A stretch of DNA of 64,000 bases. Source: Streptomyces seoulensis. GTDB lineage: Bacteria; Actinomycetota; Actinomycetes; Streptomycetales; Streptomycetaceae. This document shows positions 1 to 64,000 of the stretch, one piece after another (within the stretch, counting starts at the first letter, position 1; every line of letters starts with the position of its first letter). The stretch covers positions 2,021,001-2,085,000 of the forward strand of contig NZ_AP025667.1 of assembly GCF_022846655.1 (NCBI RefSeq). Reading direction: 5' to 3'. The translations under genes and the position numbers were made by a program. Under the pieces are notes generated by a model. It saw only the letters and a list, made by a program, of their open reading frames with translations, made no database searches and was not told where the DNA came from.

Positions 1-1
1 C

Positions 2-718
<717 letters not shown>

Positions 719-753
719 CGACAGCGGCGGCTCCTCACCAGGGGCCGCCGCGC

Positions 754-1995
754 TCAGCGGTACGCCAGGTACCGCGCCCGCACCCGGCGGAACGCCGCCA
801 GCTCGCCGTGCCAGGCGGTCGCCACCTCCTCCGCCCCGGCCCCGGCGTCGATCTTCGTGCGGACCAGTTCCGAACCCGTCAGCTTGTCGATCCAGTTGTC
901 CGGCCGCCAGGCGAAGCCGTCCCACACCCGCCGCGCCGTCACCAGCAGCGCCACCCCGGTGAGCACCGGGTCGAAGGCCGCCCGGTCGTGCACATGGAGC
1001 TGGACCCCGCCCACCGTCTTCCCCGCGAACTTGGAGAACGTCGGCGCGAAGTACGCCTCCCGGAACCGCACCCCCGGCAGACCGAGCCCGTTCGCGGCCT
1101 CCGCCCAGCGCCCGTCGATCCCCTCCGCGCCGAGGAGTTCGAAGGGGCGCGTGGTGCCCCGGCCCTCGGAGAGGTTGGTGCCCTCGAACAGACAGGTGCC
1201 GGAGTACGCCAGCGCGGTCTCCGGCGTCGGCATGTTCGGGCTCGGCGGCACCCAGGGCAGCCCGCACCCGTCGAAGAACATCCCGCGCCGCCAGCCCGTC
1301 ATCGCCACCGTCTGAAGCGGCACCCGCTCGTCGAGGAACTCCCCGTTGAACAGCCGGGCCAGCTCCGCCACCGTCATCCCGTGCGCCTGCGCGATCGGGC
1401 GCCGGCCGACGAACGTGGCGAACTCCTCGTGCAGCACCGGCCCCAGGGCCGCGCGGCCGGTCACCGGGTTCGGCCGGTCCAGCACCACGAACCGCTTGCC
1501 CGCGAGCGCGGCCGCCTCCATGCAGTCGTACAGCGTCCAGATGTACGTGTAGAAGCGGGCGCCCGCGTCCTGGATGTCGAAGACGACCGTGTCCACCCCG
1601 GAGGCGGTGAAGACGTCGGCGAGCGCCTTGCCGCTCTTCAGATACGTGTCGTAGACCGGCAGCCCGGTCGCCGGGTCGTCGTACCGCCCCTCAGAGCCGC
1701 CCGCCTGGGCGGTGCCCCGGAAACCGTGCTCGGGGCCGAAGACGGCGGTCAGCCGCACCCGGTCGTCCGCGTGCATCACGTCGACGATGTGCCGGACGTC
1801 GCGGGTGATCCCGGTCGGGTTGGTCACGACCCCGACCTTCCGCCCGGCCAGCAGGGCGTAGCCGTCGGCGGCCAGCCGCTCGAACCCGGTGCGCACCCGG
1901 TGCCCCGCACCGGCGTCCGAGGCGGGGGCCGGGACGGCGGCTCCGGCCGCGGCCGTGGCGCTGGTGGCGAGCAGGCTCCGTCTGGACAGCGTCAT
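754..1995 (-). CDS. DUF1343 / NamZ-type exo-beta-N-acetylmuramidase (GH171-like), Tat-secreted
   Basis: 413 residues. The N-terminus MTLSRRSLLATSA is a twin-arginine signal, so the protein is probably exported folded or is surface-associated. The body has the YbbC/DUF1343 signatures GVVTNPTG, VFGPEHGFRG, YDTYLKSG, FDIQDAGARFYTY, LDRPNP and PSPNMPTPETA. Characterised members (Bacillus NamZ) remove terminal N-acetylmuramic acid from peptidoglycan fragments, so a cell-wall turnover role is expected. The ATG has GGAGG seven bases upstream. It stands alone, convergent with the acylase gene and divergent from the SDR gene. The family assignment is strong; the substrate is inferred. Confidence 0.85.
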   Translation of the reverse strand: MTLSRRSLLATSATAAAGAAVPAPASDAGAGHRVRTGFERLAADGYALLAGRKVGVVTNPTGITRDVRHIVDVMHADDRVRLTAVFGPEHGFRGTAQAGGSEGRYDDPATGLPVYDTYLKSGKALADVFTASGVDTVVFDIQDAGARFYTYIWTLYDCMEAAALAGKRFVVLDRPNPVTGRAALGPVLHEEFATFVGRRPIAQAHGMTVAELARLFNGEFLDERVPLQTVAMTGWRRGMFFDGCGLPWVPPSPNMPTPETALAYSGTCLFEGTNLSEGRGTTRPFELLGAEGIDGRWAEAANGLGLPGVRFREAYFAPTFSKFAGKTVGGVQLHVHDRAAFDPVLTGVALLVTARRVWDGFAWRPDNWIDKLTGSELVRTKIDAGAGAEEVATAWHGELAAFRRVRARYLAYR

Positions 1996-2110
1996 ACGTG
2001 GACCTCCGTGAGCGCGGCGGGTGTCATGACCACGGGGACGCTAGCGCCTGGCGGCCCGCCAGGGAACGCGCCGGACCGTGGCCGTCGGGGATTCCCCTTC
2101 CCTACGGCAT

Positions 2111-2124
2111 ACCGACTGGTTAGT
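2111..2124. promoter_or_regulatory. Putative TetR operator, ACYRACYRGTYRGT type, upstream of the SDR gene
   Basis: ACCGACTGGTTAGT fits the degenerate palindrome ACYRACYRGTYRGT and shares the CCGAC..GT core and flanking GGCATA with the site at 5995-6008. It lies 52 bp before the SDR start and is probably bound by the TetR protein encoded at 3060. Confidence 0.55.
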
Positions 2125-2176
2125 CTGGCGCCGCGGCCGCACCGCCGCGTACAGCCGTTGCCGAAGGAGGCCGCTG

Positions 2177-2947
2177 GTGGAAGCCGTGCAGGACGCCGGA
2201 GTCGTCGTCACCGGGGCGGGCGGAGGGATCGGGGCCGCACTGGCCCGCAGGTTCGCCGCCGAGGGCGCCCGCGTCGTCGTCAACGACCTGGACGCCGACA
2301 AGGCCAAGGCCGTGGCCGAGGAGATCGGCGCGACCGCCGTACCCGGCGACGCCTCCGGCATCGTCGCCGAGGCCCGCGCGGCACTCGGCGGCACCATCGA
2401 CGTGTACTGCGCCAACGCGGGCGTCGCCTTCGAGGACGGGGTGCCCGGCGCCCCGCTGGACGAGCGCTCGTGGGCGGTGTCCTGGGACGTCAACGTGATG
2501 GCCCACGTCCGCGCCGCCCACGATCTGCTGCCCGACTGGCTGGAGAACGGCGGCGGCCGGTTCGTCTCCACCGTCTCCGCCGCCGGACTGCTCACTATGA
2601 TCGGCGCACCCTCCTACAGCGTCACCAAGCACGGCGCGCTGGCCTTCGCCGAATGGCTGTCCCTCACCTACCGCCACCGGGGCGTCAAGGTGCACGCCAT
2701 CTGCCCGCAGGGCGTGCGCACCGACATGCTGGCCGCCACCGGCAGCGCGGGCGACCTGGTGCTCCAGCCGACCGCCATCGAGCCGGCCGACGTCGCGGAC
2801 GCCCTCTTCGAAGGCATGGCCGAGGACCGCTTCCTGATCCTGCCGCACCCCGAGGTCGCCGAGTACTACCAGGCCCGCGCGGCCCTCCCCGACAAGTGGC
2901 TGGGAGGCATGAACCGCCTCCAGCGTGCCTGGGAGGAGTCCCGCTGA
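2177..2947 (+). CDS. SDR family oxidoreductase
   Basis: 256 residues from a GTG start with AAGGAGG six bases upstream; the frame continues upstream but without a ribosome site. Classical short-chain dehydrogenase: cofactor motif TGAGGGIG (residues 12-19), NAG (80-82), Ser134, and catalytic Tyr147 and Lys151 in YSVTK. The acidic residue after the second strand (NDLD) suggests NAD(H). The TetR gene follows about 110 bp downstream, and a putative operator precedes it. Because a related operator precedes the APH/acyl-CoA dehydrogenase pair, this enzyme may act on the same hydroxy- or keto-acyl-CoA substrate. The exact substrate is not readable from sequence. Confidence 0.85.
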   Translation: MEAVQDAGVVVTGAGGGIGAALARRFAAEGARVVVNDLDADKAKAVAEEIGATAVPGDASGIVAEARAALGGTIDVYCANAGVAFEDGVPGAPLDERSWAVSWDVNVMAHVRAAHDLLPDWLENGGGRFVSTVSAAGLLTMIGAPSYSVTKHGALAFAEWLSLTYRHRGVKVHAICPQGVRTDMLAATGSAGDLVLQPTAIEPADVADALFEGMAEDRFLILPHPEVAEYYQARAALPDKWLGGMNRLQRAWEESR

Positions 2948-3059
2948 CCCGGCCCGCGCCACCCGCGGCCGCCGCGGGATGGGAAGATCCTCCGGCGGGA
3001 GAGCGTTCCCGCGCCAGGTGAGATCAGTCTTCGACACGACGGAAAGGCAGGTGGCGGCA

Positions 3060-3653
3060 GTGCCCAGGACCACGGACGGAGACACGACGCCCGTCCCGCG
3101 GCGGCTGCTGGACGCCGCGACCCGCCTCTTCGCCGAGCAGGGCTACGACCGCACCTCGGTGCAGGAGATCGTGGAGGCCGCCGGAGTCACCAAGGGCGCG
3201 CTCTACCACTACTTCGGCTCCAAGGACGACCTCCTGCACGAGGTCTACGCCCGTGTGCTGCGCGTCCAGCAGGAGCGCCTGGACGCCTTCGCGGACGCCG
3301 ACGAGCCGGTGGAGAAGCGGGTGCGGGACGCGGCCGCCGACGTCGTCGTCACCACCATCGAGAACCTCGACGACGCGATGATCTTCTTCCGCTCGATGCA
3401 CCACCTGAGCCCCGAGAAGAACAAGCAGGTCCGCGCCGAGCGCCGCCGCTACCACGAACGGTTCCGCGCGCTCATCGAAGAGGGCCAGCGCGAGGGCGTG
3501 TTCACCACCGCCACCCCGGCCGACCTGGTCGTGGACTACCACTTCGGCTCGGTCCACCACCTGTCCACCTGGTACCGCCCCAAGGGCCCGCTCACCCCGC
3601 AGCAGGTCGCCGACCACCTCGCCGACCTCCTCCTGCGCGCCCTGCGGCCCTGA
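3060..3653 (+). CDS. TetR family transcriptional regulator
   Basis: 197 residues from GTG 3060; GTG 3051 in the same frame is an alternative. The N-terminal helix-turn-helix is typical: RLLDAATRLFAEQGYDRTSV, then EIVEAAGVTKGALYHYFGSK. The C-terminal ligand domain resembles TetR regulators of acyl-CoA metabolism (AMIFFRSMHHLS region). It sits between the SDR gene and the convergent acyl-CoA dehydrogenase operon. Two similar 14-bp palindromes, at 2111-2124 and 5995-6008, are the likely binding sites, which would make it a local repressor of both transcription units, perhaps released by an acyl-CoA. A strong hairpin follows the stop. Confidence 0.88.
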   Translation: MPRTTDGDTTPVPRRLLDAATRLFAEQGYDRTSVQEIVEAAGVTKGALYHYFGSKDDLLHEVYARVLRVQQERLDAFADADEPVEKRVRDAAADVVVTTIENLDDAMIFFRSMHHLSPEKNKQVRAERRRYHERFRALIEEGQREGVFTTATPADLVVDYHFGSVHHLSTWYRPKGPLTPQQVADHLADLLLRALRP

Positions 3654-3661
3654 CCGCACGC

Positions 3662-3695
3662 GTAAGGGGCGCCCGCCATCGCGGGCGCCCCTTAC
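3662..3695. terminator. Bidirectional terminator hairpin
   Basis: A perfect 15-bp stem (GTAAGGGGCGCCCGC and its complement) closes on a CATC loop between the convergent TetR and acyl-CoA dehydrogenase genes. It can serve both directions. Confidence 0.85.
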
Positions 3696-3708
3696 AACAG
3701 TGCTTCCG

Positions 3709-4923
3709 CTACAGGTACTTCTTCAGCTCACGCCGGGCCAGCGAGCGCTGGTGCACCTCGTCCGGACCGTCCGCGAGCATCAGCGTGCGCGCGCCCGCGT
3801 ACAGCTCGGCCAGCGGGAAGTCCTGGCTCACCCCGCCCGCGCCGTGCAGTTGGATCGCCCGGTCCAGGATGTCCACCACCGCGCGCGGGGTGGCGATCTT
3901 GATGGCCTGGATCTCGGTGTGGGCGCCCCGGTTGCCGACGGTGTCCATCAGCCAGGCCGTCTTCAGCACCAGCAGCCGGAGCTGCTCCACCGTCACCCGA
4001 GCGTCGGCGATCCAGTTCTGCACCACGCCCTGCTGGGCCAGCGCCTTGCCGAACGCGGTACGGGCGACCGCCCGCCGGCACATCAGCTCGATGGCCCGCT
4101 CGGCCATGCCGATCAGCCGCATGCAGTGGTGGATGCGACCCGGACCCAGCCGGGCCTGCGCGATGGCGAAGCCGCCGCCCTCCTCGCCCACCAGGTTGGC
4201 GACCGGCACGCGCGCGTGGTCGAAGACGACCTCCGCGTGGCCGCCATGGGAGTGGTCCTCGTACCCGAAGACCCGCATGGCCCGCTTCACGGTCACACCG
4301 GGCGTGTCACGCGGGACCAGCACCATCGACTGCTGGCGCCGGATGTCCGCGCCGTCCGGGTCGGTCTTGCCCATGAGGATGAAGATCTCGCAGTCCGGGT
4401 TCATCGCCCCGGAGATGTACCACTTGCGCCCGGTGATGACGTACTCGTCACCCTCCCGCTCGATCAGCGTGGTGATGTTGGTGGCGTCCGAGGAGGCCAC
4501 CTCCGGCTCGGTCATGGCGAACGCCGACCGGATCTCCCCGGCCAGCAGCGGCTCCAGCCACCGCTTCTTCTGCTCGTCGGTGCCGAACTGCGCCAGCACC
4601 TCCATGTTCCCGGTGTCCGGCGCCGCGCAGTTCAGCGCGGTCGGCGCCAACTGCGGGGACCGGCCGGTGATCTCGGCGAGCGGCGCGTACTGGAGGTTGG
4701 TCAGCCCGGCACCGTGCTCCGGGTCGGGCAGGAAGAGGTTCCACAGACCCTGCCTGCGCGCCTCGGCCTTCAGCTCCTCCACCACCGCCGGGGTGTCCCA
4801 CGGGGAGGCCAGCAGGGCCCGCTGCTCCTCGGCGACCGGCTCGGCCGGGTACACGTACTCGTCCATGAAGGCGAGGAGCCGCTCCCGCAGTTCCTCCGTG
4901 CGCGCGTCGAACGCGAAGTCCAT
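3709..4923 (-). CDS. Acyl-CoA dehydrogenase, ACAD10/11-like
   Basis: 404 residues beginning MDFAFDARTEELRERL. The FAD-dependent acyl-CoA dehydrogenase fold is clear: FAMTEPEVASSDATNI, ITGRKWYISGA, and near the C-terminus QLHGAGGVSQDFPLA and LADGPDEVHQ. The GPDEVH variant, instead of the common GTSEI, is what I associate with ACAD10/ACAD11 and their bacterial relatives. The start lies five bases after the stop of an APH-type kinase gene, so the two are translationally coupled; in animals the same two domains are fused in one protein. Those enzymes, and the bacterial levulinate (Lva) pathway, convert 4-hydroxyacyl-CoAs through a phosphorylated intermediate. The same role here is inference. Confidence 0.88.
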   Translation of the reverse strand: MDFAFDARTEELRERLLAFMDEYVYPAEPVAEEQRALLASPWDTPAVVEELKAEARRQGLWNLFLPDPEHGAGLTNLQYAPLAEITGRSPQLAPTALNCAAPDTGNMEVLAQFGTDEQKKRWLEPLLAGEIRSAFAMTEPEVASSDATNITTLIEREGDEYVITGRKWYISGAMNPDCEIFILMGKTDPDGADIRRQQSMVLVPRDTPGVTVKRAMRVFGYEDHSHGGHAEVVFDHARVPVANLVGEEGGGFAIAQARLGPGRIHHCMRLIGMAERAIELMCRRAVARTAFGKALAQQGVVQNWIADARVTVEQLRLLVLKTAWLMDTVGNRGAHTEIQAIKIATPRAVVDILDRAIQLHGAGGVSQDFPLAELYAGARTLMLADGPDEVHQRSLARRELKKYL

Positions 4924-4928
4924 CTGCT

Positions 4929-5951
4929 TTAGCCTTCCTGAAGAGTGGTCAGTCCGTGGTCGATGAAGACGGGCACCAGGTCCCCGATGCGGTCGAAGCC
5001 GCGCCCCACCGTCTGGCCGAGGGTGTACCGGTAGTGGATGCCCTCCAGGATCACGGCGAGCTTGAACCAGGCGAACGCCGTGTACCAGCCGATGTCCGAG
5101 ACGTCGCGCCCGGAGCGCTCCGCGTACCGCTCGATCAGCTCGGCGGGGGAGGGGTGGCCGGGGGCCTCGGCGGTGGTGGAGACGGGGGAGTCCGTCATGC
5201 CGAGCGGCTGGCTGTACATCACCAGCAGGCCCAGGTCGGTCAGCGGGTCGCCGAGGGTCGACATCTCCCAGTCGAGGATCGCCTCGATCCGGTCGCCGTC
5301 GCCGATCAGCACGTTGTCGAGGCGGTAGTCGCCGTGCACCACGGCCGGGGCCGGGGAGGTCGGCAGGGAGCGGCCGAGGGCCGCGTGCAGCTCGTCCACG
5401 CCCGCCAGTTCGCGGTTGCGGGAGGCGTCGAGCTGCTTGCCCCAGCGGCGCAACTGGCGGTCCAGGAAGCCCTCGGGGCGGCCGAAGTCGGCGAGGCCCA
5501 CCTCGGCGGGGTCCACCGCGTGCAGCTCGACCAGCGTGTCCACCAGCGACAGCACCGCGTTCCGGGTGCGCTCCGGGCCGAGCGGCGCGAGCTGGTCCGC
5601 CGTGCGGTACGGGGTGCCCTCGACGAACTCCATGACGTAGAACGGCGCGCCCAGCACCTCGTCGTCCTCGCACAGCAGCACCGGCCGGGGGACCGGCACG
5701 CGTGTGGGGTGCAGGGCGCTGATCACCCGGTGCTCGCGCCGCATGTCGTGCGCGGTGGCCAGCACATGGCCGAGCGGGGGCCGTCTGACGACCCAGCGCG
5801 AGGTGCCGTCGGAGACGGCGTAGGTGAGGTTCGACCGGCCGCCCTCGATCAGCCTGCCGGTCAGGGGGCCGGTCACCAGGCCGGGCCGTTCACGGTCGAG
5901 CAGCGCGCGCAGCCGGTCGAGATCGAGTCCGGGCGGGTGGTCGGCGCTCAT
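4929..5951 (-). CDS. Phosphotransferase (APH) family protein, ACAD10/11 kinase-domain-like
   Basis: 340 residues, ATG with an AGGAG ribosome site. The aminoglycoside-phosphotransferase/kinase fold is intact: glycine loop IEGGRSNLTYAV (residues 35-46), Brenner motif HGDYRLDN with His206-Asp208 and Asn213, and the metal-binding DWE at Asp227. It lies directly upstream of the acyl-CoA dehydrogenase with a 5-bp gap. Kinases of this subfamily paired with ACADs phosphorylate the hydroxyl of 4-hydroxyacyl-CoAs (ACAD11, LvaA); antibiotic resistance is unlikely. Transcription probably starts near the TetR-type palindrome at 5995-6008, 44 bp before the start codon. Confidence 0.87.
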   Translation of the reverse strand: MSADHPPGLDLDRLRALLDRERPGLVTGPLTGRLIEGGRSNLTYAVSDGTSRWVVRRPPLGHVLATAHDMRREHRVISALHPTRVPVPRPVLLCEDDEVLGAPFYVMEFVEGTPYRTADQLAPLGPERTRNAVLSLVDTLVELHAVDPAEVGLADFGRPEGFLDRQLRRWGKQLDASRNRELAGVDELHAALGRSLPTSPAPAVVHGDYRLDNVLIGDGDRIEAILDWEMSTLGDPLTDLGLLVMYSQPLGMTDSPVSTTAEAPGHPSPAELIERYAERSGRDVSDIGWYTAFAWFKLAVILEGIHYRYTLGQTVGRGFDRIGDLVPVFIDHGLTTLQEG

Positions 5952-5994
5952 TCATCACTCCTACGAACGGGTGAACAGGAACCCGACACATGAT

Positions 5995-6008
5995 GCCGAC
6001 CGGTCGGT
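5995..6008. promoter_or_regulatory. Putative TetR operator upstream of the APH-ACAD pair
   Basis: GCCGACCGGTCGGT contains a perfect 12-bp palindrome (CCGACCGGTCGG) and matches 13 of 14 positions of ACYRACYRGTYRGT, the pattern also seen at 2111-2124. It lies 44 bp upstream of the APH start. The divergent gene at 6203 is about 195 bp away and may not be under its control. Confidence 0.6.
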
Positions 6009-6202
6009 ATGCCGTCCAGTGTGTTCACCGGAACCGTGCCATGACGTGACCGGGCACACCTCCTCGGCCAAGGCGCCCACTTCCGGGGGACCCGGGGGAT
6101 AGGGGCGGGCGGCGACGGACAGGCTACGTGCGAACGCCGCGAACCGCTCATACCGGGACACCTGGGTTGCGTGGCGCGTGAACACCCTGGAGGGTCCAGA
6201 TC

Positions 6203-7141
6203 ATGAAGGCCATCAGCTACCGCCGCTACGGCGGCCCCGAGGTGCTGGAGTACGGCGAGCTCCCCGAGCCGAAGGTCGGCCCCGACCAGGTGCTGATCCG
6301 GGTGCGCGCGGCCGCGGTCAACCCGGTCGACTGGAAGTGCCGCGAAGGCTATCTCGACCCGATCCTCAACACCGTCTTCCCCGTCGTCACCGGCTGGGAC
6401 GTCAGCGGCGTCGTGGCGCGACCCGGCGCCTCCGTCGTCGAGTACGAGGAGGGGGACGAGGTGATCGGCTACGTCCGCGAGGACCTCCTCTCGCTCGGCA
6501 CCTTCGCCGAGTACATCGCCGCCCCGGTGCGCACCCTGGCCCGCAAGCCCGCCGCGATGTCCTTCGAGGAGGCCGCAGGACTGCCCCTGGCCGGCCTCAC
6601 CGCCTACCAGGTCCTCGTCCAGATCCTGAACGTCAGGCGCGGCGAGACCGTGCTCGTCCACGCGGCCGCCGGCGGCGTCGGCTCCCTCGCCGTGCAGATC
6701 GCGAGCCATCTGGGCGCCCGCGTCATCGGCACCGCGAGCGAGCGCAACCACGCCTACGTACGCAGTCTCGGCGGTGAACCCGTCAGCTACGGCGAGGGCC
6801 TGGCCGAACGGGTGCGCGGGATCGCACCCGAGGGGGTGGACGCGGCCTTCGACACCGTCGGCGGCGAAACCCTGAAGATCTCCGCCCAGCTCCTCACCCC
6901 CGGCGGCCGCCTCGCCTCCATCGCCGACCCGGACGTCACCGAGTACGGCGGCCGCTACTGGTTCGTCCGCCCCGACGCCGAGGACCTCACCGAGCTCGCC
7001 CGGTTGGCCGACCAGGGTGCCGTCTCCGTCCACGTGGACCGGACCTTCCCGCTGGAGCGCACCGCGGAGGCCCAGCAGCTCAGCCAGGAGGGCCGCACCC
7101 GGGGCAAGATCGTCGTCACGGTGGCCGGGGAGGACGACTAG
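6203..7141 (+). CDS. Quinone oxidoreductase-like NADP-dependent oxidoreductase (MDR family)
   Basis: 312 residues; ATG preceded by GGAGGGTCC. A zinc-free medium-chain dehydrogenase/reductase: GroES-like N-terminus (YGGPEVLEY, VNPVDWKCREGY, GWDVSGVV), then a Rossmann domain with VHAAAGGVGSLAVQIA near residues 152-167. Relatives reduce quinones or enones with NADPH. It is transcribed divergently from the APH-ACAD operon across a 250-bp spacer. Nothing in the sequence fixes the substrate. A 45-bp tandem duplication begins about 35 bp after the stop. Confidence 0.85.
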   Translation: MKAISYRRYGGPEVLEYGELPEPKVGPDQVLIRVRAAAVNPVDWKCREGYLDPILNTVFPVVTGWDVSGVVARPGASVVEYEEGDEVIGYVREDLLSLGTFAEYIAAPVRTLARKPAAMSFEEAAGLPLAGLTAYQVLVQILNVRRGETVLVHAAAGGVGSLAVQIASHLGARVIGTASERNHAYVRSLGGEPVSYGEGLAERVRGIAPEGVDAAFDTVGGETLKISAQLLTPGGRLASIADPDVTEYGGRYWFVRPDAEDLTELARLADQGAVSVHVDRTFPLERTAEAQQLSQEGRTRGKIVVTVAGEDD

Positions 7142-7176
7142 GGACCGCGGACACGCGCCGGGCGGCCGGTCGCCGG

Positions 7177-7265
7177 GCAGTGGTCCGAGCCGTCACCCGG
7201 TGCGGGGGGCCAGCCCGGCCCGCAGTGGCCCGAGCCGTCATTCGGTGCGGGGGGCCAGCCCGGCC
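7177..7265. repeat. 45-bp tandem duplication over the 3' end of a TetR gene
   Basis: Two 44-bp copies begin at 7177 and 7222 (period 45) and differ at only a few positions. The second copy contains the last codons and the stop of the TetR gene; the first lies just beyond it. The period is a multiple of three, but the stop in the gene-proximal copy prevents a longer protein. Confidence 0.85.
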
Positions 7266-7831
7266 AGGTACTCGTCCAGCAGCTCCACCTGCCGCTCGGG
7301 CGGGAACTGGGCCGGAGCGAGCAGCGCCTGCACCACCAGGCCGAGGGTGAAGGACTGGGCGCCCGTCGCGATACCGGCCGGGTCGCCGGGGGCCACTTCG
7401 CCGCGGGCCTGGGCGGCGGCCACGCGTTCCGCCAGGCGGGCGCGGCTCTCGGCGTACCTGCGGGCGTGGCCGGCGCTCAGGGCGGGGTCGGAGAGGGCGG
7501 TGTCCCAGGAGGAGACCCAGACGCGGTTGCTGTCGGTGGCCTCGGGGGTCAGCGGCAGGATGTCGAGCAGCGCGTCCCGCAGCGCCGCGAGACCCGGCCC
7601 GGTGGAGCGGCGGGGCCGGGCGCGGGTGCGCCGGTCGAGCAGGTCGAGGGCGTACTCGACCAGGGCCGGCTTGGTCGGGAAGTAGTGCGTGAGCAGGCCC
7701 GTGGTCGCGCCGAGTTCGGCGGCGACGGCGCGCAGCGTCAGCCCCGCGAAGCCGCGCGTGGCCATGACCCGCCAGACCGCCTCGGACACGTCCCGCCGGC
7801 GGGCCTCGTGATCTCCCTTGGTGCGTGGCAT
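7238..7831 (-). CDS. TetR family transcriptional regulator (BetI/AcrR-like)
   Basis: 197 residues starting MPRTKGDHEARRRDVSEAV. The helix-turn-helix is clear: VMATRGFAGLTLRAVAAELG followed by ATTGLLTHYFPTKPALVEYA. The C-terminal half has the TetR-C shape (RVWVSSWDTALSDPAL). The ATG has no ribosome site, but a TACCGT -10 lies six bases upstream, so the transcript is probably leaderless. The palindrome TAACACTTGTTA at 7852-7863 falls in the promoter spacer and is a likely autoregulatory operator. The divergent GNAT gene at 7883 shares this region and may be co-regulated. The gene ends inside the 45-bp duplication. Confidence 0.87.
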   Translation of the reverse strand: MPRTKGDHEARRRDVSEAVWRVMATRGFAGLTLRAVAAELGATTGLLTHYFPTKPALVEYALDLLDRRTRARPRRSTGPGLAALRDALLDILPLTPEATDSNRVWVSSWDTALSDPALSAGHARRYAESRARLAERVAAAQARGEVAPGDPAGIATGAQSFTLGLVVQALLAPAQFPPERQVELLDEYLAGLAPRTE

Positions 7832-7837
7832 GCCGCC

Positions 7838-7863
7838 ACGGTACATTGCCATAACACTTGTTA
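7838..7863 (-). promoter_or_regulatory. Leaderless TetR promoter with overlapping palindromic operator
   Basis: On the minus strand the -10 TACCGT (7838-7843) ends six bases before the ATG. TAACACTTGTTA (7852-7863; arms TAACA/TGTTA) lies just upstream of it, placed where a bound repressor would block polymerase in both directions. Confidence 0.55.
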
Positions 7864-7882
7864 CGTGAACGGGGAGGCCCAC

Positions 7883-8434
7883 ATGTTCCTGCTGCCGCTG
7901 CGCGACGGCGCCCACCTCGCCCCGCTGGAGCCCTGGCACGCCGAGGAGTTCGCCGAGCACCTGGACCGTGCCCGCGAGCACATCCGCCCGTGGGTCGGCG
8001 CCGCATTCGTCACCGAGGACGTGCCGGGGGCGCGGGCCACCCTCGAGCGGTACGCGGCCCGCCAGGCCGCCGACGGCGGCCGTCTGTACGGCATATGGCG
8101 GGACGGCACCCTGGTCGGCGGCGTGATGTTCACCGACTTCAGCACGGCCCTCGGCTCGTGCGAGGTCGGCTGCTGGCTGGAGCCGTCCGCCGAGGGCCAC
8201 GGCCTGATCACGCCGGCCTGCGCCGCGCTGCTGGACTGGGCGTTCGGCACCCGTCGCCTGCACCGGGCGGAGTGGCACTGCCGGGCCGACAACGACCGCA
8301 GCGCGGCGGTGGCGAAGCGGCTCGGCATGACACTGGAGGGCATACGACGCGAGGCGTGGCCGTACGCGGGCACGCGGCACGACAAGCAGGTCTGGGCGGT
8401 CCTCGCGCCTCAGTGGCACGCTCGGGAGCGGTGA
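7883..8434 (+). CDS. GNAT family N-acetyltransferase (RimJ/RimL-like)
   Basis: 183 residues from ATG 7883 with GGGGAGG five bases upstream; the frame runs further upstream but that part is the antisense of the TetR gene. RimJ/RimL-type acetyltransferase features: WRDGTLVGGVMFTDF, GCWLEPSAEGHGLITPA in the acetyl-CoA-binding region, HCRADNDRSAAVAKRLGM, and the terminal GIRREAW motif. Such enzymes acetylate N-terminal or side-chain amines of proteins, or small molecules, with acetyl-CoA. The palindrome between this gene and the TetR gene suggests co-regulation. YbaK follows 28 bp downstream and is probably co-transcribed. The substrate cannot be told. Confidence 0.87.
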   Translation: MFLLPLRDGAHLAPLEPWHAEEFAEHLDRAREHIRPWVGAAFVTEDVPGARATLERYAARQAADGGRLYGIWRDGTLVGGVMFTDFSTALGSCEVGCWLEPSAEGHGLITPACAALLDWAFGTRRLHRAEWHCRADNDRSAAVAKRLGMTLEGIRREAWPYAGTRHDKQVWAVLAPQWHARER

Positions 8435-8462
8435 CCGACGCCCCTGCCCGGAAAGGAACTTC

Positions 8463-8939
8463 ATGCACGAGCGAGTACGACGGGTCAGCACCGCCCTGCG
8501 GGAGCACGGCAGTGCCGCGAAGGTGGTCGAACTGCCCGCCCCGGCCCCCACCGCGGCCGACGCGGCCGCCCAACTCGGCTGCACCGTGGGAGCGGTCGCC
8601 AACAGCCTGGTCTTCTCCGTGGACGACACGCCCCTGCTCGTCCTGACCAGCGGTGCCCACCGGGTCGACACCCGGCTGCTGGCCCGCCTGACCGGGGTCG
8701 GGCGCGGCAGGATCCGGCGCGCCGACCCCGCGTTCGTCCTGGAGGTGACCGGCCAGGAGGTCGGCGGCGTGGCACCCGTGGGCCATCCCCGGCCGGTGCG
8801 CACGCTGGTCGACGTCGCGCTGGAGGAGCACGGGCAGGTCTGGGCGGGCGCGGGCATGCCGCACACCGTCTTCCCCACCACCTTCGCGGAGCTGGTGCGC
8901 ATGACGGGCGGCGAGCCCGCCGTGGTGGCCGCGGACTAG
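8463..8939 (+). CDS. YbaK/EbsC family aminoacyl-tRNA deacylase
   Basis: 158 residues; ATG with GGAAAGGA upstream. The YbaK/ProX domain covers the whole protein: TAADAAAQLGCTVGAVANSLVF, the conserved region around LVLTSGAHRVD, the VTGQEVGGVAPVGHP block and the late AGAGMPHTVFPTTFAELVRMTG block. Family members hydrolyse mischarged aminoacyl-tRNA, for example Cys- or Ala-tRNAPro, in trans. It is the second gene of a likely two-gene unit with the GNAT gene. The assignment is firm; which tRNA it clears is unknown. Confidence 0.88.
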   Translation: MHERVRRVSTALREHGSAAKVVELPAPAPTAADAAAQLGCTVGAVANSLVFSVDDTPLLVLTSGAHRVDTRLLARLTGVGRGRIRRADPAFVLEVTGQEVGGVAPVGHPRPVRTLVDVALEEHGQVWAGAGMPHTVFPTTFAELVRMTGGEPAVVAAD

Positions 8940-8954
8940 GGGGCGTCCTGTCGG

Positions 8955-9001
8955 TCAGGCCGGATCAGGGAGCGGTGCCAGGCGTCGCGGTCCCGGCCTG
9001 A
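8955..9001. terminator. Possible terminator between convergent genes
   Basis: Nine-bp arms TCAGGCCGG and CCGGCCTGA enclose a 29-nt loop that also contains GATCAGG, complementary to the right arm. It lies between the YbaK stop and the convergent DUF202 stop. It is weaker than the other hairpins in the window. Confidence 0.4.
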
Positions 9002-9013
9002 TCGGCGAGTCCC

Positions 9014-9328
9014 CTAGGCCACCAGTACCGCCGCGCACACCGCCAGTGCCACCGCGCACCCCGTCGCCGCCCACGCCAGGCGCGGGGACAGCGCGGCGGG
9101 CACCGCGCTCGCCGCCAGGGTCCGGATGCGCAGATGGGCCAGCGCGAGGAAGGCCAGCCAGCACAGGCAGCACAGCAGGACCAGCACCGCCCCGGTCAGC
9201 GGACTGGCCGCCCGGACCGCGGCCCGTATCGCCAGTACCGCGGTCACCGTGCCTGACAGCGTCGTGCGCCGCCACGCCAGCCGGGTGCGCTGCGGCTGGA
9301 GCCCCGGGTCCCCGGCCGGAGCGGTCAT
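9014..9328 (-). CDS. DUF202 (YidH-like) small membrane protein
   Basis: 104 residues starting MTAPAGDPGLQPQRTRLAWRRT. Three hydrophobic segments (about 30-45, 48-68 and 85-104) follow the DUF202 signature QRTRLAWRRTTLS. The start overlaps the stop of the upstream DUF202 gene by four bases (ATGA), so translation is coupled. DUF202 proteins are inner-membrane proteins of unknown role; the fungal relative is the Vtc polyphosphate-transporter membrane domain. The two tandem proteins probably form a heteromeric membrane complex, which is inference. Confidence 0.8.
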   Translation of the reverse strand: MTAPAGDPGLQPQRTRLAWRRTTLSGTVTAVLAIRAAVRAASPLTGAVLVLLCCLCWLAFLALAHLRIRTLAASAVPAALSPRLAWAATGCAVALAVCAAVLVA

Positions 9329-9717
9329 CCCGCCCATCCGGCCAGCACCACCACGACCATCGCCACGGCCACCACCGCCACCAGCAGACTCAACACGGCC
9401 GGGAACCGGGACACCGGCAGATCCTCGCCCCGCCGCATCGCCTGCTCGCAGCGCACCCAGTGGTGCACCGCCCGCAGCGCGCACAGCACCCCGCCGCCCA
9501 GCAGCGCCAGCGCCAGCCCCACCCGCCACGCCCAGCGCAGGTGCGGCAGGAACTGGTCGACCGCGAACCCGCCGCCGATCAGCGCCAGCGCGGTCCGCAG
9601 CCAGGCCAGGAAGGTCCGCTCGTTGGCCAGCGAGAACCGGTAGTCCGGGGTGGTGCCCTCGTCCCGCACCCGCTCGGGCGCGAACCAGAGCCGGGCGTTC
9701 CGCACGAATTCGCTCAC
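9325..9717 (-). CDS. DUF202 / YidH family membrane protein
   Basis: 130 residues. The YidH hallmark DYRFSLANERTFLAWLRTALALIGGGFAVDQ is present (about residues 25-55), with three predicted membrane spans: one just after the signature, one around LALALLGGGVLCAL and one at the C-terminus (VLSLLVAVVAVAMVVVVLAG). It is the first gene of a two-gene unit and overlaps the next DUF202 gene by four bases. The N-terminal residues (FVRNARLWFAPERVRDEG) are cytosolic and charged. Function is unknown across the family. Confidence 0.85.
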   Translation of the reverse strand: MSEFVRNARLWFAPERVRDEGTTPDYRFSLANERTFLAWLRTALALIGGGFAVDQFLPHLRWAWRVGLALALLGGGVLCALRAVHHWVRCEQAMRRGEDLPVSRFPAVLSLLVAVVAVAMVVVVLAGWAG

Positions 9718-9738
9718 ACGCCGGACCCTACCGGCGCC

Positions 9739-10254
9739 TCACCCGGCCGCCCGGAACACCCTCAGCCGCTCGTGCGCGGCCAGCCCGTCCGGCACCCACT
9801 CCCACTCGCCGAGCCGCGCCGCGACCTCCTCGTCGGTGAGGAAGGCGTGCCACTGCACCTCCTCCACCTGCGGCCGTACCGGCAGCTCGCAGCGCACCTC
9901 GTACACCGCCGACCACCAACTGAGCCCCGTCCCGTCCTCGTAGAGGAACTTGAAGAGGAACGACGGCTCCGGCAGCCCGCTCACCCCCAGCTCCTCCTCC
10001 GCCTCGCGCAGCGCCGCCTCGTCGTAGGACTCGCCCGCCCCCACCACGCCCCCGACGAAGGGGTCGTACAGCGCGGGGAAGACCAGCTTGGTCGCGGTGC
10101 GCCGGTGCACGAAGAGACGGCCCGCGGCATCGCGGACCTGGATGAAGACGCAGCGGTGACGCAGCCCCCGGGCGTACGCCTCCCCGCGCGCTGCCTGGGT
10201 GACGACACGGTCGTGCTCGTCCACGATGTCGAGGATCTCGTCGGCGGGATTCAT
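9739..10254 (-). CDS. Nudix hydrolase (YfcD-like)
   Basis: 171 residues from ATG 10254 (MNPADEILDIVDEHDRVV); an in-frame ATG at 10263 adds three residues and cannot be excluded. The Nudix box is complete: GVVGAGESYDEAALREAEEE followed by LG, matching Gx5Ex7REUxEExGU. The N-terminal EILDIVDEHDRVV...RHRCVFI arrangement is typical of the YfcD/isopentenyl-isomerase-like subgroup. These enzymes split a nucleoside diphosphate linked to another moiety; the substrate is not evident. It follows the DMT transporter gene by about 18 bp on the same strand and is probably co-transcribed. Confidence 0.88.
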   Translation of the reverse strand: MNPADEILDIVDEHDRVVTQAARGEAYARGLRHRCVFIQVRDAAGRLFVHRRTATKLVFPALYDPFVGGVVGAGESYDEAALREAEEELGVSGLPEPSFLFKFLYEDGTGLSWWSAVYEVRCELPVRPQVEEVQWHAFLTDEEVAARLGEWEWVPDGLAAHERLRVFRAAG

Positions 10255-10272
10255 GCCCGCCATCCAAGCAGC

Positions 10273-11184
10273 TCAGTTCCGCTGGAGGTCCCGCACCGGC
10301 CGCTCCTCGGCCGCGCCGCACGGCATCGCCGGGTGCAGCCCCAGCAGCACGATGCCCGCGACGACCGCCGCGAGCCCGGCCGCCTCCCAGGCCAGCGCCC
10401 CGGTGTCGGTGTGCAGCCGGTCGCCGAGGAAGCCGACCCCGCACAGGATGCCCGCGAGCGGCTGGGCAGCGGTCAGCGCGGGCAGCGACATGCGCAGCGG
10501 GGCCGTCTCGAACGCGCTCTGCACCAGCAGCAGCCCGGTCACCCCGAGCGCCAGCACCGCGTAGGGATGCCCGCCGGTGAACAGCTCCGTGACACCGCCC
10601 TCCCGGAAGCGGATGCTGCTGACCCGGGTCAGCGCGTCCTGCACGCCGTAGAGGAGCCCGGCGGCCGTCGCCAGCAGCACCGGGCTCCAGGTCCGCCGCG
10701 AGCGTTTCGCCCAGCCGGCCAGCGCCAGCGCCACCCCCACCATCACGCCGAGGATCAGCCAGTGCCGGACGGGATCGGTGACGGCGGTGCCGCCGCGCGG
10801 CCGGCCCGCCAGGATGAACGTGCTCACCCCGCCCGCCAGCAGCACCAGACCGGTCCAGCCCTGCCGGCCCACCGACTGGCCGCTCTGGCGGCGGGACAGG
10901 GCGAGCGCGAACAGCAGATTGGTGGCGAGCAGCGGCTCCACCAGGGAGATCTCGCCGTTGCCGAGCGCCACCGCGCCCAGCGCCATGCCCGCCACCATCA
11001 GCGCCGTACCGCCCAGCCAGCGCGGCACCCGCATCAGGTCCAGCAGCAGCCGGAAGGACAGGAAGTCGCTCGGCGGCGCGTCGCGCGCCACGTTCTGCTG
11101 GAGCACGAACCCGAACCCCAGGCACGCCGCCGCACCGACGGCGAGGAGGAGAACCAGAACGGACACGCTGCGTACCTCGATCAT
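10273..11184 (-). CDS. DMT-type (EamA-like) integral membrane transporter
   Basis: 303 residues from ATG 11184 (MIEVRSVSVLVLLLAVGAAA). Nine or ten membrane segments are visible with small connecting loops and the internal two-fold pattern of drug/metabolite transporters: ISLVEPLLATNLLFAL in the first half and LPALTAAQPLAGILCGV in the second. The SLVEPLLA...AQPLAG paired motif is typical of the actinobacterial DMT subfamily. Longer frames to the left would add residues without a start signal. The cargo is unknown. The Nudix gene follows on the same strand. Confidence 0.82.
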   Translation of the reverse strand: MIEVRSVSVLVLLLAVGAAACLGFGFVLQQNVARDAPPSDFLSFRLLLDLMRVPRWLGGTALMVAGMALGAVALGNGEISLVEPLLATNLLFALALSRRQSGQSVGRQGWTGLVLLAGGVSTFILAGRPRGGTAVTDPVRHWLILGVMVGVALALAGWAKRSRRTWSPVLLATAAGLLYGVQDALTRVSSIRFREGGVTELFTGGHPYAVLALGVTGLLLVQSAFETAPLRMSLPALTAAQPLAGILCGVGFLGDRLHTDTGALAWEAAGLAAVVAGIVLLGLHPAMPCGAAEERPVRDLQRN

Positions 11185-11460
11185 CGGCCGGGCCACGATT
11201 GCGTAGTGGCCGACTGTAGCGCCCTGAAGCGGCACAGCCGTGGAGAGTGCCCGGAAGCGGGCATGTTTCGGTGGAACCGTCCGGTCATGTTCCGACGCTC
11301 CGCCGCCCGGCGCCATGGCGTACGCCACACCCGCCGCCTCCGGACCGGCGTGTCCGGCGCCGACCAGGGCACCTGTCCCTCAAGTCCCCCTGCTGACCCG
11401 GTGGTTGAACTCGGCAACACCCTGATTCCGCTTGACGCAAACCTGGGCGGGGAGTTTGCT

Positions 11461-12486
11461 GTGAGTGATCGGCCGATGGCAGCCCGAAAAACAGGAAGTC
11501 CTGCGGTGCCCCTGACCCCGCCCCCGCCCGTCACAGACCGGGCCCCCTCACGACCGCCCGGCGCCCGCGCGCCCGAGCGCTCCGGCACCTTCGACGCCGC
11601 CCTCGGCGACGCCGAACTCCTCGCCGCGCGCTCCGCCCTGGCCCAGGGCCGCCCGCAGTCCGCCCGCTCCCTGCTGCTGCACACCGGCGACGACTGGGAC
11701 CGCCGGGGCCACCGCGTCACCGTGCTCGCCGCCGGACCCGGCGCCCACACCTGGGCGGGGCAGTGGCTGCTCGCCGAACCCGGCTCCGCCGACGCCGCCA
11801 CCCTGCTCGCCCTGGCCCTGGTCCACCGCGCCCTGCGCGGCGAGGAGGACCCCGGCCACGCCCGCGCCTCCTGCCGCACCGCCGCCGAACTGGCCCCCGC
11901 CGACCCCACCCCCTGGCTCGGGCTGCTCCTGCTGACCCGCGCCCTGGGCCCCGAGGCGGAACTGACGGCCGCCTTCAGGGAACTGCGCGCCCGCCACCCC
12001 GAGCACCACCACGGCCACCACCTGCTCATCGCCGCCCTCGCCGAACGCCCGCCCGGCGGCCCCGAGTCCCACGAGGCGTACGACGCCGCCGAGCGCGCCG
12101 CGGCCGAGGCACCCGCCGACTCCCCGCTCGCCGTCCTCCCGGTCGTCGCGTACGCCGAACGCCACCGCGTCCTCGCCGCCGCCGGCCTCGCCCCGGCCGT
12201 CCCCGGCCCCACCCCCTGCGCCCACTGGACCGGGCCCCGGGCCCGCCGCGTCCTGCGCGCCGCCTTCGACTGGTGGCTGGAGTGGGAGCACGACGAACAC
12301 CCCAGACGCCACATCGACCTCAACCACCTCGCCTTCGCCATGTCCGCCGCCGGCCGCCCCGCCGAAGCCGCGGCCCTCTTCCACCGCATCGGCCCCCACG
12401 CCACCCCCGCCCCCTGGTCCTACACCGGCCAGGACCCCTGGACCGCCTTCCACCAGGCCCGCACCCACGCCCGGGCCATCGGCTGA
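11461..12486 (+). CDS. TPR-like hypothetical protein
   Basis: 341 residues from GTG 11461 with GGGCGGGGAG upstream; the open frame extends far left but upstream parts are antisense to other genes. The protein is alanine-rich and helical. Residues 35-330 contain TPR-like repeats (LGDAELLAARSALAQGRPQS; ADAATLLALALVHRALRGEE; HIDLNHLAFAMSAAGRPAEA), suggesting a protein-binding scaffold. A WWLEWEHDEHPRRHIDLNH segment near the C-terminus is probably diagnostic of the family. No signal peptide is visible, so it is cytosolic. It precedes the molybdoenzyme gene by 41 bp. I do not know a function. Confidence 0.7.
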   Translation: MSDRPMAARKTGSPAVPLTPPPPVTDRAPSRPPGARAPERSGTFDAALGDAELLAARSALAQGRPQSARSLLLHTGDDWDRRGHRVTVLAAGPGAHTWAGQWLLAEPGSADAATLLALALVHRALRGEEDPGHARASCRTAAELAPADPTPWLGLLLLTRALGPEAELTAAFRELRARHPEHHHGHHLLIAALAERPPGGPESHEAYDAAERAAAEAPADSPLAVLPVVAYAERHRVLAAAGLAPAVPGPTPCAHWTGPRARRVLRAAFDWWLEWEHDEHPRRHIDLNHLAFAMSAAGRPAEAAALFHRIGPHATPAPWSYTGQDPWTAFHQARTHARAIG

Positions 12487-12527
12487 TCCCGGGGAACACT
12501 GGCCCCACCGCCCCCGGACGTGCTCGA

Positions 12528-13301
12528 ATGTTCGACGTGACCCCCGACCCGGACCGGCACACCCCCGGGCCCCCCGACGCCCCGGCCGACCCCGACGCGC
12601 ACGGCAAGCCCATCGGCCGCCGCCTCTTCCTCGGCACCCTCGGCCTGGGCGCGCTCGGCGTGGCCACCGCACCCTGGCTGCAGAGCGGCGCGGAACGCAC
12701 CCTCGGGGCGCTCTCCGGCCAGGACCCCACCGGACTGAGCGGCCTGCTCCCCAACGGCGGCGGCTTCCGGTACTACTCCGTCGCCGCCTCCGTCCCGCGC
12801 AAGGGCCCCGCCGACTACCGGCTCACCGTCGACGGCCTCGTCGACCACCCGCGCTCCTACACCCTCGCCGACCTGCGCGCCCTGCCCCGCACCCGGCTGA
12901 CCAGGGACGTCCAGTGCGTCACCGGCTGGCGCGTCCCCCAGACACCCTTCGAGGGCGTACGCCTGAGCACCCTGCTGGACGCGGCCGGGGTACGCCCCAC
13001 CGCCAGGGCCATCCGCTTCACCTGCTTCGACGGCACCTACACCGAGAGCCTCACCCTCGACCAGGCCCGCCGCCCCGACGTCCTGGTCGCCCTGCGCATG
13101 CAGGGCAAGGACATCGGCCACGACCACGGCGGCCCCGTCCGCCTCTACGTGGCACCGATGTACTTCTACAAGTCCGCCAAGTGGCTCTCCGGCATCACGG
13201 TCAGCGACCATGTCCGGCCCGGCTACTGGGAGAGACTCGGCTACGACGTCGACGCCTGGGTCGGCCGCTCGAACGGACGGACCGATGACCCTACGAGCTG
13301 A
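12528..13301 (+). CDS. Molybdopterin-dependent oxidoreductase (sulfite oxidase/YedY-like), Tat-exported
   Basis: 257 residues starting MFDVTPDPDRH. A twin-arginine signal (IGRRLFLGTLGLGALG, Arg31-Arg32) indicates export with folded cofactor. The oxidoreductase molybdopterin-binding domain spans about 75-245; Cys130 in RDVQCVTGW is the expected Mo ligand, followed by FEGVRLSTLLDAAG and RFTCFDGTYTES. The next gene, a cytochrome b-type membrane protein, overlaps by 17 bp, reproducing the YedY-YedZ (MsrPQ) arrangement of periplasmic molybdoenzyme plus membrane haem partner. A reductase acting on sulfoxide-like groups outside the membrane is plausible; the true substrate is unknown. Confidence 0.86.
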   Translation: MFDVTPDPDRHTPGPPDAPADPDAHGKPIGRRLFLGTLGLGALGVATAPWLQSGAERTLGALSGQDPTGLSGLLPNGGGFRYYSVAASVPRKGPADYRLTVDGLVDHPRSYTLADLRALPRTRLTRDVQCVTGWRVPQTPFEGVRLSTLLDAAGVRPTARAIRFTCFDGTYTESLTLDQARRPDVLVALRMQGKDIGHDHGGPVRLYVAPMYFYKSAKWLSGITVSDHVRPGYWERLGYDVDAWVGRSNGRTDDPTS

Positions 13302-13911
13302 CGCCCCGGCGCCCACGAGGGCCCGCGTCCACCGCTTCACCCCCGCCGAACGCTGGGTGCACCGCACCGGCGCCGCCCTCATGGGCCTCTGCGTGCTCAC
13401 GGCCGCCTGCCTCTACGTGCCCCAGCTCGCCGTCCTGGTCGGGCGCCGTGAACTCGTCGTACGCGTCCACGAATGGGCCGGACTCGCGCTGCCGGTGCCC
13501 GTGCTGCTGGGCCTGGTCTCGCGGGCGTTCCGCGCCGACCTCGGCGTGCTCAACCGGTTCGGCCCGCACGACCGGCGCTGGCTGCGTGCCGCGCTGCGCC
13601 GCGACACCCGCCACTCGGCGCGCCCGGCGGGCAAGTTCAACGCGGGGCAGAAGATCTACACGGCCTGGATCGCCGGAGCCGTCCTGGTGATGCTCGGCAC
13701 CGGCCTGATGATGTGGTTCACCCACCTCACCCCGCTGCTGTGGCGCACCTCGGCCACCTTCGTGCACGACTGGCTGGCGCTCACCGTCGGCGTGGTCCTC
13801 GCGGGACACATCGGCAAGGCCCTCGGCGACCCGGAGGCACGGCGGGGACTGCGGACCGGCACGGTGAGCCGGGAGTGGGCGGAGCGGGAACACCCGCTGT
13901 GGCGCCCGTGA
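13285..13911 (+). CDS. Cytochrome b561/b6-type membrane haem protein
   Basis: 208 residues; ATG 13285 lies inside the end of the molybdoenzyme gene (17-bp overlap). Four hydrophobic segments carry conserved histidines for haem: AERWVHRTGAALMG, VVRVHEWAGLALP, and FVHDWLALTVGVVLAGHIGK. This is the formate-dehydrogenase gamma/cytochrome b561-like fold that passes electrons between the quinone pool and a partner enzyme. The tight overlap argues that it is the membrane electron partner of the upstream Tat-exported molybdoenzyme. It ends just before the convergent gluconate operon. Confidence 0.85.
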   Translation: MTLRADAPAPTRARVHRFTPAERWVHRTGAALMGLCVLTAACLYVPQLAVLVGRRELVVRVHEWAGLALPVPVLLGLVSRAFRADLGVLNRFGPHDRRWLRAALRRDTRHSARPAGKFNAGQKIYTAWIAGAVLVMLGTGLMMWFTHLTPLLWRTSATFVHDWLALTVGVVLAGHIGKALGDPEARRGLRTGTVSREWAEREHPLWRP

Positions 13912-13921
13912 GCGTCGCGCC

Positions 13922-14686
13922 TCAGAGCACGCTGGTCATGCCGCCGTCGACGTACAGCACCTGACCGCTGACGAAGTCCGCGGCGGGCGAGACCAGGAAC
14001 AGCAGCCCGCCGACCAGGTCCTCGGTACGCCCCCAGCGCCCGGCCGGGGTCCGCCCCCGCACCCACGCGCTGAACTCGGCGTCCTCGACCAGCGGCCGGG
14101 TCAGCTCGGTCTCGATGTAACCGGGCCCCAGCCCGTTGACCTGCACACCCCGCGGACCCCAGTCCGCGCACATGCCCTTGGTGAGCATCTTCAGCGCACC
14201 CTTGGTCGCCGCGTACGGCGCGATGCCGGGGCGGACCACCTCGCTCTGCAGCGAGCACACGTTCACGATCTTGCCGTGCCCGCGCTCGGTCATCCGCCGG
14301 GCCGCCTCGCGGCCGGTGAGGAACGCGCTGGTCAGATTGGTGTCGAGGATGCGGTGCCAGTCGGAGTCGGTGAACTCCAGCAGCGGCGCCCGCAATTGCA
14401 TCCCCGCGTTGTTCACCAGAATGTCGAGCGGGCCCACCCGCTCCTCGACCTCGGCGATCCCGGCGGCCACCGAGGGGCCGTCGGTCACGTCGAACACCGC
14501 CGTGTGCACCAGGTCGCCCGGCAGTTCCGCCGCCGCCCGCGCGAGGCGGTCACCGTCACGTCCGTTGAGGACCACGGTGCAGCCCGCCTCGGCGAGACCA
14601 CGGGCCAGGGCGAGACCGATGCCCCGGCTGGAACCGGTGACCAGGGCCGTACGGCCGCTGATGTCGAAGAGAGGGTGAGCCGTCAT
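13922..14686 (-). CDS. SDR family oxidoreductase, gluconate 5-dehydrogenase-like
   Basis: 254 residues. Cofactor motif TGSSRGIG, NNAG, catalytic Ser in NVCSLQSE and YAATK, and the C-terminal DFVSGQVLYVDGG. The VVRPGIAPYAATKGALKMLTKGMCADW stretch, read in parts, resembles gluconate 5-dehydrogenases (IdnO type) that interconvert gluconate and 5-keto-gluconate. It is the last gene of a gntK-gntP-SDR operon, 13 bp after gntP, with TAGGAG upstream of its ATG. The operon context supports a gluconate role more than the sequence alone does. Confidence 0.85.
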   Translation of the reverse strand: MTAHPLFDISGRTALVTGSSRGIGLALARGLAEAGCTVVLNGRDGDRLARAAAELPGDLVHTAVFDVTDGPSVAAGIAEVEERVGPLDILVNNAGMQLRAPLLEFTDSDWHRILDTNLTSAFLTGREAARRMTERGHGKIVNVCSLQSEVVRPGIAPYAATKGALKMLTKGMCADWGPRGVQVNGLGPGYIETELTRPLVEDAEFSAWVRGRTPAGRWGRTEDLVGGLLFLVSPAADFVSGQVLYVDGGMTSVL

Positions 14687-14699
14687 CGCCGTAGCGCTC

Positions 14700-16097
14700 C
14701 TAGATCACCAGTGACAGCAGGAGGACCAGGCCACCGGCGACCACCGAGATGATGGTCTCCATCACCGACCAGGTCTTCACCGTCTGGCCGACGCTCAGCC
14801 CGAAGTACTCCTTCACCAGCCAGAAGCCGGCGTCGTTGACATGGCTGAAGAAGAGCGAACCGGCACCGATGGCCAGCACCAGCAGGGCCGTGTGCGTGGT
14901 CGACATGTCGGCCGCGAGCGGCGCGACCAGACCGGCCGCCGAGACCGTCGCCACCGTCGCCGAACCGGTCGCCAGCCGGATCGCCACCGCGATCAGCCAG
15001 GCCAGCAGCAGCGCCGGGATCGACCAGTCCTTGGAGATCTCCAGGATCATCTGGCCCACACCGCAGTCGATCAGCGTCTGCTTGAAGCCACCGCCCGCGC
15101 CGACGATCAGCAGGATGCCGGCGATCGGCATCAGGCCCTTCTCGACGGTCTGCTGGAGCCGGCCCTTGGTGAAACCGGCGGGGCGGCCCAGCGTGACGAA
15201 GCCGACGAGCACCGCGGCGAGCAGCGCGACCAGCGGGGAGCCGATCACGTCGAAGACCCGCTGGGTCATGTCGGCCGGGTCGTCGATGACGATGTCCACC
15301 AGGGCCTTCGCCAGCATCAGCACCACCGGCAGCAGCACCGTGGCCAGCGTGGCACCGAAGCCCGGACGGCGCTCCAGGTTCTCCGAGGCGCGCTCCGGGA
15401 TCATCCGCTCAGGCGCCTGGACGTCCACCCAGCGGGCGGCGACCTTCGAGAACAGCGGACCGGCGATGATCACCGTCGGGATGGCGACCACGATGCCGAG
15501 CGCCAGCGTCACACCCAGGTTGGCCTTGACCGCGTCGATGGCGACCAGCGGGCCGGGGTGCGGCGGGATCAGACCGTGCATCACGGACAGACCGGCCAGC
15601 GCCGGGATGCCGATGCGCATCAGGGAGTAGTTGCCGCGCCGCGCCACCATGAGCACGACCGGGATCAGCAGCACGATGCCGACCTCGAAGAACAGCGGCA
15701 GACCGATCACGGACGCGATGAGCACCATGGCCCACGGCATCGCACGGCCGCCCGCCTTGGCGAGGATCGTGTCGACGATCTGGTCCGCACCGCCGGAGTC
15801 GGCGAGCAGCTTGCCGAGGATCGCGCCCAGCGCGATCAGCACACCGACACCGGCGACCGTGCTGCCCAGGCCGGTCGTGAAACTCACGATCGCCTTGTCG
15901 AGCGGAGCACCGGCCACCGCACCCAGCACCAGCGAACCGATGGTCAGGGCCAGGAAGGCGTGGAGCTTGAACTTGGTGATGAGAAAAACGATGACGGCGA
16001 TGCCCGCCAGGACGGCTATGCCCAGTTGGGCGTGGCCGGCCGAGGTGATCGGCTGGACGGTGTCCGCTGCCAGCATCTCGACGCTGAGTCTGGTCAC
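14700..16097 (-). CDS. gntP: GntP family gluconate:H+ symporter
   Basis: 465 residues, GTG start with AAGGGA upstream. The protein is hydrophobic throughout with about 12-14 membrane spans. GntP features include GLPLFFEVGIVLLIPV, MHGLIPPHPGPLVAI and the late SHVNDAGFWLVKEYFGLSV. These transporters import gluconate with protons. It lies between gntK and the gluconate dehydrogenase-like SDR on the same strand, 53 bp after gntK, in one operon whose promoter faces the divergent GntR-type regulator. The family assignment is certain. Confidence 0.93.
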   Translation of the reverse strand: MTRLSVEMLAADTVQPITSAGHAQLGIAVLAGIAVIVFLITKFKLHAFLALTIGSLVLGAVAGAPLDKAIVSFTTGLGSTVAGVGVLIALGAILGKLLADSGGADQIVDTILAKAGGRAMPWAMVLIASVIGLPLFFEVGIVLLIPVVLMVARRGNYSLMRIGIPALAGLSVMHGLIPPHPGPLVAIDAVKANLGVTLALGIVVAIPTVIIAGPLFSKVAARWVDVQAPERMIPERASENLERRPGFGATLATVLLPVVLMLAKALVDIVIDDPADMTQRVFDVIGSPLVALLAAVLVGFVTLGRPAGFTKGRLQQTVEKGLMPIAGILLIVGAGGGFKQTLIDCGVGQMILEISKDWSIPALLLAWLIAVAIRLATGSATVATVSAAGLVAPLAADMSTTHTALLVLAIGAGSLFFSHVNDAGFWLVKEYFGLSVGQTVKTWSVMETIISVVAGGLVLLLSLVI

Positions 16098-16150
16098 GGG
16101 ATTCCCTTGCAGATACGGGGATTCGGGGAAAAGAGGGGTGAAGAGAGGTA

Positions 16151-16669
16151 CTACGCGGAGGCGGCGGCGAACGCGGCGAGGGCCTCGGCCGCGCGCTCGG
16201 TGATCTCCTCCGGCGAACCGCTGACGTCGACGGCGACTCCCGCCTCGTCGGCCTCCAGCGGCTGCAGCGTGGCGAACTGGGAATCCAGCAGCGCGGTCGG
16301 CATGAAGTGCCCCTGACGCTGGGACATGCGGCCCTCGATGAGCTCGCGGTCACCGGTCAGGTGCACGAACACGGCTCCAGGAGCCTCGGCCCGCAGCCGG
16401 TCGCGGTACGACCGCTTCAGCGCCGAGCTGCTCACCACCCCGCCGAGGCCCGCCCGGCTGTGCGCCCAGCGCCCGATGGCGTCGAGCCACGGCCACCGGT
16501 CGGCGTCCTCCAGAGGGGTCCCGGCCGACATCTTGTCGATGTTGGCCTGGGGGTGGAAGTCGTCGCCCTCGGCGTACGGGACGCCCAGCCGGGCGGCGAG
16601 CAAAGGACCGATCGTGGTCTTGCCCGTCCCGGCGACGCCCATCACGACGACGACCTGGGGGGTGCGCAT
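16151..16669 (-). CDS. gntK: Gluconokinase
   Basis: 172 residues, the usual length for bacterial GntK. P-loop GVAGTGKTTIG (about residues 11-21), EGDDFHPQANIDKMSAGTPL substrate region, SSALKRSYRD and the C-terminal SQRQGHFMPTALLDSQFATL block are diagnostic. It phosphorylates gluconate to 6-phosphogluconate, feeding the pentose phosphate pathway. First gene of the gntK-gntP-SDR operon; the start has GCGAGG upstream. The 141-bp spacer to the divergent regulator contains short inverted repeats likely to be operator sites. Confidence 0.94.
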   Translation of the reverse strand: MRTPQVVVVMGVAGTGKTTIGPLLAARLGVPYAEGDDFHPQANIDKMSAGTPLEDADRWPWLDAIGRWAHSRAGLGGVVSSSALKRSYRDRLRAEAPGAVFVHLTGDRELIEGRMSQRQGHFMPTALLDSQFATLQPLEADEAGVAVDVSGSPEEITERAAEALAAFAAASA

Positions 16670-16765
16670 GACTGCCTCGCTGTCTTCTTCGACATCGACG
16701 CCGAACTCCGGCGTCGCCACACTGAAACCTATTAGGTACGACAAATTCAAGTGGGTGTGACATAT

Positions 16766-16804
16766 AAGTCTGACTTTTTGAGTCTGTGATCCAGGCCGTA
16801 CGCT
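16766..16804 (+). promoter_or_regulatory. Regulator promoter (leaderless) with AAGTC-T-GACTT operator-like repeat
   Basis: AAGTCTGACTT (16766-16776) is an inverted repeat with a one-base centre, followed by another AGTC at 16781-16784. The -10 TACGCT (16799-16804) ends six bases before the ATG of the GntR-type gene. The site also faces the gntK promoter and could switch both. Confidence 0.5.
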
Positions 16805-16810
16805 GAGTGC

Positions 16811-17512
16811 ATGAGCACACCGGGCCGGGGGCTGCACGGCCGCGTACTGGACACCCTCGGCCCCGCGATCACGGCGGGGGACTATCCGCCGGGCAGCGTG
16901 CTGCGCACCGACGAGCTGGCCCAGCACTTCGAGGTCTCCCGCTCGGTCATGCGCGAGGCGGTGCGCGTGCTGGAGTCCATGCACCTGGTCGCCTCCCGCC
17001 GCCGCGTCGGCGTCACCGTGCGCCCCAAGCACGAGTGGAACGTCTACGACCCGCAGGTCATCCGCTGGCGCCTCGCGGGCGCCGACCGCCCCCACCAACT
17101 GCGCTCGCTGACCGTGCTGCGCTCCGCGATCGAACCCATCGCGGCGGGCCTCACCGCACGCAACGCCACCGCCGAACAGTGCGCCGAACTCACCGAGTGC
17201 GCCCTCGGCATGGTCGCCAACTCACGCGGCCACAAGCTGGACCAGTACCTGATCCACGACATCGCCTTCCACCGGATCATCCTCACGGCCTCCGGCAACG
17301 AGATGTTCGCCCGCCTCGGGGACGTCGTCGCCGAGGTCCTCGCGGGCCGCACCCATCACGACGTGATGTTCGCCGACCCCGACCCGCCCGCCGTCACCCT
17401 GCACGTCCGTGTGGCCGAGGCCGTGCGCGCCGGCGACAGCGTCCGCGCCGAGGAACTGACCAGGGAGATCACCGTGGGCGCGCTCCAGGAGCTGGACATC
17501 CTGGTGCCGTAG
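16811..17512 (+). CDS. gntR: FadR/GntR family transcriptional regulator of the gluconate operon
   Basis: 233 residues. N-terminal winged helix-turn-helix (TLGPAITAGDYPPGSVL, then ELAQHFEVSRSVMREAVRVL) and a C-terminal FCD ligand domain with metal-binding histidines (DIAFHRIILTASGN; TLHVRVAEAVRAGD). It is divergent from gntK-gntP-SDR and is the expected gluconate-responsive repressor. A -10 TACGCT six bases before the ATG and the lack of a Shine-Dalgarno sequence suggest a leaderless mRNA. The regulatory link rests on gene position and on the inverted repeats in the spacer. Confidence 0.9.
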   Translation: MSTPGRGLHGRVLDTLGPAITAGDYPPGSVLRTDELAQHFEVSRSVMREAVRVLESMHLVASRRRVGVTVRPKHEWNVYDPQVIRWRLAGADRPHQLRSLTVLRSAIEPIAAGLTARNATAEQCAELTECALGMVANSRGHKLDQYLIHDIAFHRIILTASGNEMFARLGDVVAEVLAGRTHHDVMFADPDPPAVTLHVRVAEAVRAGDSVRAEELTREITVGALQELDILVP

Positions 17513-17521
17513 CGGCCGCGC

Positions 17522-17929
17522 TCAGTCCAGGAACTCGCCGTCGACGTACACCCAGGCCCCGTCCACCCGCTCGAACCGGCTCCGCTCGTGCAGCGAACCG
17601 CCCCGGTACGAGGCCCGGAACGTCACGGTCCCCGTGGAGTGGAAGGCGGAGCCGTCACCGGTGTCCAGGATCTCCAGCCCCGTCCACCGCATGCCCGGAT
17701 CGAGCTCCAACTCGGCGGGCCGGGTCCGCGGATGCCAGGTCCGCACCAGGTACTCCACGTCTCCCATGACGAAGGCGCTGTACCGCGACCGCATGAGCGC
17801 CTCGGCGCTCGGCGCGGCACTCGCCCCCGAATGGAACCGCCCGCAGCAGTCGGCGTAGGAACCCGGCAGCCCGCAGGGGCAGGAGACGGGGCGGGCGGTA
17901 CGGGAGGTGCGTCGGGCCATGCGGGCCAT
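17522..17929 (-). CDS. YchJ family (UPF0225) SEC-C zinc-binding protein
   Basis: 135 residues from ATG 17929; the ATG at 17920, three codons later, is equally possible. The N-terminal metal-binding motif [17 protein letters not shown] is characteristic, followed by the YchJ body: [38 protein letters not shown] and [20 protein letters not shown]. YchJ proteins are NTF2-like folds with a short zinc knuckle; their function is unknown. It is convergent with the GntR gene and lies just downstream of a tRNA-Leu gene on the same strand, separated by that tRNA's terminator. Confidence 0.88.
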
Positions 17930-17962
17930 TGTGCCGGACCGCGCCCGGAGCGTGGGAAAGCA

Positions 17963-17991
17963 GAAGGACCCCTGATCCACAGGGGTCCTTC
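17963..17991 (-). terminator. Terminator of the tRNA-Leu transcript
   Basis: An 11-bp perfect stem (arms GAAGGACCCCT and AGGGGTCCTTC) closes on a 7-nt loop, two bases beyond the encoded CCA end of the tRNA gene. Confidence 0.8.
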
Positions 17992-17993
17992 AG

Positions 17994-18081
17994 TGGTGTC
18001 CGAGGGGGGACTTGAACCCCCACGCCCGATAAAGGGCACTAGCACCTCAAGCTAGCGCGTCTGCCATTCCGCCACCCGGAC
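17994..18081 (-). tRNA. tRNA-Leu (anticodon GAG)
   Basis: Read on the minus strand, the acceptor 5' strand GTCCGGG pairs with 3' CTCGGAC, followed by A and an encoded CCA. The D-loop begins TGGCGGAATGGCAG. The anticodon loop TTGAGGT gives anticodon GAG (18046-18048), between CTAGC/GCTAG stems. The variable arm TGCCCTTTATCGGGCG is long, as expected for class II tRNA-Leu, and GGTTCAAGTCC forms the T-loop. Total length is 88 nt with CCA. It decodes CUC. Confidence 0.96.
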
Positions 18082-18095
18082 AAGGTGTCTGTCGT

Positions 18096-18130
18096 GCGGG
18101 GTGTTCCCCGCGGCGACGAAGGAAACATTA
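18096..18130 (-). promoter_or_regulatory. Possible promoter and leader hairpin of tRNA-Leu
   Basis: On the minus strand a -10-like TAATGT (18125-18130) precedes a small hairpin (GCGGGG/CCCCGC, 18096-18111) and then the tRNA 5' end. No convincing -35 is seen. Confidence 0.35.
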
Positions 18131-18269
18131 CCAGGCTTTCGAGGGTGTCCGATCACCCCCCTTGCCAGGCTCCCGCCGTGTGAACGCCCTGTGGCGGGGT
18201 GGACGCGAACGGGCCGGGCAGGGGGAGGATGGGGGTGACCCACCAGCAGTGACAGCGGGAGGAAGCAGC

Positions 18270-19595
18270 GTGAGCGAGACGGACACGGCCAAGGGCGTCA
18301 CCGGTGAGGACGAGGTCGTGGACCTCTGCCGCGACCTGATCCGGTTCGACACCAGCAACTACGGCGACCACTCCGGTCCCGGCGAGCGCGCCGCCGCCGA
18401 GTACGTCGCCGGGAAGCTCGCCGAGGTCGGCCTCGAGCCGAAGATCTTCGAGTCGCATCCGGGGCGCGCCTCCACCGTCGCCCGCATCGCGGGCGAGGAC
18501 CCGTCCCGGCCGGCCCTGCTGATCCACGGCCACCTGGACGTCGTACCGGCCAACGCCGACGACTGGACCCACGACCCCTTCTCCGGCGAGATCGCCGACG
18601 GGTGCGTGTGGGGACGCGGGGCCGTCGACATGAAGGACATGGACGCGATGACCCTCGCGGTCGTCCGTGACCGGCTGCGCAGCGGGCGCAAGCCCCCGCG
18701 GGACATCGTCGTCGCCTTCCTCGCCGACGAGGAGGCGGGCGGCACCTACGGCGCCCGCTACCTGGTCGACAACCACCCCGAGCTGTTCGAGGGCGTCACC
18801 GAGGCCATCAGCGAGGTCGGCGGGTTCTCCTTCACGGTGAACGAGCAGCGGCGCCTCTACCTGATCCAGACGGCCGAGAAGGGCATGCACTGGATGAAGC
18901 TGACCGTGGCCGGCACCGCCGGGCACGGCTCGATGATCCACCGCGACAACGCCATCACCGAGCTGTCCGAGGCGGTCGCCCGCGTCGGCCGCCACAAGTT
19001 CCCGGTGCGGGTCACCAAGACCACCCGCGCCTTCCTGGACGAACTCGGCGACGCGCTCGGCACCGAACTGGACCCCGAGGACATGGAGTCCACCCTCGCC
19101 CGGCTCGGCGGCATCGCCAAGCTCATCGGCGCCACCCTCAGCAACACCGCCAACCCCACCCAGTTGAACGCCGGTTACAAGGTCAACGTCATCCCCGGCG
19201 AGGCCACCGCCCACATCGACGGCCGCTTCCTGCCCGGTCACGAGGAGGAGTTCCTCACCGACCTCGACCGGCTGCTGGGTCCCCACGTGCGCCGCTCGGA
19301 CGTCCATGCGGACAAGGCCGTCGAGACCAGCTTCGACGGGGCCCTGGTGGAGGCCATGCAGTCCGCGCTGCTGGCCGAGGACCCGATCGCCCGTGCGGTG
19401 CCGTACATGCTCTCCGGCGGCACGGACGCCAAGTCGTTCGACGACCTCGGCATCCGGGGCTTCGGCTTCGCGCCGCTCAAGCTCCCGCCGGAGCTGGACT
19501 TCGCCGGGATGTTCCACGGCGTGGACGAGCGGGTTCCGGTGGACGGGCTCCAGTTCGGCGTGCGGGTGCTCGACCGGTTCATCGACGCCTCCTGA
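18270..19595 (+). CDS. M20/M28 family zinc peptidase (DapE/ArgE-like)
   Basis: 441 residues from GTG 18270 with GGGAGGA seven bases upstream; the longer frame lacks a start signal. Di-zinc ligand motifs are present: HGHLDVVP (His88, Asp90), RGAVDMKD (Asp120), and ADEEAGGTYGARYL with the catalytic Glu-Glu. A dimerisation domain follows (GTAGHGSM). Such enzymes hydrolyse N-acyl amino acids or dipeptides. No signal peptide, so cytosolic. It sits between tRNA-Leu and the chaplin genes. The substrate is not readable, and it is probably unrelated to the chaplins. Confidence 0.87.
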   Translation: MSETDTAKGVTGEDEVVDLCRDLIRFDTSNYGDHSGPGERAAAEYVAGKLAEVGLEPKIFESHPGRASTVARIAGEDPSRPALLIHGHLDVVPANADDWTHDPFSGEIADGCVWGRGAVDMKDMDAMTLAVVRDRLRSGRKPPRDIVVAFLADEEAGGTYGARYLVDNHPELFEGVTEAISEVGGFSFTVNEQRRLYLIQTAEKGMHWMKLTVAGTAGHGSMIHRDNAITELSEAVARVGRHKFPVRVTKTTRAFLDELGDALGTELDPEDMESTLARLGGIAKLIGATLSNTANPTQLNAGYKVNVIPGEATAHIDGRFLPGHEEEFLTDLDRLLGPHVRRSDVHADKAVETSFDGALVEAMQSALLAEDPIARAVPYMLSGGTDAKSFDDLGIRGFGFAPLKLPPELDFAGMFHGVDERVPVDGLQFGVRVLDRFIDAS

Positions 19596-19742
19596 GGCCA
19601 CCGGTCACGGGTAATCAGGCAGGCGTACGAGATCGACTGAGAAGAGTGAATGCGCCGATAAGCTCGTAGCCCGATTACTTCCCCCTCGTTACAGGTGATG
19701 CGACCCCGCACCTTGGGGCCGCGTTTCCAACTAGGAGGAATA

Positions 19743-19976
19743 ATGATCAAGAAGGTCGTCGCCGCCGCGGTTGCCACCGGTGGACTGGTTCTCGCGGGTG
19801 CTGGCATGGCCGCCGCCGACGCGGGTGCCAACGGTGCCGCCGTGGGTTCCCCCGGTGTCCTGTCCGGCAACGTGGTCCAGGTGCCGGTGCACGTCCCGGT
19901 GAACGTCTGCGGCAACACGATCAACGTGATCGGGCTCCTGAACCCCGCCTTCGGCAACACCTGCGTCAACGACTGA
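19743..19976 (+). CDS. chpH: Short chaplin, ChpH type
   Basis: 77 residues from ATG 19743 with AGGAGG upstream. A Sec signal peptide ([20 protein letters not shown]...AAA, about 26 residues) precedes one chaplin domain: [33 protein letters not shown] and FGNTCVND. The two cysteines form the conserved disulphide. Short chaplins are secreted amphipathic, amyloid-forming peptides that coat aerial hyphae and lower surface tension. Sequence and length match ChpH, and a long chaplin gene follows immediately, as chpC follows chpH in S. coelicolor. The 147-bp upstream region should hold a developmental promoter; I see no certain sigma motif. Confidence 0.93.
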
Positions 19977-20010
19977 CGTCGGCTGTTCGAGGGGCGTCTT
20001 CAGCGAACCG

Positions 20011-20047
20011 TCGGCCCCGGAGCGCGCATCACGCGCTCCGGGGCCGA
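20011..20047 (+). terminator. Terminator after chpH
   Basis: A 16-bp perfect stem (TCGGCCCCGGAGCGCG and its complement) closes on CATCA between chpH and the long chaplin. The two chaplins may therefore be partly uncoupled in transcription. Confidence 0.8.
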
Positions 20048-20097
20048 CCGGTTTCGCACCCAGTCGAAGCAGGGAAATCCCAGGGGGGATTCAGAAC

Positions 20098-21042
20098 ATG
20101 CGACAGGGCACCCGTAAGGGCCTGATGACCATGGCGGCCGCGACCGGAGTGATCGCCGCCGCCGGTGGATACGCACACGCCGACTCGGGCGCGGCCGGCT
20201 CCGCCACCCGCTCGCCCGGCGTACTGTCCGGCAACACCGTGCAGGTCCCGGTCCACGTACCGGTGAACGCCTGCGGCAACACCGTCGACGTCGTCGGACT
20301 GCTCAACCCGGCCGTGGGCAACGCCTGCGGCAACGGGGCGCGTGGCGGTCCGGGGGGCGCGCACGCCGGCGGCCGCACCAGTGACTCGCCGGGCATCGGC
20401 TCCGGCAACACCGTCCAGGTGCCGATCGACGTCCCGGTCAACCTCTGCGGCAACAGCGTCGACGTGATCGGCGTGGGGAACCCGGCGCTGGGCAACCGGT
20501 GCGGGAACGGTGGCCCGGGCCGAGGCCAGGAGAATCCGCCCGGACATCCGGGCAACCCCGGCCAGCCGGAACAGCCGGGTAACCCCGGTACGCCGGGACA
20601 CCCCGGCCACCACGGGGGCTCGTGCCCTCCCGGCCACCATGACCATCACCCCGGTCATCCGGGGAATCCCGGTACGCCTGGGAATCCCGGTCATCCGGGG
20701 AATCCCGGTACGCCTGGGAACCCTGGTCATCCGGGGAATCCCGGCACGCCTGGGAATCCCGGCACTCCGGGCAACCCCGGTCAGCCGGGCAACCCCGGCA
20801 CCCCGACCCGGCCCCACACCCCGGACACCCCCAGCACTCCCGCGACCCCGACCACCCCCTCCACCGGCGGTGGCCACACCCCGCAGGGGGCCTCGCAGGT
20901 CGGCCACCAGGGCGGACACGTCTCCGGCGGCCAGCTCGCCCACACCGGTGGTGACCTGCCGCTCGGCCTCGGGCTGTCGGCCGGTGCGGGCGCGGCGCTC
21001 GCGGGCGCGGTCCTGTACCGCAAGGCCCGCAAGGCGGCCTGA
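20098..21042 (+). CDS. chpC: Long, sortase-anchored chaplin with a collagen-like stalk
   Basis: 314 residues. A signal peptide (to about residue 28) is followed by two chaplin domains: about 39-78 (Cys59, Cys77) and 98-136 (Cys117, Cys135). Residues 149-236 are a Pro-Gly stalk with Gly-X-Pro triplets; 186-236 is an unbroken run of 17 triplets ([12 protein letters not shown]). A Thr/Pro linker, the sortase signal LAHTG (280-284), a hydrophobic span and a basic tail (RKARKAA) follow. The product is secreted and covalently anchored to the wall by an SrtE-type sortase, displaying chaplin domains on the hyphal surface. Gene order after chpH matches chpC; the collagen-like stalk is unusual for the family as I know it. 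Confidence 0.9.
20653..20760 (+). repeat. 36-bp repeat, three copies, encoding (Gly-X-Pro)4 units
   Basis: Three near-identical 36-bp copies start at 20653, 20689 and 20725, each encoding [12 protein letters not shown]. Only a few third positions differ, so amplification is recent. More diverged triplets flank them. Confidence 0.9.
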
Positions 21043-21063
21043 TCCGAGGAGTGACCCGAAAGA

Positions 21064-21103
21064 CGGAGCGGCCCCCTGCCGTATGACGGCGGGGCCCGCT
21101 CCG
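21064..21103. terminator. Bidirectional terminator
   Basis: CGGAGCGG...TGCCGT pairs with ACGGC...CCGCTCCG around a short ATG-containing loop, with minor internal mismatch, between the chaplin stop and the convergent DUF5703 stop. Confidence 0.75.
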
Positions 21104-21127
21104 ATCAGTCTTTCCGCTCGCGCGCCC

Positions 21128-21316
21128 TCACCACGTGGCACGCACCTGGCGGATGATCCGCCGGCGCAACCGCACCCTGCGGCTGCCATCGCGCATCAGG
21201 CTCAGTCGGTCCAACTCCCAGTGTCCGTACTCGGCATGGTCCGTGAGTAGGCGCGTAGCCTCCTTGCGGGACACCCCGCGAGGGACGTACACGTCGACAA
21301 ATTCGTATTCCGGCAT
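21128..21316 (-). CDS. DUF5703 family small protein
   Basis: 62 residues, MPEYEFVDVYVPRGVSRKEA at the start, then a LLTDHAEYGHWELDRLSL block and an Arg-rich C-terminus (RRVRLRRRIIRQVRATW). I recognise this as the short conserved actinobacterial DUF5703 family. It is basic and cytosolic, with no known role. Its start is 47 bp from the divergent start of the acidic protein at 21364, so the two share a promoter region. It is convergent with the long chaplin gene. Confidence 0.8.
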   Translation of the reverse strand: MPEYEFVDVYVPRGVSRKEATRLLTDHAEYGHWELDRLSLMRDGSRRVRLRRRIIRQVRATW

Positions 21317-21350
21317 CGCATCTATTGTGCGGGCTGGTGCCCGGTACGGA

Positions 21351-21363
21351 TAGCGTCTGCACT
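21351..21363 (+). promoter_or_regulatory. -10 element placed for a leaderless transcript
   Basis: TAGCGT (21351-21356) ends seven bases before the ATG at 21364, and there is no Shine-Dalgarno sequence. Confidence 0.45.
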
Positions 21364-22044
21364 ATGTCTGATGCTGCGCAGCCCACCGCTGCCGAGGTAC
21401 GCGCCGCCGCCGAGGCGGTCAAGACCGCGCTCGACCGTCACCTGGCGGCCGTCGAACGCAGGACGGGTGACGACGACCCGGCCGTCCACGAGGCGTTCAA
21501 TCAGCTTGCGGCGGCCGGCGAGGTGTACGACGAGCTGCTCTACGACCGCTACGACGAGGTCACCCCCTTCGAGATCCCCGGTGCCGACGACTCGCTGCCG
21601 CCGTACGCGGGCCCGGAGGAGCCCCACGCCGTCAGCGTCCTGATCCGCCGTGACTACACGGTGGCCGAACCCCAGCGGCTGCTGGCCCAGGCCCAGCGGG
21701 TGGAGGCGGCGGAGTTCGAGGAGCCCCTCACGGACGACGACACCGCGAGCACGGTCCCCGGCGCGCTCGGCATCCTGTTCGGCGAGTTCGAGCCCGACGA
21801 GATCGCATCCCGGCACCGCGAGTTCGGCCTCGCCGAGGGCGACTCCACGCTCTGGGTCACGGCGGCGGAGGAGGCGGCCGAGCCCGGCGAATGGCTGGAG
21901 GCCCCCTTCGAGGAGGCCGACCCACAGCACGTGATCTGCCGCTTCGACGTCAGTGCCGTCTTCGACCGGGACGACAGCGACGACACCGACGAGCCGCACG
22001 GACCGGCCGACGACGACCTGGATCCGCACGACCGCGACCGGTGA
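21364..22044 (+). CDS. Acidic conserved hypothetical protein
   Basis: 226 residues from ATG 21364. Strongly acidic; the C-terminal ~25 residues are almost all Asp, Glu, His and Pro, ending DDDLDPHDRDR. The N-terminus is helical (TAAEVRAAAEAVKTALDRHL), and the core contains YDELLYDRYDEVTPFEIPGA and VSVLIRRDYTVAEPQRLL. No membrane span, signal peptide or catalytic motif is visible. Its likely leaderless promoter is adjacent to the DUF5703 start. A 14-bp repeat array follows 12 bases after the stop. I do not recognise a function. Confidence 0.75.
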   Translation: MSDAAQPTAAEVRAAAEAVKTALDRHLAAVERRTGDDDPAVHEAFNQLAAAGEVYDELLYDRYDEVTPFEIPGADDSLPPYAGPEEPHAVSVLIRRDYTVAEPQRLLAQAQRVEAAEFEEPLTDDDTASTVPGALGILFGEFEPDEIASRHREFGLAEGDSTLWVTAAEEAAEPGEWLEAPFEEADPQHVICRFDVSAVFDRDDSDDTDEPHGPADDDLDPHDRDR

Positions 22045-22055
22045 ACCCACGACGC

Positions 22056-22139
22056 TGAACGACCAGCGGTGAACGACCAGCGGTGAACGACCAGCGGTGA
22101 ACGGCCAGAGATGAACGGCCAGAGATGAACGACCAGCGG
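22056..22139. repeat. Six tandem copies of a 14-bp unit
   Basis: TGAACGACCAGCGG is repeated at 22056, 22070, 22084 and 22126; the copies at 22098 and 22112 read TGAACGGCCAGAGA. Each unit begins with TGA. The array lies just after a stop codon and abuts a terminator hairpin. Confidence 0.92.
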
Positions 22140-22169
22140 TGCCGTACCGGAACGCTCCGGTACGGCACC
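22138..22169. terminator. Bidirectional terminator
   Basis: A perfect 13-bp stem (GGTGCCGTACCGG and complement) closes on AACGCT between two convergent genes. Confidence 0.85.
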
Positions 22170-22189
22170 GCCGTGTTCGCGCCGCCCGC

Positions 22190-24403
22190 TCAGCCGGCCG
22201 GGGGAAGCTGCACCCGCAGCAGTGTCCGCAGCCGGGTCGTACGCGGCTTGGCCACGCTCTCGGCGACCGCCTTCGGCAGCGCCTGCTCCACTCCGTGCAC
22301 CACGGACAGATGACGCTCCGCCCGGCCGAACGCGGTGTACACCCACGGCCGGGTCAGCACCCCCGCCGCGTCACCGGGCAGCACCACCACGGCGGCGGGC
22401 CAGCGGCCGCCCACCGCCTGGTGCGCGGTGAGCGCCCAGCCGTGCCGCACCCGGCTCTCCACCAGTTCCCTGGGCACGACCACCGGCGCGCCCGCGCACT
22501 CCAGGTGCAGCCCCGCCTCGTCCGCCCGCACCACCCGGCCCGGCACCGTACGGCCCGGCGCGGGGGAGTGCACGATCCGGTCGCCCGGGTCGAAGCCGCC
22601 GAAGCGGCCGGGGCCGGGGTTCAGCCGCTCCTTCAGGACCGTGTTGAGCGCGCGGGTGCCCGCGGCGCCCCCGTGCCCCGGAGTGATCACCACCGTCTCC
22701 TCGGGCCGGACCCCGAACGCGCGCGGCACCGAGTCCGCCACCAACTGCACCGTGCGGTGCACCGCTTCGCCCGCGTCCCGCACCGGGACGATCACGATCT
22801 CCTTGCCGGGCGCCTCGACCTGGCCCAGCTCACCCACGCCGATGCCCGAGACCAGCTCACCGAGCGGGCCGGGGTCGGGGACGCGGGAGGCGACCTGGGG
22901 ACAGGCGGGGACGGCGAGCAGGTCGGCGAAGACCCGGCCGGGTCCGGTCGACCACAGCAGCGCCGGGTCACCGCTGAGCAGCAGCCGCGCACCGTCCGGC
23001 AGCGACTCGGCCAGCATCGCGGCGCCCTCGACGTCCAACTGGGGCGCGTCCAGCACGATCAGCAGATCGAGGTCCAGCGCGCCCTCCGCGTCCCGGCCGG
23101 GGCCCGAGGCGCCGGACAGCAGGCCCGCGACGGTGCCCACGGCACCCGTGCCGGGCTCCTCGCCGAGCTGAGCGGCGAAGCGGCGGGCGCCGTCGGGGGT
23201 GTGGCAGACCGCGAACGCGCGCAGGCCCGCCTCGCGGGCGGCGCCGAGCAGCGCGGCGGGCTCGGCACGGGCGGCCTCGCCGCCGGTGTGCAGCACCAGG
23301 CCGTGCCCGGCGACCTGGCGGGCCAGCTCGGCCGCACCGCCCGAGAGCGCGGCCACGGCCGCCTCCCAGGGCTCCTCCGTCTCCTTGGCGAGCGAGTTGA
23401 CCAGCCGGGCCAGCGCGTCCGCGAGGCTCTCCTCGGCGAGCGCGTACCGCTCCAGACCGGCCAGGACGCGGACCGGGACCTCTTCCGCGGCCTCCTCGTC
23501 GTCATCCGCCGCCGCGCGGGCCGCCGGCTGGGCTCCGGGCTGCTCCAGGGCGTCCTGGAAGACCAGCGCGTCGCCCTCCGCCAGCGCGCTCTGCACGGCT
23601 GCGTCCGGGTCCGGTACGGCCCGCCGGCCGAGGGCCTCGGTGAGCGCCGGGAGATCCAGCGCGGTGTGCCCGGCCAGCGCGGCCTGCTCCAGCAGCCACA
23701 CCGTCAGCGCGCGCCCGCGCCGCTCGTCGTCCGGACCGCACTGAGCGCCCAGCAGGGCCCGCGCGAAACCGTCGGCCTGCTCCGGGCGTACGCCCGCGAT
23801 CCGCAGCAACTGCCAGGGGTCGGCGCGGAGCGCGTCCTCGGCGCCGTCACCCAGCGCCGCGGCCGCCTGGGCGGCCAGCGCCTCCGGGGCGCCGCCCTCG
23901 GCCAGCACCGCGCGCACGGCGCCCACGGCCTCGGCGCCGGGCGCGGGAGCCGCCCGCACGGGCTGCGGGCGCTGCACGGGCTCGGGCGCGGAGCGGCGCG
24001 GGGCCGGAGCGGGCTCGGTGAAGGCCGGGGCGACCGGCTTCTCCCCGCTCTCCACGGCCCGTACGGCGGCCAGCAGGTCGGCCGCCGTACCGCTCAGCTT
24101 GCTGCCGCTCTCGACCGGTCCCTCCCGCTCCGCCTTGCGCCGGGCGATCCGCTCCCGCTCCACGCGCTGGGCGGCCAGCTCGGCCGCGGCCTCGGACGGC
24201 GTGGCCGCGCCCTCGGCCGGAGCGTCCCCGCCCTCGGTTGACGGGTCCTGGCCCGGAGCACCGGGGTCGTCCTCGCCGCCCCCGTGGTCCGGCGCGCCGG
24301 CCTCCGCCGCGCCGCCGGAGGTGACTTCGTCCGACGCGGCACCCACGACCGCTTCCTCCTCCGTGCTGCCGGCAGGCGTCTGCGGGTCCGGCTCCGTGGT
24401 CAC
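22190..24403 (-). CDS. RecD2-like helicase homologue with degenerate ATPase motifs
   Basis: 737 residues, GTG start. Residues 1-160 are a low-complexity acidic and Pro/Ala-rich tail. From about 165 the protein follows RecD2/TraA-like helicases: helix-hairpin-helix (DPWQLLRIAGVRPEQADGFA, 195-214), then the ATPase core. The Walker A position reads LHTGGEAARAEP (371-382) instead of GGPGTGKT, with no lysine. Walker B reads DLLIVLDAPQLD (446-457) without the DE pair, and motif III is SGDPALLW instead of GDxxQLP. The C-terminal UvrD-like part is better kept (WALTAHQAVGG; WVYTAFGRAERHLSVV). It is probably a non-hydrolysing relative with a structural or DNA-binding role. Its start overlaps the AKR stop by four bases. 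Confidence 0.8.
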   Translation of the reverse strand: MTTEPDPQTPAGSTEEEAVVGAASDEVTSGGAAEAGAPDHGGGEDDPGAPGQDPSTEGGDAPAEGAATPSEAAAELAAQRVERERIARRKAEREGPVESGSKLSGTAADLLAAVRAVESGEKPVAPAFTEPAPAPRRSAPEPVQRPQPVRAAPAPGAEAVGAVRAVLAEGGAPEALAAQAAAALGDGAEDALRADPWQLLRIAGVRPEQADGFARALLGAQCGPDDERRGRALTVWLLEQAALAGHTALDLPALTEALGRRAVPDPDAAVQSALAEGDALVFQDALEQPGAQPAARAAADDDEEAAEEVPVRVLAGLERYALAEESLADALARLVNSLAKETEEPWEAAVAALSGGAAELARQVAGHGLVLHTGGEAARAEPAALLGAAREAGLRAFAVCHTPDGARRFAAQLGEEPGTGAVGTVAGLLSGASGPGRDAEGALDLDLLIVLDAPQLDVEGAAMLAESLPDGARLLLSGDPALLWSTGPGRVFADLLAVPACPQVASRVPDPGPLGELVSGIGVGELGQVEAPGKEIVIVPVRDAGEAVHRTVQLVADSVPRAFGVRPEETVVITPGHGGAAGTRALNTVLKERLNPGPGRFGGFDPGDRIVHSPAPGRTVPGRVVRADEAGLHLECAGAPVVVPRELVESRVRHGWALTAHQAVGGRWPAAVVVLPGDAAGVLTRPWVYTAFGRAERHLSVVHGVEQALPKAVAESVAKPRTTRLRTLLRVQLPPAG

Positions 24404-25383
24404 AGGGTGCTCCAGTCGTGATCGGGATAGCGGTGCACGGGCGCCGACACATCGTCCAGCGCCCGGCAGATCTCGTCAGGAAGCGTAAGCGCCTCCACCG
24501 ACAACGCCGCCGCGAGCTGCCGTGCGTCGCGCGCGCCGACGACCGGGGCCGTCACACCCGGCCGGTCCCGGACCCAGGCGAGGGCCACCTGGAGCGGGGT
24601 CACCGCGAGCCCGTCGGCGGCCGTGGTCACCGCGTCCACGATCCGGCTCGCGGTGTCGTCCAGATACGGCTCGACGAACGGCGCCATGTGCTCGGAGGCG
24701 CCGCGCGAGTCGGACGGCACACCGCCGCGGTACTTCCCCGTCAGCACCCCCCGGCCCAGCGGGGAGGAGGGCAGCAGGCCGACCCCGAGGTCCAGCGCGG
24801 CGGGCAGCACCTCGCGCTCGACGCCCCGCTGGAGCAGGGAGTACTCGAGCTGCGTCCCGGCCAGCCGGGTCCGGGTGCCAGGTGCGGCGAGCTGCCAGGT
24901 GGCCGCCTTGGCGAGCTGCCAGCCGCAGAAGTTCGACACCCCCACGTACCGGGCGCGCCCGGTGCTCACGGCCAGGTCCAGCGCCTGGAGCGTCTCCTCC
25001 AGCGGGGTGTCGGGGTCGTGGCAGTGGATGTGCCACAGGTCGACATGGTCGGTGCCCAGACGCTCCAGGGAGGCGTCCAGGGCGGCGAGCAGATGCCCCC
25101 GGGAGCCGTCGGCCGGGCGCTCGGGGTCCGGCACGCTGCCGGCCTTGGTGGAGATCACCAGGTCCTCGCGCGGCACCAGACCGTCCGTCAGTCGTCCGAG
25201 CAGGTACTCGGCGGCCCCGTCGCCGTACACGTCCGCGGTGTCCACCAGGGTGCCGCCCGCCTCCCAGAACGTCTTCAGCATGCCCGCGGCGTCGTGCTCC
25301 TCGGTGTCCCGGCCCCAGGTGAGGGTGCCGAGCCCGATCCGGGACACGCGCAGGCCGGTACGGCCGAGATGCCTCTGCTCCAT
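24400..25383 (-). CDS. Aldo/keto reductase
   Basis: 327 residues from ATG 25383 (MEQRHLGRTGLRVSRIGLGT). The TIM-barrel AKR signatures are present: DTADVYGDGAAEYLLG with catalytic Asp and Tyr, VISTKAG with the Lys, DLWHIHCHDPDTP with the His, and VGVSNFCGWQ. NADPH-dependent reduction of aldehydes or ketones is expected; no substrate is evident. The ATG has no ribosome site, but TAATCT lies seven bases upstream, so it is likely leaderless. The stop overlaps the start of the RecD2-like gene (GTGA), giving a coupled two-gene operon. Confidence 0.88.
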   Translation of the reverse strand: MEQRHLGRTGLRVSRIGLGTLTWGRDTEEHDAAGMLKTFWEAGGTLVDTADVYGDGAAEYLLGRLTDGLVPREDLVISTKAGSVPDPERPADGSRGHLLAALDASLERLGTDHVDLWHIHCHDPDTPLEETLQALDLAVSTGRARYVGVSNFCGWQLAKAATWQLAAPGTRTRLAGTQLEYSLLQRGVEREVLPAALDLGVGLLPSSPLGRGVLTGKYRGGVPSDSRGASEHMAPFVEPYLDDTASRIVDAVTTAADGLAVTPLQVALAWVRDRPGVTAPVVGARDARQLAAALSVEALTLPDEICRALDDVSAPVHRYPDHDWSTL

Positions 25384-25396
25384 GTGCGCGAGATTA
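25384..25396 (-). promoter_or_regulatory. -10 element for a leaderless AKR transcript
   Basis: On the minus strand TAATCT (25391-25396) is followed by CGCGCAC and the ATG, leaving no room for a leader. Confidence 0.5.
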
Positions 25397-25515
25397 CTGG
25401 CCAGAGCTGGTGCCGTGGGTTGCCTGTGGACAACGGGACCCGGCCACTGCCCACGGAACACCCGAGGCGGGGTGGGCCGCGCGGGAAAGGGTCGCTAAGG
25501 TCGGCCGCAGATACG

Positions 25516-25529
25516 TTACTTGCGAGTAA
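25516..25529. promoter_or_regulatory. Inverted repeat TTACT-TGCG-AGTAA before the LLM gene
   Basis: Five-bp arms separated by TGCG end 11 bp before the ATG at 25541, within or near the promoter. The symmetry suggests a TetR-type operator; the cognate regulator is not obvious. Confidence 0.4.
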
Positions 25530-25540
25530 GGGGATCGGTC

Positions 25541-26596
25541 ATGCAGCTCGGGATCAACCTCGGCTACTGGGGCGCCGGGATGGACGGGGACAACCTCGCC
25601 GTGGCGCAGGAGGCCGACCGGCTCGGCTACGGCGTCTGCTGGGCGGCCGAGGCGTACGGCTCCGACGCGGCCACCGTGCTCAGTTGGGTCGCGGCCCAGA
25701 CGGAGCGGATCGACGTGGGCTCGGCGATCTTCCAGATCCCGGCTCGCCAGCCCGCCATGACCGCGATGACCGCGGCCACCCTCGACTCCCTCTCCGGCGG
25801 CCGCTTCCGCCTCGGCCTCGGCGTCTCAGGGCCGCAGGTCTCCGAGGGCTGGTACGGCGTCAAGTTCGACAAGCCGCTCGCCCGCACCCGCGAGTACGTC
25901 GAGATCGTCCGCAAGGCGATGTCCCGCGACCGCCTGTCGTACGAGGGCGAGCACTGGACGCTGCCGCTGCCCGGCGGCCCCGGCAAGCCGCTGAAGCTGA
26001 CCGTGCACCCGCAGCGCGAGCACATCCCGCTCTACATCGCCGCCATCGGCCCGAAGAACCTGGAGCAGACCGGCGAGATCGCCGACGGCGCCCTGCTGAT
26101 CTTCCCGTCCGCCGAGCACCTGGAGGACACCGCGGTCACGCATCTGCGGGCCGGCCGGGAGAAGGCGGGCAAGACCCTCGACGGCTTCGACATCTGCCCC
26201 ACCGTGCCGCTCGCGCTCGGCGAGGACGCCGACGTGGCCCGGCTCGCCGACACCTTCCGCCCCTACACCGCGCTCTACGTGGGCGGTATGGGCAGCCGCA
26301 AGCAGAACTTCTACAACCGGCTCGCCCAGCGCATGGGATACGAGAAGGAGGCCGCCGAGATCCAGGACAAGTACCTCGCCGGCGACAAGGAGGGCGCCGC
26401 GGCCGCCATCCCGCACGACCTCATCGACAAGACCACCCTGCTCGGCTCCGTCGACCGCATCGCCGACCGCATGAAGGCGTACGCGGCGGCCGGCGTCACC
26501 ACCCTCACGCTCGCCCCGGCGGGCTTCACCCTGGAGGAGCGGATCGCCGCCCTGCGCGGCGGCGCCGAGGCCCTGGAGCGCGCCGGCCTCGCCTGA
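25541..26596 (+). CDS. LLM-class F420-dependent oxidoreductase
   Basis: 351 residues from ATG 25541. Luciferase-like monooxygenase fold of the F420-dependent subgroup: MQLGINLGYWGAGMDGDNLA, GSAIFQIPARQPAMTAMTAA, LDSLSGGRFRLGLGVSGPQV and PLYIAAIGPKNLEQTGEIAD. Proteins with this pattern use reduced F420 to act on diverse metabolites. The short palindrome TTACTTGCGAGTAA just before the start suggests repressor control. It is divergent from the AKR/RecD2-like operon. The fold is certain; cofactor and substrate are inferred from the family. Confidence 0.88.
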   Translation: MQLGINLGYWGAGMDGDNLAVAQEADRLGYGVCWAAEAYGSDAATVLSWVAAQTERIDVGSAIFQIPARQPAMTAMTAATLDSLSGGRFRLGLGVSGPQVSEGWYGVKFDKPLARTREYVEIVRKAMSRDRLSYEGEHWTLPLPGGPGKPLKLTVHPQREHIPLYIAAIGPKNLEQTGEIADGALLIFPSAEHLEDTAVTHLRAGREKAGKTLDGFDICPTVPLALGEDADVARLADTFRPYTALYVGGMGSRKQNFYNRLAQRMGYEKEAAEIQDKYLAGDKEGAAAAIPHDLIDKTTLLGSVDRIADRMKAYAAAGVTTLTLAPAGFTLEERIAALRGGAEALERAGLA

Positions 26597-26800
26597 CGGG
26601 GGCCGGGGGAGTCTGCGGCCGTGGTGGGGGCTCGGGGGGTCTTCCCCGCCACGGCCGTCACGGGGAACAACGCGCCGGGACGGAGGGGGTTACGCCCCGC
26701 CCGTCCTTCTTTCGGCCCAGCGCGGACGTGCTCCTGTTGCGCGCCCCCTTGACCCGCATTTGACTACTTCTCTGCGGAATCGTGCAGAGAGGGGCCCGCG

Positions 26801-27589
26801 ATGCTTTCGGCCAAGAGCCTGTTCCAGGAGATCCTCGACGACGACGCGTCCTTCCGGCTCTTCTGCTCCATCGCCGCCGGCGGCGAGTCCCAGGGCGGCT
26901 GGGAGAACCGCAGGATCGCCGCCCTGGTCCCCGAGAGCGCGCGCGGGCTCGCGCCCAGGATCGCCCGGCACGGCGCCGACGAGGACAAGCACGGACGCAT
27001 CTTCGAGGCACTGCTGCGCAAGCGCGGCCTGAAGCCCGTCGAGGTCCCGCCGGACACCGACTACACGATGCTCCTCGAACGGCGCGGAATCGGCCTGGCC
27101 CACGACAGGCTCAAGGCCGACCGGCCGCTGACCGAGAGCGACATCGTCACCTACCTCGCGCACAGCCGCGTCACCGAGCAGCGGGCCTCCGAGCAGATGC
27201 GGATGCTCGTCCGGCACTTCGGCGACCATCCCGACGTCGGCCGCGCGGTGCGCATGATCTCCCACGACGAGGACAACCACCTCGCCTACTGCCACGAGGA
27301 ACTGCTACGCCTCGCCCGCGCGGGCCACGGCCGCGCCATCCAGCGCGTCCTGCGCGAGAGCGCGCTGGCCGAGATCCGGATCTACCGGGACGTCAGCCTC
27401 GCCGTCATGGCCCACATGGGCCGCGTCCTTCGCTGGTCCCGCGCCAGGAGCGCGCTCCTGGCAGCCGGCATCCACGCCCTGTACGCGTGGGAGCGGGCCG
27501 CCGGCTGGCGCCGCATGGTCACCCTGGAGATGCCCGAGCGACGCGACGCGCTCGGCGGCCCCGCCCCCAGGGCCACGGAGTTCGCGTGA
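26801..27589 (+). CDS. Ferritin-like domain protein
   Basis: 262 residues. All-helical, with metal-binding patterns GADEDKHGRIFEALLRKRG and ISHDEDNHLAYCHEELLRLA, each giving Glu/Asp and His at the spacing of a carboxylate-bridged di-iron site. The first conserved Glu may be in GGESQGGWENRRIAAL. I recognise it as a ferritin-like four-helix protein of the kind annotated in many Streptomyces genomes. Possible roles are iron-dependent oxidation or oxidative protection. GAGAGGGG lies upstream of the ATG. It is convergent with corA, 12 bp away. Function unknown. Confidence 0.75.
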   Translation: MLSAKSLFQEILDDDASFRLFCSIAAGGESQGGWENRRIAALVPESARGLAPRIARHGADEDKHGRIFEALLRKRGLKPVEVPPDTDYTMLLERRGIGLAHDRLKADRPLTESDIVTYLAHSRVTEQRASEQMRMLVRHFGDHPDVGRAVRMISHDEDNHLAYCHEELLRLARAGHGRAIQRVLRESALAEIRIYRDVSLAVMAHMGRVLRWSRARSALLAAGIHALYAWERAAGWRRMVTLEMPERRDALGGPAPRATEFA

Positions 27590-27601
27590 ACCGAGGGGTG
27601 G

Positions 27602-28609
<1,008 letters not shown>

Positions 28610-28686
28610 TCTCCCGCCGTCCCGCCCCGCACGCACTCGGGGTCCCATGATTGAGCGCCCCGGATCACCACCCGGCGGCGCCGGTC

Positions 28687-28699
28687 TACGCTGGGCCGC
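28687..28699 (+). promoter_or_regulatory. -10 element for a leaderless phosphatase transcript
   Basis: TACGCT (28687-28692) ends seven bases before ATG 28700, and no Shine-Dalgarno sequence precedes that ATG. Confidence 0.5.
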
Positions 28700-29386
28700 A
28701 TGCCCACCCTGATCCTCGTTAGGCACGGCCGTTCCACCGCCAACACCGCGGGGCTCCTCGCCGGCTGGACACCCGGCGTCGCCCTCGACGAACGCGGCGC
28801 CCAGCAGGCCGCCGCGCTGCCGGGCCGCCTCGACGGCCTGCCCCTCGCCGAGATCGTCGTCAGCCCCCTCCAGCGCTGCCAGGAGACCATGCGGCCGCTG
28901 CTGGACGCCCGCCCCGGCCTGCGCCCCCACACCGACGACCGGATCGGGGAGTGCCACTACGGCGACTGGTCGGGCCGCAAGCTCGCCGAGCTCAAGGACG
29001 AACCGCTGATGGAGGTCGTCCAGACCCACCCGTCCGCCGCCGCCTTCCCCGGCGGCGAGTCCATGCGCGAGATGCAGACCCGCGCCGTCGAGGCCGTACG
29101 TGACTGGAACGCGCGCGTGGAGAGCGAGCACGGCGCCGACGCCGTCTACCTCATGTGCTCCCACGGCGACATCATCAAGTCGATCGTCGCCGACGCCCTC
29201 GGACTCCACCTCGACCTGTTCCAGCGCGTCTCGGTCGAGCCCTGCTCCGTCACCGCCATCCGCTACACCCGGCTGCGGCCCTATCTCGTCCGCCTCGGCG
29301 AGACCGGCGACCTCGCCTCCCTCGCCCCCCGCGAGACTCCCCCCGACGACGACGCACCGGTCGGGGGTGGTGCGGGCGCACCGTGA
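28700..29386 (+). CDS. Histidine phosphatase family protein (MSMEG_4193-type)
   Basis: 228 residues. Branch-1 histidine phosphatase: catalytic RHGRSTANTAG near the N-terminus (His9), SPLQRCQETMRPL, the acid residue in RIGECHYGDWSG, and the second histidine in CSHGDIIKSIVADALG. The enzyme dephosphorylates small molecules. It begins the conserved block phosphatase - DUF3090 - SCO1664 family - mshC, which also occurs in mycobacteria, so a link to mycothiol or inositol-phosphate chemistry is possible but unproven. The promoter looks leaderless. DUF3090 follows 105 bp downstream. Confidence 0.9.
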   Translation: MPTLILVRHGRSTANTAGLLAGWTPGVALDERGAQQAAALPGRLDGLPLAEIVVSPLQRCQETMRPLLDARPGLRPHTDDRIGECHYGDWSGRKLAELKDEPLMEVVQTHPSAAAFPGGESMREMQTRAVEAVRDWNARVESEHGADAVYLMCSHGDIIKSIVADALGLHLDLFQRVSVEPCSVTAIRYTRLRPYLVRLGETGDLASLAPRETPPDDDAPVGGGAGAP

Positions 29387-29491
29387 TCGCCGCCCGCAGT
29401 AGGGTGAGGCGGTCGGCCGCGCGGGGTGCCCGCACACCCGTACCGACCGCTTGAACCGCTCGAACGATCCCGACCCCAATGGAGACAGGAC

Positions 29492-30082
29492 GTGTCCCGT
29501 CAGGTGTTCCTCTACGACCCGCCGGACCGCTTCGTGGCCGGCACGGTCGGACTGCCCGGACGCCGTACGTTCTTCCTCCAGGCCACCGCGGGTCCGCGGG
29601 TGACCAGCGTGGCCTTGGAGAAGGCCCAGGTCGCCGCGCTCGCCGAACGCATGGACGAACTCCTCGACGAGGTGGTGCGCCGCAGCGGCGGCAACGCCGC
29701 GGTCCCCGCGGTCGCCCCCGTCGAGATCGCCGACACCGGCCCGCTGGACAGCCCCGTCGACGAGGAGTTCCGCGTCGGCACCATGGCCCTGGCCTGGGAC
29801 GGCGAGGAACAGCGCATGGTCGTCGAGGCCCAGGCCCTGGTGGAGCTGGACGCCGAGACCGCCGAGGACCTCGCCGAGGCCGAGGAACGCCTCCTGCAGG
29901 ACGAGGAGAACGGGCCCCCGATGCTGCGGGTCCGGCTGACCGGCGCGCAGGCCAGGGCCTTCGCCAAGCGCGCCCTCGACGTCGTCAACGCCGGGCGGCC
30001 GCCGTGCCCGCTGTGCAGCCTCCCGCTCGACCCGGAAGGACACGTATGTCCGCGCCAGAACGGATACCGCCGGGGAGCGTGA
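29492..30082 (+). CDS. DUF3090 family protein
   Basis: 196 residues from GTG 29492 ([20 protein letters not shown]) with GGAGACAGGA upstream; the frame extends left without a start signal. DUF3090 hallmarks are [20 protein letters not shown], an acidic central helix rich in Glu, and a C-terminal zinc-ribbon-like [17 protein letters not shown] with Cys-x2-Cys, His and Cys. It overlaps the next gene by 37 bp, so the two are coupled. Always found beside the SCO1664 family gene in actinobacteria, as far as I know. Function unknown. Confidence 0.88.
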
Positions 30083-30891
30083 GCGCCGCGGAGACGGGAA
30101 CCGACGCGGACGCCGCCGCACTGCTCGCCCACGGCGAGCTGACCGTACGCGGCCGCATCCGGGACGCCTCCAACGCCGCCCTGTTCTGCACCGTCGCCCT
30201 CGACGGCCGCGAGGCCACCTGCGTGTACAAGCCCGTCGCCGGCGAACGCCCGCTGTGGGACTTCCCCGACGGCACCCTGGCCGGCCGCGAGGTCGCCGCC
30301 TACGAGGTGTCCGAGGCCACCGGCTGGAGCCTGATCCCGCCGACCGTGCTGCGCGAGGGGCCCTTCGGCGAGGGCATGTGCCAGTTGTGGATCGAGGTGA
30401 GCACCGAGGCCGAACTCCTCGCGCTCGCCGAGGGCGAGGAAGCCGGACCCGGCTGGAAGGCCATCGGCCTCGCCGAGGTCGGCGAGGGCCGCACCGCGCT
30501 GCTCGTGCACGCCGACGACGAACGGCTGCGCCGCCTCGCCGTCCTCGACGCCGTGATCAACAACGCCGACCGCAAGGGCGGCCACCTCCTGCCCACCGTC
30601 GCCGGACGGCTCTACGGCATCGACCACGGCGTCTCCTTCAACGCCGAGAACAAGCTGCGCACCCTGCTGTGGGGCTGGGCGGGCGAACCCCTCACCGAGG
30701 ACGCCGTCGCGGTCCTGGGCCGACTGCGCGAGGCCCTCGCCGAAGGCGGCGCCCTGGCCGCGAAGCTGACCCCGCTGCTCACCCCGGCCGAGATCGACGC
30801 CACCCGCGCACGGGTCGACGACCTCCTGGCCACCGGCCGCCACCCCGAGCCCACCGGCGACTGGCCCGCCATCCCCTGGCCCCCGGTCTGA
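30046..30891 (+). CDS. SCO1664 family protein (PI3/4-kinase-like fold)
   Basis: 281 residues from ATG 30046, with GGAAGGA five bases upstream inside the DUF3090 gene. Kinase-like elements: [20 protein letters not shown] with an ATP-binding Lys, [17 protein letters not shown] as a catalytic-loop-like NNxDRKxxH motif, and [10 protein letters not shown] as the metal-binding D motif. These match the phosphatidylinositol 3/4-kinase-like superfamily annotated as SCO1664/TIGR03843. The phosphoacceptor is unknown. It lies between DUF3090 and mshC in a conserved order. An inositol-phosphate or protein substrate linked to mycothiol is speculation. Confidence 0.88.
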
Positions 30892-30991
30892 GGCCGGCGA
30901 GCACGGGAAGGCCGCCGGGCGCAAGGGTGCCCATCCGGCCATCCGGCCGCCTTGGGCGTGATCCGGTTCGTAGCCCCAGCTCATGGCCGGT

Positions 30992-31004
30992 TACGCTCAT
31001 GTAC
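30992..31004 (+). promoter_or_regulatory. -10 element for a leaderless mshC transcript
   Basis: TACGCT (30992-30997) is followed by CATGTAC and the ATG at 31005. It argues for 31005 over the in-frame ATG at 30999. Confidence 0.5.
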
Positions 31005-32234
31005 ATGCATGCCTGGCCCGCTTCCGAGGTCCCCGCCCTGCCTGGTCAGGGCCGCGACCTGAGGATTCACGACACCGCGACCGACGGTCCGGTCACCCTC
31101 GACCCCGGTCCCGTCGCCCGGATCTACGTCTGCGGCATCACGCCGTACGACGCGACCCACATGGGTCACGCGGCGACCTACAACGCGTTCGACCTCGTCC
31201 AGCGCGTGTGGCTCGACACCAAGCGGCAGGTCCATTACGTCCAGAACGTCACCGACGTCGACGACCCGCTGCTGGAGCGCGCGACGCGCGACGGCGTCGA
31301 CTGGGTCGCCCTCGCCGAGCAGGAGACCACCCTGTTCCGCGAGGACATGACCGCCCTCAGGATGCTGCCGCCCCAGCACTACATAGGCGCCGTCGAGGCC
31401 ATACCCGGCATCGTCCCGCTGGTGGAACGGCTGCGGGACCTCGGCGCGGCCTACGACCTGGACGGTGACATCTACTTCTCCGTCGACTCCGACCCGCACT
31501 TCGGCCAGGTCTCCAACCTGGACGCGGCCGCCATGCGGCTGCTGTCGGCCGAGCGCGGCGGCGACCCGGACCGCCCCGGCAAGAAGAACCCGCTCGACCC
31601 GATGCTCTGGCTCGCGGCCCGCGAGGGCGAGCCGAGCTGGGACGGCGGCACGCTCGGCCGGGGCCGCCCCGGCTGGCACATCGAGTGCGTGGCCATCGCG
31701 CTGGACCACCTCGGCATGGGCTTCGACGTCCAGGGCGGCGGCTCCGACCTCGCCTTCCCGCACCACGAGATGGGCGCCTCCCACGCCCAGGTGCTCACCG
31801 GCGAGTTCCCCATGGCCAAGGCGTACGTCCACGCCGGCATGGTCGGCCTGGACGGCGAGAAGATGTCCAAGTCCAAGGGCAACCTCGTCTTCGTCTCCAC
31901 GCTGCGCCGCGACGGCGTCGACCCGGCGGCCATCCGGCTCGCCCTGCACTCCCACCACTACCGCGCGGACTGGGAGTGGACCGACCAGGTGCTCCAGGAC
32001 GCCGTGGACCGCCTCGGCCGCTGGCGCGCCGCCGTGTCCCGGCCGGACGGCCCGTCCGCCGACGCGCTGGTGGACGAGGTCCGCGAGGCCCTGGCGGACG
32101 ACCTGGACGCGCCCGCCGCGCTCGAGGCCGTGGACCGCTGGGCCGCTCGCCAGGAGGCCGAGGGCGGCACCGACATCGGCGCCCCCGGCCTGGTCAGCCG
32201 CACCGTCGACGCGCTGCTCGGCGTGGCTCTCTGA
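31005..32234 (+). CDS. mshC: L-cysteine:1D-myo-inosityl 2-amino-2-deoxy-alpha-D-glucopyranoside ligase MshC
   Basis: 409 residues from ATG 31005. A class I cysteinyl-tRNA-synthetase-like catalytic domain: zinc-binding VCGITPYD, a HIGH-like [26 protein letters not shown] and DLAFPHHE, and KMSKSKG at residues 286-292. The C-terminal tRNA-binding part of CysS is missing and the length is that of MshC, not CysRS. It ligates cysteine to GlcN-inositol with ATP, the penultimate step of mycothiol synthesis. No other mycothiol gene is in the window. A leaderless promoter and a very strong terminator frame the gene. Confidence 0.95.
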
Positions 32235-32235
32235 G

Positions 32236-32261
32236 CTGACATGACGTGACCTGACATGACG
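32236..32261. repeat. Direct repeat CTGACATGACG after the mshC stop
   Basis: The 11-bp sequence occurs at 32236 and 32251 (period 15), just after the TGA. The second copy merges with the left arm of the terminator palindrome. Confidence 0.8.
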
Positions 32262-32304
32262 AGTGGGGCGGCACCCGGCCGGGTGCCGCCCCACTCGTCA
32301 TGTC
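32253..32304. terminator. Bidirectional terminator, 26-bp perfect palindrome with no spacer
   Basis: The arms 32253-32278 and 32279-32304 are exact reverse complements (centre CCCGG/CCGGG). It separates mshC from the convergent PAC2 gene and is the most extensive hairpin in the window. Confidence 0.9.
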
Positions 32305-32315
32305 CGCAGGCTCGC

Positions 32316-33308
32316 TCAGTCCTCCGAGCCGTCCGCCTCTTCGCTGTCGGAGGCGCCCGGCGCCTCCGGCTTCGGGGGCTTGGGCGGGCGGGTGCGGCCG
32401 CTCGGGGTGTCACGGCGGTAGGGCCCGCTGTCCGCGCCGTCCGCCGTGGCGTGCCCGCCGGGTCCGCCCACGTCCCGGCGCCGCAGATACCGCTCGAACT
32501 CGCGCGCGATGGCCTCGCCGGACGCCTCCGGCAGCTCGGCGGTGTCGCGGGCCTCCTCCAGCGTCTGTACGTACTCCGCGACCTCGCTGTCCTCGGCGGC
32601 GAGCTGGTCCACGCCCGTCTGCCAGGCACGCGCGTCCTCGGGCAGCTCGCCCTGCGGTATCCGCAGGTCCAGCAGGTCCTCCAGACGGTTCAGCAGCGCC
32701 AGCGTGGCCTTCGGGTTGGGCGGCTGGGAGACGTAGTGCGGCACCGCGGCCCACAGCGACACCGCGGGGACACCGGCGTGCGTGCACGCCTCCTGCAGGA
32801 CGCCGACGATGCCCGTCGGGCCCTCGTACTTGGTCTCCTCCAGGTTCATCCGGCGGGCCAGGTCGGCGTCCGAGGTGACCCCGCTGACCGGCACCGGACG
32901 CGTGTGCGGGGTGTCGCCGAGCAGCGCGCCCAGGATCACCACCAGCTCCACGCCCAGCTCGTGCGCGAAACCCAGCAGCTCGTTGCAGAACGAGCGCCAG
33001 CGCATCGACGGCTCGATACCGCGCACCAGCACCAGGTCACGCGGCTTGTCCCCGCCGACACGGACCACCGAAAGCCGGGTCGTCGGCCAGGTGATCTTGC
33101 GTACGCCGCCCTCCATGAAGACCGTCGGGCGGTTCACCTGGAAGTCGTAGTAGTCCTCGGCGTCCAGCGCCGCGAACACCTCGCCCTTCCACTCGCGTTC
33201 CAGATGCGCGACCGCCGTGGAGGCGGCGTCACCGGCATCGTTCCAGCCCTCGAACGCGGCCACCATGACTGGGTCGATCAGCTCGGGAACACCCTCCAGC
33301 TCGATCAC
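32316..33308 (-). CDS. PAC2 family protein (proteasome assembly chaperone-like)
   Basis: 330 residues from GTG 33308 with AGGAGG six bases upstream. The PAC2 domain occupies about 1-230: VMVAAFEGWNDAGDAASTA, YYDFQVNRPTVF, LVLVRGIEPSMRWRSFC, ILGALLGDTPHTRPVPV and VSLWAAVPHYVSQPPNPKAT. The C-terminus is low-complexity, acidic and Pro/Lys-rich (RTRPPKPPKPEAPG). Eukaryotic PAC2 helps assemble 20S proteasomes. Bacterial homologues are widespread, and in actinobacteria lie within a few tens of kb of prcBA. A chaperone role here is inferred only. It is convergent with mshC and downstream of the NACHT gene on the same strand. Confidence 0.88.
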   Translation of the reverse strand: MIELEGVPELIDPVMVAAFEGWNDAGDAASTAVAHLEREWKGEVFAALDAEDYYDFQVNRPTVFMEGGVRKITWPTTRLSVVRVGGDKPRDLVLVRGIEPSMRWRSFCNELLGFAHELGVELVVILGALLGDTPHTRPVPVSGVTSDADLARRMNLEETKYEGPTGIVGVLQEACTHAGVPAVSLWAAVPHYVSQPPNPKATLALLNRLEDLLDLRIPQGELPEDARAWQTGVDQLAAEDSEVAEYVQTLEEARDTAELPEASGEAIAREFERYLRRRDVGGPGGHATADGADSGPYRRDTPSGRTRPPKPPKPEAPGASDSEEADGSED

Positions 33309-33402
33309 CCAGTGCCTCCTTCCGACGTGCTCTCGCCTGACCACCCAACCTTACGGCGTCCGACGGGAGCCTCCGCAGCCCCCTCGCAAGGGGCTGAACG
33401 GA

Positions 33403-36369
33403 TCACTGCCCCGAACCCCGGCCCGGAACACCCCGCAGCGGAGCCTGCTCCCAGGCGCCCTCGACCGGGCCGCCCCCGTCCCGCGCCTGCGGCGCACCGC
33501 CGCCCGCCAGGTGGGACTGCAGCCGCAGGTGCCGGAACTCGAAGCACGCCCCCGACCTGCGCAGCACGCCCCGCCGGTGGGCGTCCTCCAGGAACGCCAT
33601 CAACCGCCACGGCAGCCGCCCGGTCGCCGCCAGCCACACCCGGGCCACCGCGAACCGCCCCCAGGCACTCAGCGCCAGCGCCGCCGCGCCCAGCGGCAGC
33701 CACAGCCGGGTCCCGACATGCGCGAGGCCGCCCCAGTCACCGGGCAGCACCATCACCGGCACGCAGACCAGCGCCACCAGCAGCGCCACCACACCCGCAC
33801 GCGTGAACGACGCCGTGCGGTCCGTCCGCAGCGAGGAAGCGGGACCGGTCGCCCGCATGATGTCCGACGGCACGCTCAGCGCCCGGTAGACCCCGCACAC
33901 GCACCCGCCCACCAGTCCGATCAGCACACCGCTGGCCACGAACGGCGGCAGACACCGCGCCAGCAGCCCCATCGCGGGGCCCTGGGTGAGCCAGCCACGG
34001 GCGGGCGCGGGCAGCACGGACCGCAGATTCGCGGGATACGCCTCCGTCACGCCGCCGGTGAGCGCCAGCCGCACCACCACGACCCCGTTGCGCGACTCGA
34101 ACACCGTCCGCCGGGACGTGAAGGGGCGGCACCCGCGGTCGTGCACCAGCGGGATCGTGCAGTCGGGCGGCTCCGCGTCACCGGGGTAGGCGATGGGCCG
34201 CGCCCCGTCGCCGGGGATCAGCATCATGCCCCGCAGCGGCCGCGAGGTGGCGGCCGTCCGCACCCCGTCCCGCACGGCGAACCGCCAGTCGTCGATCCGC
34301 CTGCCCGCCAGGTCCTCCACGCCGCCCGACCTCAGCACCGTCACCCCGACCGCGGTCAGCCCGGCGGCCGTGCAGGCGGTGATCCCGATCAGCAGCGCCG
34401 CCGCGGTGCCCCGCACGGCCCCGGCCGCGAACCGCTGGCCGACCCGGCCCGCCCGGCCCGGATGCGGGCCGTCCTGCCGGTGCGTGCCGCTCACCAGCAG
34501 CGCCGTGCCCGCCGCCATACAGGTCGTGCCGATCAGCGCGGTCCACGGGTCGCGCGAGGAGTCCAGCAGCACCGACCCCGCCGAGCCCGCGCCGCCCAGC
34601 AGCAGGCCGGCGCCCAGCACACGGGCCACCGCCCGGCCCGCCGCACCGCTCCAGGGCAGGCTGAGCGGCACCGGCCGCCGGGGGAGCCCCGCGATGCCGA
34701 AGAACAGCGTGAACAGCAGCGAGAACAGGCACCCGCCGAGCAGATCCGGCATCCAGCCGTCGGTCACCGTGCCGTAGCGGAAGCCGAACCGGAGATCGTC
34801 GGTGCAGGCGAACGCCGCCCACAGCAGGCCGCTCACCAGCGCGGTCAGCACGGTCTGGCGGAGCATGAACTTCCTGCTGGGCAGGCCGCCGTCGCGCGGC
34901 AGCAGACAGGCGGCCCCGAACGCGAAGCCCAGGGTCTGGCCGAACAGCGTGGCGCCCACCGACACCACGTCCTCCGTCCCGGCCTGCCCGCTCACCACCC
35001 GCGCCAGCATCACCGGCAGCACCAGCAACGCCTGCACCGCCAGCGCCAGCAGCCCCGGCGTGTACACCCGCAGCGCGCGCGGCAGCATCGACTCCAGCTC
35101 CCACCAGGCCAGCCGGCCGGTGTCCCGGTGCTGCAACGCCCGCGCCAGCACGGTGAGCCGGCGCGCCGCGTCCGAGGTGGCGCGTGGCCCGGAACCGGCG
35201 AACGCGGCGGGCACGAACGCCCCGAGCAGGTGCTCCTCGACCGAGGCCACCGTGGGGAAGCGCCCGGCGTCCAGCAGCTCCGAGGGGTCGCCGGAGGTGT
35301 CGCCGTACACGGCACGGGCCAGCGAGACCATCAGGGGAGTGGTGAGCGCCCGCGCCGGGACCGACCCGGGCCGCTCGCGCAGCTCCCGCAGTACGGGCGT
35401 CCACACCGTGGCCCGTGCGCCGTCCGCCGTCGACAGGGGCCGGGCCGTGCGCTCCAGGTGGGCCGCGGCCTGCGCCAGGTCCAGCGGCAGCAGCTCGACC
35501 ACCTCGGCCGCGGTGAGCACGTCGCCCTCGGCCACCGCCGTCGCCCACGCCTCCTTGCGGCTGGTCAGCAGCAGCGGCAGATCGTCGTCCAGCTCGGCGT
35601 TGACGCGCCGTACGGCCTGCGCCCAGCCGGGCCGGGCCAGTTCGTCGAAGCCGTCCAGGACCGGCATGACCAGCCCCGAGTCCAGCAGGGCGCGGGCCAG
35701 GGTACGACGGCCGTCGGCGGCGGCGAGCGGCGGGTAGTCGGCGGCCAGCCGCTCGGCGAGCCAGTCGCGCAGCCCCGTACGCCAGGGGTCCCAGCCGGCC
35801 AGCGGGACGATCACCGGGACCGGGCCGCCCGGTGTCCGCACGGCCAGCCGGCCGAGGACGAACCGCAGCGCCAGCACGCTCTTGCCGGAGCCCGGACCGC
35901 CCAGCACCACCAGCCGCCGGCCGGACGGCACCGGGAAGGGGTCGGCGACGTGCTGCACCACGGCGTCGCGCGGGGCGGGCAGCGGCTGGCCGCGCCGGAT
36001 GTTCTCCGGGTGGTCCGCCAGCCGCCGGTCGGCCGGGGCCCAGCGCACCTCGATGGGCATCGGGTCCCGCAGCCGCCGGGACCGCGCCTCCGCCGCCCAC
36101 TGGTCCCGGACCACCTCGGCCAGCGCGTCGGCGGCCCGGCGCCGGTCCTCGGCCGCCGAGCGCAGCGGCGGGTCCCCGTCGCCGCGCAGGATGTCGGCCA
36201 CCAGGGCCACCACCGACACGAACGCGCCGATCGCGGAGATCAGGACGCCCGCGACCGCCGCGTCCAGCCACCAGAACCGCAGGACCGCCGCGAGCGCGGC
36301 GAGCGCGGCACCGCACGCGGCGAACCCGAGACGCCGCCGTGCCCGCGCAGTGTGCCAACCGCCTCGCAT
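33403..36369 (-). CDS. Membrane-anchored NACHT/STAND NTPase
   Basis: 988 residues; ATG with GGGGAG upstream. Two membrane helices (about 15-31 and 37-61) precede a cytosolic NTPase: Walker A GGPGSGKS (157-164), Walker B VMPVLDGFDEL (234-244) and sensor LLLTSR (266-271), the NACHT signature. A winged-helix-like region follows to about 440, then roughly ten hydrophobic segments (about 460-910), and a short tail ending CFEFRHLRLQSHLA plus a variable extension. Proteins of this shape are common in Streptomyces and are thought to be signalling or defence NTPases; the effector part is the membrane region. It stands alone between the glycerol operon and PAC2. Confidence 0.82.
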   Translation of the reverse strand: MRGGWHTARARRRLGFAACGAALAALAAVLRFWWLDAAVAGVLISAIGAFVSVVALVADILRGDGDPPLRSAAEDRRRAADALAEVVRDQWAAEARSRRLRDPMPIEVRWAPADRRLADHPENIRRGQPLPAPRDAVVQHVADPFPVPSGRRLVVLGGPGSGKSVLALRFVLGRLAVRTPGGPVPVIVPLAGWDPWRTGLRDWLAERLAADYPPLAAADGRRTLARALLDSGLVMPVLDGFDELARPGWAQAVRRVNAELDDDLPLLLTSRKEAWATAVAEGDVLTAAEVVELLPLDLAQAAAHLERTARPLSTADGARATVWTPVLRELRERPGSVPARALTTPLMVSLARAVYGDTSGDPSELLDAGRFPTVASVEEHLLGAFVPAAFAGSGPRATSDAARRLTVLARALQHRDTGRLAWWELESMLPRALRVYTPGLLALAVQALLVLPVMLARVVSGQAGTEDVVSVGATLFGQTLGFAFGAACLLPRDGGLPSRKFMLRQTVLTALVSGLLWAAFACTDDLRFGFRYGTVTDGWMPDLLGGCLFSLLFTLFFGIAGLPRRPVPLSLPWSGAAGRAVARVLGAGLLLGGAGSAGSVLLDSSRDPWTALIGTTCMAAGTALLVSGTHRQDGPHPGRAGRVGQRFAAGAVRGTAAALLIGITACTAAGLTAVGVTVLRSGGVEDLAGRRIDDWRFAVRDGVRTAATSRPLRGMMLIPGDGARPIAYPGDAEPPDCTIPLVHDRGCRPFTSRRTVFESRNGVVVVRLALTGGVTEAYPANLRSVLPAPARGWLTQGPAMGLLARCLPPFVASGVLIGLVGGCVCGVYRALSVPSDIMRATGPASSLRTDRTASFTRAGVVALLVALVCVPVMVLPGDWGGLAHVGTRLWLPLGAAALALSAWGRFAVARVWLAATGRLPWRLMAFLEDAHRRGVLRRSGACFEFRHLRLQSHLAGGGAPQARDGGGPVEGAWEQAPLRGVPGRGSGQ

Positions 36370-36532
36370 ATGACCGCTCCCCGCACCGGACCTCGTCCCA
36401 CTCGGCCTCTGTCCCATCCGACTGTTGTCGGAAAGATCCGTTTTAGCCGTAGAGAAGGTGTTAAACACGCACTTCGAAACACGTTCGAGGGAGCGCACGG
36501 AAGTGTTCGGGGGCGGATGGAGGTGCGAATGC

Positions 36533-36574
36533 GTGTGAGGGGCGGTTCCGTCGGCACGGAACCGCCCCTCACAC
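36533..36574. terminator. Terminator of the glycerol operon
   Basis: A 19-bp perfect stem with CGGC loop lies six bases past the glpD stop and isolates the operon from the NACHT gene further along the same strand. Confidence 0.88.
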
Positions 36575-36579
36575 GGCGT

Positions 36580-38202
36580 CTACTTCCGCTTGCCGTCCAG
36601 GACCTCGCGCACCTTGGCGCGCACGTCGTCGGTGGCCAGGCCGCGGATGGTGAGCGTGGTGCGGCGGCGCAGCACGTCGTCCGCCGTCTCGGCCCACTCC
36701 TGGTCGCGGGCCCAGACGACCTGCGCCCAGATCTCCGGGGCGTCCGGGTGGACCCGCTCGGCCAGCTCGGGGTGCTCGTTGGCGAGGCGGGCGATGTCGA
36801 AGGCGAGCGAGCCGTAGTGCGTGGCCAGATGGCGGGCGGTGTCGGCGCCCATGCGCGGACCGGGCGCCGGACGGTCCACCAGCAGCCGGTGCTCGACCGC
36901 GCGCGGGTTGGCGACACCGGGCAGCGGCAGCCGCTTGGGCAGCTCCGACACCGGCTCGAAGTCGTCACCGAGCGGCCGGCCCGGCAGCTCCTCCAGCTTC
37001 TTCAGCACGGTGCGCCCGATGTGCCGGAACGTGGTCCACTTGCCGCCGGCCACCGACAGCATGCCGCCCGGACCCTCGGTGACCACGGTCTCCCGCTTCG
37101 CCTTCGCGGTGTCACCGGGACCGCCCGGCAGCACCCGCAGCCCGGCGAAGGAGTAGGTGATCAGATCCCGCTGGAGCTGCTGGTCCCGCACGGAGAACGC
37201 GGCCTCGTCCAGGATCTGGGATATGTCCGCCTCGGTGACGGACACGTCGGCCGGATCGCCCTCGTACACCTCGTCGGTGGTGCCGAGCAGCAGCATGTCC
37301 TCCCAGGGCAGGGCGAACGTGATGCGGTACTTGTCGATCGGGGTGGCCAGCGCCGCCTTCCAGGGGGCGGTGCGCTTCAGGACCAGGTGCGCGCCCTTGG
37401 ACAGACGGATCGAGGGGGCCGCGTGCGGGTCCTCCATCCGGCGCAGGTGGTCCACCCAGGGTCCGGTCGCGTTCAGCACCAGGCGGGCGTTGACGCCGAA
37501 CTCCTCCCCGGTGAGCCGGTCCTTCAGCTCGGCGCCGGTGACCCGGCCGCGCGTGGTGCGCAGCCCGGTGACCTCGGCGTGGTTGAGGACGACCGCGCCC
37601 GCGTCGACGGCCGCGCGGACCGTCATCAGCGCCATGCGGGCGTCGTTCATCTGGTCGTCGCCGTACACGGCCACGGCCTTCAGGTTCTCGGTGCGCAGCT
37701 CGGGCACGTCCTGCGCGGCCTTCGAGGGCGAGAGCAGGTGGCCCACGCCGTCCCCGAACGCGGAGAGCGCCGAGTAGGCGAAGACGCCCGCGCCGAGCTT
37801 GGCCGCGCCGTGCGGGCCGCCCTTGTACACCGGGAGGTAGAAGGTGAGCGGGTTCGCCAGGTGGGGGGCCACCTGGCGGGACACCGCCCGCCGCTCGAAG
37901 TGGTTCTCCGCCACCAGCCGCACCGCGCCGGTCTGCAGGTAGCGCAGACCGCCGTGGAGCAGCTTGGACGAGGCGGAGGAGGTGGCGCCGGCGAAGTCAC
38001 CGGCGTCGACCAGCGCCACCCTGAGCCCGGACTGCGCGGCGTGCCAGGCGGTGGAGATGCCCAGGATGCCGCCGCCGATCACAAGTAGGTCGTACGACGC
38101 CCCCGCGAGCTGCTCCCTGGTCTCGGCGCGGCTCGGGTTGGAGCCGGAGGCCGGGTGCGTGCCAAGGGCAGGTACGGACTTCAGGGTGGTGGGACTGGTC
38201 AT
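36580..38202 (-). CDS. glpD: Glycerol-3-phosphate dehydrogenase, FAD-dependent
   Basis: 540 residues. Dinucleotide-binding LLVIGGGILGIS at about 39-50, GATSSASSKLLHGGLRYLQT as the GlpD signature, NATGPWVDHLRR, and the C-terminal helical domain (HLATHYGSLAFDIARLANEH). It oxidises sn-glycerol 3-phosphate to dihydroxyacetone phosphate at the membrane and passes electrons to menaquinone. Last of glpF-glpK-glpD (gylCAB), 53 bp after glpK, with its own AGGAG. A strong terminator follows. Regulation is by GylR through the promoter ahead of glpF. Confidence 0.96.
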   Translation of the reverse strand: MTSPTTLKSVPALGTHPASGSNPSRAETREQLAGASYDLLVIGGGILGISTAWHAAQSGLRVALVDAGDFAGATSSASSKLLHGGLRYLQTGAVRLVAENHFERRAVSRQVAPHLANPLTFYLPVYKGGPHGAAKLGAGVFAYSALSAFGDGVGHLLSPSKAAQDVPELRTENLKAVAVYGDDQMNDARMALMTVRAAVDAGAVVLNHAEVTGLRTTRGRVTGAELKDRLTGEEFGVNARLVLNATGPWVDHLRRMEDPHAAPSIRLSKGAHLVLKRTAPWKAALATPIDKYRITFALPWEDMLLLGTTDEVYEGDPADVSVTEADISQILDEAAFSVRDQQLQRDLITYSFAGLRVLPGGPGDTAKAKRETVVTEGPGGMLSVAGGKWTTFRHIGRTVLKKLEELPGRPLGDDFEPVSELPKRLPLPGVANPRAVEHRLLVDRPAPGPRMGADTARHLATHYGSLAFDIARLANEHPELAERVHPDAPEIWAQVVWARDQEWAETADDVLRRRTTLTIRGLATDDVRAKVREVLDGKRK

Positions 38203-38255
38203 GTCGGGTACTTAACTCCTCGTCGGAGCCGGACCTGGCGGCTGTGCCGGCCCGG

Positions 38256-39791
38256 TCAGCTCTCGTCCTGCCAGCCCATGGTCCGCTCGACGGCCTTGAG
38301 CCAGCTCTTGTACTCACGGTCGCGGGTCTCCGCGTCCATGCGGGGGGTCCACTCGGCGGCCCGGCGCCAGTTGGCGCGCAGCTCGTCGGTGCTGGACCAG
38401 AAGCCGACGGCGAGACCGGCGGCGTAGGCGGCGCCGAGACAGGTGGTCTCGGCGACCATCGGGCGCACCACGGGGGCGTCCAGCACGTCCGCGAGCTGCT
38501 GCATCAGCAGGTTGTTCGCGGTCATGCCGCCGTCCACCTTGAGCGTGGTCAGCTCGACCCCGGAGTCCTTCGTCATGGCGTCCGCGATCTCCCGCGTCTG
38601 CCAGGCGGTGGCCTCCAGGACGGCGCGCGCGAGGTGCGCCTTGGTGACGTACCGGGTCAGGCCCGCGATCACACCGCGCGCGTCGGAGCGCCAGTGCGGG
38701 GCGAACAGGCCGGAGAAGGCCGGTACGAAGTAGGCGCCGCCGTTGTCCTCGACCGAGAGCGCGAGCGTCTCGATCTCGGCGGCGGTGGAGATCAGGCCCA
38801 TCTGGTCGCGCATCCACTGCACCAGCGAGCCGGTGACGGCGATGGAGCCCTCCAGGGCGTACACCGTCGGCTTGTCGCCGATCTTGTAGCCGACGGTGGT
38901 CAGCAGACCGGCGTAGGAGTTGATGATCTTCTCGCCGGTGTTCATCACCATGAAGGTGCCGGTGCCGTAGGTCGACTTGGTCTCGCCCTCGGAGAAGCAG
39001 GTCTGGCCGAACAGGGCCGCCTGCTGGTCGCCGAGCGCGGAGGCGACCGGGATGCCGCCGAGCAGGTCGCCCAGGCTGCCGCCGGTGATCTCGCCGTAGA
39101 CCTCGGCGGAGGACCGGATCTCGGGCAGCATCTGCTCGGGGACGCCGATGGACTCGCAGATCTTGTCGTCCCACTGCATGGTGTGCAGGTTCATCAGCAT
39201 GGTGCGCGAGGCGTTGGTGACGTCGGTGACGTGCTTGCCGCCGTCCACGCCGCCGGTCAGGTTCCAGATGACCCAGCTGTCCATGGTGCCGAAGAGGATG
39301 TCGCCCGCCTCGGCGCGCTCGCGCAGGCCCTCGACGTTGTCCAGCAGCCAGCGGGCCTTGGGCCCGGCGAAGTAGGAGGCCAGCGGGAGGCCGGTCTGGC
39401 GGCGGAAGCGGTCCTGGCCGACGTTGCGGCCCAGCTCCCGGCAGAGGGCGTCGGTGCGGGTGTCCTGCCAGACGATGGCGTTGTGGACGGGCTCACCGGT
39501 GTTCTTGTCCCACAGCACGGTCGTCTCGCGCTGGTTGGTGATGCCGATCGCCTTGATGTCGTCGCGGGTGATGCCGGCCTTGGCGATGGCGGAGGCGACG
39601 ACCTCCTGGACGTTCGTCCAGATCTCGTTCGCGTCGTGCTCGACCCAGCCCGGCTTCGGAAGGATCTGCTCGTGCTCCTTCTGGTCCACCGAGACGATCC
39701 GGCCGTCCCGGTCGAAGACGATGCAGCGCGAGGAGGTGGTGCCCTGGTCGATGGCCGCGATGAAGGGGCCTGCGGTGTGGGCGTCGGTCAC
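38256..39791 (-). CDS. glpK: Glycerol kinase
   Basis: 511 residues, GTG start with AGGAG. FGGY kinase signatures: DQGTTSSR (15-22), [27 protein letters not shown], and the C-terminal [20 protein letters not shown] with [13 protein letters not shown]. It phosphorylates glycerol with ATP. It is the middle gene of the glycerol operon, 87 bp after glpF. A complete, typical protein. Confidence 0.97.
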
Positions 39792-39878
39792 TGTGTGCTC
39801 CTGGGAGATCCGAGGTGAGGTGCGGTGCTTACGGCGCTTACTTGAATGATCGGTGCTTTTTGCGCAAATCGTTACTCA

Positions 39879-40670
39879 TCAAGCAAAAGCGACGTTGTAG
39901 ATGCCCGCAGCGATGGCGCCGCCGATCAGTGGACCGACGACCGGGACCCACGCGTAGCTCCAGTCCGAACCGCCCTTATTGGGCAGCGGCAGCAGGGCGT
40001 GCACGATGCGCGGGCCCAGGTCACGGGCCGGGTTGATCGCGTACCCCGTCGGACCGCCCAGCGACAGGCCGATCGAGACGACCACCAGGGCCGTGATCAG
40101 GGCGCCCACCGGGCCCAGACCGTTGCCCTCGTTGTTCAGGCCCTGCGTGAGGACCGCCAGCACCAGCACGATCGTTCCGATGATCTCCGTCAGGAGGTTC
40201 TGCACCGCGTTCCGGATCTCCGGACCGGTGGAGAAGATGCCCAGCACCGGGCCCGCGGCCGCTTCCTCGGCCTCGACCGCCTTGACCGTGTCCTGCGCAC
40301 CGGGCCCGCCGACGATCTCCCGGTCGGTGAGGTGCGCGTGGAACTGGCCGAGATACGCCACCCAGACCAGCGTGGCGCCGATCATCGCGCCGAGCAACTG
40401 GCCGCCCCAGTACACGGGGAGGTTGCCGTAGTCGTGATCCTTGATCGCCAGTGCGAGGGTCACGGCCGGGTTGAGATGCGCGCCGGAGAGGGGCGCCGAG
40501 GTGTAGACGGCCGTCAGAACGGCAAAACCCCACCCGAAGGCGATGGCCAGCCATCCGGCGCCGCGCGCCTTGGACGCCTTCAGCGTCACGGCGGCACACA
40601 CACCGCCGCCGAGCAGGATGAGTATGGCGGTACCTATGGTCTCGCCGATGAAGATGTCGGAGCTGGACAC
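39879..40670 (-). CDS. glpF: Glycerol uptake facilitator (MIP/aquaporin family)
   Basis: 263 residues, GTG start with AAAGGAG. Six membrane helices and the two NPA half-helices: [16 protein letters not shown] and [15 protein letters not shown], where the Asp after the second NPAR marks an aquaglyceroporin rather than a water channel. A longer-than-usual loop with Glu/Ala ([10 protein letters not shown]) separates helices. It is the first gene of the operon, and an operator identical in pattern to the one ahead of gylR lies about 80 bp upstream of its start. Confidence 0.95.
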
Positions 40671-40748
40671 CCGCGACTCCTTTGTCCTTCGTCCAGGGGG
40701 AAGCCGGCCCTAGGCGCTGTCACACCCTAACGTGTAATACCGATAGGT

Positions 40749-40765
40749 GTTCGACAATGCCGACC
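40749..40765. promoter_or_regulatory. GylR operator ahead of glpF
   Basis: GTTCGACAATGCCGACC matches the gylR-promoter palindrome GTTCGGCAATGCCGAAC at 15 of 17 positions. It lies 79 bp upstream of the glpF start, in the spacer to gylR. Confidence 0.7.
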
Positions 40766-40901
40766 GACGGACGGGAGTCTTGCTTTCGCCGCGCACACGC
40801 GTCAAGGGTTCCGGGGGCGAAAAAGAACGCTGAGGGCAGGATCGTTACGGACGGGGGCACAGCAGACCCACCCCCGCGTGCGGGGGGGCCGTATCCGAAC
40901 G

Positions 40902-41666
40902 TCAGAAGCGGGCCGCGCCCAGGTCCCGTGACACCGCGCGGGCGCAGTCCCGCACCGCCGCGATCAGCTCCGGCCGCAGCTCGCCGTCCCGGCACAGCCG
41001 CTCGACCGCGCCCGCCATGCCCACCGCGCCCACCGGCATCCGGCGCCGGTCGTGGATCGGCGCGGCGATCGAGGCCACGCCCTCCCAGGTCTCCTCCACG
41101 TCCGCCGCGTACCCGCGGGCCCGTGTGAGGTCCAGGACGTGCTCGAAGTCCTCCGGCGCGCACACCGTACGGTCGGTGAACGCCTTGCGGGAGGAGTCCA
41201 GCGCCTCGCTGTGCGCGACGGGGTCGTAGGCGGAGAGCACCTTGCCCAGCGCCGTGGAGTGCAGCGGCTGCATCGCCCCGATCTCCAGCACCTGCCGGCT
41301 GTCGTCCGGGCGGAAGACGTGGTGCACGATCAGCACGCCCTGCTGGTGCAGCACACCCAGGTACACGCTCTCCCCGCTGGAGCGGGCCAGGTCGTCGGTC
41401 CACACCAGCGCACGCGCGCGCAGCTCGTGCACGTCCAGATAGGTCGTGCCCAGCCGCAGCAGCTCGGCGCCCAGTTGGTAGCGGCCCGAAGCCTCGTCCT
41501 GCTCCACGAAGCCCTCGTGCTGCAGCGTGCGCAGGATGCCGTGCGCGGTGCCCTTGGCCAGGTCCAGCGACGAGGCGATGTCGGAGAGGCCGAGCCGCCG
41601 TTCGCCGCCCGCGAGCAGACGCAGCATCGCGGCCGCCCGTTCGAGCGACTGGATGTTCCGTGCCAT
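40902..41666 (-). CDS. gylR: IclR family regulator of the glycerol operon, GylR
   Basis: 254 residues, equal to the known GylR length. N-terminal winged HTH (SLERAAAMLRLLAGGERRLG; LSDIASSLDLAKGTAHGILR) and a C-terminal IclR effector domain (LGVLHQQGVLIVHHV; ALGKVLSAYDPVA; GYAADVEETWEGVASIAAPI). In S. coelicolor GylR represses gylCABX and itself and is relieved by glycerol or its phosphate. It lies directly upstream of glpF in the same orientation. A perfect 17-bp palindrome precedes it and a near copy precedes glpF, so autoregulation and operon control both fit. Confidence 0.95.
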   Translation of the reverse strand: MARNIQSLERAAAMLRLLAGGERRLGLSDIASSLDLAKGTAHGILRTLQHEGFVEQDEASGRYQLGAELLRLGTTYLDVHELRARALVWTDDLARSSGESVYLGVLHQQGVLIVHHVFRPDDSRQVLEIGAMQPLHSTALGKVLSAYDPVAHSEALDSSRKAFTDRTVCAPEDFEHVLDLTRARGYAADVEETWEGVASIAAPIHDRRRMPVGAVGMAGAVERLCRDGELRPELIAAVRDCARAVSRDLGAARF

Positions 41667-41717
41667 CGCCGTCCTGCCTCCGTCCGCTTCGGCCACCCGC
41701 CGAGCCATCCCATGCGC

Positions 41718-41734
41718 GTTCGGCAATGCCGAAC
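41718..41734. promoter_or_regulatory. GylR operator ahead of gylR
   Basis: GTTCGGCAATGCCGAAC is a perfect inverted repeat of 8-bp arms around one base, 52 bp before the gylR start. Confidence 0.75.
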
Positions 41735-41957
41735 ACTACCGGTCGATGTCGACCTCCCGCCAATGAGCAGGACCGTCCCGGACACCCATGGTTCCAGCCA
41801 CGGCACGCGCCCGGCCGGACTCCGCCATCCGCGTCCGTGTCGTGGACGCCTGTGCCCATCCAAGCCCACTGGCGGTTACTCTGGCGCCGTGCCCCACGCC
41901 AGGTCCGTCCTGGGCAGGCGCATAGCCGACAGCCGTCGCACTCAAGGGAGCCCCTTC

Positions 41958-44900
41958 ATGGCCTCGTCGCCGACGTCCCCTTCCGCCGACAGCCGGACCC
42001 GTGCGTCCGCGCTCCGTCAGGCACTCGCCACCCGTGTGGTGGTCGCCGACGGAGCCATGGGCACCATGCTCCAGGCCCAGGAACCCACGCTCGACGACTT
42101 CCAGCAGCTCGAGGGCTGCAACGAGATCCTCAACCTCACCCGGCCCGACATCGTGCGCTCCGTGCACGAGGAGTACTTCGCGGTCGGCGTCGACTGCGTC
42201 GAGACCAACACCTTCGGCGCCAACCACTCCGCCCTCGGCGAGTACGACATCCCCGAGCGCGTCCACGAACTCTCCGAGTCCGGCGCCCGCGTCGCCCGCG
42301 AGGTGGCCGACGAGTTCACCGCCCGCGACGGCCGCCCCCGCTGGGTGCTGGGCTCCATGGGCCCGGGCACCAAGCTGCCCACCCTCGGCCACGCCCCCTA
42401 CACCACCCTGCGCGACGCGTATCAGCGCAACGCCGAGGGTCTGGTCACCGGCGGCGCCGACGCCCTGCTGATCGAGACCACCCAGGACCTCCTCCAGACC
42501 AAGGCCGCCGTCCTCGGCGCCCGGCGCGGCCTGGACGCCCTCGGCATCGACCTGCCCGTCATCGTCTCCGTGACCGTCGAGACCACCGGCACCATGCTGC
42601 TCGGCTCCGAGATCGGCGCCGCGCTCACCGCGCTGGAACCCCTCGGCATCGACATGATCGGCCTGAACTGCGCCACCGGCCCCGCCGAGATGAGCGAGCA
42701 CCTGCGCCACCTCGCCCGCAACGCCCGCATCCCGCTGGCCTGCATGCCCAACGCCGGCCTGCCCGTCCTCGGCAAGAACGGCGCGCACTACCCGCTGACC
42801 GCCCCCGAGCTGGCCGACGCCCAGCAGACCTTCGTCCACGAGTACGGCCTCTCCCTGGTCGGCGGCTGCTGCGGCACCACCCCCGAGCATCTGCGCCAGG
42901 TCGTCGAGCGCGTCCGGGACCTCACCCCGACCGAGCGTGAGCCGCGCCCCGAGGCGGGCGCCGCCTCCCTCTACCAGTCCGTCCCGTTCCGCCAGGACAC
43001 CTCCTACCTCGCCATCGGCGAGCGCACCAACGCCAACGGATCGAAGAAGTTCCGCGAGGCCATGCTGGAGGCCCGCTGGGACGACTGCGTGGAGCTGGCC
43101 CGCGAGCAGATCCGCGAGGGCGCGCACATGCTCGACCTCTGCGTGGACTACGTCGGCCGCGACGGCGTCGCCGACATGGCCGAACTCGCCGGCCGCCTCG
43201 CCACCGCCTCCACCCTGCCGATCGTGCTCGACTCCACCGAGGTCGACGTCATCCAGGCCGGCCTGGAGAAGCTCGGCGGCCGCGCCGTGATCAACTCGGT
43301 GAACTACGAGGACGGCGACGGCCCCGACTCCCGCTTCGCCAAGGTCACCCGGCTCGCCCGCGAGCACGGCGCCGCCCTGATCGCGCTCACCATCGACGAG
43401 GAGGGCCAGGCCCGCACCCCCGAGAAGAAGGTCGAGATCGCCGAACGGCTGATCGACGACCTCACCGGGAACTGGGGCATCCGCGAGGAGGACATCCTCA
43501 TCGACACCCTGACCTTCACCATCTGCACCGGTCAGGAGGAGTCCCGCAAGGACGGCATCGCCACCATCGACGCCATCCGCGAACTCAAGCGCCGCCACCC
43601 GGACGTCCAGACCACCCTCGGCCTGTCCAACATCTCCTTCGGCCTCAACCCGGCCGCCCGCATCCTGCTGAACTCCGTCTTCCTCGACGAATGTGTCAAG
43701 GCGGGCCTGGACTCGGCCATCGTGCACGCCTCCAAGATCCTGCCCATCGCCCGCTTCAGCGAGGAGGAGGTGCAGACCGCCCTCGACCTCATCCACGACC
43801 GCCGCGCCGAGGGCTACGACCCGCTCCAGAAGCTGATGGCACTCTTCGAGGGCGCCACCGCCAAGTCCCTGCGCGCCGGCAAGGCCGAGGAACTGGCCGC
43901 GCTGCCCCTGGACGAACGCCTCAAGCGGCGCATCATCGACGGCGAGCGCAACGGCCTGGAGGCCGACCTGGACGAGGCGCTCCAGGACCGCCCCGCCCTC
44001 GACATCGTCAACGACACCCTGCTGGACGGCATGAAGACCGTCGGCGAGCTCTTCGGCTCCGGCCAGATGCAGTTGCCGTTCGTCCTCCAGTCCGCCGAGG
44101 TCATGAAGACGGCCGTCGCCCACCTCGAACCGCACATGGAGAAGTCCGACGCCGAGGGCAAGGGCACCATCGTGCTGGCCACCGTGCGCGGCGACGTCCA
44201 CGACATCGGCAAGAACCTCGTCGACATCATCCTGTCCAACAACGGCTACAACGTCGTCAACATCGGCATCAAGCAGCCCGTCTCCGCGATCCTGGACGCC
44301 GCCGCGGAACACCGCGCCGACGTCATCGGCATGTCCGGTCTCCTGGTCAAGTCCACCGTGATCATGAAGGAGAACCTGGAGGAGCTGAACCAGCGCGGTC
44401 TCGCGGCCGACTACCCGGTCATCCTCGGCGGCGCCGCCCTCACCCGCGCCTACGTCGAACAGGACCTCCACGAGATCTACGAGGGCGAGGTCCGCTACGC
44501 CCGCGACGCCTTCGAGGGCCTGCGCCTGATGGACGCCCTCATCGGCGTCAAGCGCGGCGTGCCCGGCGCCCAGCTCCCCGAGCTCAAGCAGCGCCGGGTC
44601 CGCGCCACCCCCGCCGTGGACCTCCCCGAGGAGACCCCGCAGGAGGGCAACGTCCGCTCCGACGTGCGCACCGACAACCCGGTGCCCGCCCCGCCGTTCT
44701 GGGGCACCCGCGTCGTCAAGGGCATCCAGCTCAAGGAGTACGCCTCCTGGCTGGACGAGGGCGCCCTCTTCAAGGGCCAGTGGGGCCTGAAGCAGGCCCG
44801 CGCCGGCGACGGCCCCACCTACGAGGAACTCGCCGAGACCGAGGGCCGCCCCCGCCTGCGCGGCCTCCTCGACCGCCTCCAGACGGAGAACCTGCTGGAA

Positions 44901-45476
44901 GCCGCCGTCGTCCACGGCTACTTCCCCTGCGTCTCCAAGGACGACGACCTGATCATCCTGGACGAGGACGGCAACGAGCGCACCCGCTTCACCTTCCCCC
45001 GCCAGCGCCGGGGCCGCAGGCTCTGCCTCGCCGACTACTTCCGCCCGGAGGAGTCCGGCGAGCGGGACGTGGTCGGCCTCCAGGTCGTCACCGTCGGCTC
45101 ACGCATCGGCGAGGAGACCGCCAAGCTCTTCGAGGCCAACGCCTACCGCGACTACCTCGAACTGCACGGCCTCTCCGTCCAGTTGGCCGAAGCGCTCGCC
45201 GAGTACTGGCACGCCCGCGTCCGCTCCGAACTCGGCTTCGCCGGTGAGGACCCCGCCGACATCGAGGACATGTTCGCCCTGAAGTACCGGGGCGCCCGCT
45301 TCTCCCTCGGCTACGGCGCCTGCCCCAACTTGGAGGACCGCGCCAAGATCGCCGACCTGCTCCAGCCCGAGCGGATCGGCGTCCACCTCTCCGAGGAGTT
45401 CCAGCTCCACCCCGAGCAGTCCACCGACGCCATCGTCATCCACCACCCCGAGGCGAAGTACTTCAACGCCCGCTGA
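41958..45476 (+). CDS. metH: Cobalamin-dependent methionine synthase
   Basis: 1172 residues from ATG 41958 with AAGGGAG upstream; the longer open frame overlaps gylR antisense and is not coding. Domains in order: homocysteine-binding barrel with zinc ligands Cys238 (GLNCATGP) and Cys304-Cys305 (GGCCGTT); methyltetrahydrofolate (pterin) barrel beginning near IGERTNANGSKKF; cobalamin cap and Rossmann domains with the base-off motif DVHDIGKN (His748); and the C-terminal AdoMet activation domain (about 910-1172, ending VIHHPEAKYFNAR). It transfers methyl from methyl-THF to homocysteine through methylcobalamin. No cobalamin riboswitch is visible upstream, and the leader is short. Complete and typical. 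Confidence 0.97.
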   Translation: MASSPTSPSADSRTRASALRQALATRVVVADGAMGTMLQAQEPTLDDFQQLEGCNEILNLTRPDIVRSVHEEYFAVGVDCVETNTFGANHSALGEYDIPERVHELSESGARVAREVADEFTARDGRPRWVLGSMGPGTKLPTLGHAPYTTLRDAYQRNAEGLVTGGADALLIETTQDLLQTKAAVLGARRGLDALGIDLPVIVSVTVETTGTMLLGSEIGAALTALEPLGIDMIGLNCATGPAEMSEHLRHLARNARIPLACMPNAGLPVLGKNGAHYPLTAPELADAQQTFVHEYGLSLVGGCCGTTPEHLRQVVERVRDLTPTEREPRPEAGAASLYQSVPFRQDTSYLAIGERTNANGSKKFREAMLEARWDDCVELAREQIREGAHMLDLCVDYVGRDGVADMAELAGRLATASTLPIVLDSTEVDVIQAGLEKLGGRAVINSVNYEDGDGPDSRFAKVTRLAREHGAALIALTIDEEGQARTPEKKVEIAERLIDDLTGNWGIREEDILIDTLTFTICTGQEESRKDGIATIDAIRELKRRHPDVQTTLGLSNISFGLNPAARILLNSVFLDECVKAGLDSAIVHASKILPIARFSEEEVQTALDLIHDRRAEGYDPLQKLMALFEGATAKSLRAGKAEELAALPLDERLKRRIIDGERNGLEADLDEALQDRPALDIVNDTLLDGMKTVGELFGSGQMQLPFVLQSAEVMKTAVAHLEPHMEKSDAEGKGTIVLATVRGDVHDIGKNLVDIILSNNGYNVVNIGIKQPVSAILDAAAEHRADVIGMSGLLVKSTVIMKENLEELNQRGLAADYPVILGGAALTRAYVEQDLHEIYEGEVRYARDAFEGLRLMDALIGVKRGVPGAQLPELKQRRVRATPAVDLPEETPQEGNVRSDVRTDNPVPAPPFWGTRVVKGIQLKEYASWLDEGALFKGQWGLKQARAGDGPTYEELAETEGRPRLRGLLDRLQTENLLEAAVVHGYFPCVSKDDDLIILDEDGNERTRFTFPRQRRGRRLCLADYFRPEESGERDVVGLQVVTVGSRIGEETAKLFEANAYRDYLELHGLSVQLAEALAEYWHARVRSELGFAGEDPADIEDMFALKYRGARFSLGYGACPNLEDRAKIADLLQPERIGVHLSEEFQLHPEQSTDAIVIHHPEAKYFNAR

Positions 45477-45494
45477 CCAGGCGAGACGGGCACA

Positions 45495-45534
45495 CGGGCC
45501 CCCGTCCGGCGTCCCACGCCGGGGGACAGGCCCG
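45495..45534 (+). terminator. Probable metH terminator
   Basis: Outer arms CGGGCC/GGCCCG and inner arms CCGGCG/CGCCGG form an imperfect two-part hairpin about 20 bp after the metH stop. Confidence 0.6.
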
Positions 45535-45584
45535 CGTACCCCGCCACGCCGGGCGTAAACGAGGCGCTTCGCGCGAAGGCGACG

Positions 45585-45634
45585 TATGCTGGTCGGTCCA
45601 CCGCAGGCCGGTTCCCTTTCCGGGGACCGGCCTG
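45585..45634 (+). promoter_or_regulatory. Promoter -10 and structured leader of the HAD gene
   Basis: A TATGCT -10 (45585-45590) would start transcription near 45597. The leader then forms a 13-bp hairpin (arms 45604-45616 and 45622-45634, one G-T pair, loop TTTCC) 11 bp before AAGGAGG. It has no U-tract, so mRNA stabilisation or regulation is likelier than termination. Confidence 0.45.
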
Positions 45635-45660
45635 ATCGTCCCTCAAGGAGGTGTGCCCGG

Positions 45661-46362
45661 ATGACCAGCACGGTCCCCGCGCTCGGAACCCGTACGGCCG
45701 AAGGCTCCGCCCTTCAAGCGGTCCTCCTCGACATGGACGGCACCCTGGTGGACACCGAGGGCTTCTGGTGGGACGTCGAGGTCGAGGTCTTCGCCGCCCT
45801 CGGTCACACCCTCGACGAGTCCTGGCGGCACGTCGTCGTCGGCGGCCCCATGACCCGCAGCGCCGGCTTCCTCATCGAGGCCACCGGCGCCGCCATCACC
45901 CTCGCCGAACTCTCCGTCCTCCTCAACGACGGCTTCGAGGCCCGGATCGGCAGCCATCTCCCGCTGATGCCCGGCGCCGCCCGGCTGCTCGCCGAACTCC
46001 ACGAGCACGACATCCCCACCGCCCTGGTCTCCGCCTCCCACCGGCGCATCATCGACCGCGTGCTGACCACGCTCGGCCCGCACCACTTCACCCTCTCCAT
46101 CGGCGGCGACGAGGTCTCCCGCACCAAGCCGCACCCCGACCCCTACCTCCTCGCCGCGGCCGGACTCGGCGCCGACCCGGCCCGGTGCGCCGTCATCGAG
46201 GACACCGCCACCGGAGTCGCCGCCGCCGAGGCCGCCGGCTGCCACGTGGTCGCCGTCCCCTCCATCGCCCCCATCGTCCCGGCCGAACGGCGCACCGTCG
46301 TACCCTCGCTGGAACAGGTCGACCTGTCTTTTCTGCGCGGGCTGATGACGCTCACGCACTAG
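45661..46362 (+). CDS. HAD family hydrolase (phosphatase/phosphoglucomutase-like)
   Basis: 233 residues from ATG 45661, AAGGAGG ten bases upstream. HAD motifs are complete: motif I LLDMDGTLVDTE (catalytic Asp pair), motif II LVSASH (Ser), Lys in TKPHPDPYLLAA, and motif IV VIEDTATGVAAAEAAGC. The helical cap lies after motif I (subclass IA), suggesting a small-molecule phosphatase. It follows metH at 184 bp with its own promoter and a hairpin leader, so it is probably a separate unit. Substrate unknown. Confidence 0.9.
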   Translation: MTSTVPALGTRTAEGSALQAVLLDMDGTLVDTEGFWWDVEVEVFAALGHTLDESWRHVVVGGPMTRSAGFLIEATGAAITLAELSVLLNDGFEARIGSHLPLMPGAARLLAELHEHDIPTALVSASHRRIIDRVLTTLGPHHFTLSIGGDEVSRTKPHPDPYLLAAAGLGADPARCAVIEDTATGVAAAEAAGCHVVAVPSIAPIVPAERRTVVPSLEQVDLSFLRGLMTLTH

Positions 46363-46792
46363 GCGTTCACCCAGCGTGCGAAAACAATGCCGACCAGGGC
46401 GCAATTCCGTGAAAACCGCGCCCAGGAGCTAATTCCCCGGCCGTCCGGGTGACCGAATTCCGGTATTCCGGACCGCAGTTGACACTGTGACGTTCGCCAC
46501 TCCGGGCGGCCTCGACAAGGCTGCCCGCGTGTGCAGAAAACCGCTCCGCACGCACCGTCAGCGGGCCCTTGTGTCCTGATTGATGGACCGTTGTACGAAT
46601 CCTGCCGCTGTCGGTTTTTCGGTGCGTCCACACCCGGTTTCACTGCGTGATGAGCCCTCAACTCGGGCGGCCGCGAACCGCGCTGCGACCGCGGACTAAT
46701 GTCGACGCGACAACATCGCAGCAACCCCCGTGATCCGCCGCGCCATCCCGCTTGCCGGGTTCACGGAATCGAAGCTCTGGAGAAAGTCCCGC
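46363..46792. other. 430-bp intergenic region upstream of the tandem lipoprotein genes
   Basis: No credible gene. Its A/T content is visibly higher than in the flanks (46380-46620). It holds TTGACA at 46479-46484 without a clear -10, two direct TTCCGG repeats near 46457, and a -10-like TAATGT (46697-46702) that could drive the first binding-protein gene. The open frames here lack ribosome sites and codon bias. Confidence 0.6.
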
Positions 46793-48397
46793 ATGAACCG
46801 CAAGACTCTGGTGCTGCCGGCAGTGGCCGGCCTGCTCACGCCGGTTCTCGCCGCGTGCGGCGGAACCGACAGTGGGGCCAAGAACGGCGACCCCATCGTC
46901 GTCGGCACCACGGACCGGTTCACGGCCACGAGCGACGCCCCCGCGCCCCTCGACCCCGCCTACGCCTACGACGTCGGCACCTGGAACATCCTGCGCCAGA
47001 CCGTGCAGACCCTGATGACCCAGCCCAAGGGCGAGGGCAGCCCCGTCCCGGAGGCCGCCGAGAGCTGCAGCTTCACCGACACCGGCAACGAGCGCTACGC
47101 CTGCAAGCTGCGCAGCGGACTGAAGTTCGCCTCCGGCGAGCCCGTCACCGCCGCGGACGTGAAGTACTCCATCGACCGCGCGATGAAGCTCCAGGCCGAC
47201 AGTGGTGTCGCCGCCCTGCTGAACACCGTCGACACCGTCGAGACGCAGGGCGACCGCGAGGTCATCTTCCACCTGAAGACCGCCGACGCGACCTTCCCGT
47301 TCAAGCTGTCCACCCCGGTCGCGGGCATCGTCAACCCCAAGGTCTACGCCAAGGGCAAGCTGCGCGACGGCTTCGAGGTCGACGGCTCCGGCCCGTACAC
47401 CTTCAAGGCCCAGGTCAAGGGCGACGCCATGGTCAGTGGCGTGTTCACCAAGAACCCCTCGTACAAGGGGAGTTCCGAGGTGAACAACGACAAGGTGGAG
47501 ATCCGCTCCTTCGACGACGCCGACGCCATGGGCGCCGCCATCGACCGCGGTGACATCGACGTCATGAGCCGCACCATGTCGCCGGGCCAGATCCAGAAGC
47601 TCGACGGCGGTTCGGACGCCAACGCCGAGCTGGTCGACATGCCGGGTCTGGAGATCCGCTACCTCGCCTTCAACACCGCCGCGCCGACCGTGAAGGACAA
47701 GGCCGTCCGCCAGGCCATGGCCCAGGTCATCAACCGCGGCGAACTGGTCTCCAAGGTCTACGGCACCCAGGCCGAGCCGCTGTACTCCCTGGTGCCCGCC
47801 ACCCTGGCCGGCCACTCCAACTCGTTCTTCAACAAGTACGGCGACCCCAGCCCCGCAAAGGCCAAGACCCTGCTCGCCAAGGCCGGCGTCACCGCCCCGG
47901 TCAAGCTGACCCTGCACTACACCACCGACCACTACGGCTCCGCCACCAAGCAGGAGTTCGAGGTCCTGCAGAAGCAGCTCAACGACAGCGGAGTCTTCGA
48001 CGTCACCATCCAGGGCCACCCCTGGGCCACCTTCCGCCCCGCGGAGCAGAAGGGCCGGTACGACGTCTACGGCATGGGCTGGTTCCCCGACTTCCCGGAC
48101 GCCGACAACTTCCTGGCGCCGTTCCTCGACAAGGACAACTTCCTCGGCTCGCCGTACTCCAACAGCGAGATCGAGCGGACGCTGATCCCCGAGTCGCGCC
48201 GTGACGCCGACCGCCTCGACGCCGGCAACAGCCTGACCGAGATCCAGGACACCGTCGCCGAGGACGTCCCCGTGCTGCCGCTGTGGCAGGGCAAGCAGTA
48301 CGTCGCCGCGCGGGACGACATCACGGGCACCTCCTACGCCCTGAACTCCTCCTCGACGCTTCAGCTGTGGGAGCTCGGCCGTGGTGTGAGCGGCTGA
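46793..48397 (+). CDS. ABC transporter substrate-binding lipoprotein (family 5, peptide/solute)
   Basis: 534 residues from ATG 46793 with GGAGAAAG upstream. Lipobox LAACGG near residue 20 gives a membrane-anchored lipoprotein. Family 5 solute-binding features: GLKFASGEPVTAADVKYSID, AVRQAMAQVINRGELVSKVY, and the C-terminal DFPDADNFLAPFLD and VLPLWQGKQYVAARDD. These proteins capture oligopeptides, nickel or sugars for an ABC importer. No permease or ATPase genes are nearby, so it is an orphan receptor. A paralogue follows 63 bp downstream and shares the same layout. Confidence 0.88.
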   Translation: MNRKTLVLPAVAGLLTPVLAACGGTDSGAKNGDPIVVGTTDRFTATSDAPAPLDPAYAYDVGTWNILRQTVQTLMTQPKGEGSPVPEAAESCSFTDTGNERYACKLRSGLKFASGEPVTAADVKYSIDRAMKLQADSGVAALLNTVDTVETQGDREVIFHLKTADATFPFKLSTPVAGIVNPKVYAKGKLRDGFEVDGSGPYTFKAQVKGDAMVSGVFTKNPSYKGSSEVNNDKVEIRSFDDADAMGAAIDRGDIDVMSRTMSPGQIQKLDGGSDANAELVDMPGLEIRYLAFNTAAPTVKDKAVRQAMAQVINRGELVSKVYGTQAEPLYSLVPATLAGHSNSFFNKYGDPSPAKAKTLLAKAGVTAPVKLTLHYTTDHYGSATKQEFEVLQKQLNDSGVFDVTIQGHPWATFRPAEQKGRYDVYGMGWFPDFPDADNFLAPFLDKDNFLGSPYSNSEIERTLIPESRRDADRLDAGNSLTEIQDTVAEDVPVLPLWQGKQYVAARDDITGTSYALNSSSTLQLWELGRGVSG

Positions 48398-48460
48398 CGT
48401 CTCCCGTACCCGGAGCCGCGACGGCGGCTCCGGGCCACGAACCGACGACAAGGCACTGCT

Positions 48461-50041
48461 GTGAACATGCGCACCCAGTGGCCGGTCCTGCCCGTGGTGG
48501 CGGGGCTGGCCTGCGGCCTGTTGACCGGCTGCGGCTCCGGTACCGACGACGCCAAGGGCACCGGCCAGGCGATGGTGATGGGGATGTCCGACGACGTCCT
48601 GGCCACCGACCCGGCATCCGGCTACGACCCAGGCTCCTGGCTGCTGTTCAACAACGTCTTCCAGTCACTCCTCAGCTTCCCCAACGGCGGCACCCAGCCC
48701 GAGCCCGAGCTGGCCAAGTCCTGCTCCTTCGGTGACACGCGCGCCACCGTCTTCAGATGCGAGCTGAAGCCCGGTCTGAAGTTCAGCAACGGCGACTCGC
48801 TGACCTCCGAGGACGTCAAGTTCTCCTTCGACCGCCTGCTGAAGATCAACGACCCCGCCGGTCCGGCTGTCATGTTCCCGACGCTGGAGGAGGTCGAGAC
48901 GCCGGACGCCAAGACCGTCGTCTTCCACCTCAACGCCCCCGACGCGACCTTCCCCAGCAAGATCGCCTCCGGCGCCGGCTCCATCGTCGACCACCGCCAG
49001 TACGACCCCGGCCGGCTGCGCACCGACCGCAAGGCCATCGGCTCCGGCCCCTACGAGCTCGACTCCTTCGACAAGGGCCAGGCCGTCTTCTCGGTCAACC
49101 CGCACTACAAGGGCACCGCCGACATCAAGAACTCCGGCGTCACCCTCAAGTTCTTCCACGGCGACCAGAAGAAGCTGAAGAAGGCCCTCGTCGGCGGCGA
49201 CATCGACATCGCCTACCGCGGCCTGAGCGCCACCGACATCACCGGCATCGACGCCCAGGAAGGCACCAAGGGCATCGACGTCATCGAGGGCAGCAGCGCC
49301 GAGGTCCAGCACCTCGTCTTCAACATGAAGGACCCCGTCGCCGGAAAGCTCGGCGTACGCAAGGCCATCGCCCACCTGCTGGACCGCGACGCCCTCATCC
49401 ACAACGTCTACCAGGGCACCGCCACCCCGCTGTACTCGATCATCCCGGCGGGCATCATCGGCCACAACACCGCCTTCTTCGACACCTACGGCGCCCGCCC
49501 CTCCAAGGCCAAGGCCGCCCAGGCCCTGCGCGCCGACGGCATCACCGGCAAGGTCGAGCTGACCCTGTGGTCCACCCCCGCCCGCTACGGCCCCGCCACC
49601 GACGCCGAACTGCGCGCCGTCGCCGCCCAGCTCAACGCCAGCGGCCTCTTCGACGCCAACGTCAAGTCCGTCGACTTCGGCCAGTACGAGAAGGACATCG
49701 CCGCCGGCAAGTACGGCGTCTACGTCAAGGGCTGGGTGCCCGACTACCCGGACGCCGACAACTTCACCGCCCCCTTCTTCGGCAAGGACAACGTCCTCGC
49801 CAACCACTACGACAACACCCGCCTCACCGGCACCCTGCTCCCGGCCACCGCCGCCCAGAGCGACCGCGCCGCCACCGACAAGGACTTCGCGCAGGTCCAG
49901 GACATCGTCGCCGACGAACTGCCCGTCCTGCCCGTCTGGCAGGCCAAGCAGTACGCCGTCGTCCGCGACGGCGTCTACGGCCTCGAATACTGCCTCGACG
50001 CCTCCACCGTGTTCCGCTTCTGGGAACTCAGCAAGAGCTGA
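48461..50041 (+). CDS. ABC transporter substrate-binding lipoprotein, paralogue of the preceding gene
   Basis: 526 residues from GTG 48461; ATG 48467 is possible. Lipobox LLTGCGSG near residue 23. Blocks align one for one with the preceding protein: GLKFSNGDSLTSEDVKFSFD, GVRKAIAHLLDRDALIHNVY, DYPDADNFTAPFFG and VLPVWQAKQYAVVRDG. The pair arose by tandem duplication and diverged; internal lengths differ slightly. No permease lies near, so it either serves a distant transporter or signals by binding. The two are likely co-transcribed, and the terminator after this gene closes the unit. Confidence 0.87.
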   Translation: MNMRTQWPVLPVVAGLACGLLTGCGSGTDDAKGTGQAMVMGMSDDVLATDPASGYDPGSWLLFNNVFQSLLSFPNGGTQPEPELAKSCSFGDTRATVFRCELKPGLKFSNGDSLTSEDVKFSFDRLLKINDPAGPAVMFPTLEEVETPDAKTVVFHLNAPDATFPSKIASGAGSIVDHRQYDPGRLRTDRKAIGSGPYELDSFDKGQAVFSVNPHYKGTADIKNSGVTLKFFHGDQKKLKKALVGGDIDIAYRGLSATDITGIDAQEGTKGIDVIEGSSAEVQHLVFNMKDPVAGKLGVRKAIAHLLDRDALIHNVYQGTATPLYSIIPAGIIGHNTAFFDTYGARPSKAKAAQALRADGITGKVELTLWSTPARYGPATDAELRAVAAQLNASGLFDANVKSVDFGQYEKDIAAGKYGVYVKGWVPDYPDADNFTAPFFGKDNVLANHYDNTRLTGTLLPATAAQSDRAATDKDFAQVQDIVADELPVLPVWQAKQYAVVRDGVYGLEYCLDASTVFRFWELSKS

Positions 50042-50058
50042 CCCCGCCCGGACACACC

Positions 50059-50092
50059 GAGGGCGCCCCTCCCACCAGGAAGGGGCGCCCTC
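50059..50092. terminator. Bidirectional terminator
   Basis: 12-bp arms GAGGGCGCCCCT and AGGGGCGCCCTC around a 10-nt loop, between the convergent binding-protein and response-regulator genes. Confidence 0.82.
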
Positions 50093-50107
50093 TGCCCGTA
50101 CCAGGAC

Positions 50108-50779
50108 CTACTGCGCGCCCGGCCGCACCAGACCGCTCTCGTACGCGTACACCGCAGCCTGCACCCGGTCCCTGAGGCCCAGCTTCGTCAGCACATGCCC
50201 CACATGCGTCTTCACCGTCGTCTCCGACACGAACAGATCCGCCGCGATCTCCGCGTTCGACAACCCGCGCGCCACCAGCTTCAGCACCTCCACCTCACGG
50301 TCCGTCAGCGTGTGCAGCGTGCTCGGCGCCGGCTCCTCACCCGACGGCAGATGCGTCGCGTACTTGTCCAGCAGCCGCCGCGTGATGCTCGGCGCCAGCA
50401 TCGCCTCACCCGCCGCCACCACCCGGATCGCCTGCACCAACTCGTCCGCGGGCGCGTCCTTCAGCAGGAAACCGCTCGCCCCCGCCCTGAGCGCCTCCAC
50501 CACGTACTCGTCCAGATCGAACGTCGTCAGCACCAGCACCTTCGCCGGACCGTCCCGCTCCGGACCCGTGATCTGCCGGGTCGCCTCCACCCCGTCCATC
50601 CGGGGCATCCGGATGTCCATCAGCACGACATCCGGCTGCAGCGCACGCACCTGATCGAGCGCCTGCAGACCGTCACCGGCCTCACCGACGACCGCGATCT
50701 CCTGCTCCGCCTCCAGAATCATCCGGAACCCGGTACGCAACAGCGGCTGGTCATCGACCAAAAGAACGCGGATGGCCAC
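50108..50779 (-). CDS. NarL/LuxR family response regulator, orphan
   Basis: 223 residues, GTG start with AAGGAG. Receiver domain with acidic pocket Asp9-Asp10, phosphoacceptor Asp55 (VVLMDIRMPRMDG) and Lys in GFLLKDAPADE. The C-terminal LuxR-type HTH (LTDREVEVLKLVARGLSNAE, then IAADLFVSETTVKTHVGHVL) ends with VQAAVYAYESGLVRPG. It belongs to the large Streptomyces class normally paired with a histidine kinase, but none is adjacent. It is convergent with the binding-protein pair and upstream of the RecB-like gene on the same strand orientation side. Targets unknown. Confidence 0.93.
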   Translation of the reverse strand: MAIRVLLVDDQPLLRTGFRMILEAEQEIAVVGEAGDGLQALDQVRALQPDVVLMDIRMPRMDGVEATRQITGPERDGPAKVLVLTTFDLDEYVVEALRAGASGFLLKDAPADELVQAIRVVAAGEAMLAPSITRRLLDKYATHLPSGEEPAPSTLHTLTDREVEVLKLVARGLSNAEIAADLFVSETTVKTHVGHVLTKLGLRDRVQAAVYAYESGLVRPGAQ

Positions 50780-50794
50780 GAGAGAACTCCTTCA

Positions 50795-51724
50795 CTAGAC
50801 CGCGCCCATTGTGCCCGCGCCGTCCGCACCGGGCTCCGCCGCCCTCACGGCGAGCGGATACGGCGGGGGAGTACCCCCGAACTCCGGACACACCTCACGG
50901 TGATCGCACCAGCCGCACAGCTTCGTCGGCCGTGGCCGCCACACCCCGGACTCCGTCGCCTCCCGGATCGCCTCCCACAGCGCCAGCAGCTTCCGCTCCA
51001 CCCGCTCCAGATCCGCCGGCACCGGGTCGTACGTCAGCACGTCCCCACTGCCGAGATACACGAGCTGCAACCGCCTCGGCACGACCTGCTTCAGCCGCCA
51101 CACCACCAGCGCGTAGAACTTCATCTGGAACAGGGCCTCCTCCGCGTACTCCGGCCGCGGCGCCTTGCCCGTCTTGTAGTCGACGATGCGCACCTCACCC
51201 GTCGGCGCCACATCCACCCGGTCGATGATCCCGCGCAGCCGCAGCCCCGACTCCAGCTCCGTCTCCACGAACAGCTCACGCTCCGCGGGCTCCAGCCGCG
51301 TCGGGTCCTCCAGCGAGAACCAGCGCTCCACCAGCCGCTCCGCCTCACCCAGCCAGCGCGCCAGCCGCTCGCCCTCCGGATCACCCTCGAACAGCTCCGA
51401 GACCTCCGGCCGGCTCTCCCGCAACCGGTCCCACTGCGCCGGGATCAGCGACTTCGCCGCCGGCGCCGTACGCTCCGCCGCCGGCACGTCGAACAGCCGC
51501 TCCAGCACCGCGTGCACCAGCGTGCCCCGCGTCGCCGCCTCGCTCGGCTTCTCCGGCAACCGGTCGATCACCCGGAACCGGTACAGCAACGGACACCGCA
51601 TGAAATCACTCGCCCGCGACGGAGACAGCGACGAAGGCGCCACGACGACCCGCGCGACACCCTCCGCGCCGCCCTCGCCACCCCGAACGCCCTCAGGGGC
51701 CCTGTCCTCACCACTGCTCTCCAT
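50795..51724 (-). CDS. RecB-family PD-(D/E)XK exonuclease with Fe-S cysteines
   Basis: 309 residues from ATG 51724. The nuclease core is ATRGTLVHAVLERLFDVP (His in GTxxH), GIIDRVDV, and VRIVDYKTGK (Asp and Lys of the PD-DxK site), followed by EEALFQMKFYALV (motif III). Four cysteines, Cys44 (MRCPLL), Cys270, Cys273 and Cys279 (CGWCDHREVC), match the AddB/Cas4-type 4Fe-4S cluster. Mycobacterial homologues lie in the same proteasome neighbourhood. A role in DNA repair is likely. A TATGGT -10 lies eight bases before the ATG, so it is probably leaderless. Confidence 0.9.
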   Translation of the reverse strand: MESSGEDRAPEGVRGGEGGAEGVARVVVAPSSLSPSRASDFMRCPLLYRFRVIDRLPEKPSEAATRGTLVHAVLERLFDVPAAERTAPAAKSLIPAQWDRLRESRPEVSELFEGDPEGERLARWLGEAERLVERWFSLEDPTRLEPAERELFVETELESGLRLRGIIDRVDVAPTGEVRIVDYKTGKAPRPEYAEEALFQMKFYALVVWRLKQVVPRRLQLVYLGSGDVLTYDPVPADLERVERKLLALWEAIREATESGVWRPRPTKLCGWCDHREVCPEFGGTPPPYPLAVRAAEPGADGAGTMGAV

Positions 51725-51738
51725 GACCCCAGACCATA
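51725..51738 (-). promoter_or_regulatory. -10 element for a leaderless RecB-like transcript
   Basis: On the minus strand TATGGT (51733-51738) is separated from the ATG by eight bases, CTGGGGTC. Confidence 0.4.
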
Positions 51739-51890
51739 CGGCCCGGCACCGACAGCGACCCAGCCCCACAACCCCCCGCCCCGAGAACACCAGGGTGCCG
51801 GAGCGGACCGCGCCACCCCGGCCGCATACCATCGACCCGAGACCCTTCCGCCCGGTCACGAGCGGAAGACGCTTCGAACGAGGGGACACC

Positions 51891-53276
51891 GTGGACGTGA
51901 GCGGCGGGAACGGGAAGCCGCGGCCGGACGAGGACCACCCGGCCGAGCACCCCCCAGTGCCTCCGACCCCGAACCCGGAACACGACCCCGAACACGGCCC
52001 GGACCACGACAGGGCCACCCCCGGCCGGCCCGGACCAGCCGACACCGAGGACCGGACCGAGCACGAACACCGCTCCCTCGCCCACGCCGGCATCGCCCGC
52101 ACCGACCCGCCCCCCGAGCGCCCCAAGGAACCCGGCGGCGGCATCCTCATGGGCCGCCCCTTCGGCGTACCGGTCTACGTCGCCCCGAGCTGGTTCCTCG
52201 TCGCCGCCCTCATCACCTGGGTCTTCGGCGGCCAGCTCGACCGCGTCCTGCCCGAACTCGGCGCCCTGCGCTACCTCGTCTCCCTCTTCTTCGCGGTCGC
52301 CTTCTACGCCTCCGTACTCGTCCACGAACTCGCCCACACCATCGCCGCGCTCCGCTTCAAACTCCCCGTCCGCCGCATCCAGCTCCAGTTCTTCGGCGGC
52401 GTCTCCGAGATCGAGAAGGAAGCCGAGACACCCGGCCGCGAATTCGTCCTCGCCTTCGTCGGACCCCTGCTCTCCCTCGTCCTCGCCGGACTCTTCTACC
52501 TCGCCCTCAAACCCGTACAACCCGGCACCGTCCCCGGCGTCCTCCTCGCCGGCCTCATGGTCTCCAACCTGATCGTCGCCATCTTCAACCTGCTGCCCGG
52601 CCTCCCCCTCGACGGCGGCCGCATGCTCCGCGCCGTCGTCTGGAAGATCACCGGCAAACCCATGACCGGCACCGTCGCCGCAGCCTGGGTCGGCCGCGCC
52701 CTCGCCGTCTCCGTCCTCATCGGACTGCCCCTGCTCAACCAGTCCGGCGCCCTCGGCGGCGACCAGGACATCAGCGGCATGGACACCGTCACCGACGCCC
52801 TGCTCGCCGCCATCCTCGCCGCGATCATCTGGACCGGCGCCGGAAACAGCCTCCGCATGGCCCGCCTGCGCGAACACCTCCCCGACCTCCGCGCCCGCAC
52901 CCTCACCCGCCGCGCCGTCCCCGTCCAGACCGACACCCCCCTCTCCGAGGGCCTGCGCCGCGCCAACGCCGCCGGCGCCCGCGCCCTCGTCGTCGTCGAC
53001 GCCGACGGCACCCCCCTCTCCCTCGTCCGCGAAGCCGCCATCGTCGGCGTCCCCGAACACCGCCGCCCCTGGGTCGCCGTCAGCGAACTCGCCCAGGACC
53101 TCACCGACGGCATGCGCGTCTCCGCGGAACTCTCCGGCGAGGAACTCCTGGACACCCTGCGCGCCACCCCCGCGACCGAGTACCTCGTCATCGAGGACAC
53201 CGGCGAGATCTACGGGGTCCTGTCGGCGGCCGACGTCGAGCGTGCCTTCGTCAAGGCCATGGCCCGCCCCTCCTAG
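51891..53276 (+). CDS. Site-2 protease family (M50) metalloprotease with CBS domains
   Basis: 461 residues from GTG 51891 with AGGGGAC; GTG 51897 is an alternative. A hydrophilic His/Pro/Asp/Glu-rich N-tail of about 85 residues precedes five or six membrane helices carrying HELAH (His145, Glu146, His149) and NLLPGLPLDGG (Asp241), the intramembrane zinc site. The C-terminal third has CBS-like repeats (LSEGLRRANAAGARALVVVD; LLDTLRATPATEYLVIEDTG). It should cleave substrates in or near the membrane, as in SpoIVFB-type proteases. It stands just upstream of trmI, as in other actinobacteria. Its substrate is unknown. Confidence 0.9.
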   Translation: MDVSGGNGKPRPDEDHPAEHPPVPPTPNPEHDPEHGPDHDRATPGRPGPADTEDRTEHEHRSLAHAGIARTDPPPERPKEPGGGILMGRPFGVPVYVAPSWFLVAALITWVFGGQLDRVLPELGALRYLVSLFFAVAFYASVLVHELAHTIAALRFKLPVRRIQLQFFGGVSEIEKEAETPGREFVLAFVGPLLSLVLAGLFYLALKPVQPGTVPGVLLAGLMVSNLIVAIFNLLPGLPLDGGRMLRAVVWKITGKPMTGTVAAAWVGRALAVSVLIGLPLLNQSGALGGDQDISGMDTVTDALLAAILAAIIWTGAGNSLRMARLREHLPDLRARTLTRRAVPVQTDTPLSEGLRRANAAGARALVVVDADGTPLSLVREAAIVGVPEHRRPWVAVSELAQDLTDGMRVSAELSGEELLDTLRATPATEYLVIEDTGEIYGVLSAADVERAFVKAMARPS

Positions 53277-53277
53277 C

Positions 53278-53323
53278 CCTACCGGCGACCGTGGTCGGCA
53301 CCCCCCTCGGCTGCCGGTAGGCT
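53278..53323 (+). promoter_or_regulatory. Hairpin overlapping the trmI -10 element
   Basis: CCTACCGGC (53278-53286) pairs with GCCGGTAGG (53313-53321). The right arm contains TAGGCT (53318-53323), which ends six bases before the trmI ATG. The element can end the M50 transcript and start a leaderless trmI mRNA. Confidence 0.5.
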
Positions 53324-53329
53324 GGTCAC

Positions 53330-54232
53330 ATGTCCGAACCGACCGGTGCCGCCCGCAGGCGCGGGCCCTTCAAGGTCGGGGACCAGGTTCAGCTGACCGA
53401 CCCCAAGGGCCGCCACTACACGTTCACGCTCGAGGCCGGGAAGAACTTCCACACCCACAAGGGTTCCTTCCCCCACGACGAGCTGATCGGCGCTCCCGAG
53501 GGCAGCGTTGTCCGCACCACCGGAAACGTCGCCTACCTCGCGCTGCGCCCCCTGCTCCCCGACTACGTCCTGTCCATGCCCCGCGGCGCCGCCGTGGTCT
53601 ACCCCAAGGACGCGGGGCAGATCCTCGCCTTCGCCGACATCTTCCCCGGCGCCCGCGTCGTCGAAGCGGGCGTGGGCTCCGGCTCCCTGAGCAGCTTCCT
53701 GCTGCGCGCCATCGGCGACCAGGGCATGCTGCACTCCTACGAGCGCCGCGAGGACTTCGCGGAGATCGCCAAGCAGAACGTCGAGCGCTACTTCGGCGGC
53801 GAACACCCCGCCTGGCAGCTCACCGTCGGCGACCTCCAGGACAACCTGTCCGACACCGACGTCGACCGCGTCATCCTCGACATGCTCGCCCCCTGGGAAT
53901 GCCTGGAGGCCGTCTCCAAGGCACTCGTCCCCGGCGGCATCCTCTGCGCCTACGTCGCCACCACCACCCAGCTCGCCCGGACCGTCGAGTCCATCCGCGA
54001 GATCGGCTGCTTCAACGAGCCGACCGCCTGGGAAAGCATGATCCGCAACTGGCACATCGAGGGCCTGGCCGTCCGCCCGGACCACCGCATGATCGGCCAC
54101 ACCGGCTTCCTGCTCACCGCCCGTCGCCTCGCCGACGGCGTCGAGCCGCCCATGCGCCGCCGCCGCCCCGCCAAGGGCGCCTACGGCGAGGACTACGCCG
54201 GCCCCAACGCCGACGGCGGCGCCGGTCGCTGA
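53330..54232 (+). CDS. trmI: tRNA (adenine(58)-N1)-methyltransferase
   Basis: 300 residues. TrmI pattern: N-terminal beta domain (GDQVQLTDPKGRHYTFTLE), PRGAAVVYPKDAGQI, SAM-binding VVEAGVGSGSLSSFLL (110-125), ERREDFAEIAKQNVE, and VILDMLAPWECLE with the conserved Asp. It forms m1A58 in the tRNA T-loop as a tetramer. Mycobacterial Rv2118c sits in the same neighbourhood. No Shine-Dalgarno sequence precedes the ATG; the TAGGCT six bases upstream indicates a leaderless mRNA. Complete and typical. Confidence 0.94.
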   Translation: MSEPTGAARRRGPFKVGDQVQLTDPKGRHYTFTLEAGKNFHTHKGSFPHDELIGAPEGSVVRTTGNVAYLALRPLLPDYVLSMPRGAAVVYPKDAGQILAFADIFPGARVVEAGVGSGSLSSFLLRAIGDQGMLHSYERREDFAEIAKQNVERYFGGEHPAWQLTVGDLQDNLSDTDVDRVILDMLAPWECLEAVSKALVPGGILCAYVATTTQLARTVESIREIGCFNEPTAWESMIRNWHIEGLAVRPDHRMIGHTGFLLTARRLADGVEPPMRRRRPAKGAYGEDYAGPNADGGAGR

Positions 54233-54254
54233 CCCGCACCCACCCGGCACCACA

Positions 54255-54311
54255 CGAGGGCGCCGCGCCCAGGTCCCCACACCCACGGGAACCCGGGCGC
54301 GGCGCCCCTCG
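54255..54311 (+). terminator. trmI terminator
   Basis: A 16-bp stem with one bulged G (CGAGGGCGCCGCGCCC against GGGCGCGGCGCCCCTCG) encloses a 24-nt loop after the trmI stop. Confidence 0.75.
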
Positions 54312-54436
54312 CATGCACCCCGCCGAACCCCCCGGGCCGCCGAATCCGCACCCGCCCCGCCGTTCCCACCCACCGTGACGTGTGACACCATGCTGGCCAC
54401 CCCTTCACCGGCACAGCCCCACAGGAGACCCTCCTA

Positions 54437-55024
54437 GTGCAGCAATCCGCCGTCCCGGAGCTCGCCCGCACGGACACCCGGCCCATCCACTGGGTCGCCA
54501 CGGCCACCGCGGTCGCCGGCGTGATCGCACTGTCCTCCCTCGTACAGCCCGGCCCGGCCACCGCGGCCCAGCCGACCCACGCCACCGAGGCCAGGCCCGC
54601 CCCCGCGCCCACCGCCACCACCCCGCCCGGCACCACCGGCGTCACCTTCCCCCTGGACTGCGGCCCCGTCGAAGCCGTCGTCGCCCACCGGGCCGACGGA
54701 GACCTCGACGGCGACGGCAAACCCGAGACGGTCGCCGTCGTCCACTGCGACGCCGCCATGGGCACCCCGCCCGACGCCGTCTACGTCATCACCCGCAGCA
54801 CCGGCGACGGCAAGCCACGCATCGTCGCCACCCTCGTCCAGCCGGCCGACCGCCTCACCGTCACCGACCTCGGCCTGAGCGCCCGCACCGTGACGGCCAC
54901 TCTGCTCGGCTACTCCTCCGACGACGTACCGAGCTGCTGCCCCGACGTACGCAAACCCGCCGCCTGGCGCTGGAACGGCCACGCCTTCCTGCGCTCCACC
55001 CCCGCCGACACCCGAGGCATCTGA
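54437..55024 (+). CDS. Secreted hypothetical protein
   Basis: 195 residues from GTG 54437. An N-terminal hydrophobic segment (HWVATATAVAGVIALSSLVQ) ending PATAAQP looks like a Sec signal peptide with cleavage after an Ala. A Thr/Pro/Ala-rich linker leads to a folded domain containing HRADGDLDGDGKPETVAVVH, which resembles a calcium-binding or FG-GAP loop, and SSDDVPSCCPDVRKPAAWRW with paired cysteines. I do not know the family by name. It is flanked by terminators and is monocistronic, convergent with the ferredoxin gene. Confidence 0.7.
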   Translation: MQQSAVPELARTDTRPIHWVATATAVAGVIALSSLVQPGPATAAQPTHATEARPAPAPTATTPPGTTGVTFPLDCGPVEAVVAHRADGDLDGDGKPETVAVVHCDAAMGTPPDAVYVITRSTGDGKPRIVATLVQPADRLTVTDLGLSARTVTATLLGYSSDDVPSCCPDVRKPAAWRWNGHAFLRSTPADTRGI

Positions 55025-55036
55025 CCCCGGACGCAA

Positions 55037-55070
55037 AGGACGCGCGCATGCCGTCGCATGCGCGCGTCCT
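55037..55070. terminator. Bidirectional terminator
   Basis: 15-bp perfect stem AGGACGCGCGCATGC with loop CGTC between the convergent secreted-protein and ferredoxin genes. Confidence 0.85.
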
Positions 55071-55094
55071 CGCCCGAGCCGTCCCGTGGCGGAC

Positions 55095-55397
55095 TCAGTC
55101 CGCCTCCGGCCCGAACACCTCGACCTTGTCCGAAACGCGGCGCACATGGATGCACGCCCCCGGACACTCCTTCGCCGAGTCCACCACGTCCGTGAGCAGC
55201 GGCAGCGGCACCGGCGTCGTCGCGCCCGCGCCCTGGAGCAGCTCGTCGTCGGCGTCCTTCACATAGGCCAGCCCGTCGATGTCCAGCTCGAACACCTCAG
55301 GGGCGTACTGGACGCAGATCCCGTCGCCGGTACACAGGTCCTGGTCGATCCAGACCTCCAGCGCCTCGCCGTCCGGGGCCTCCTGCTGCACGCTCAT
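55095..55397 (-). CDS. 3Fe-4S type ferredoxin
   Basis: 100 residues from ATG 55397 with AGGAG close upstream; a longer frame has no start signal. Small acidic ferredoxin with Cys22 and Cys28 in CTGDGICVQYAPEVFELD, where Gly-Asp-Gly replaces the second cysteine, and Cys78-Pro in AKECPGACIHV, with Cys82 extra. This is the Streptomyces [3Fe-4S] ferredoxin type that donates electrons to cytochromes P450. An unusual loop (LLQGAGATTPVPLPLLTD) follows the first half. No P450 or reductase is nearby. The 500 bp upstream are noncoding before arc. Confidence 0.9.
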   Translation of the reverse strand: MSVQQEAPDGEALEVWIDQDLCTGDGICVQYAPEVFELDIDGLAYVKDADDELLQGAGATTPVPLPLLTDVVDSAKECPGACIHVRRVSDKVEVFGPEAD

Positions 55398-55895
55398 CTC
55401 TCCTGACCTGGATTCGCCGGGCGGATGCGCCCGGCGGCTGTCGAACACCACGACCCTACCTCCGCCGCCCGCTTTCCCGCCGTGTGCGAAGGGGTGGGGG
55501 GTTCCTCCCACCTGCCCCGGATACCGCGCGCCGTAGGGGGCAGCCGGAGAGACGGAGGCCGCGGCCGGCCACATCCCGCCATCCTGGACATGACACCCCT
55601 GGACCCGTCCCGTCGCTCAGTGTGATGACCGTACGAACCCCCTCCACCCCGCCCACGAACCGGCCGACCACCCCGCCAAGGGCAACTCCGGCCACTCCTG
55701 AAGGGTCTTGACACTCACCGACCCGGAACAAGCGGCTTCCGCATCACGTTCAGTGGGTATCCCCTCCGTGCGAGAGGGAGCGCACCGGGTGACCGACGAC
55801 ACACCTTGACAGTCTTTGTGATCTAGGGGTTTCAATCGACACCCACCCAGGTAGGGTCTGGAAGCGTCCAGCTCCCCTTGGAGGAGGTGAGGACC
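55398..55895. other. 498-bp noncoding region ahead of arc, with its promoter
   Basis: No gene-like frame. The right part has a TTGACA-like element (55806-55811) and a TAGGGT -10 (55852-55857) 39 bp before the arc start; the same TAGGGTCTG is found before pup. GGAGGAGGTGAGG forms the ribosome site. The left part carries the ferredoxin promoter, which I cannot pinpoint. Confidence 0.6.
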
Positions 55896-57662
55896 GTGGC
55901 AGCCCACGACGACGACATGAACCGCGGCATCCGCCCGGGACGAGGGTCCGACGACCCTGCCGGGCAGATCGCCTATCTTGAGCAGGAGATCGCCGTCCTG
56001 CGCCGCAAGCTCGCCGACTCTCCGCGGCACACGAGGATTCTCGAGGAGCGGATCGTCGAGCTGCAGACCAACCTGGCCGGCGTCTCGGCACAGAACGAGC
56101 GCCTGGCCAACACACTCCGCGAAGCCCGCGACCAGATCGTGGCCCTCAAGGAGGAAGTCGACCGGCTCGCCCAGCCGCCGGCCGGCTTCGGAGCCTTCCT
56201 GCAGGCCAACGAGGACGGCACCGCCGACATCTTCACCGGCGGCCGCAAGCTCCGCGTCAACGTCAGCCCGAGCGTCGAACTCGACACCCTCAGGCGCGGC
56301 CAGGAAGTCATGCTCAACGAAGCGCTCAACGTGGTCGAGGCCATGGAGTACGAGAGCGTCGGCGACATCGTCACCCTCAAGGAGATCCTCGAGGACGGCG
56401 AACGAGCCCTGGTACTGGGACACACCGACGAGGAGCGCGTGGTCCGGCTCGCCGAACCGCTCCGGGGCGTCACCATCCGCCCCGGCGACGCCCTCCTCCT
56501 CGAACCCCGCTCCGGCTACGTCTACGAGGTCGTGCCCAAGAGCGAGGTCGAGGAACTCGTCCTCGAAGAAGTCCCCGACATCGGCTACGAACAGATCGGC
56601 GGACTCGGCGGCCAGATCGAGGCCATCCGCGACGCCGTCGAACTCCCTTACCTCTACCCCGACCTCTTCAAGGAGCACGAGCTGCGGCCGCCCAAGGGCG
56701 TCCTGCTCTACGGTCCCCCCGGATGCGGTAAGACCCTGATCGCCAAGGCCGTCGCCAACTCGCTCGCCAAGAAGGTCGCGGAAGTGACCGGACAGGCCCA
56801 GGGCAAGAGCTTCTTCCTGAACATCAAGGGCCCCGAACTGCTCAACAAGTACGTCGGCGAGACCGAGCGGCAGATCCGCCTCGTCTTCCAGCGTGCCCGG
56901 GAGAAGGCCAGCGAGGGCACCCCCGTCATCGTCTTCTTCGACGAGATGGAATCCCTCTTCCGCACCCGCGGCTCCGGCGTCAGCTCCGACGTCGAGAACA
57001 CCATCGTCCCGCAGCTCCTCGCGGAGATCGACGGTGTCGAGGGCCTGCAGAACGTGGTCGTGATCGGCGCCTCCAACCGCGAGGACATGATCGACCCCGC
57101 CATCCTGCGGCCCGGCCGGCTCGACGTGAAGATCAAGATCGAGCGTCCGGACGCCGAAGCGGCCAAGGACATCTTCGGCAAGTACCTCACCGAGCGCCTC
57201 CCGCTGCACTCCGACGACCTCGGAGAGCACGGCGGCGACAAGGAGATCACCGTCCAGAGCATGATCCAGACGGCGGTCGAGCAGATGTACGCCGAATCCG
57301 AGGAGAACCGCTTCCTGGAAGTCACCTACGCCAACGGTGACAAGGAAGTCCTCTACTTCAAGGACTTCAACTCCGGCGCCATGATCGAGAACATCGTGGG
57401 CCGTGCCAAGAAGATGGCGATCAAGGACTTCCTCGACAAGAGCCAGAAGGGCCTCCGCGTCTCCCACCTCCTCCAGGCATGCGTGGACGAGTTCAAGGAG
57501 AACGAGGACCTGCCCAACACCACCAACCCCGACGACTGGGCCCGGATCTCCGGAAAGAAGGGCGAGCGGATCGTCTACATCCGCACCCTCATCACCGGAA
57601 AGCAGGGCGCGGACACCGGACGTTCCATCGACACGGTGGCGAACACCGGTCAGTACCTGTAA
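55896..57662 (+). CDS. arc: Proteasome-associated AAA+ ATPase ARC/Mpa
   Basis: 588 residues from GTG 55896 with GGAGGAGG upstream. N-terminal coiled coil ([16 protein letters not shown] to about residue 92), which binds Pup; tandem OB folds (about 97-225); and AAA+ domain with Walker A GPPGCGKT (273-280), Walker B VIVFFDE (344-350) and GRLDVKI. The C-terminus ends GQYL, the Tyr-Leu tail that docks on the 20S core and opens its gate. It unfolds pupylated proteins and feeds them to PrcBA. A 19-bp terminator follows, so dop is transcribed separately. Confidence 0.97.
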
Positions 57663-57668
57663 AAGGCC

Positions 57669-57709
57669 GAGCGGCTGCGGATGCCCGCCTCGGGCATCCG
57701 CAGCCGCTC
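57669..57709 (+). terminator. Strong terminator after arc
   Basis: A 19-bp perfect stem (57669-57687 and 57691-57709) with a CCT loop, followed by GCTTTT. Confidence 0.9.
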
Positions 57710-57775
57710 GCTTTTCAGGCCACGACCGGAGCAGTCAATGACGCAAATGATCTCCCCACCAGTGCAAAGGCGTTC

Positions 57776-57781
57776 TAGGCT
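57776..57781 (+). promoter_or_regulatory. Possible dop promoter (-10 TAGGCT)
   Basis: TAGGCT lies between the arc terminator and dop, leaving a leader of about 110 nt before ATG 57896. The -35 is not clear. Confidence 0.4.
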
Positions 57782-57895
57782 CTTTCCTACCGCCGAGTCG
57801 CGCAGTGCGGGGACGGGCACCGCACACGCACCGGAGCGCCAGCGGTACGCGAGCAGCACCCAAGACAGAGGGTGCCGCCGGGCAAGGAGGGCCGC

Positions 57896-59407
57896 ATGAC
57901 CGTACGGCGAGTAATGGGCATCGAGACGGAGTACGGCATCTCCGTCCCCGGCCACCCCAATGCCAATGCCATGCTCACCTCGTCCCAGATCGTCAACGCC
58001 TACGCGGCGGCGATGCACCGGGCCCGACGGGCCCGCTGGGACTTCGAGGAGGAGAACCCGCTGCGCGACGCGCGAGGCTTCGACCTCGCACGGGAGGCCG
58101 CCGACTCCAGCCAGCTCACCGACGAGGACATCGGCCTCGCCAACGTCATCCTCACCAACGGCGCCCGGCTCTACGTCGACCACGCCCACCCCGAATACAG
58201 CGCCCCCGAGGTCACCAACCCCCGCGACGCCGTCCTCTGGGACAAGGCCGGCGAACGCATCATGGCCGAGGCCGCCGAACGCGCCGCCGCGCTGCCCGGC
58301 GCCCAGCCCATCCACCTCTACAAGAACAACACCGACAACAAGGGCGCCTCCTACGGCACGCACGAGAACTACCTGATGAAGCGGGAGACCGCCTTCTCGG
58401 ACATCGTGCGCCACCTGACGCCCTTCTTCGTCTCCCGGCAGGTCTTCACGGGCGCCGGCCGCGTCGGCATCGGGCAGGACGGCCACGAACACGGCTTCCA
58501 GCTCAGCCAGCGCGCCGACTACTTCGAGGTCGAGGTGGGCCTGGAGACCACCCTCAAACGGCCCATCATCAACACCCGCGACGAACCCCACGCCGACGCC
58601 GAGAAGTACCGCCGCCTCCACGTGATCATCGGCGACGCCAACCTCTCGGAGATCTCCACCTACCTCAAGCTGGGCACCACCGCGCTGGTCCTGTCCATGA
58701 TCGAGGACAACTTCATCGCGGTGGACCTCGCCGTGGACCAGCCCGTCCGCACGCTCCACCAGGTCTCCCACGACCCCTCCCTCAAGCACCTCGTCACGCT
58801 CCGCAGCGGGCGCACGCTCACCGCCGTGCAGTTGCAGATGGAGTACTTCGAGCTGGCCCGCAAGTACGTCGAGGAGCGCTACGGCGCCGACGCCGACGAC
58901 CAGACCAAGGACGTCCTCGTCCGCTGGGAGGACACCCTCACCCGGCTGGAGAACGACCCCATGAGCCTGGCCGCGGAACTCGACTGGGTCGCCAAGCGGC
59001 AGCTCATGGAGGGCTACCGGCGCCGTGACGACCTCGACTGGGACGCGCCCCGGCTGCACCTGGTCGACCTCCAGTACGCCGACGTACGCCCCGAGAAGGG
59101 CCTCTACAACCGGCTGGTGGCCAAGGGCCGCATGAAGCGGCTGCTGGACGAGGCCGAGGTCGAGCGGGCGCGTACGAAGCCGCCGGAGGACACCCGTGCC
59201 TACTTCCGCGGCCGGTGCCTGGAGCAGTACGCGGACGACGTGGCCGCGGCCTCCTGGGACTCGGTCATCTTCGACCTCCCCGGCCGTGACTCGCTCCAGC
59301 GGGTGCCAACCCTGGAACCGCTTCGCGGAACGCGAAATCACGTCAAGGAGCTGCTGGACCGGTGCCGGACGGCGGACGAGCTGGTCAGGGTGCTCTCCGG
59401 CAATTGA
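57896..59407 (+). CDS. dop: Pup deamidase/depupylase Dop
   Basis: 503 residues from ATG 57896. The carboxylate-amine-ligase-like fold starts [16 protein letters not shown] with metal-binding Glu10/Glu12. An extended loop (about 52-80, [20 protein letters not shown]) is the Dop-specific insertion that PafA lacks. Asp95 in [13 protein letters not shown] is the catalytic Asp, the same number as in mycobacterial Dop. [20 protein letters not shown] and [20 protein letters not shown] are further signatures. It removes Pup from substrates; deamidation is not needed here because Pup ends in Glu. It precedes pup by 167 bp. Confidence 0.96.
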
Positions 59408-59528
59408 AACCCCGGCTCGGGGCATTGATTCGGCTCCCTTCGCAGGGTGGAAATCCCGGCGTCAGGGAATCATCGAGATGGCCCCCGTACGTTCCCGGAA
59501 CTACGGGGCCGATGTCGGGCCTGGCTTG

Positions 59529-59534
59529 TAGGGT
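59529..59534 (+). promoter_or_regulatory. Putative pup promoter (-10 TAGGGT)
   Basis: TAGGGTCTG, identical to the element ahead of arc, lies 41 bp before the pup ATG (39 bp for arc). No convincing -35. Confidence 0.45.
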
Positions 59535-59574
59535 CTGATCATCACCGAACGGCGAACTGAGCGGGGTGAGGGTT

Positions 59575-59793
59575 ATGGCGACCAAGGACACCGGCGGCGG
59601 CCAGCAGAAGGCCACACGCTCCACCGAAGAGGTCCAGGAGCAGACCGAGGAAGCACAGGGCTCCGAAGACCTCAAGGAACGACAGGAAAAGCTGAGCGAC
59701 GACGTCGACTCGGTGCTGGACGAAATCGATGACGTACTCGAGGAGAACGCGGAGGATTTCGTGCGCTCCTTCGTGCAAAAGGGCGGCGAGTAA
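59575..59793 (+). CDS. pup: Prokaryotic ubiquitin-like protein Pup
   Basis: 72 residues from ATG 59575 with GTGAGGG upstream. The typical disordered, acidic small protein: MATKDTGGGQQKATRSTEEV, then the two-helix Arc/PafA-binding core (LSDDVDSVLDEIDDVLEENA), and the C-terminus FVRSFVQKGGE. The last residue is Glu, the mature form, so PafA can ligate it directly to substrate lysines without Dop deamidation. It is followed by the nuclease gene and prcB-prcA. PafA, the ligase, is not in the window. Confidence 0.97.
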   Translation: MATKDTGGGQQKATRSTEEVQEQTEEAQGSEDLKERQEKLSDDVDSVLDEIDDVLEENAEDFVRSFVQKGGE

Positions 59794-59842
59794 AGGCCGG
59801 CTGGCAAGCTCGCCTTCGAAGTGAAGGGTGCGGGGGAATCCG

Positions 59843-60448
59843 GTGGCTGAGGGACCGACCGCGAAACGCTGCGGGAAGTGCGAGCGGGAGCTGGCTCCCG
59901 CGGCGTTCGCGCGGGACCGGAACCGACGCGACGGCCTCCAGCCGTACTGCCGGGAATGCGTGGCGAAATACAGCGCCTCGCATTACCGGCGCCGCCGCGA
60001 GGCCGTGGGGAAGCCGGTCCGGGAAAGCGTGGACGTGCCGTCCGGGCACAAGCTCTGCCGGGCGTGCGGCGAGGTCAAGCCGCACAGCGAATGGCATCGC
60101 AACGCGAGCGCCTCGGACGGCCTGTCCACCCGGTGCCGGGCCTGCCGGGCGGCTTACGGTCGGCAGGACCACCTCAAGCGCAATTACGGCCTCAGCGAGT
60201 CCGAGCGGGACGCCCTGATCGCCTCGCAGGGCGGTGTCTGCTGCATCTGTCTTTCCGCTCCGCCCGCACATGTGGATCACTGCCATGAGACGGGTAGGGT
60301 CCGAGGCGTACTGTGCTTCAGTTGCAATGCCGCGCTGGGGCAGTTGAGGGATCGGCCCGATGCCATAAGGCGGGCTGCTGCATACGTGGAAGGAAACGCG
60401 TGGAAGCCAACACTCGTAGCACCGGGCGTCTACCAGCTGCCTTCCTGA
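59843..60448 (+). CDS. Endonuclease VII-like HNH nuclease with two zinc knuckles, embedded in the proteasome cluster
   Basis: 201 residues from GTG 59843 with GGGGGAA upstream. Two similar Cys4 zinc modules: Cys10, 13, 36, 39 (CGKC...CREC) and Cys72, 75, 98, 101 (CRAC...CRAC). They are followed by a recombination endonuclease VII domain with Cys133/136, the HNH-type [16 protein letters not shown] (Asp145, His146) and CFSCNAALG (Cys158, Cys161, Asn162). The tail [15 protein letters not shown] is typical. It starts 50 bp after pup and overlaps prcB by 49 bp, so it is translated with the proteasome subunits. I recall a similar gene between prcB and pup in S. coelicolor. A link between proteolysis and DNA processing is possible but unproven. 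Confidence 0.87.
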
Positions 60449-61245
60449 CGCCTGGGTCGTCCTCCTTCATGGACTTCCTGTCCGATCACCAGCCGGAGAT
60501 GCTGCCGGGCAAGCGGACGCTGCCGCCGGTGCAGGGCGTGATCGAGGCCCCGCACGGGACGACGATCGTGGCCGTCACCTTCCCCGGCGGTGTGGTCCTC
60601 GCCGGTGACCGCCGGGCCACCATGGGCAACGTCATCGCCCAGCGGGACATCGAGAAGGTGTTCCCGGCGGACGAGCACTCGGCGGTCGGCATCGCCGGCA
60701 CGGCGGGTCTGGCCGTGGAGATGGTGAAGCTCTTCCAGTTGGAGCTGGAGCACTTCGAGAAGGTCGAGGGCGCCCAGCTTTCGCTGGAGGGCAAGGCGAA
60801 CCGTCTGTCGACGATGATCCGCTCCAACCTCGGCATGGCCATGCAGGGCCTGGCCGTGGTGCCGCTGTTCGCGGGGTACGACCTGGACCGCGAGAAGGGC
60901 CGCATCTTCTCGTACGACGTGACGGGCGGCCGTTCCGAGGAGCACAACTTCGCGGCGACGGGCTCGGGCTCGGTGTTCGCGCGCGGTGCGATGAAGAAGC
61001 TGTACCGGGACGACCTGACCCAGGAAGAGGCCACCACCCTGGTGGTGCAGGCGCTGTACGACGCGGCCGACGACGACTCGGCGACCGGTGGTCCCGACGT
61101 CGCCCGCCGGATCTATCCGATCATCACGGTGATCACCGACGACGGCTTCCGCAGGCTGACCGAGCAGGAGGCGTCCGAGCTGTCGCGCGCGGTGCTCCAG
61201 CGGCGGCTGGAGGAGCCGGACGGTCCGCGGGCCGCCCTGCTCTGA
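60400..61245 (+). CDS. prcB: 20S proteasome beta subunit
   Basis: 281 residues from GTG 60400 with GGAAGGAAA, inside the 3' end of the nuclease gene. The propeptide is 53 residues; autocleavage after Gly53 exposes the catalytic Thr54 ([10 protein letters not shown]). Further active-site residues are in [11 protein letters not shown] (Asp and Lys/Arg positions) and [29 protein letters not shown] lies near the end. With PrcA it builds the 28-subunit core. The 49-bp overlap with the nuclease implies co-translation; a TAGGGT inside the nuclease gene could be an extra promoter. Confidence 0.97.
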
Positions 61246-61308
61246 GCGGGCGCCCGGTCTTCGCAGTGAGGTGATCCAGTGACCATGACAGAAAGGGACG
61301 GATAACCG

Positions 61309-62091
61309 GTGTCGACGCCGTTCTATGTCTCACCCCAGCAGGCCATGGCGGACCGCGCCGAGTACGCCCGCAAGGGCATCGCGCGCGGTCGCAGCCTGGT
61401 GGTCATGCAGTATGCCGACGGCATCGTGTTCGTCGGCGAGAACCCGTCCCGTGCGCTGCACAAGTTCAGCGAGATCTACGACCGGATCGGCTTCGCGGCC
61501 GCCGGCAAGTACAACGAGTACGAGAACCTGCGCATCGGCGGTGTGCGGTACGCGGATCTGCGGGGTTACACGTACGACCGTGACGATGTGACCGCCCGTG
61601 GTCTGGCGAACGTGTACGCGCAGACGCTGGGCACGATCTTCTCCTCGGCGGCCGAGAAGCCGTACGAGGTGGAGCTGGTGGTGGCGGAGGTCGGTGAGAC
61701 TCCGGAGGGTGACCAGATCTACCGGCTGCCGCACGACGGTTCCATCGTGGACGAGCACGGTTCGGTGGCGGTCGGCGGTAACGCGGAGCAGATCAGCACG
61801 TTCCTGGATCAGCGGCACCGGGACGGGATGAGTCTGGCGGAGGCGCTGAAGCTGGCGGTGCAGGCGCTGTCGCGGGACACCAACGGCGGTGAGCGGGAGA
61901 TTCCGGCGGAGCGTCTCGAGGTGGCGGTGCTGGACCGGACGCGTCCGCAGAAGCGGAAGTTCAAGCGCATCGTGGGCGGTCAGCTCTCGCGGCTGCTGGC
62001 GGCGAACGGGGCCGCGACCGAGGCGGAGAGCGCGGACGACCCTGCGGACGCCTCGGGGGCGTCGGGTGGGTCGGGCTCCGAGAAGGAGTGA
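61309..62091 (+). CDS. prcA: 20S proteasome alpha subunit
   Basis: 260 residues, GTG start with AAAGGGA upstream. It begins [20 protein letters not shown], the alpha-type H0 region ([20 protein letters not shown]) that forms the gate and docks Arc. The fold continues with [20 protein letters not shown] and [17 protein letters not shown]. It has no catalytic Thr. The last ~35 residues are acidic and Ser/Gly-rich. It forms the outer rings of the core. Last gene of the proteasome unit, followed by a hairpin. Its third-position bases are G/T-rich compared with genes before 57 kb. Confidence 0.97.
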
Positions 62092-62117
62092 GGCGCGCCT
62101 TCGCGCGGTGTTTTCAG

Positions 62118-62148
62118 GTGCCCTCGGCCGGTTTCCGGTCGGGGGCAC
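62118..62148. terminator. Bidirectional terminator after prcA
   Basis: GTGCCC...CGGCCGG pairs with CCGG...GGGCAC around a short TTT-containing loop (one mismatch), between convergent prcA and the LacI gene. Confidence 0.65.
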
Positions 62149-62172
62149 TTCGCGTTGCCCGCCGGGAGGGGG

Positions 62173-63189
62173 CTAGGAGGGCCGTGGCGGGGCCGTGGAG
62201 GCTCGCGGGACGAGGTGGACCGGGATGTCCCCGTGTTCCGGTTCGCGGCCGTCCAGGACGGCGAGGAGGGCTTGCATGCCGCGTTCGCCGAAGAGTTCGG
62301 CGTCGAGGCGGACGGTGGTGAGTTCGGGGTCGAGGGCGGTGGCGAGGGCGAGGTCGTCGAGGCCGGTGACGGAGATGTCGTCGGGGATGCGCAGGCCGAG
62401 GCGGCGGGCGGCCTTGTAGGCGCCTGCGGCGAGTTTGTCGTCGTCGCAGACGATGGCGGTGGGGCGGGGGCCGGGGGCGGTGAGGGCGGCTTCGGCGGCG
62501 GCGCGGGCGGCGTCGATGGTGATGGGTGCGTGGGCGGTGCCGAGCCGGGTGCCGGGGGTGGCGGCGAGGCGGTCGGCGAGTGCGCGGGCGCGGATCCGGA
62601 AGGTCCAGGAGGGCACGTCGGCGGCGAGGTGGAGCAGGTGGCGGTGGCCGAGGCCGAGGAGGTGGTCGGCGACCTGGCGTACGCCGTCGGTGATGTCGAG
62701 GTTGACGGTGGCGGCGCCGAGGCTGCCCGCGGGGTCGCTGTCGAGCATGACGAGGGGGAGCTGGTCGCCGCTGATGGCGGTGAGGGCGTCGGCTGCCATG
62801 GAGGAGGCGATGACGCCGTCGAGGGCGGCCTGGGCGCTGGCGAAGGGGTCGCGGGCGGGGCCGACGCCTTCGGGGGAGGGGTAGAGGACGACGCCGAAGC
62901 CGTGCTGTGCGGCGACGCGGGCGGCTCCGGTGTAGACGCCGGCGAAGAATTCGGTGGTGAGGGCGGGGACGACGAGGAGGACGGTGCGGGTGTGGCCGAG
63001 GCGGAGGTTGCGGGCGGCGAGGTTGGGGCGGTAGCCGAGGTCGGTGGCGGCCTGGCGTACGCGCTGGGCGGTGGTCTCGGAGACGCGGCCGCGCCATTTG
63101 TCGCCGAGGACGAGTGAGACGGCGGCCTGGCTGACTCCGGCCGCGCTGGCGACGTCACGGCTGGTCGGGCGCGTGCTGCTGCGTGCCAC
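62173..63189 (-). CDS. LacI family transcriptional regulator
   Basis: 338 residues from GTG 63189 with AAGGAG nine bases upstream; the frame continues further upstream without a start signal. N-terminal LacI HTH: RPTSRDVASAAGVSQAAVSL, with VSETTAQRVRQAATDLGYRP and NLAARNLR as the hinge helix. The periplasmic-binding-like core has VVPALTTEFFAGVYTGAARV, DGVIASSM and ITGLDDLALA-type elements (SVTGLDDLALATALDPELTT). It is convergent with prcA and divergent from an MFS gene. The TACGTAT-N13-ATACGTA pair in the spacer is a likely operator set, so it probably regulates the MFS transporter and itself. Ligand unknown. Confidence 0.92.
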   Translation of the reverse strand: MARSSTRPTSRDVASAAGVSQAAVSLVLGDKWRGRVSETTAQRVRQAATDLGYRPNLAARNLRLGHTRTVLLVVPALTTEFFAGVYTGAARVAAQHGFGVVLYPSPEGVGPARDPFASAQAALDGVIASSMAADALTAISGDQLPLVMLDSDPAGSLGAATVNLDITDGVRQVADHLLGLGHRHLLHLAADVPSWTFRIRARALADRLAATPGTRLGTAHAPITIDAARAAAEAALTAPGPRPTAIVCDDDKLAAGAYKAARRLGLRIPDDISVTGLDDLALATALDPELTTVRLDAELFGERGMQALLAVLDGREPEHGDIPVHLVPRASTAPPRPS

Positions 63190-63248
63190 CGTGGGTCGCT
63201 CCTTGGTGGGGTCGGGGTGCGTTCTGGACGGGTGAACAGCGCACATGG

Positions 63249-63275
63249 TACGTATGAAAGCGGTAGTTATACGTA
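63249..63275. promoter_or_regulatory. Paired TACGTAT / ATACGTA half-sites between the LacI and MFS genes
   Basis: TACGTAT (63249-63255) and ATACGTA (63269-63275) are exact reverse complements 13 bp apart, in the 137-bp spacer of divergent genes. This suits a regulator binding both promoters. Confidence 0.5.
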
Positions 63276-63326
63276 ACACTTCGGAGACGTCGCGGCGGTC
63301 CGGAGCGGCCGCTGAAGGGGCGGGAC

Positions 63327-64000
63327 ATGGCGACGGGTTATCTGGAGATCCTGCGGGCGCGGCATGCGCTGCGTCTGCTGACGGGGACGCTGGTGGGCAG
63401 ACTGCCCAACGCGACGGCGCCGATCGCGATGGTGCTGTTCGTGCGCGCGGAGGGCGGTTCGTACAGCCTGGCCGGTGCGCTGGCGGCGGTGTACGGGGTG
63501 GCGAACGCGGTGGGGCAGCCGCTGCTGGGGCGGCTGGTGGACCTGTACGGGCAGCCGAGGGTGCAGTTGCCGGCCGCGGTGGCGTCGGCGCTGGCGATGA
63601 CGGGGTTCGCGTTCTGCGGGATCGGTCCGCTGGCGCTCGCGTACGCGATGGTGGCGCTCGCGGGGCTGTTCACGCCGCCGCTGGAGGGCGGGCTGCGGGC
63701 GTTGTGGCCGTCGGTGCTGCGCCGGGGGGATCAGGTGCACACGGCGTACGCGCTGGACGCGGTGGCGCAGGAGGTGATGTTCACGGTCGGGCCGCTGCTG
63801 GTGACGCTGTGCGTGTCGGTGTGGTCGGAGCGGGCGGCGTTGCTGGTGCTGAACGTGGTGGGGGTGCTGGGGGCGCTGTCGGTGGTGGCGTCGGCGCCGT
63901 CGCGGGCGTGGCGTTCGGAGCCGCGGGAGGCGCACTGGCTGGGCGCGCTGCGTTCGCGGGGGCTGCTGGCGTTGCTGGGGGCGTTCCTGTTCGTGGGGAT
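63327..64000 (+). CDS. MFS transporter, N-terminal part (truncated by window edge)
   Basis: 224 residues to the window edge, reading MATGYLEILRARHALRLLTG from ATG 63327; the preceding AAGGGGCGGG is a possible ribosome site. At least six hydrophobic segments are visible: around LAGALAAVYGVANAV, AVASALAMTGFAFC, LALAYAMVALAGLF, FTVGPLLVTLCVSV and LVLNVVGVLGAL. GRLVDLYGQPRVQ fits the MFS loop 2-3 motif. The ORF continues beyond the window and so is not complete here. It is divergent from the LacI gene and probably controlled by it. Cargo unknown; relatives are drug or metabolite exporters. Confidence 0.85.
   Translation, partial: MATGYLEILRARHALRLLTGTLVGRLPNATAPIAMVLFVRAEGGSYSLAGALAAVYGVANAVGQPLLGRLVDLYGQPRVQLPAAVASALAMTGFAFCGIGPLALAYAMVALAGLFTPPLEGGLRALWPSVLRRGDQVHTAYALDAVAQEVMFTVGPLLVTLCVSVWSERAALLVLNVVGVLGALSVVASAPSRAWRSEPREAHWLGALRSRGLLALLGAFLFVG

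Follow-up and report, generated by a model that had tools for sequence, protein, structure and literature searches.

Helicase folds can be kept in bacteria after the motor has been lost. AddB and RecC contain inactivated SF1 domains that are reported to recognize Chi (PMC4824097), so that a helicase fold without its motifs is kept for a non-motor job, and Deinococcus radiodurans PriA, a bacterial helicase that stands alone and whose Walker boxes are degraded, has no ATPase activity and still binds ssDNA and forks (PMC4504706). No description of a RecD2 pseudohelicase, or of the locus considered here, was found in the literature (open-licence PMC papers). This locus lies in the window, i.e., the whole 64,000-nucleotide stretch of Streptomyces seoulensis DNA that was analyzed, and its product is almost certainly a pseudohelicase of RecD2 fold under selection. 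The RecC and AddB domains have UvrD-like topology and belong to a helicase-nuclease complex, whereas no such complex is indicated at the pseudohelicase locus, and PriA has been tested biochemically, whereas the Streptomyces protein is known from sequence and a predicted fold. PriA belongs to Superfamily 2 and does not have the RecD2 fold. Compared with RecD2 of D. radiodurans (PDB 3gp8, 3gpl, and 3e1s) and with the Streptomyces paralog, the protein shares the fold (predicted, over 484 to 523 residues, as the structural comparison proposed in the initial annotation brought out), the HHH_RecD2 domain, and the motif VI arginine, but lacks Walker A, Walker B, and the motif III glutamine, has an altered motif V, and falls at another locus and in another clade. 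The second RecD2-like helicase of Frankiaceae and Geodermatophilaceae (e.g., L100 and L113) is a positional ortholog with 34 to 40% identity, the HGWA start of motif V, and the 2A helix, but there every ATPase motif is intact. Here and below, f denotes a sampled family (f1, Streptomycetaceae), g a genus, G a genome, L a locus, and P a protein.

The initial annotation had placed the gene correctly in coordinates, strand, and frame, including its overlap with an aldo/keto reductase gene (Table 1). The putative start is a GTG at 24403, and bases 24400 to 24403 are common to the gene and the end of the reductase ORF. Two Pfam domains passed their cut-offs (HHH_RecD2, 4.2e-11; UvrD_C_2, 2.6e-6), and AAA_30 remained under its own. 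In the N-terminal tail, the predicted model has pLDDT below 50 at residues 1 to 69, 95 to 104, and 121 to 151, with a mean pN of 0.311 and a pN/pS of 0.64 over the whole tail. An antisense ORF at 22139-24241(+) was rejected as a real gene, as homologs match the minus-strand frame instead, and TAL-effector matches to the protein were discarded, as no single stretch passes alone. Directly downstream of the gene, before the convergent protein without a Pfam match, the 14-mer TGAACGACCAGCGG is repeated in tandem about six times (91% matches) at 22056-22141 of the window. The window also holds two chaplin genes (Pfam ChpA-C) at 19695-19976(+) and 20098-21042(+). The latter encodes two chaplin segments and a collagen-like Pro-Gly repeat with tandem DNA repeats at 20540-20805, as well as a C-terminal LAHTGG that is presumably a sorting signal.

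Table 1. Features of the pseudohelicase gene and its neighbors (window coordinates)
Feature	Coordinates	Strand	Remarks
RecD2-type pseudohelicase gene	22190..24403	-	737 aa; ORF, Pfam, paralog search, predicted fold
N-terminal low-complexity, variable tail, aa 1-153	23945..24403	-	Low pLDDT, high pN; start codon putative
HHH_RecD2 domain, aa 163-247	23663..23917	-	Pfam PF14490, 43.1 bits vs cut-off 27
Dead P-loop, aa 369-386	23246..23299	-	LVLHTGGEAARAEPAALL replaces GGPGxGK[ST]
Dead Walker B/motif II, aa 446-459	23027..23068	-	DLLIVLDAPQLDVE replaces VVVDE[AST]SM
Altered motif III, aa 473-490	22934..22987	-	SGDPALLWSTGPG replaces GDPAQLPSIGPG; Q gone, GD and GxG retained
Domain 2A strand and helix, aa 534-562	22718..22804	-	Putative docking surface
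SH3/2B-like part, aa 601-652	22448..22603	-	Absent in truncated relatives
Motifs V-VI and C-terminal end, aa 653-730	22214..22447	-	Motif VI arginine R694 in 86/88
Aldo/keto reductase (AKR)	24400..25461	-	Upstream, same strand, 4-base overlap
Luciferase-like (LLM) monooxygenase	25520..26596	+	Syntenic
Protein without Pfam match, convergent neighbor	21325..22044	+	Syntenic in several actinobacterial families
M20 peptidase	18162..19595	+	Syntenic
MshC (mycothiol ligase)	31008..32234	+	Syntenic anchor; TIGR03447, 672.8 bits, cut-off 485.1
PAC2-family protein	32319..33344	-	Syntenic

The cell has a normal RecD2 (L002, G000:C1:1029956-1031665), with GGPGCGKS, DEAS, and GDVDQLP, to which the pseudohelicase is 31% identical across the matched part; therefore, the pseudohelicase is a second, divergent gene. 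Against the RecD2 equivalog model of NCBIfam (TIGR01448, cut-off of 500 bits), L002 scored 825.5 bits, whereas the intact ortholog L100 (442.4 bits) and the pseudohelicase (101.3 bits) both stayed below the cut-off. Elsewhere, G064, G067, G069, and G163 carry a second RecD2-like protein (541 to 592 bits, 46 to 48% identical to Streptomyces RecD2) beside the canonical copy.

The loss of Walker A, Walker B, and motif III had been read correctly from the sequence (LHTGGEAARAEP at residues 371 to 382, VLDAPQLD at 450 to 457, and SGDPALLW at 477 to 484), but its extent had been understated, as motifs Ia and V are changed too. None of the 14 motif Ia positions invariant in intact relatives reaches at least 90% of 59 family genomes (five are still the commonest residue), and motif V carries the replacements R to Q (662) and E to R (667). 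Motif Ia is one of the motifs by which SF1 helicases contact ssDNA; with most of it gone and motif V modified, the usual track for ssDNA is altered. A misaligned P-loop was rejected as an explanation, since G-x4-GK[ST] occurs in 0 of the 93 complete Streptomycetaceae frames (64 plus 29) and in none of the best 120 of 4395 proteins above threshold. The query and these best 120 of 4395 (121 sequences) agree without exception at H372, T373, G374, E376, E381, P382, and A383 of the dead P-loop. Among the 88 family genomes with the common loop, H372, [TS]373, G374, [ED]381, D452, and R507 occur in all, [ED]376 in 84, and P382 in 80, while the strict pattern H-[TS]-G-G-[ED]-A-[AS]-x-x-[ED]-P is found in 68. 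Six g2 and g5 genomes (L086 to L091; one g5 genome is Embleya) have other loops, e.g., GPGEEPP, and no R507, and in Actinomadura proteins the dead loop differs again (RGTPDGLART).

To assess how much of the helicase remains, we took the 198 positions with identity of at least 95% among 32 intact orthologs: 94 persist in at least 90% of the 59 family genomes, a set that leans to high-scoring matches, 28 are mostly kept, 22 have switched to another conserved residue, and 54 are lost or variable. In the same comparison, stretch 534-600 of domain 2A keeps 23 of 34 positions. Intactness was the criterion by which the 32 orthologs were chosen, and most of them came from a scan whose pattern was the Walker B of intact sequences, so that GK[ST] in 32 of 32 holds by construction. 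Another 29 family genomes were added to the 59 (7 refetched stop-flagged loci and 22 others).

All 96 Streptomycetaceae genomes were looked at, and 95 of them have the gene: 88 with the common loop region, six (g2 and g5) with another, and one with a split gene. The lone exception, G038, is an assembly of 1650 contigs in which canonical RecD2 was the only match. Frameshifts, named in the initial annotation as a possible sign of decay, were sought in 10 refetched loci; the core frame is open in all seven stop-flagged Streptomycetaceae loci (L229 to L235), in G095, contig ends divide a single gene into L236 and L237, and the remaining locus, L238 of G038, is canonical RecD2. Further stop-flagged matches of the family (G007, G025, G037, G044, and G058) have stop-free frames across most of the core. 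NG86 dN/dS, the only estimator used, was 0.217 to 0.388 between the window gene and orthologs from 14 genomes among the best-scoring of the same genus, with a median of 0.254 over the 105 pairs of the 15 sequences; canonical RecD2, compared in eight of those 14 genomes, gave 0.089 to 0.125, i.e., about half as much. A pseudogene is countered by these values together with the open core frames. Mean pN was 0.078 in the dead P-loop stretch versus 0.286 and 0.259 on either side, 0.066 in domain 2A, and 0.063 in motifs V-VI, while residues 346-365, 389-440, and 601-652 are loose. The dead loop is under constraint, not drifting. Thus, loss of the lysine is common to the 93 complete Streptomycetaceae frames, the same-genus dN/dS is ∼0.25, below one, and the proposal that a pseudohelicase is kept by selection gains support from the family-wide motif loss, this ratio, the predicted RecD2 fold, and conserved synteny.

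In the class, 45 of 98 genomes gave a match, some through canonical RecD2 alone; sequences were read for seven of the 15 genomes of the order beyond f1 (L079 to L085), and several weak class matches (f22, f24, f17, G154, G198, and others) were left out. Thirteen of 19 non-canonical loci outside the order (L055 to L071, L077, and L078) have an intact GGPGTGKS loop (f9, f12, f14, f16, f20, and f23). L062 and L063 (f19) and L069 (f10, whose loop aligns ambiguously) are dead, L077 and L078 (f33) are truncated, and L070 (f18) is a C-terminal piece with the loop outside its span. One of the 19, L060, is partial. A scan of genome contigs, built on intact sequences and hence biased toward intact forms, placed such forms in Frankia, Blastococcus, Geodermatophilus, Klenkia, Jatrophihabitans, and Frankiales and Pseudonocardiales MAGs. 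In the trees described below, f20 groups with Candidatus Frankia. Each of f2, f3, f19, Actinomadura, and g2/g5 has its own loop replacement. A protein search with L079 as query returned only two matches, probably owing to its low-complexity N terminus. One Actinomadura madurae protein, P0157, diverges in its last part from the otherwise near-identical P0151, as if the frame had changed, and its source name, "conjugal transfer protein TraA," looks wrong.

Truncated forms occur also in f4, f8, and f30 (Motilibacter) and, like those of f33, lack both the SH3 part and the half of domain 1A that holds the P-loop, while the f10 form has lost the P-loop half and retained the SH3 part. The open frames of five such loci (f4, f8, f30, and f33) span 371 to 489 aa and 12 relatives in alignment A3 span 318 to 413 aa; L216 has a frame of 792 aa, yet its named protein, P0124, has 359 aa. 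The HHH match of a truncated form reaches 23.1 bits, under the cut-off of 27, and one truncated form is predicted at pLDDT 90. Forty-seven positions are common to the intact (32 rows, 90% threshold), family (59 rows, 90%), other dead (15 rows, 70%), and truncated (14 rows, 70%) sets; 17 of them, including R550, Q553, L554, S558, and A562, occur in <30% of nine canonical RecD2 rows; of domain 2A, S558, P560, R561, and A562 are retained with R550, Q553, and L554 across intact, dead, and truncated members. A compact core of HHH, 2A, and C terminus thus survives even where the SH3 part has gone and 1A has lost its P-loop half.

Synteny was compared between the neighbors in the window and 22 chosen loci. 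At least two of PAC2, MshC, DUF3090, histidine phosphatase, LLM, AKR, the small unknown protein, and M20 adjoin the gene in 21 of the 22, the exception (L212) stopping at a contig edge, and AKR is present in 18, always upstream on the same strand, although ∼4 kb off in L213. Because the neighbors are conserved, the dead genes are positional orthologs of the intact ones, not stray paralogs. In a careful tree of 50 rows with the motif columns removed (20 of 70 rows dropped: L069, L077, L078, L085, and 16 outgroup or distant rows), intact and dead forms fell into one group (100/100), separate from canonical RecD2 and from the phylum relatives sampled; within it the dead forms were one clade (100/99), with one state change in all 200 bootstrap trees counted. 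A quick 70-row tree including long branches agreed (SH-aLRT 99); the end branches of L077, L069, L193, L078, and L155 were flagged as long. The change is a loss, since outgroup RecD2 rows are intact where checked. The simplest history is a single ancestral loss of the ATP site, which the long branches keep short of proof. Orthologs with an intact GKT, which the initial annotation had singled out as a threat to its reading, do exist, and at the same aligned position, but only in other families; they therefore date the loss and do not undo it, and the pseudohelicase reading stands.

From the ATPase-motif loss, orthology, purifying selection, and predicted RecD2 fold obtained by computation, we propose a history and role whose probability, as a whole, we put at roughly 0.6. 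The ancestor would have been a second RecD2-like SF1B helicase of Actinomycetia, adjoining the aldo/keto reductase gene near mshC and the M20 peptidase gene; after the loss, the dead P-loop would have been rebuilt as a constrained loop in most Streptomycetaceae. The present protein would neither hydrolyze ATP nor translocate, would bind nucleic acid independently of ATP through the HHH region and the remaining 2A and motif V-VI face, and would dock a partner through the 2A helix with its family-specific R550, Q553, L554, S558, and A562. Apparently, the fold persists for a role in which no ATP is consumed. The binding and docking mechanism itself, drawn by analogy with the dead helicase folds of RecC/AddB and Deinococcus PriA, is tentative. 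A DNA-binding scaffold, as raised in the initial annotation, is a possible role. Counting against our proposal are the altered ssDNA track, the HHH match that falls short of its cut-off in a truncated form, a dN/dS about twice that of RecD2 together with the loose stretches, the family genomes that deviate from the strict loop pattern, the one family genome with canonical RecD2 only, and neighbors that are mostly metabolic genes and indicate no repair partner. None of the neighbors examined is a helicase-nuclease gene, though a partner could be unlinked. Rather unlikely, taken jointly, is a further set of steps: the motor may never have been needed for the family's job, one module of HHH remnant, 2A, and C terminus may serve intact, dead, and truncated forms alike, the ATPase may have been lost first and then half of 1A, and, in most Streptomycetaceae, E376/E381 may pair with the 2A arginines R507/R694, locking the RecA-like lobes in a permanent "ATP-bound" clamp. 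By comparison with SF1 structures, R507 and R694 of 2A would point toward the ATP phosphate. The pairing of acid and arginine does not hold throughout, as L080, L092, and Actinomadura have the loop acid without R694, and f33 has R694 without the loop.

The constraint on the loop, which is tighter than both flanks (pN of 0.078), could instead mean that the rebuilt P-loop now serves to bind a ligand or partner, making the protein a sensor or switch, not a nucleic acid binder. Residues new to the family in the loop and motif II (H372, E381, and D452 in 88, 87, and 88 of the 88 common-loop genomes) would fit such a role, which we nevertheless consider improbable: the loop motif is limited to part of one family and therefore not the ancestral function, with differences in the six g2/g5 genomes, f2, f3, f19, and Actinomadura, and the truncated forms have no loop. 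The initial annotation had also suggested a regulator of another helicase, and a negative regulator dedicated to the cell's own canonical RecD2, or a dead partner of it, acting by heterodimerization or competition at forks, would find its target in S. seoulensis, where an intact paralog is present; canonical RecD2 occurs in all seven dead-form genomes searched from f1, f2, f3, and f19 (G000, G061, G064, G067, G069, G146, and G178). Canonical RecD2 (matched at >1000 bits in 17 of 35 genomes searched) is, however, absent in seven of seven genomes from beyond the order that carry a truncated or dead gene (f4, f8, f10, two of f30, and two of f33; G111, G115, G117, G148, G165, G171, and G185, of which G148 is 87% and G165 84% complete and some hold other RecD-like matches), and intact orthologs occur both with it (f20, 5/5) and without it (f16, 4/4). 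Regulating RecD2 therefore cannot be the shared job, though other RecD-like proteins could be partners; the suggestion is weakened insofar as the helicase in question is RecD2, and we regard this role as quite improbable.

Less probable again would be RNA binding or an action with transcription instead of DNA repair. The least probable reading, a relic under weak, fading selection, could draw on the relaxed stretches, the truncation in side lineages, and a dN/dS about twice that of RecD2, but fits poorly with the retention of the gene in 95 of 96 family genomes, the open core frames, a dN/dS near 0.25 with several invariant motif positions, and the pLDDT of 90 predicted for a truncated form.

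For these reasons, an ATP-independent module of RecD2 fold remains our preferred reading. The source names "DNA helicase RecD" and "ATP-dependent RecD-like DNA helicase" attached to some members are unsupported by their sequences. Moreover, intact helicase, dead helicase, and truncated remnant form a natural series at one conserved locus, and therefore the role of a motor-less helicase fold is testable by swapping orthologs.
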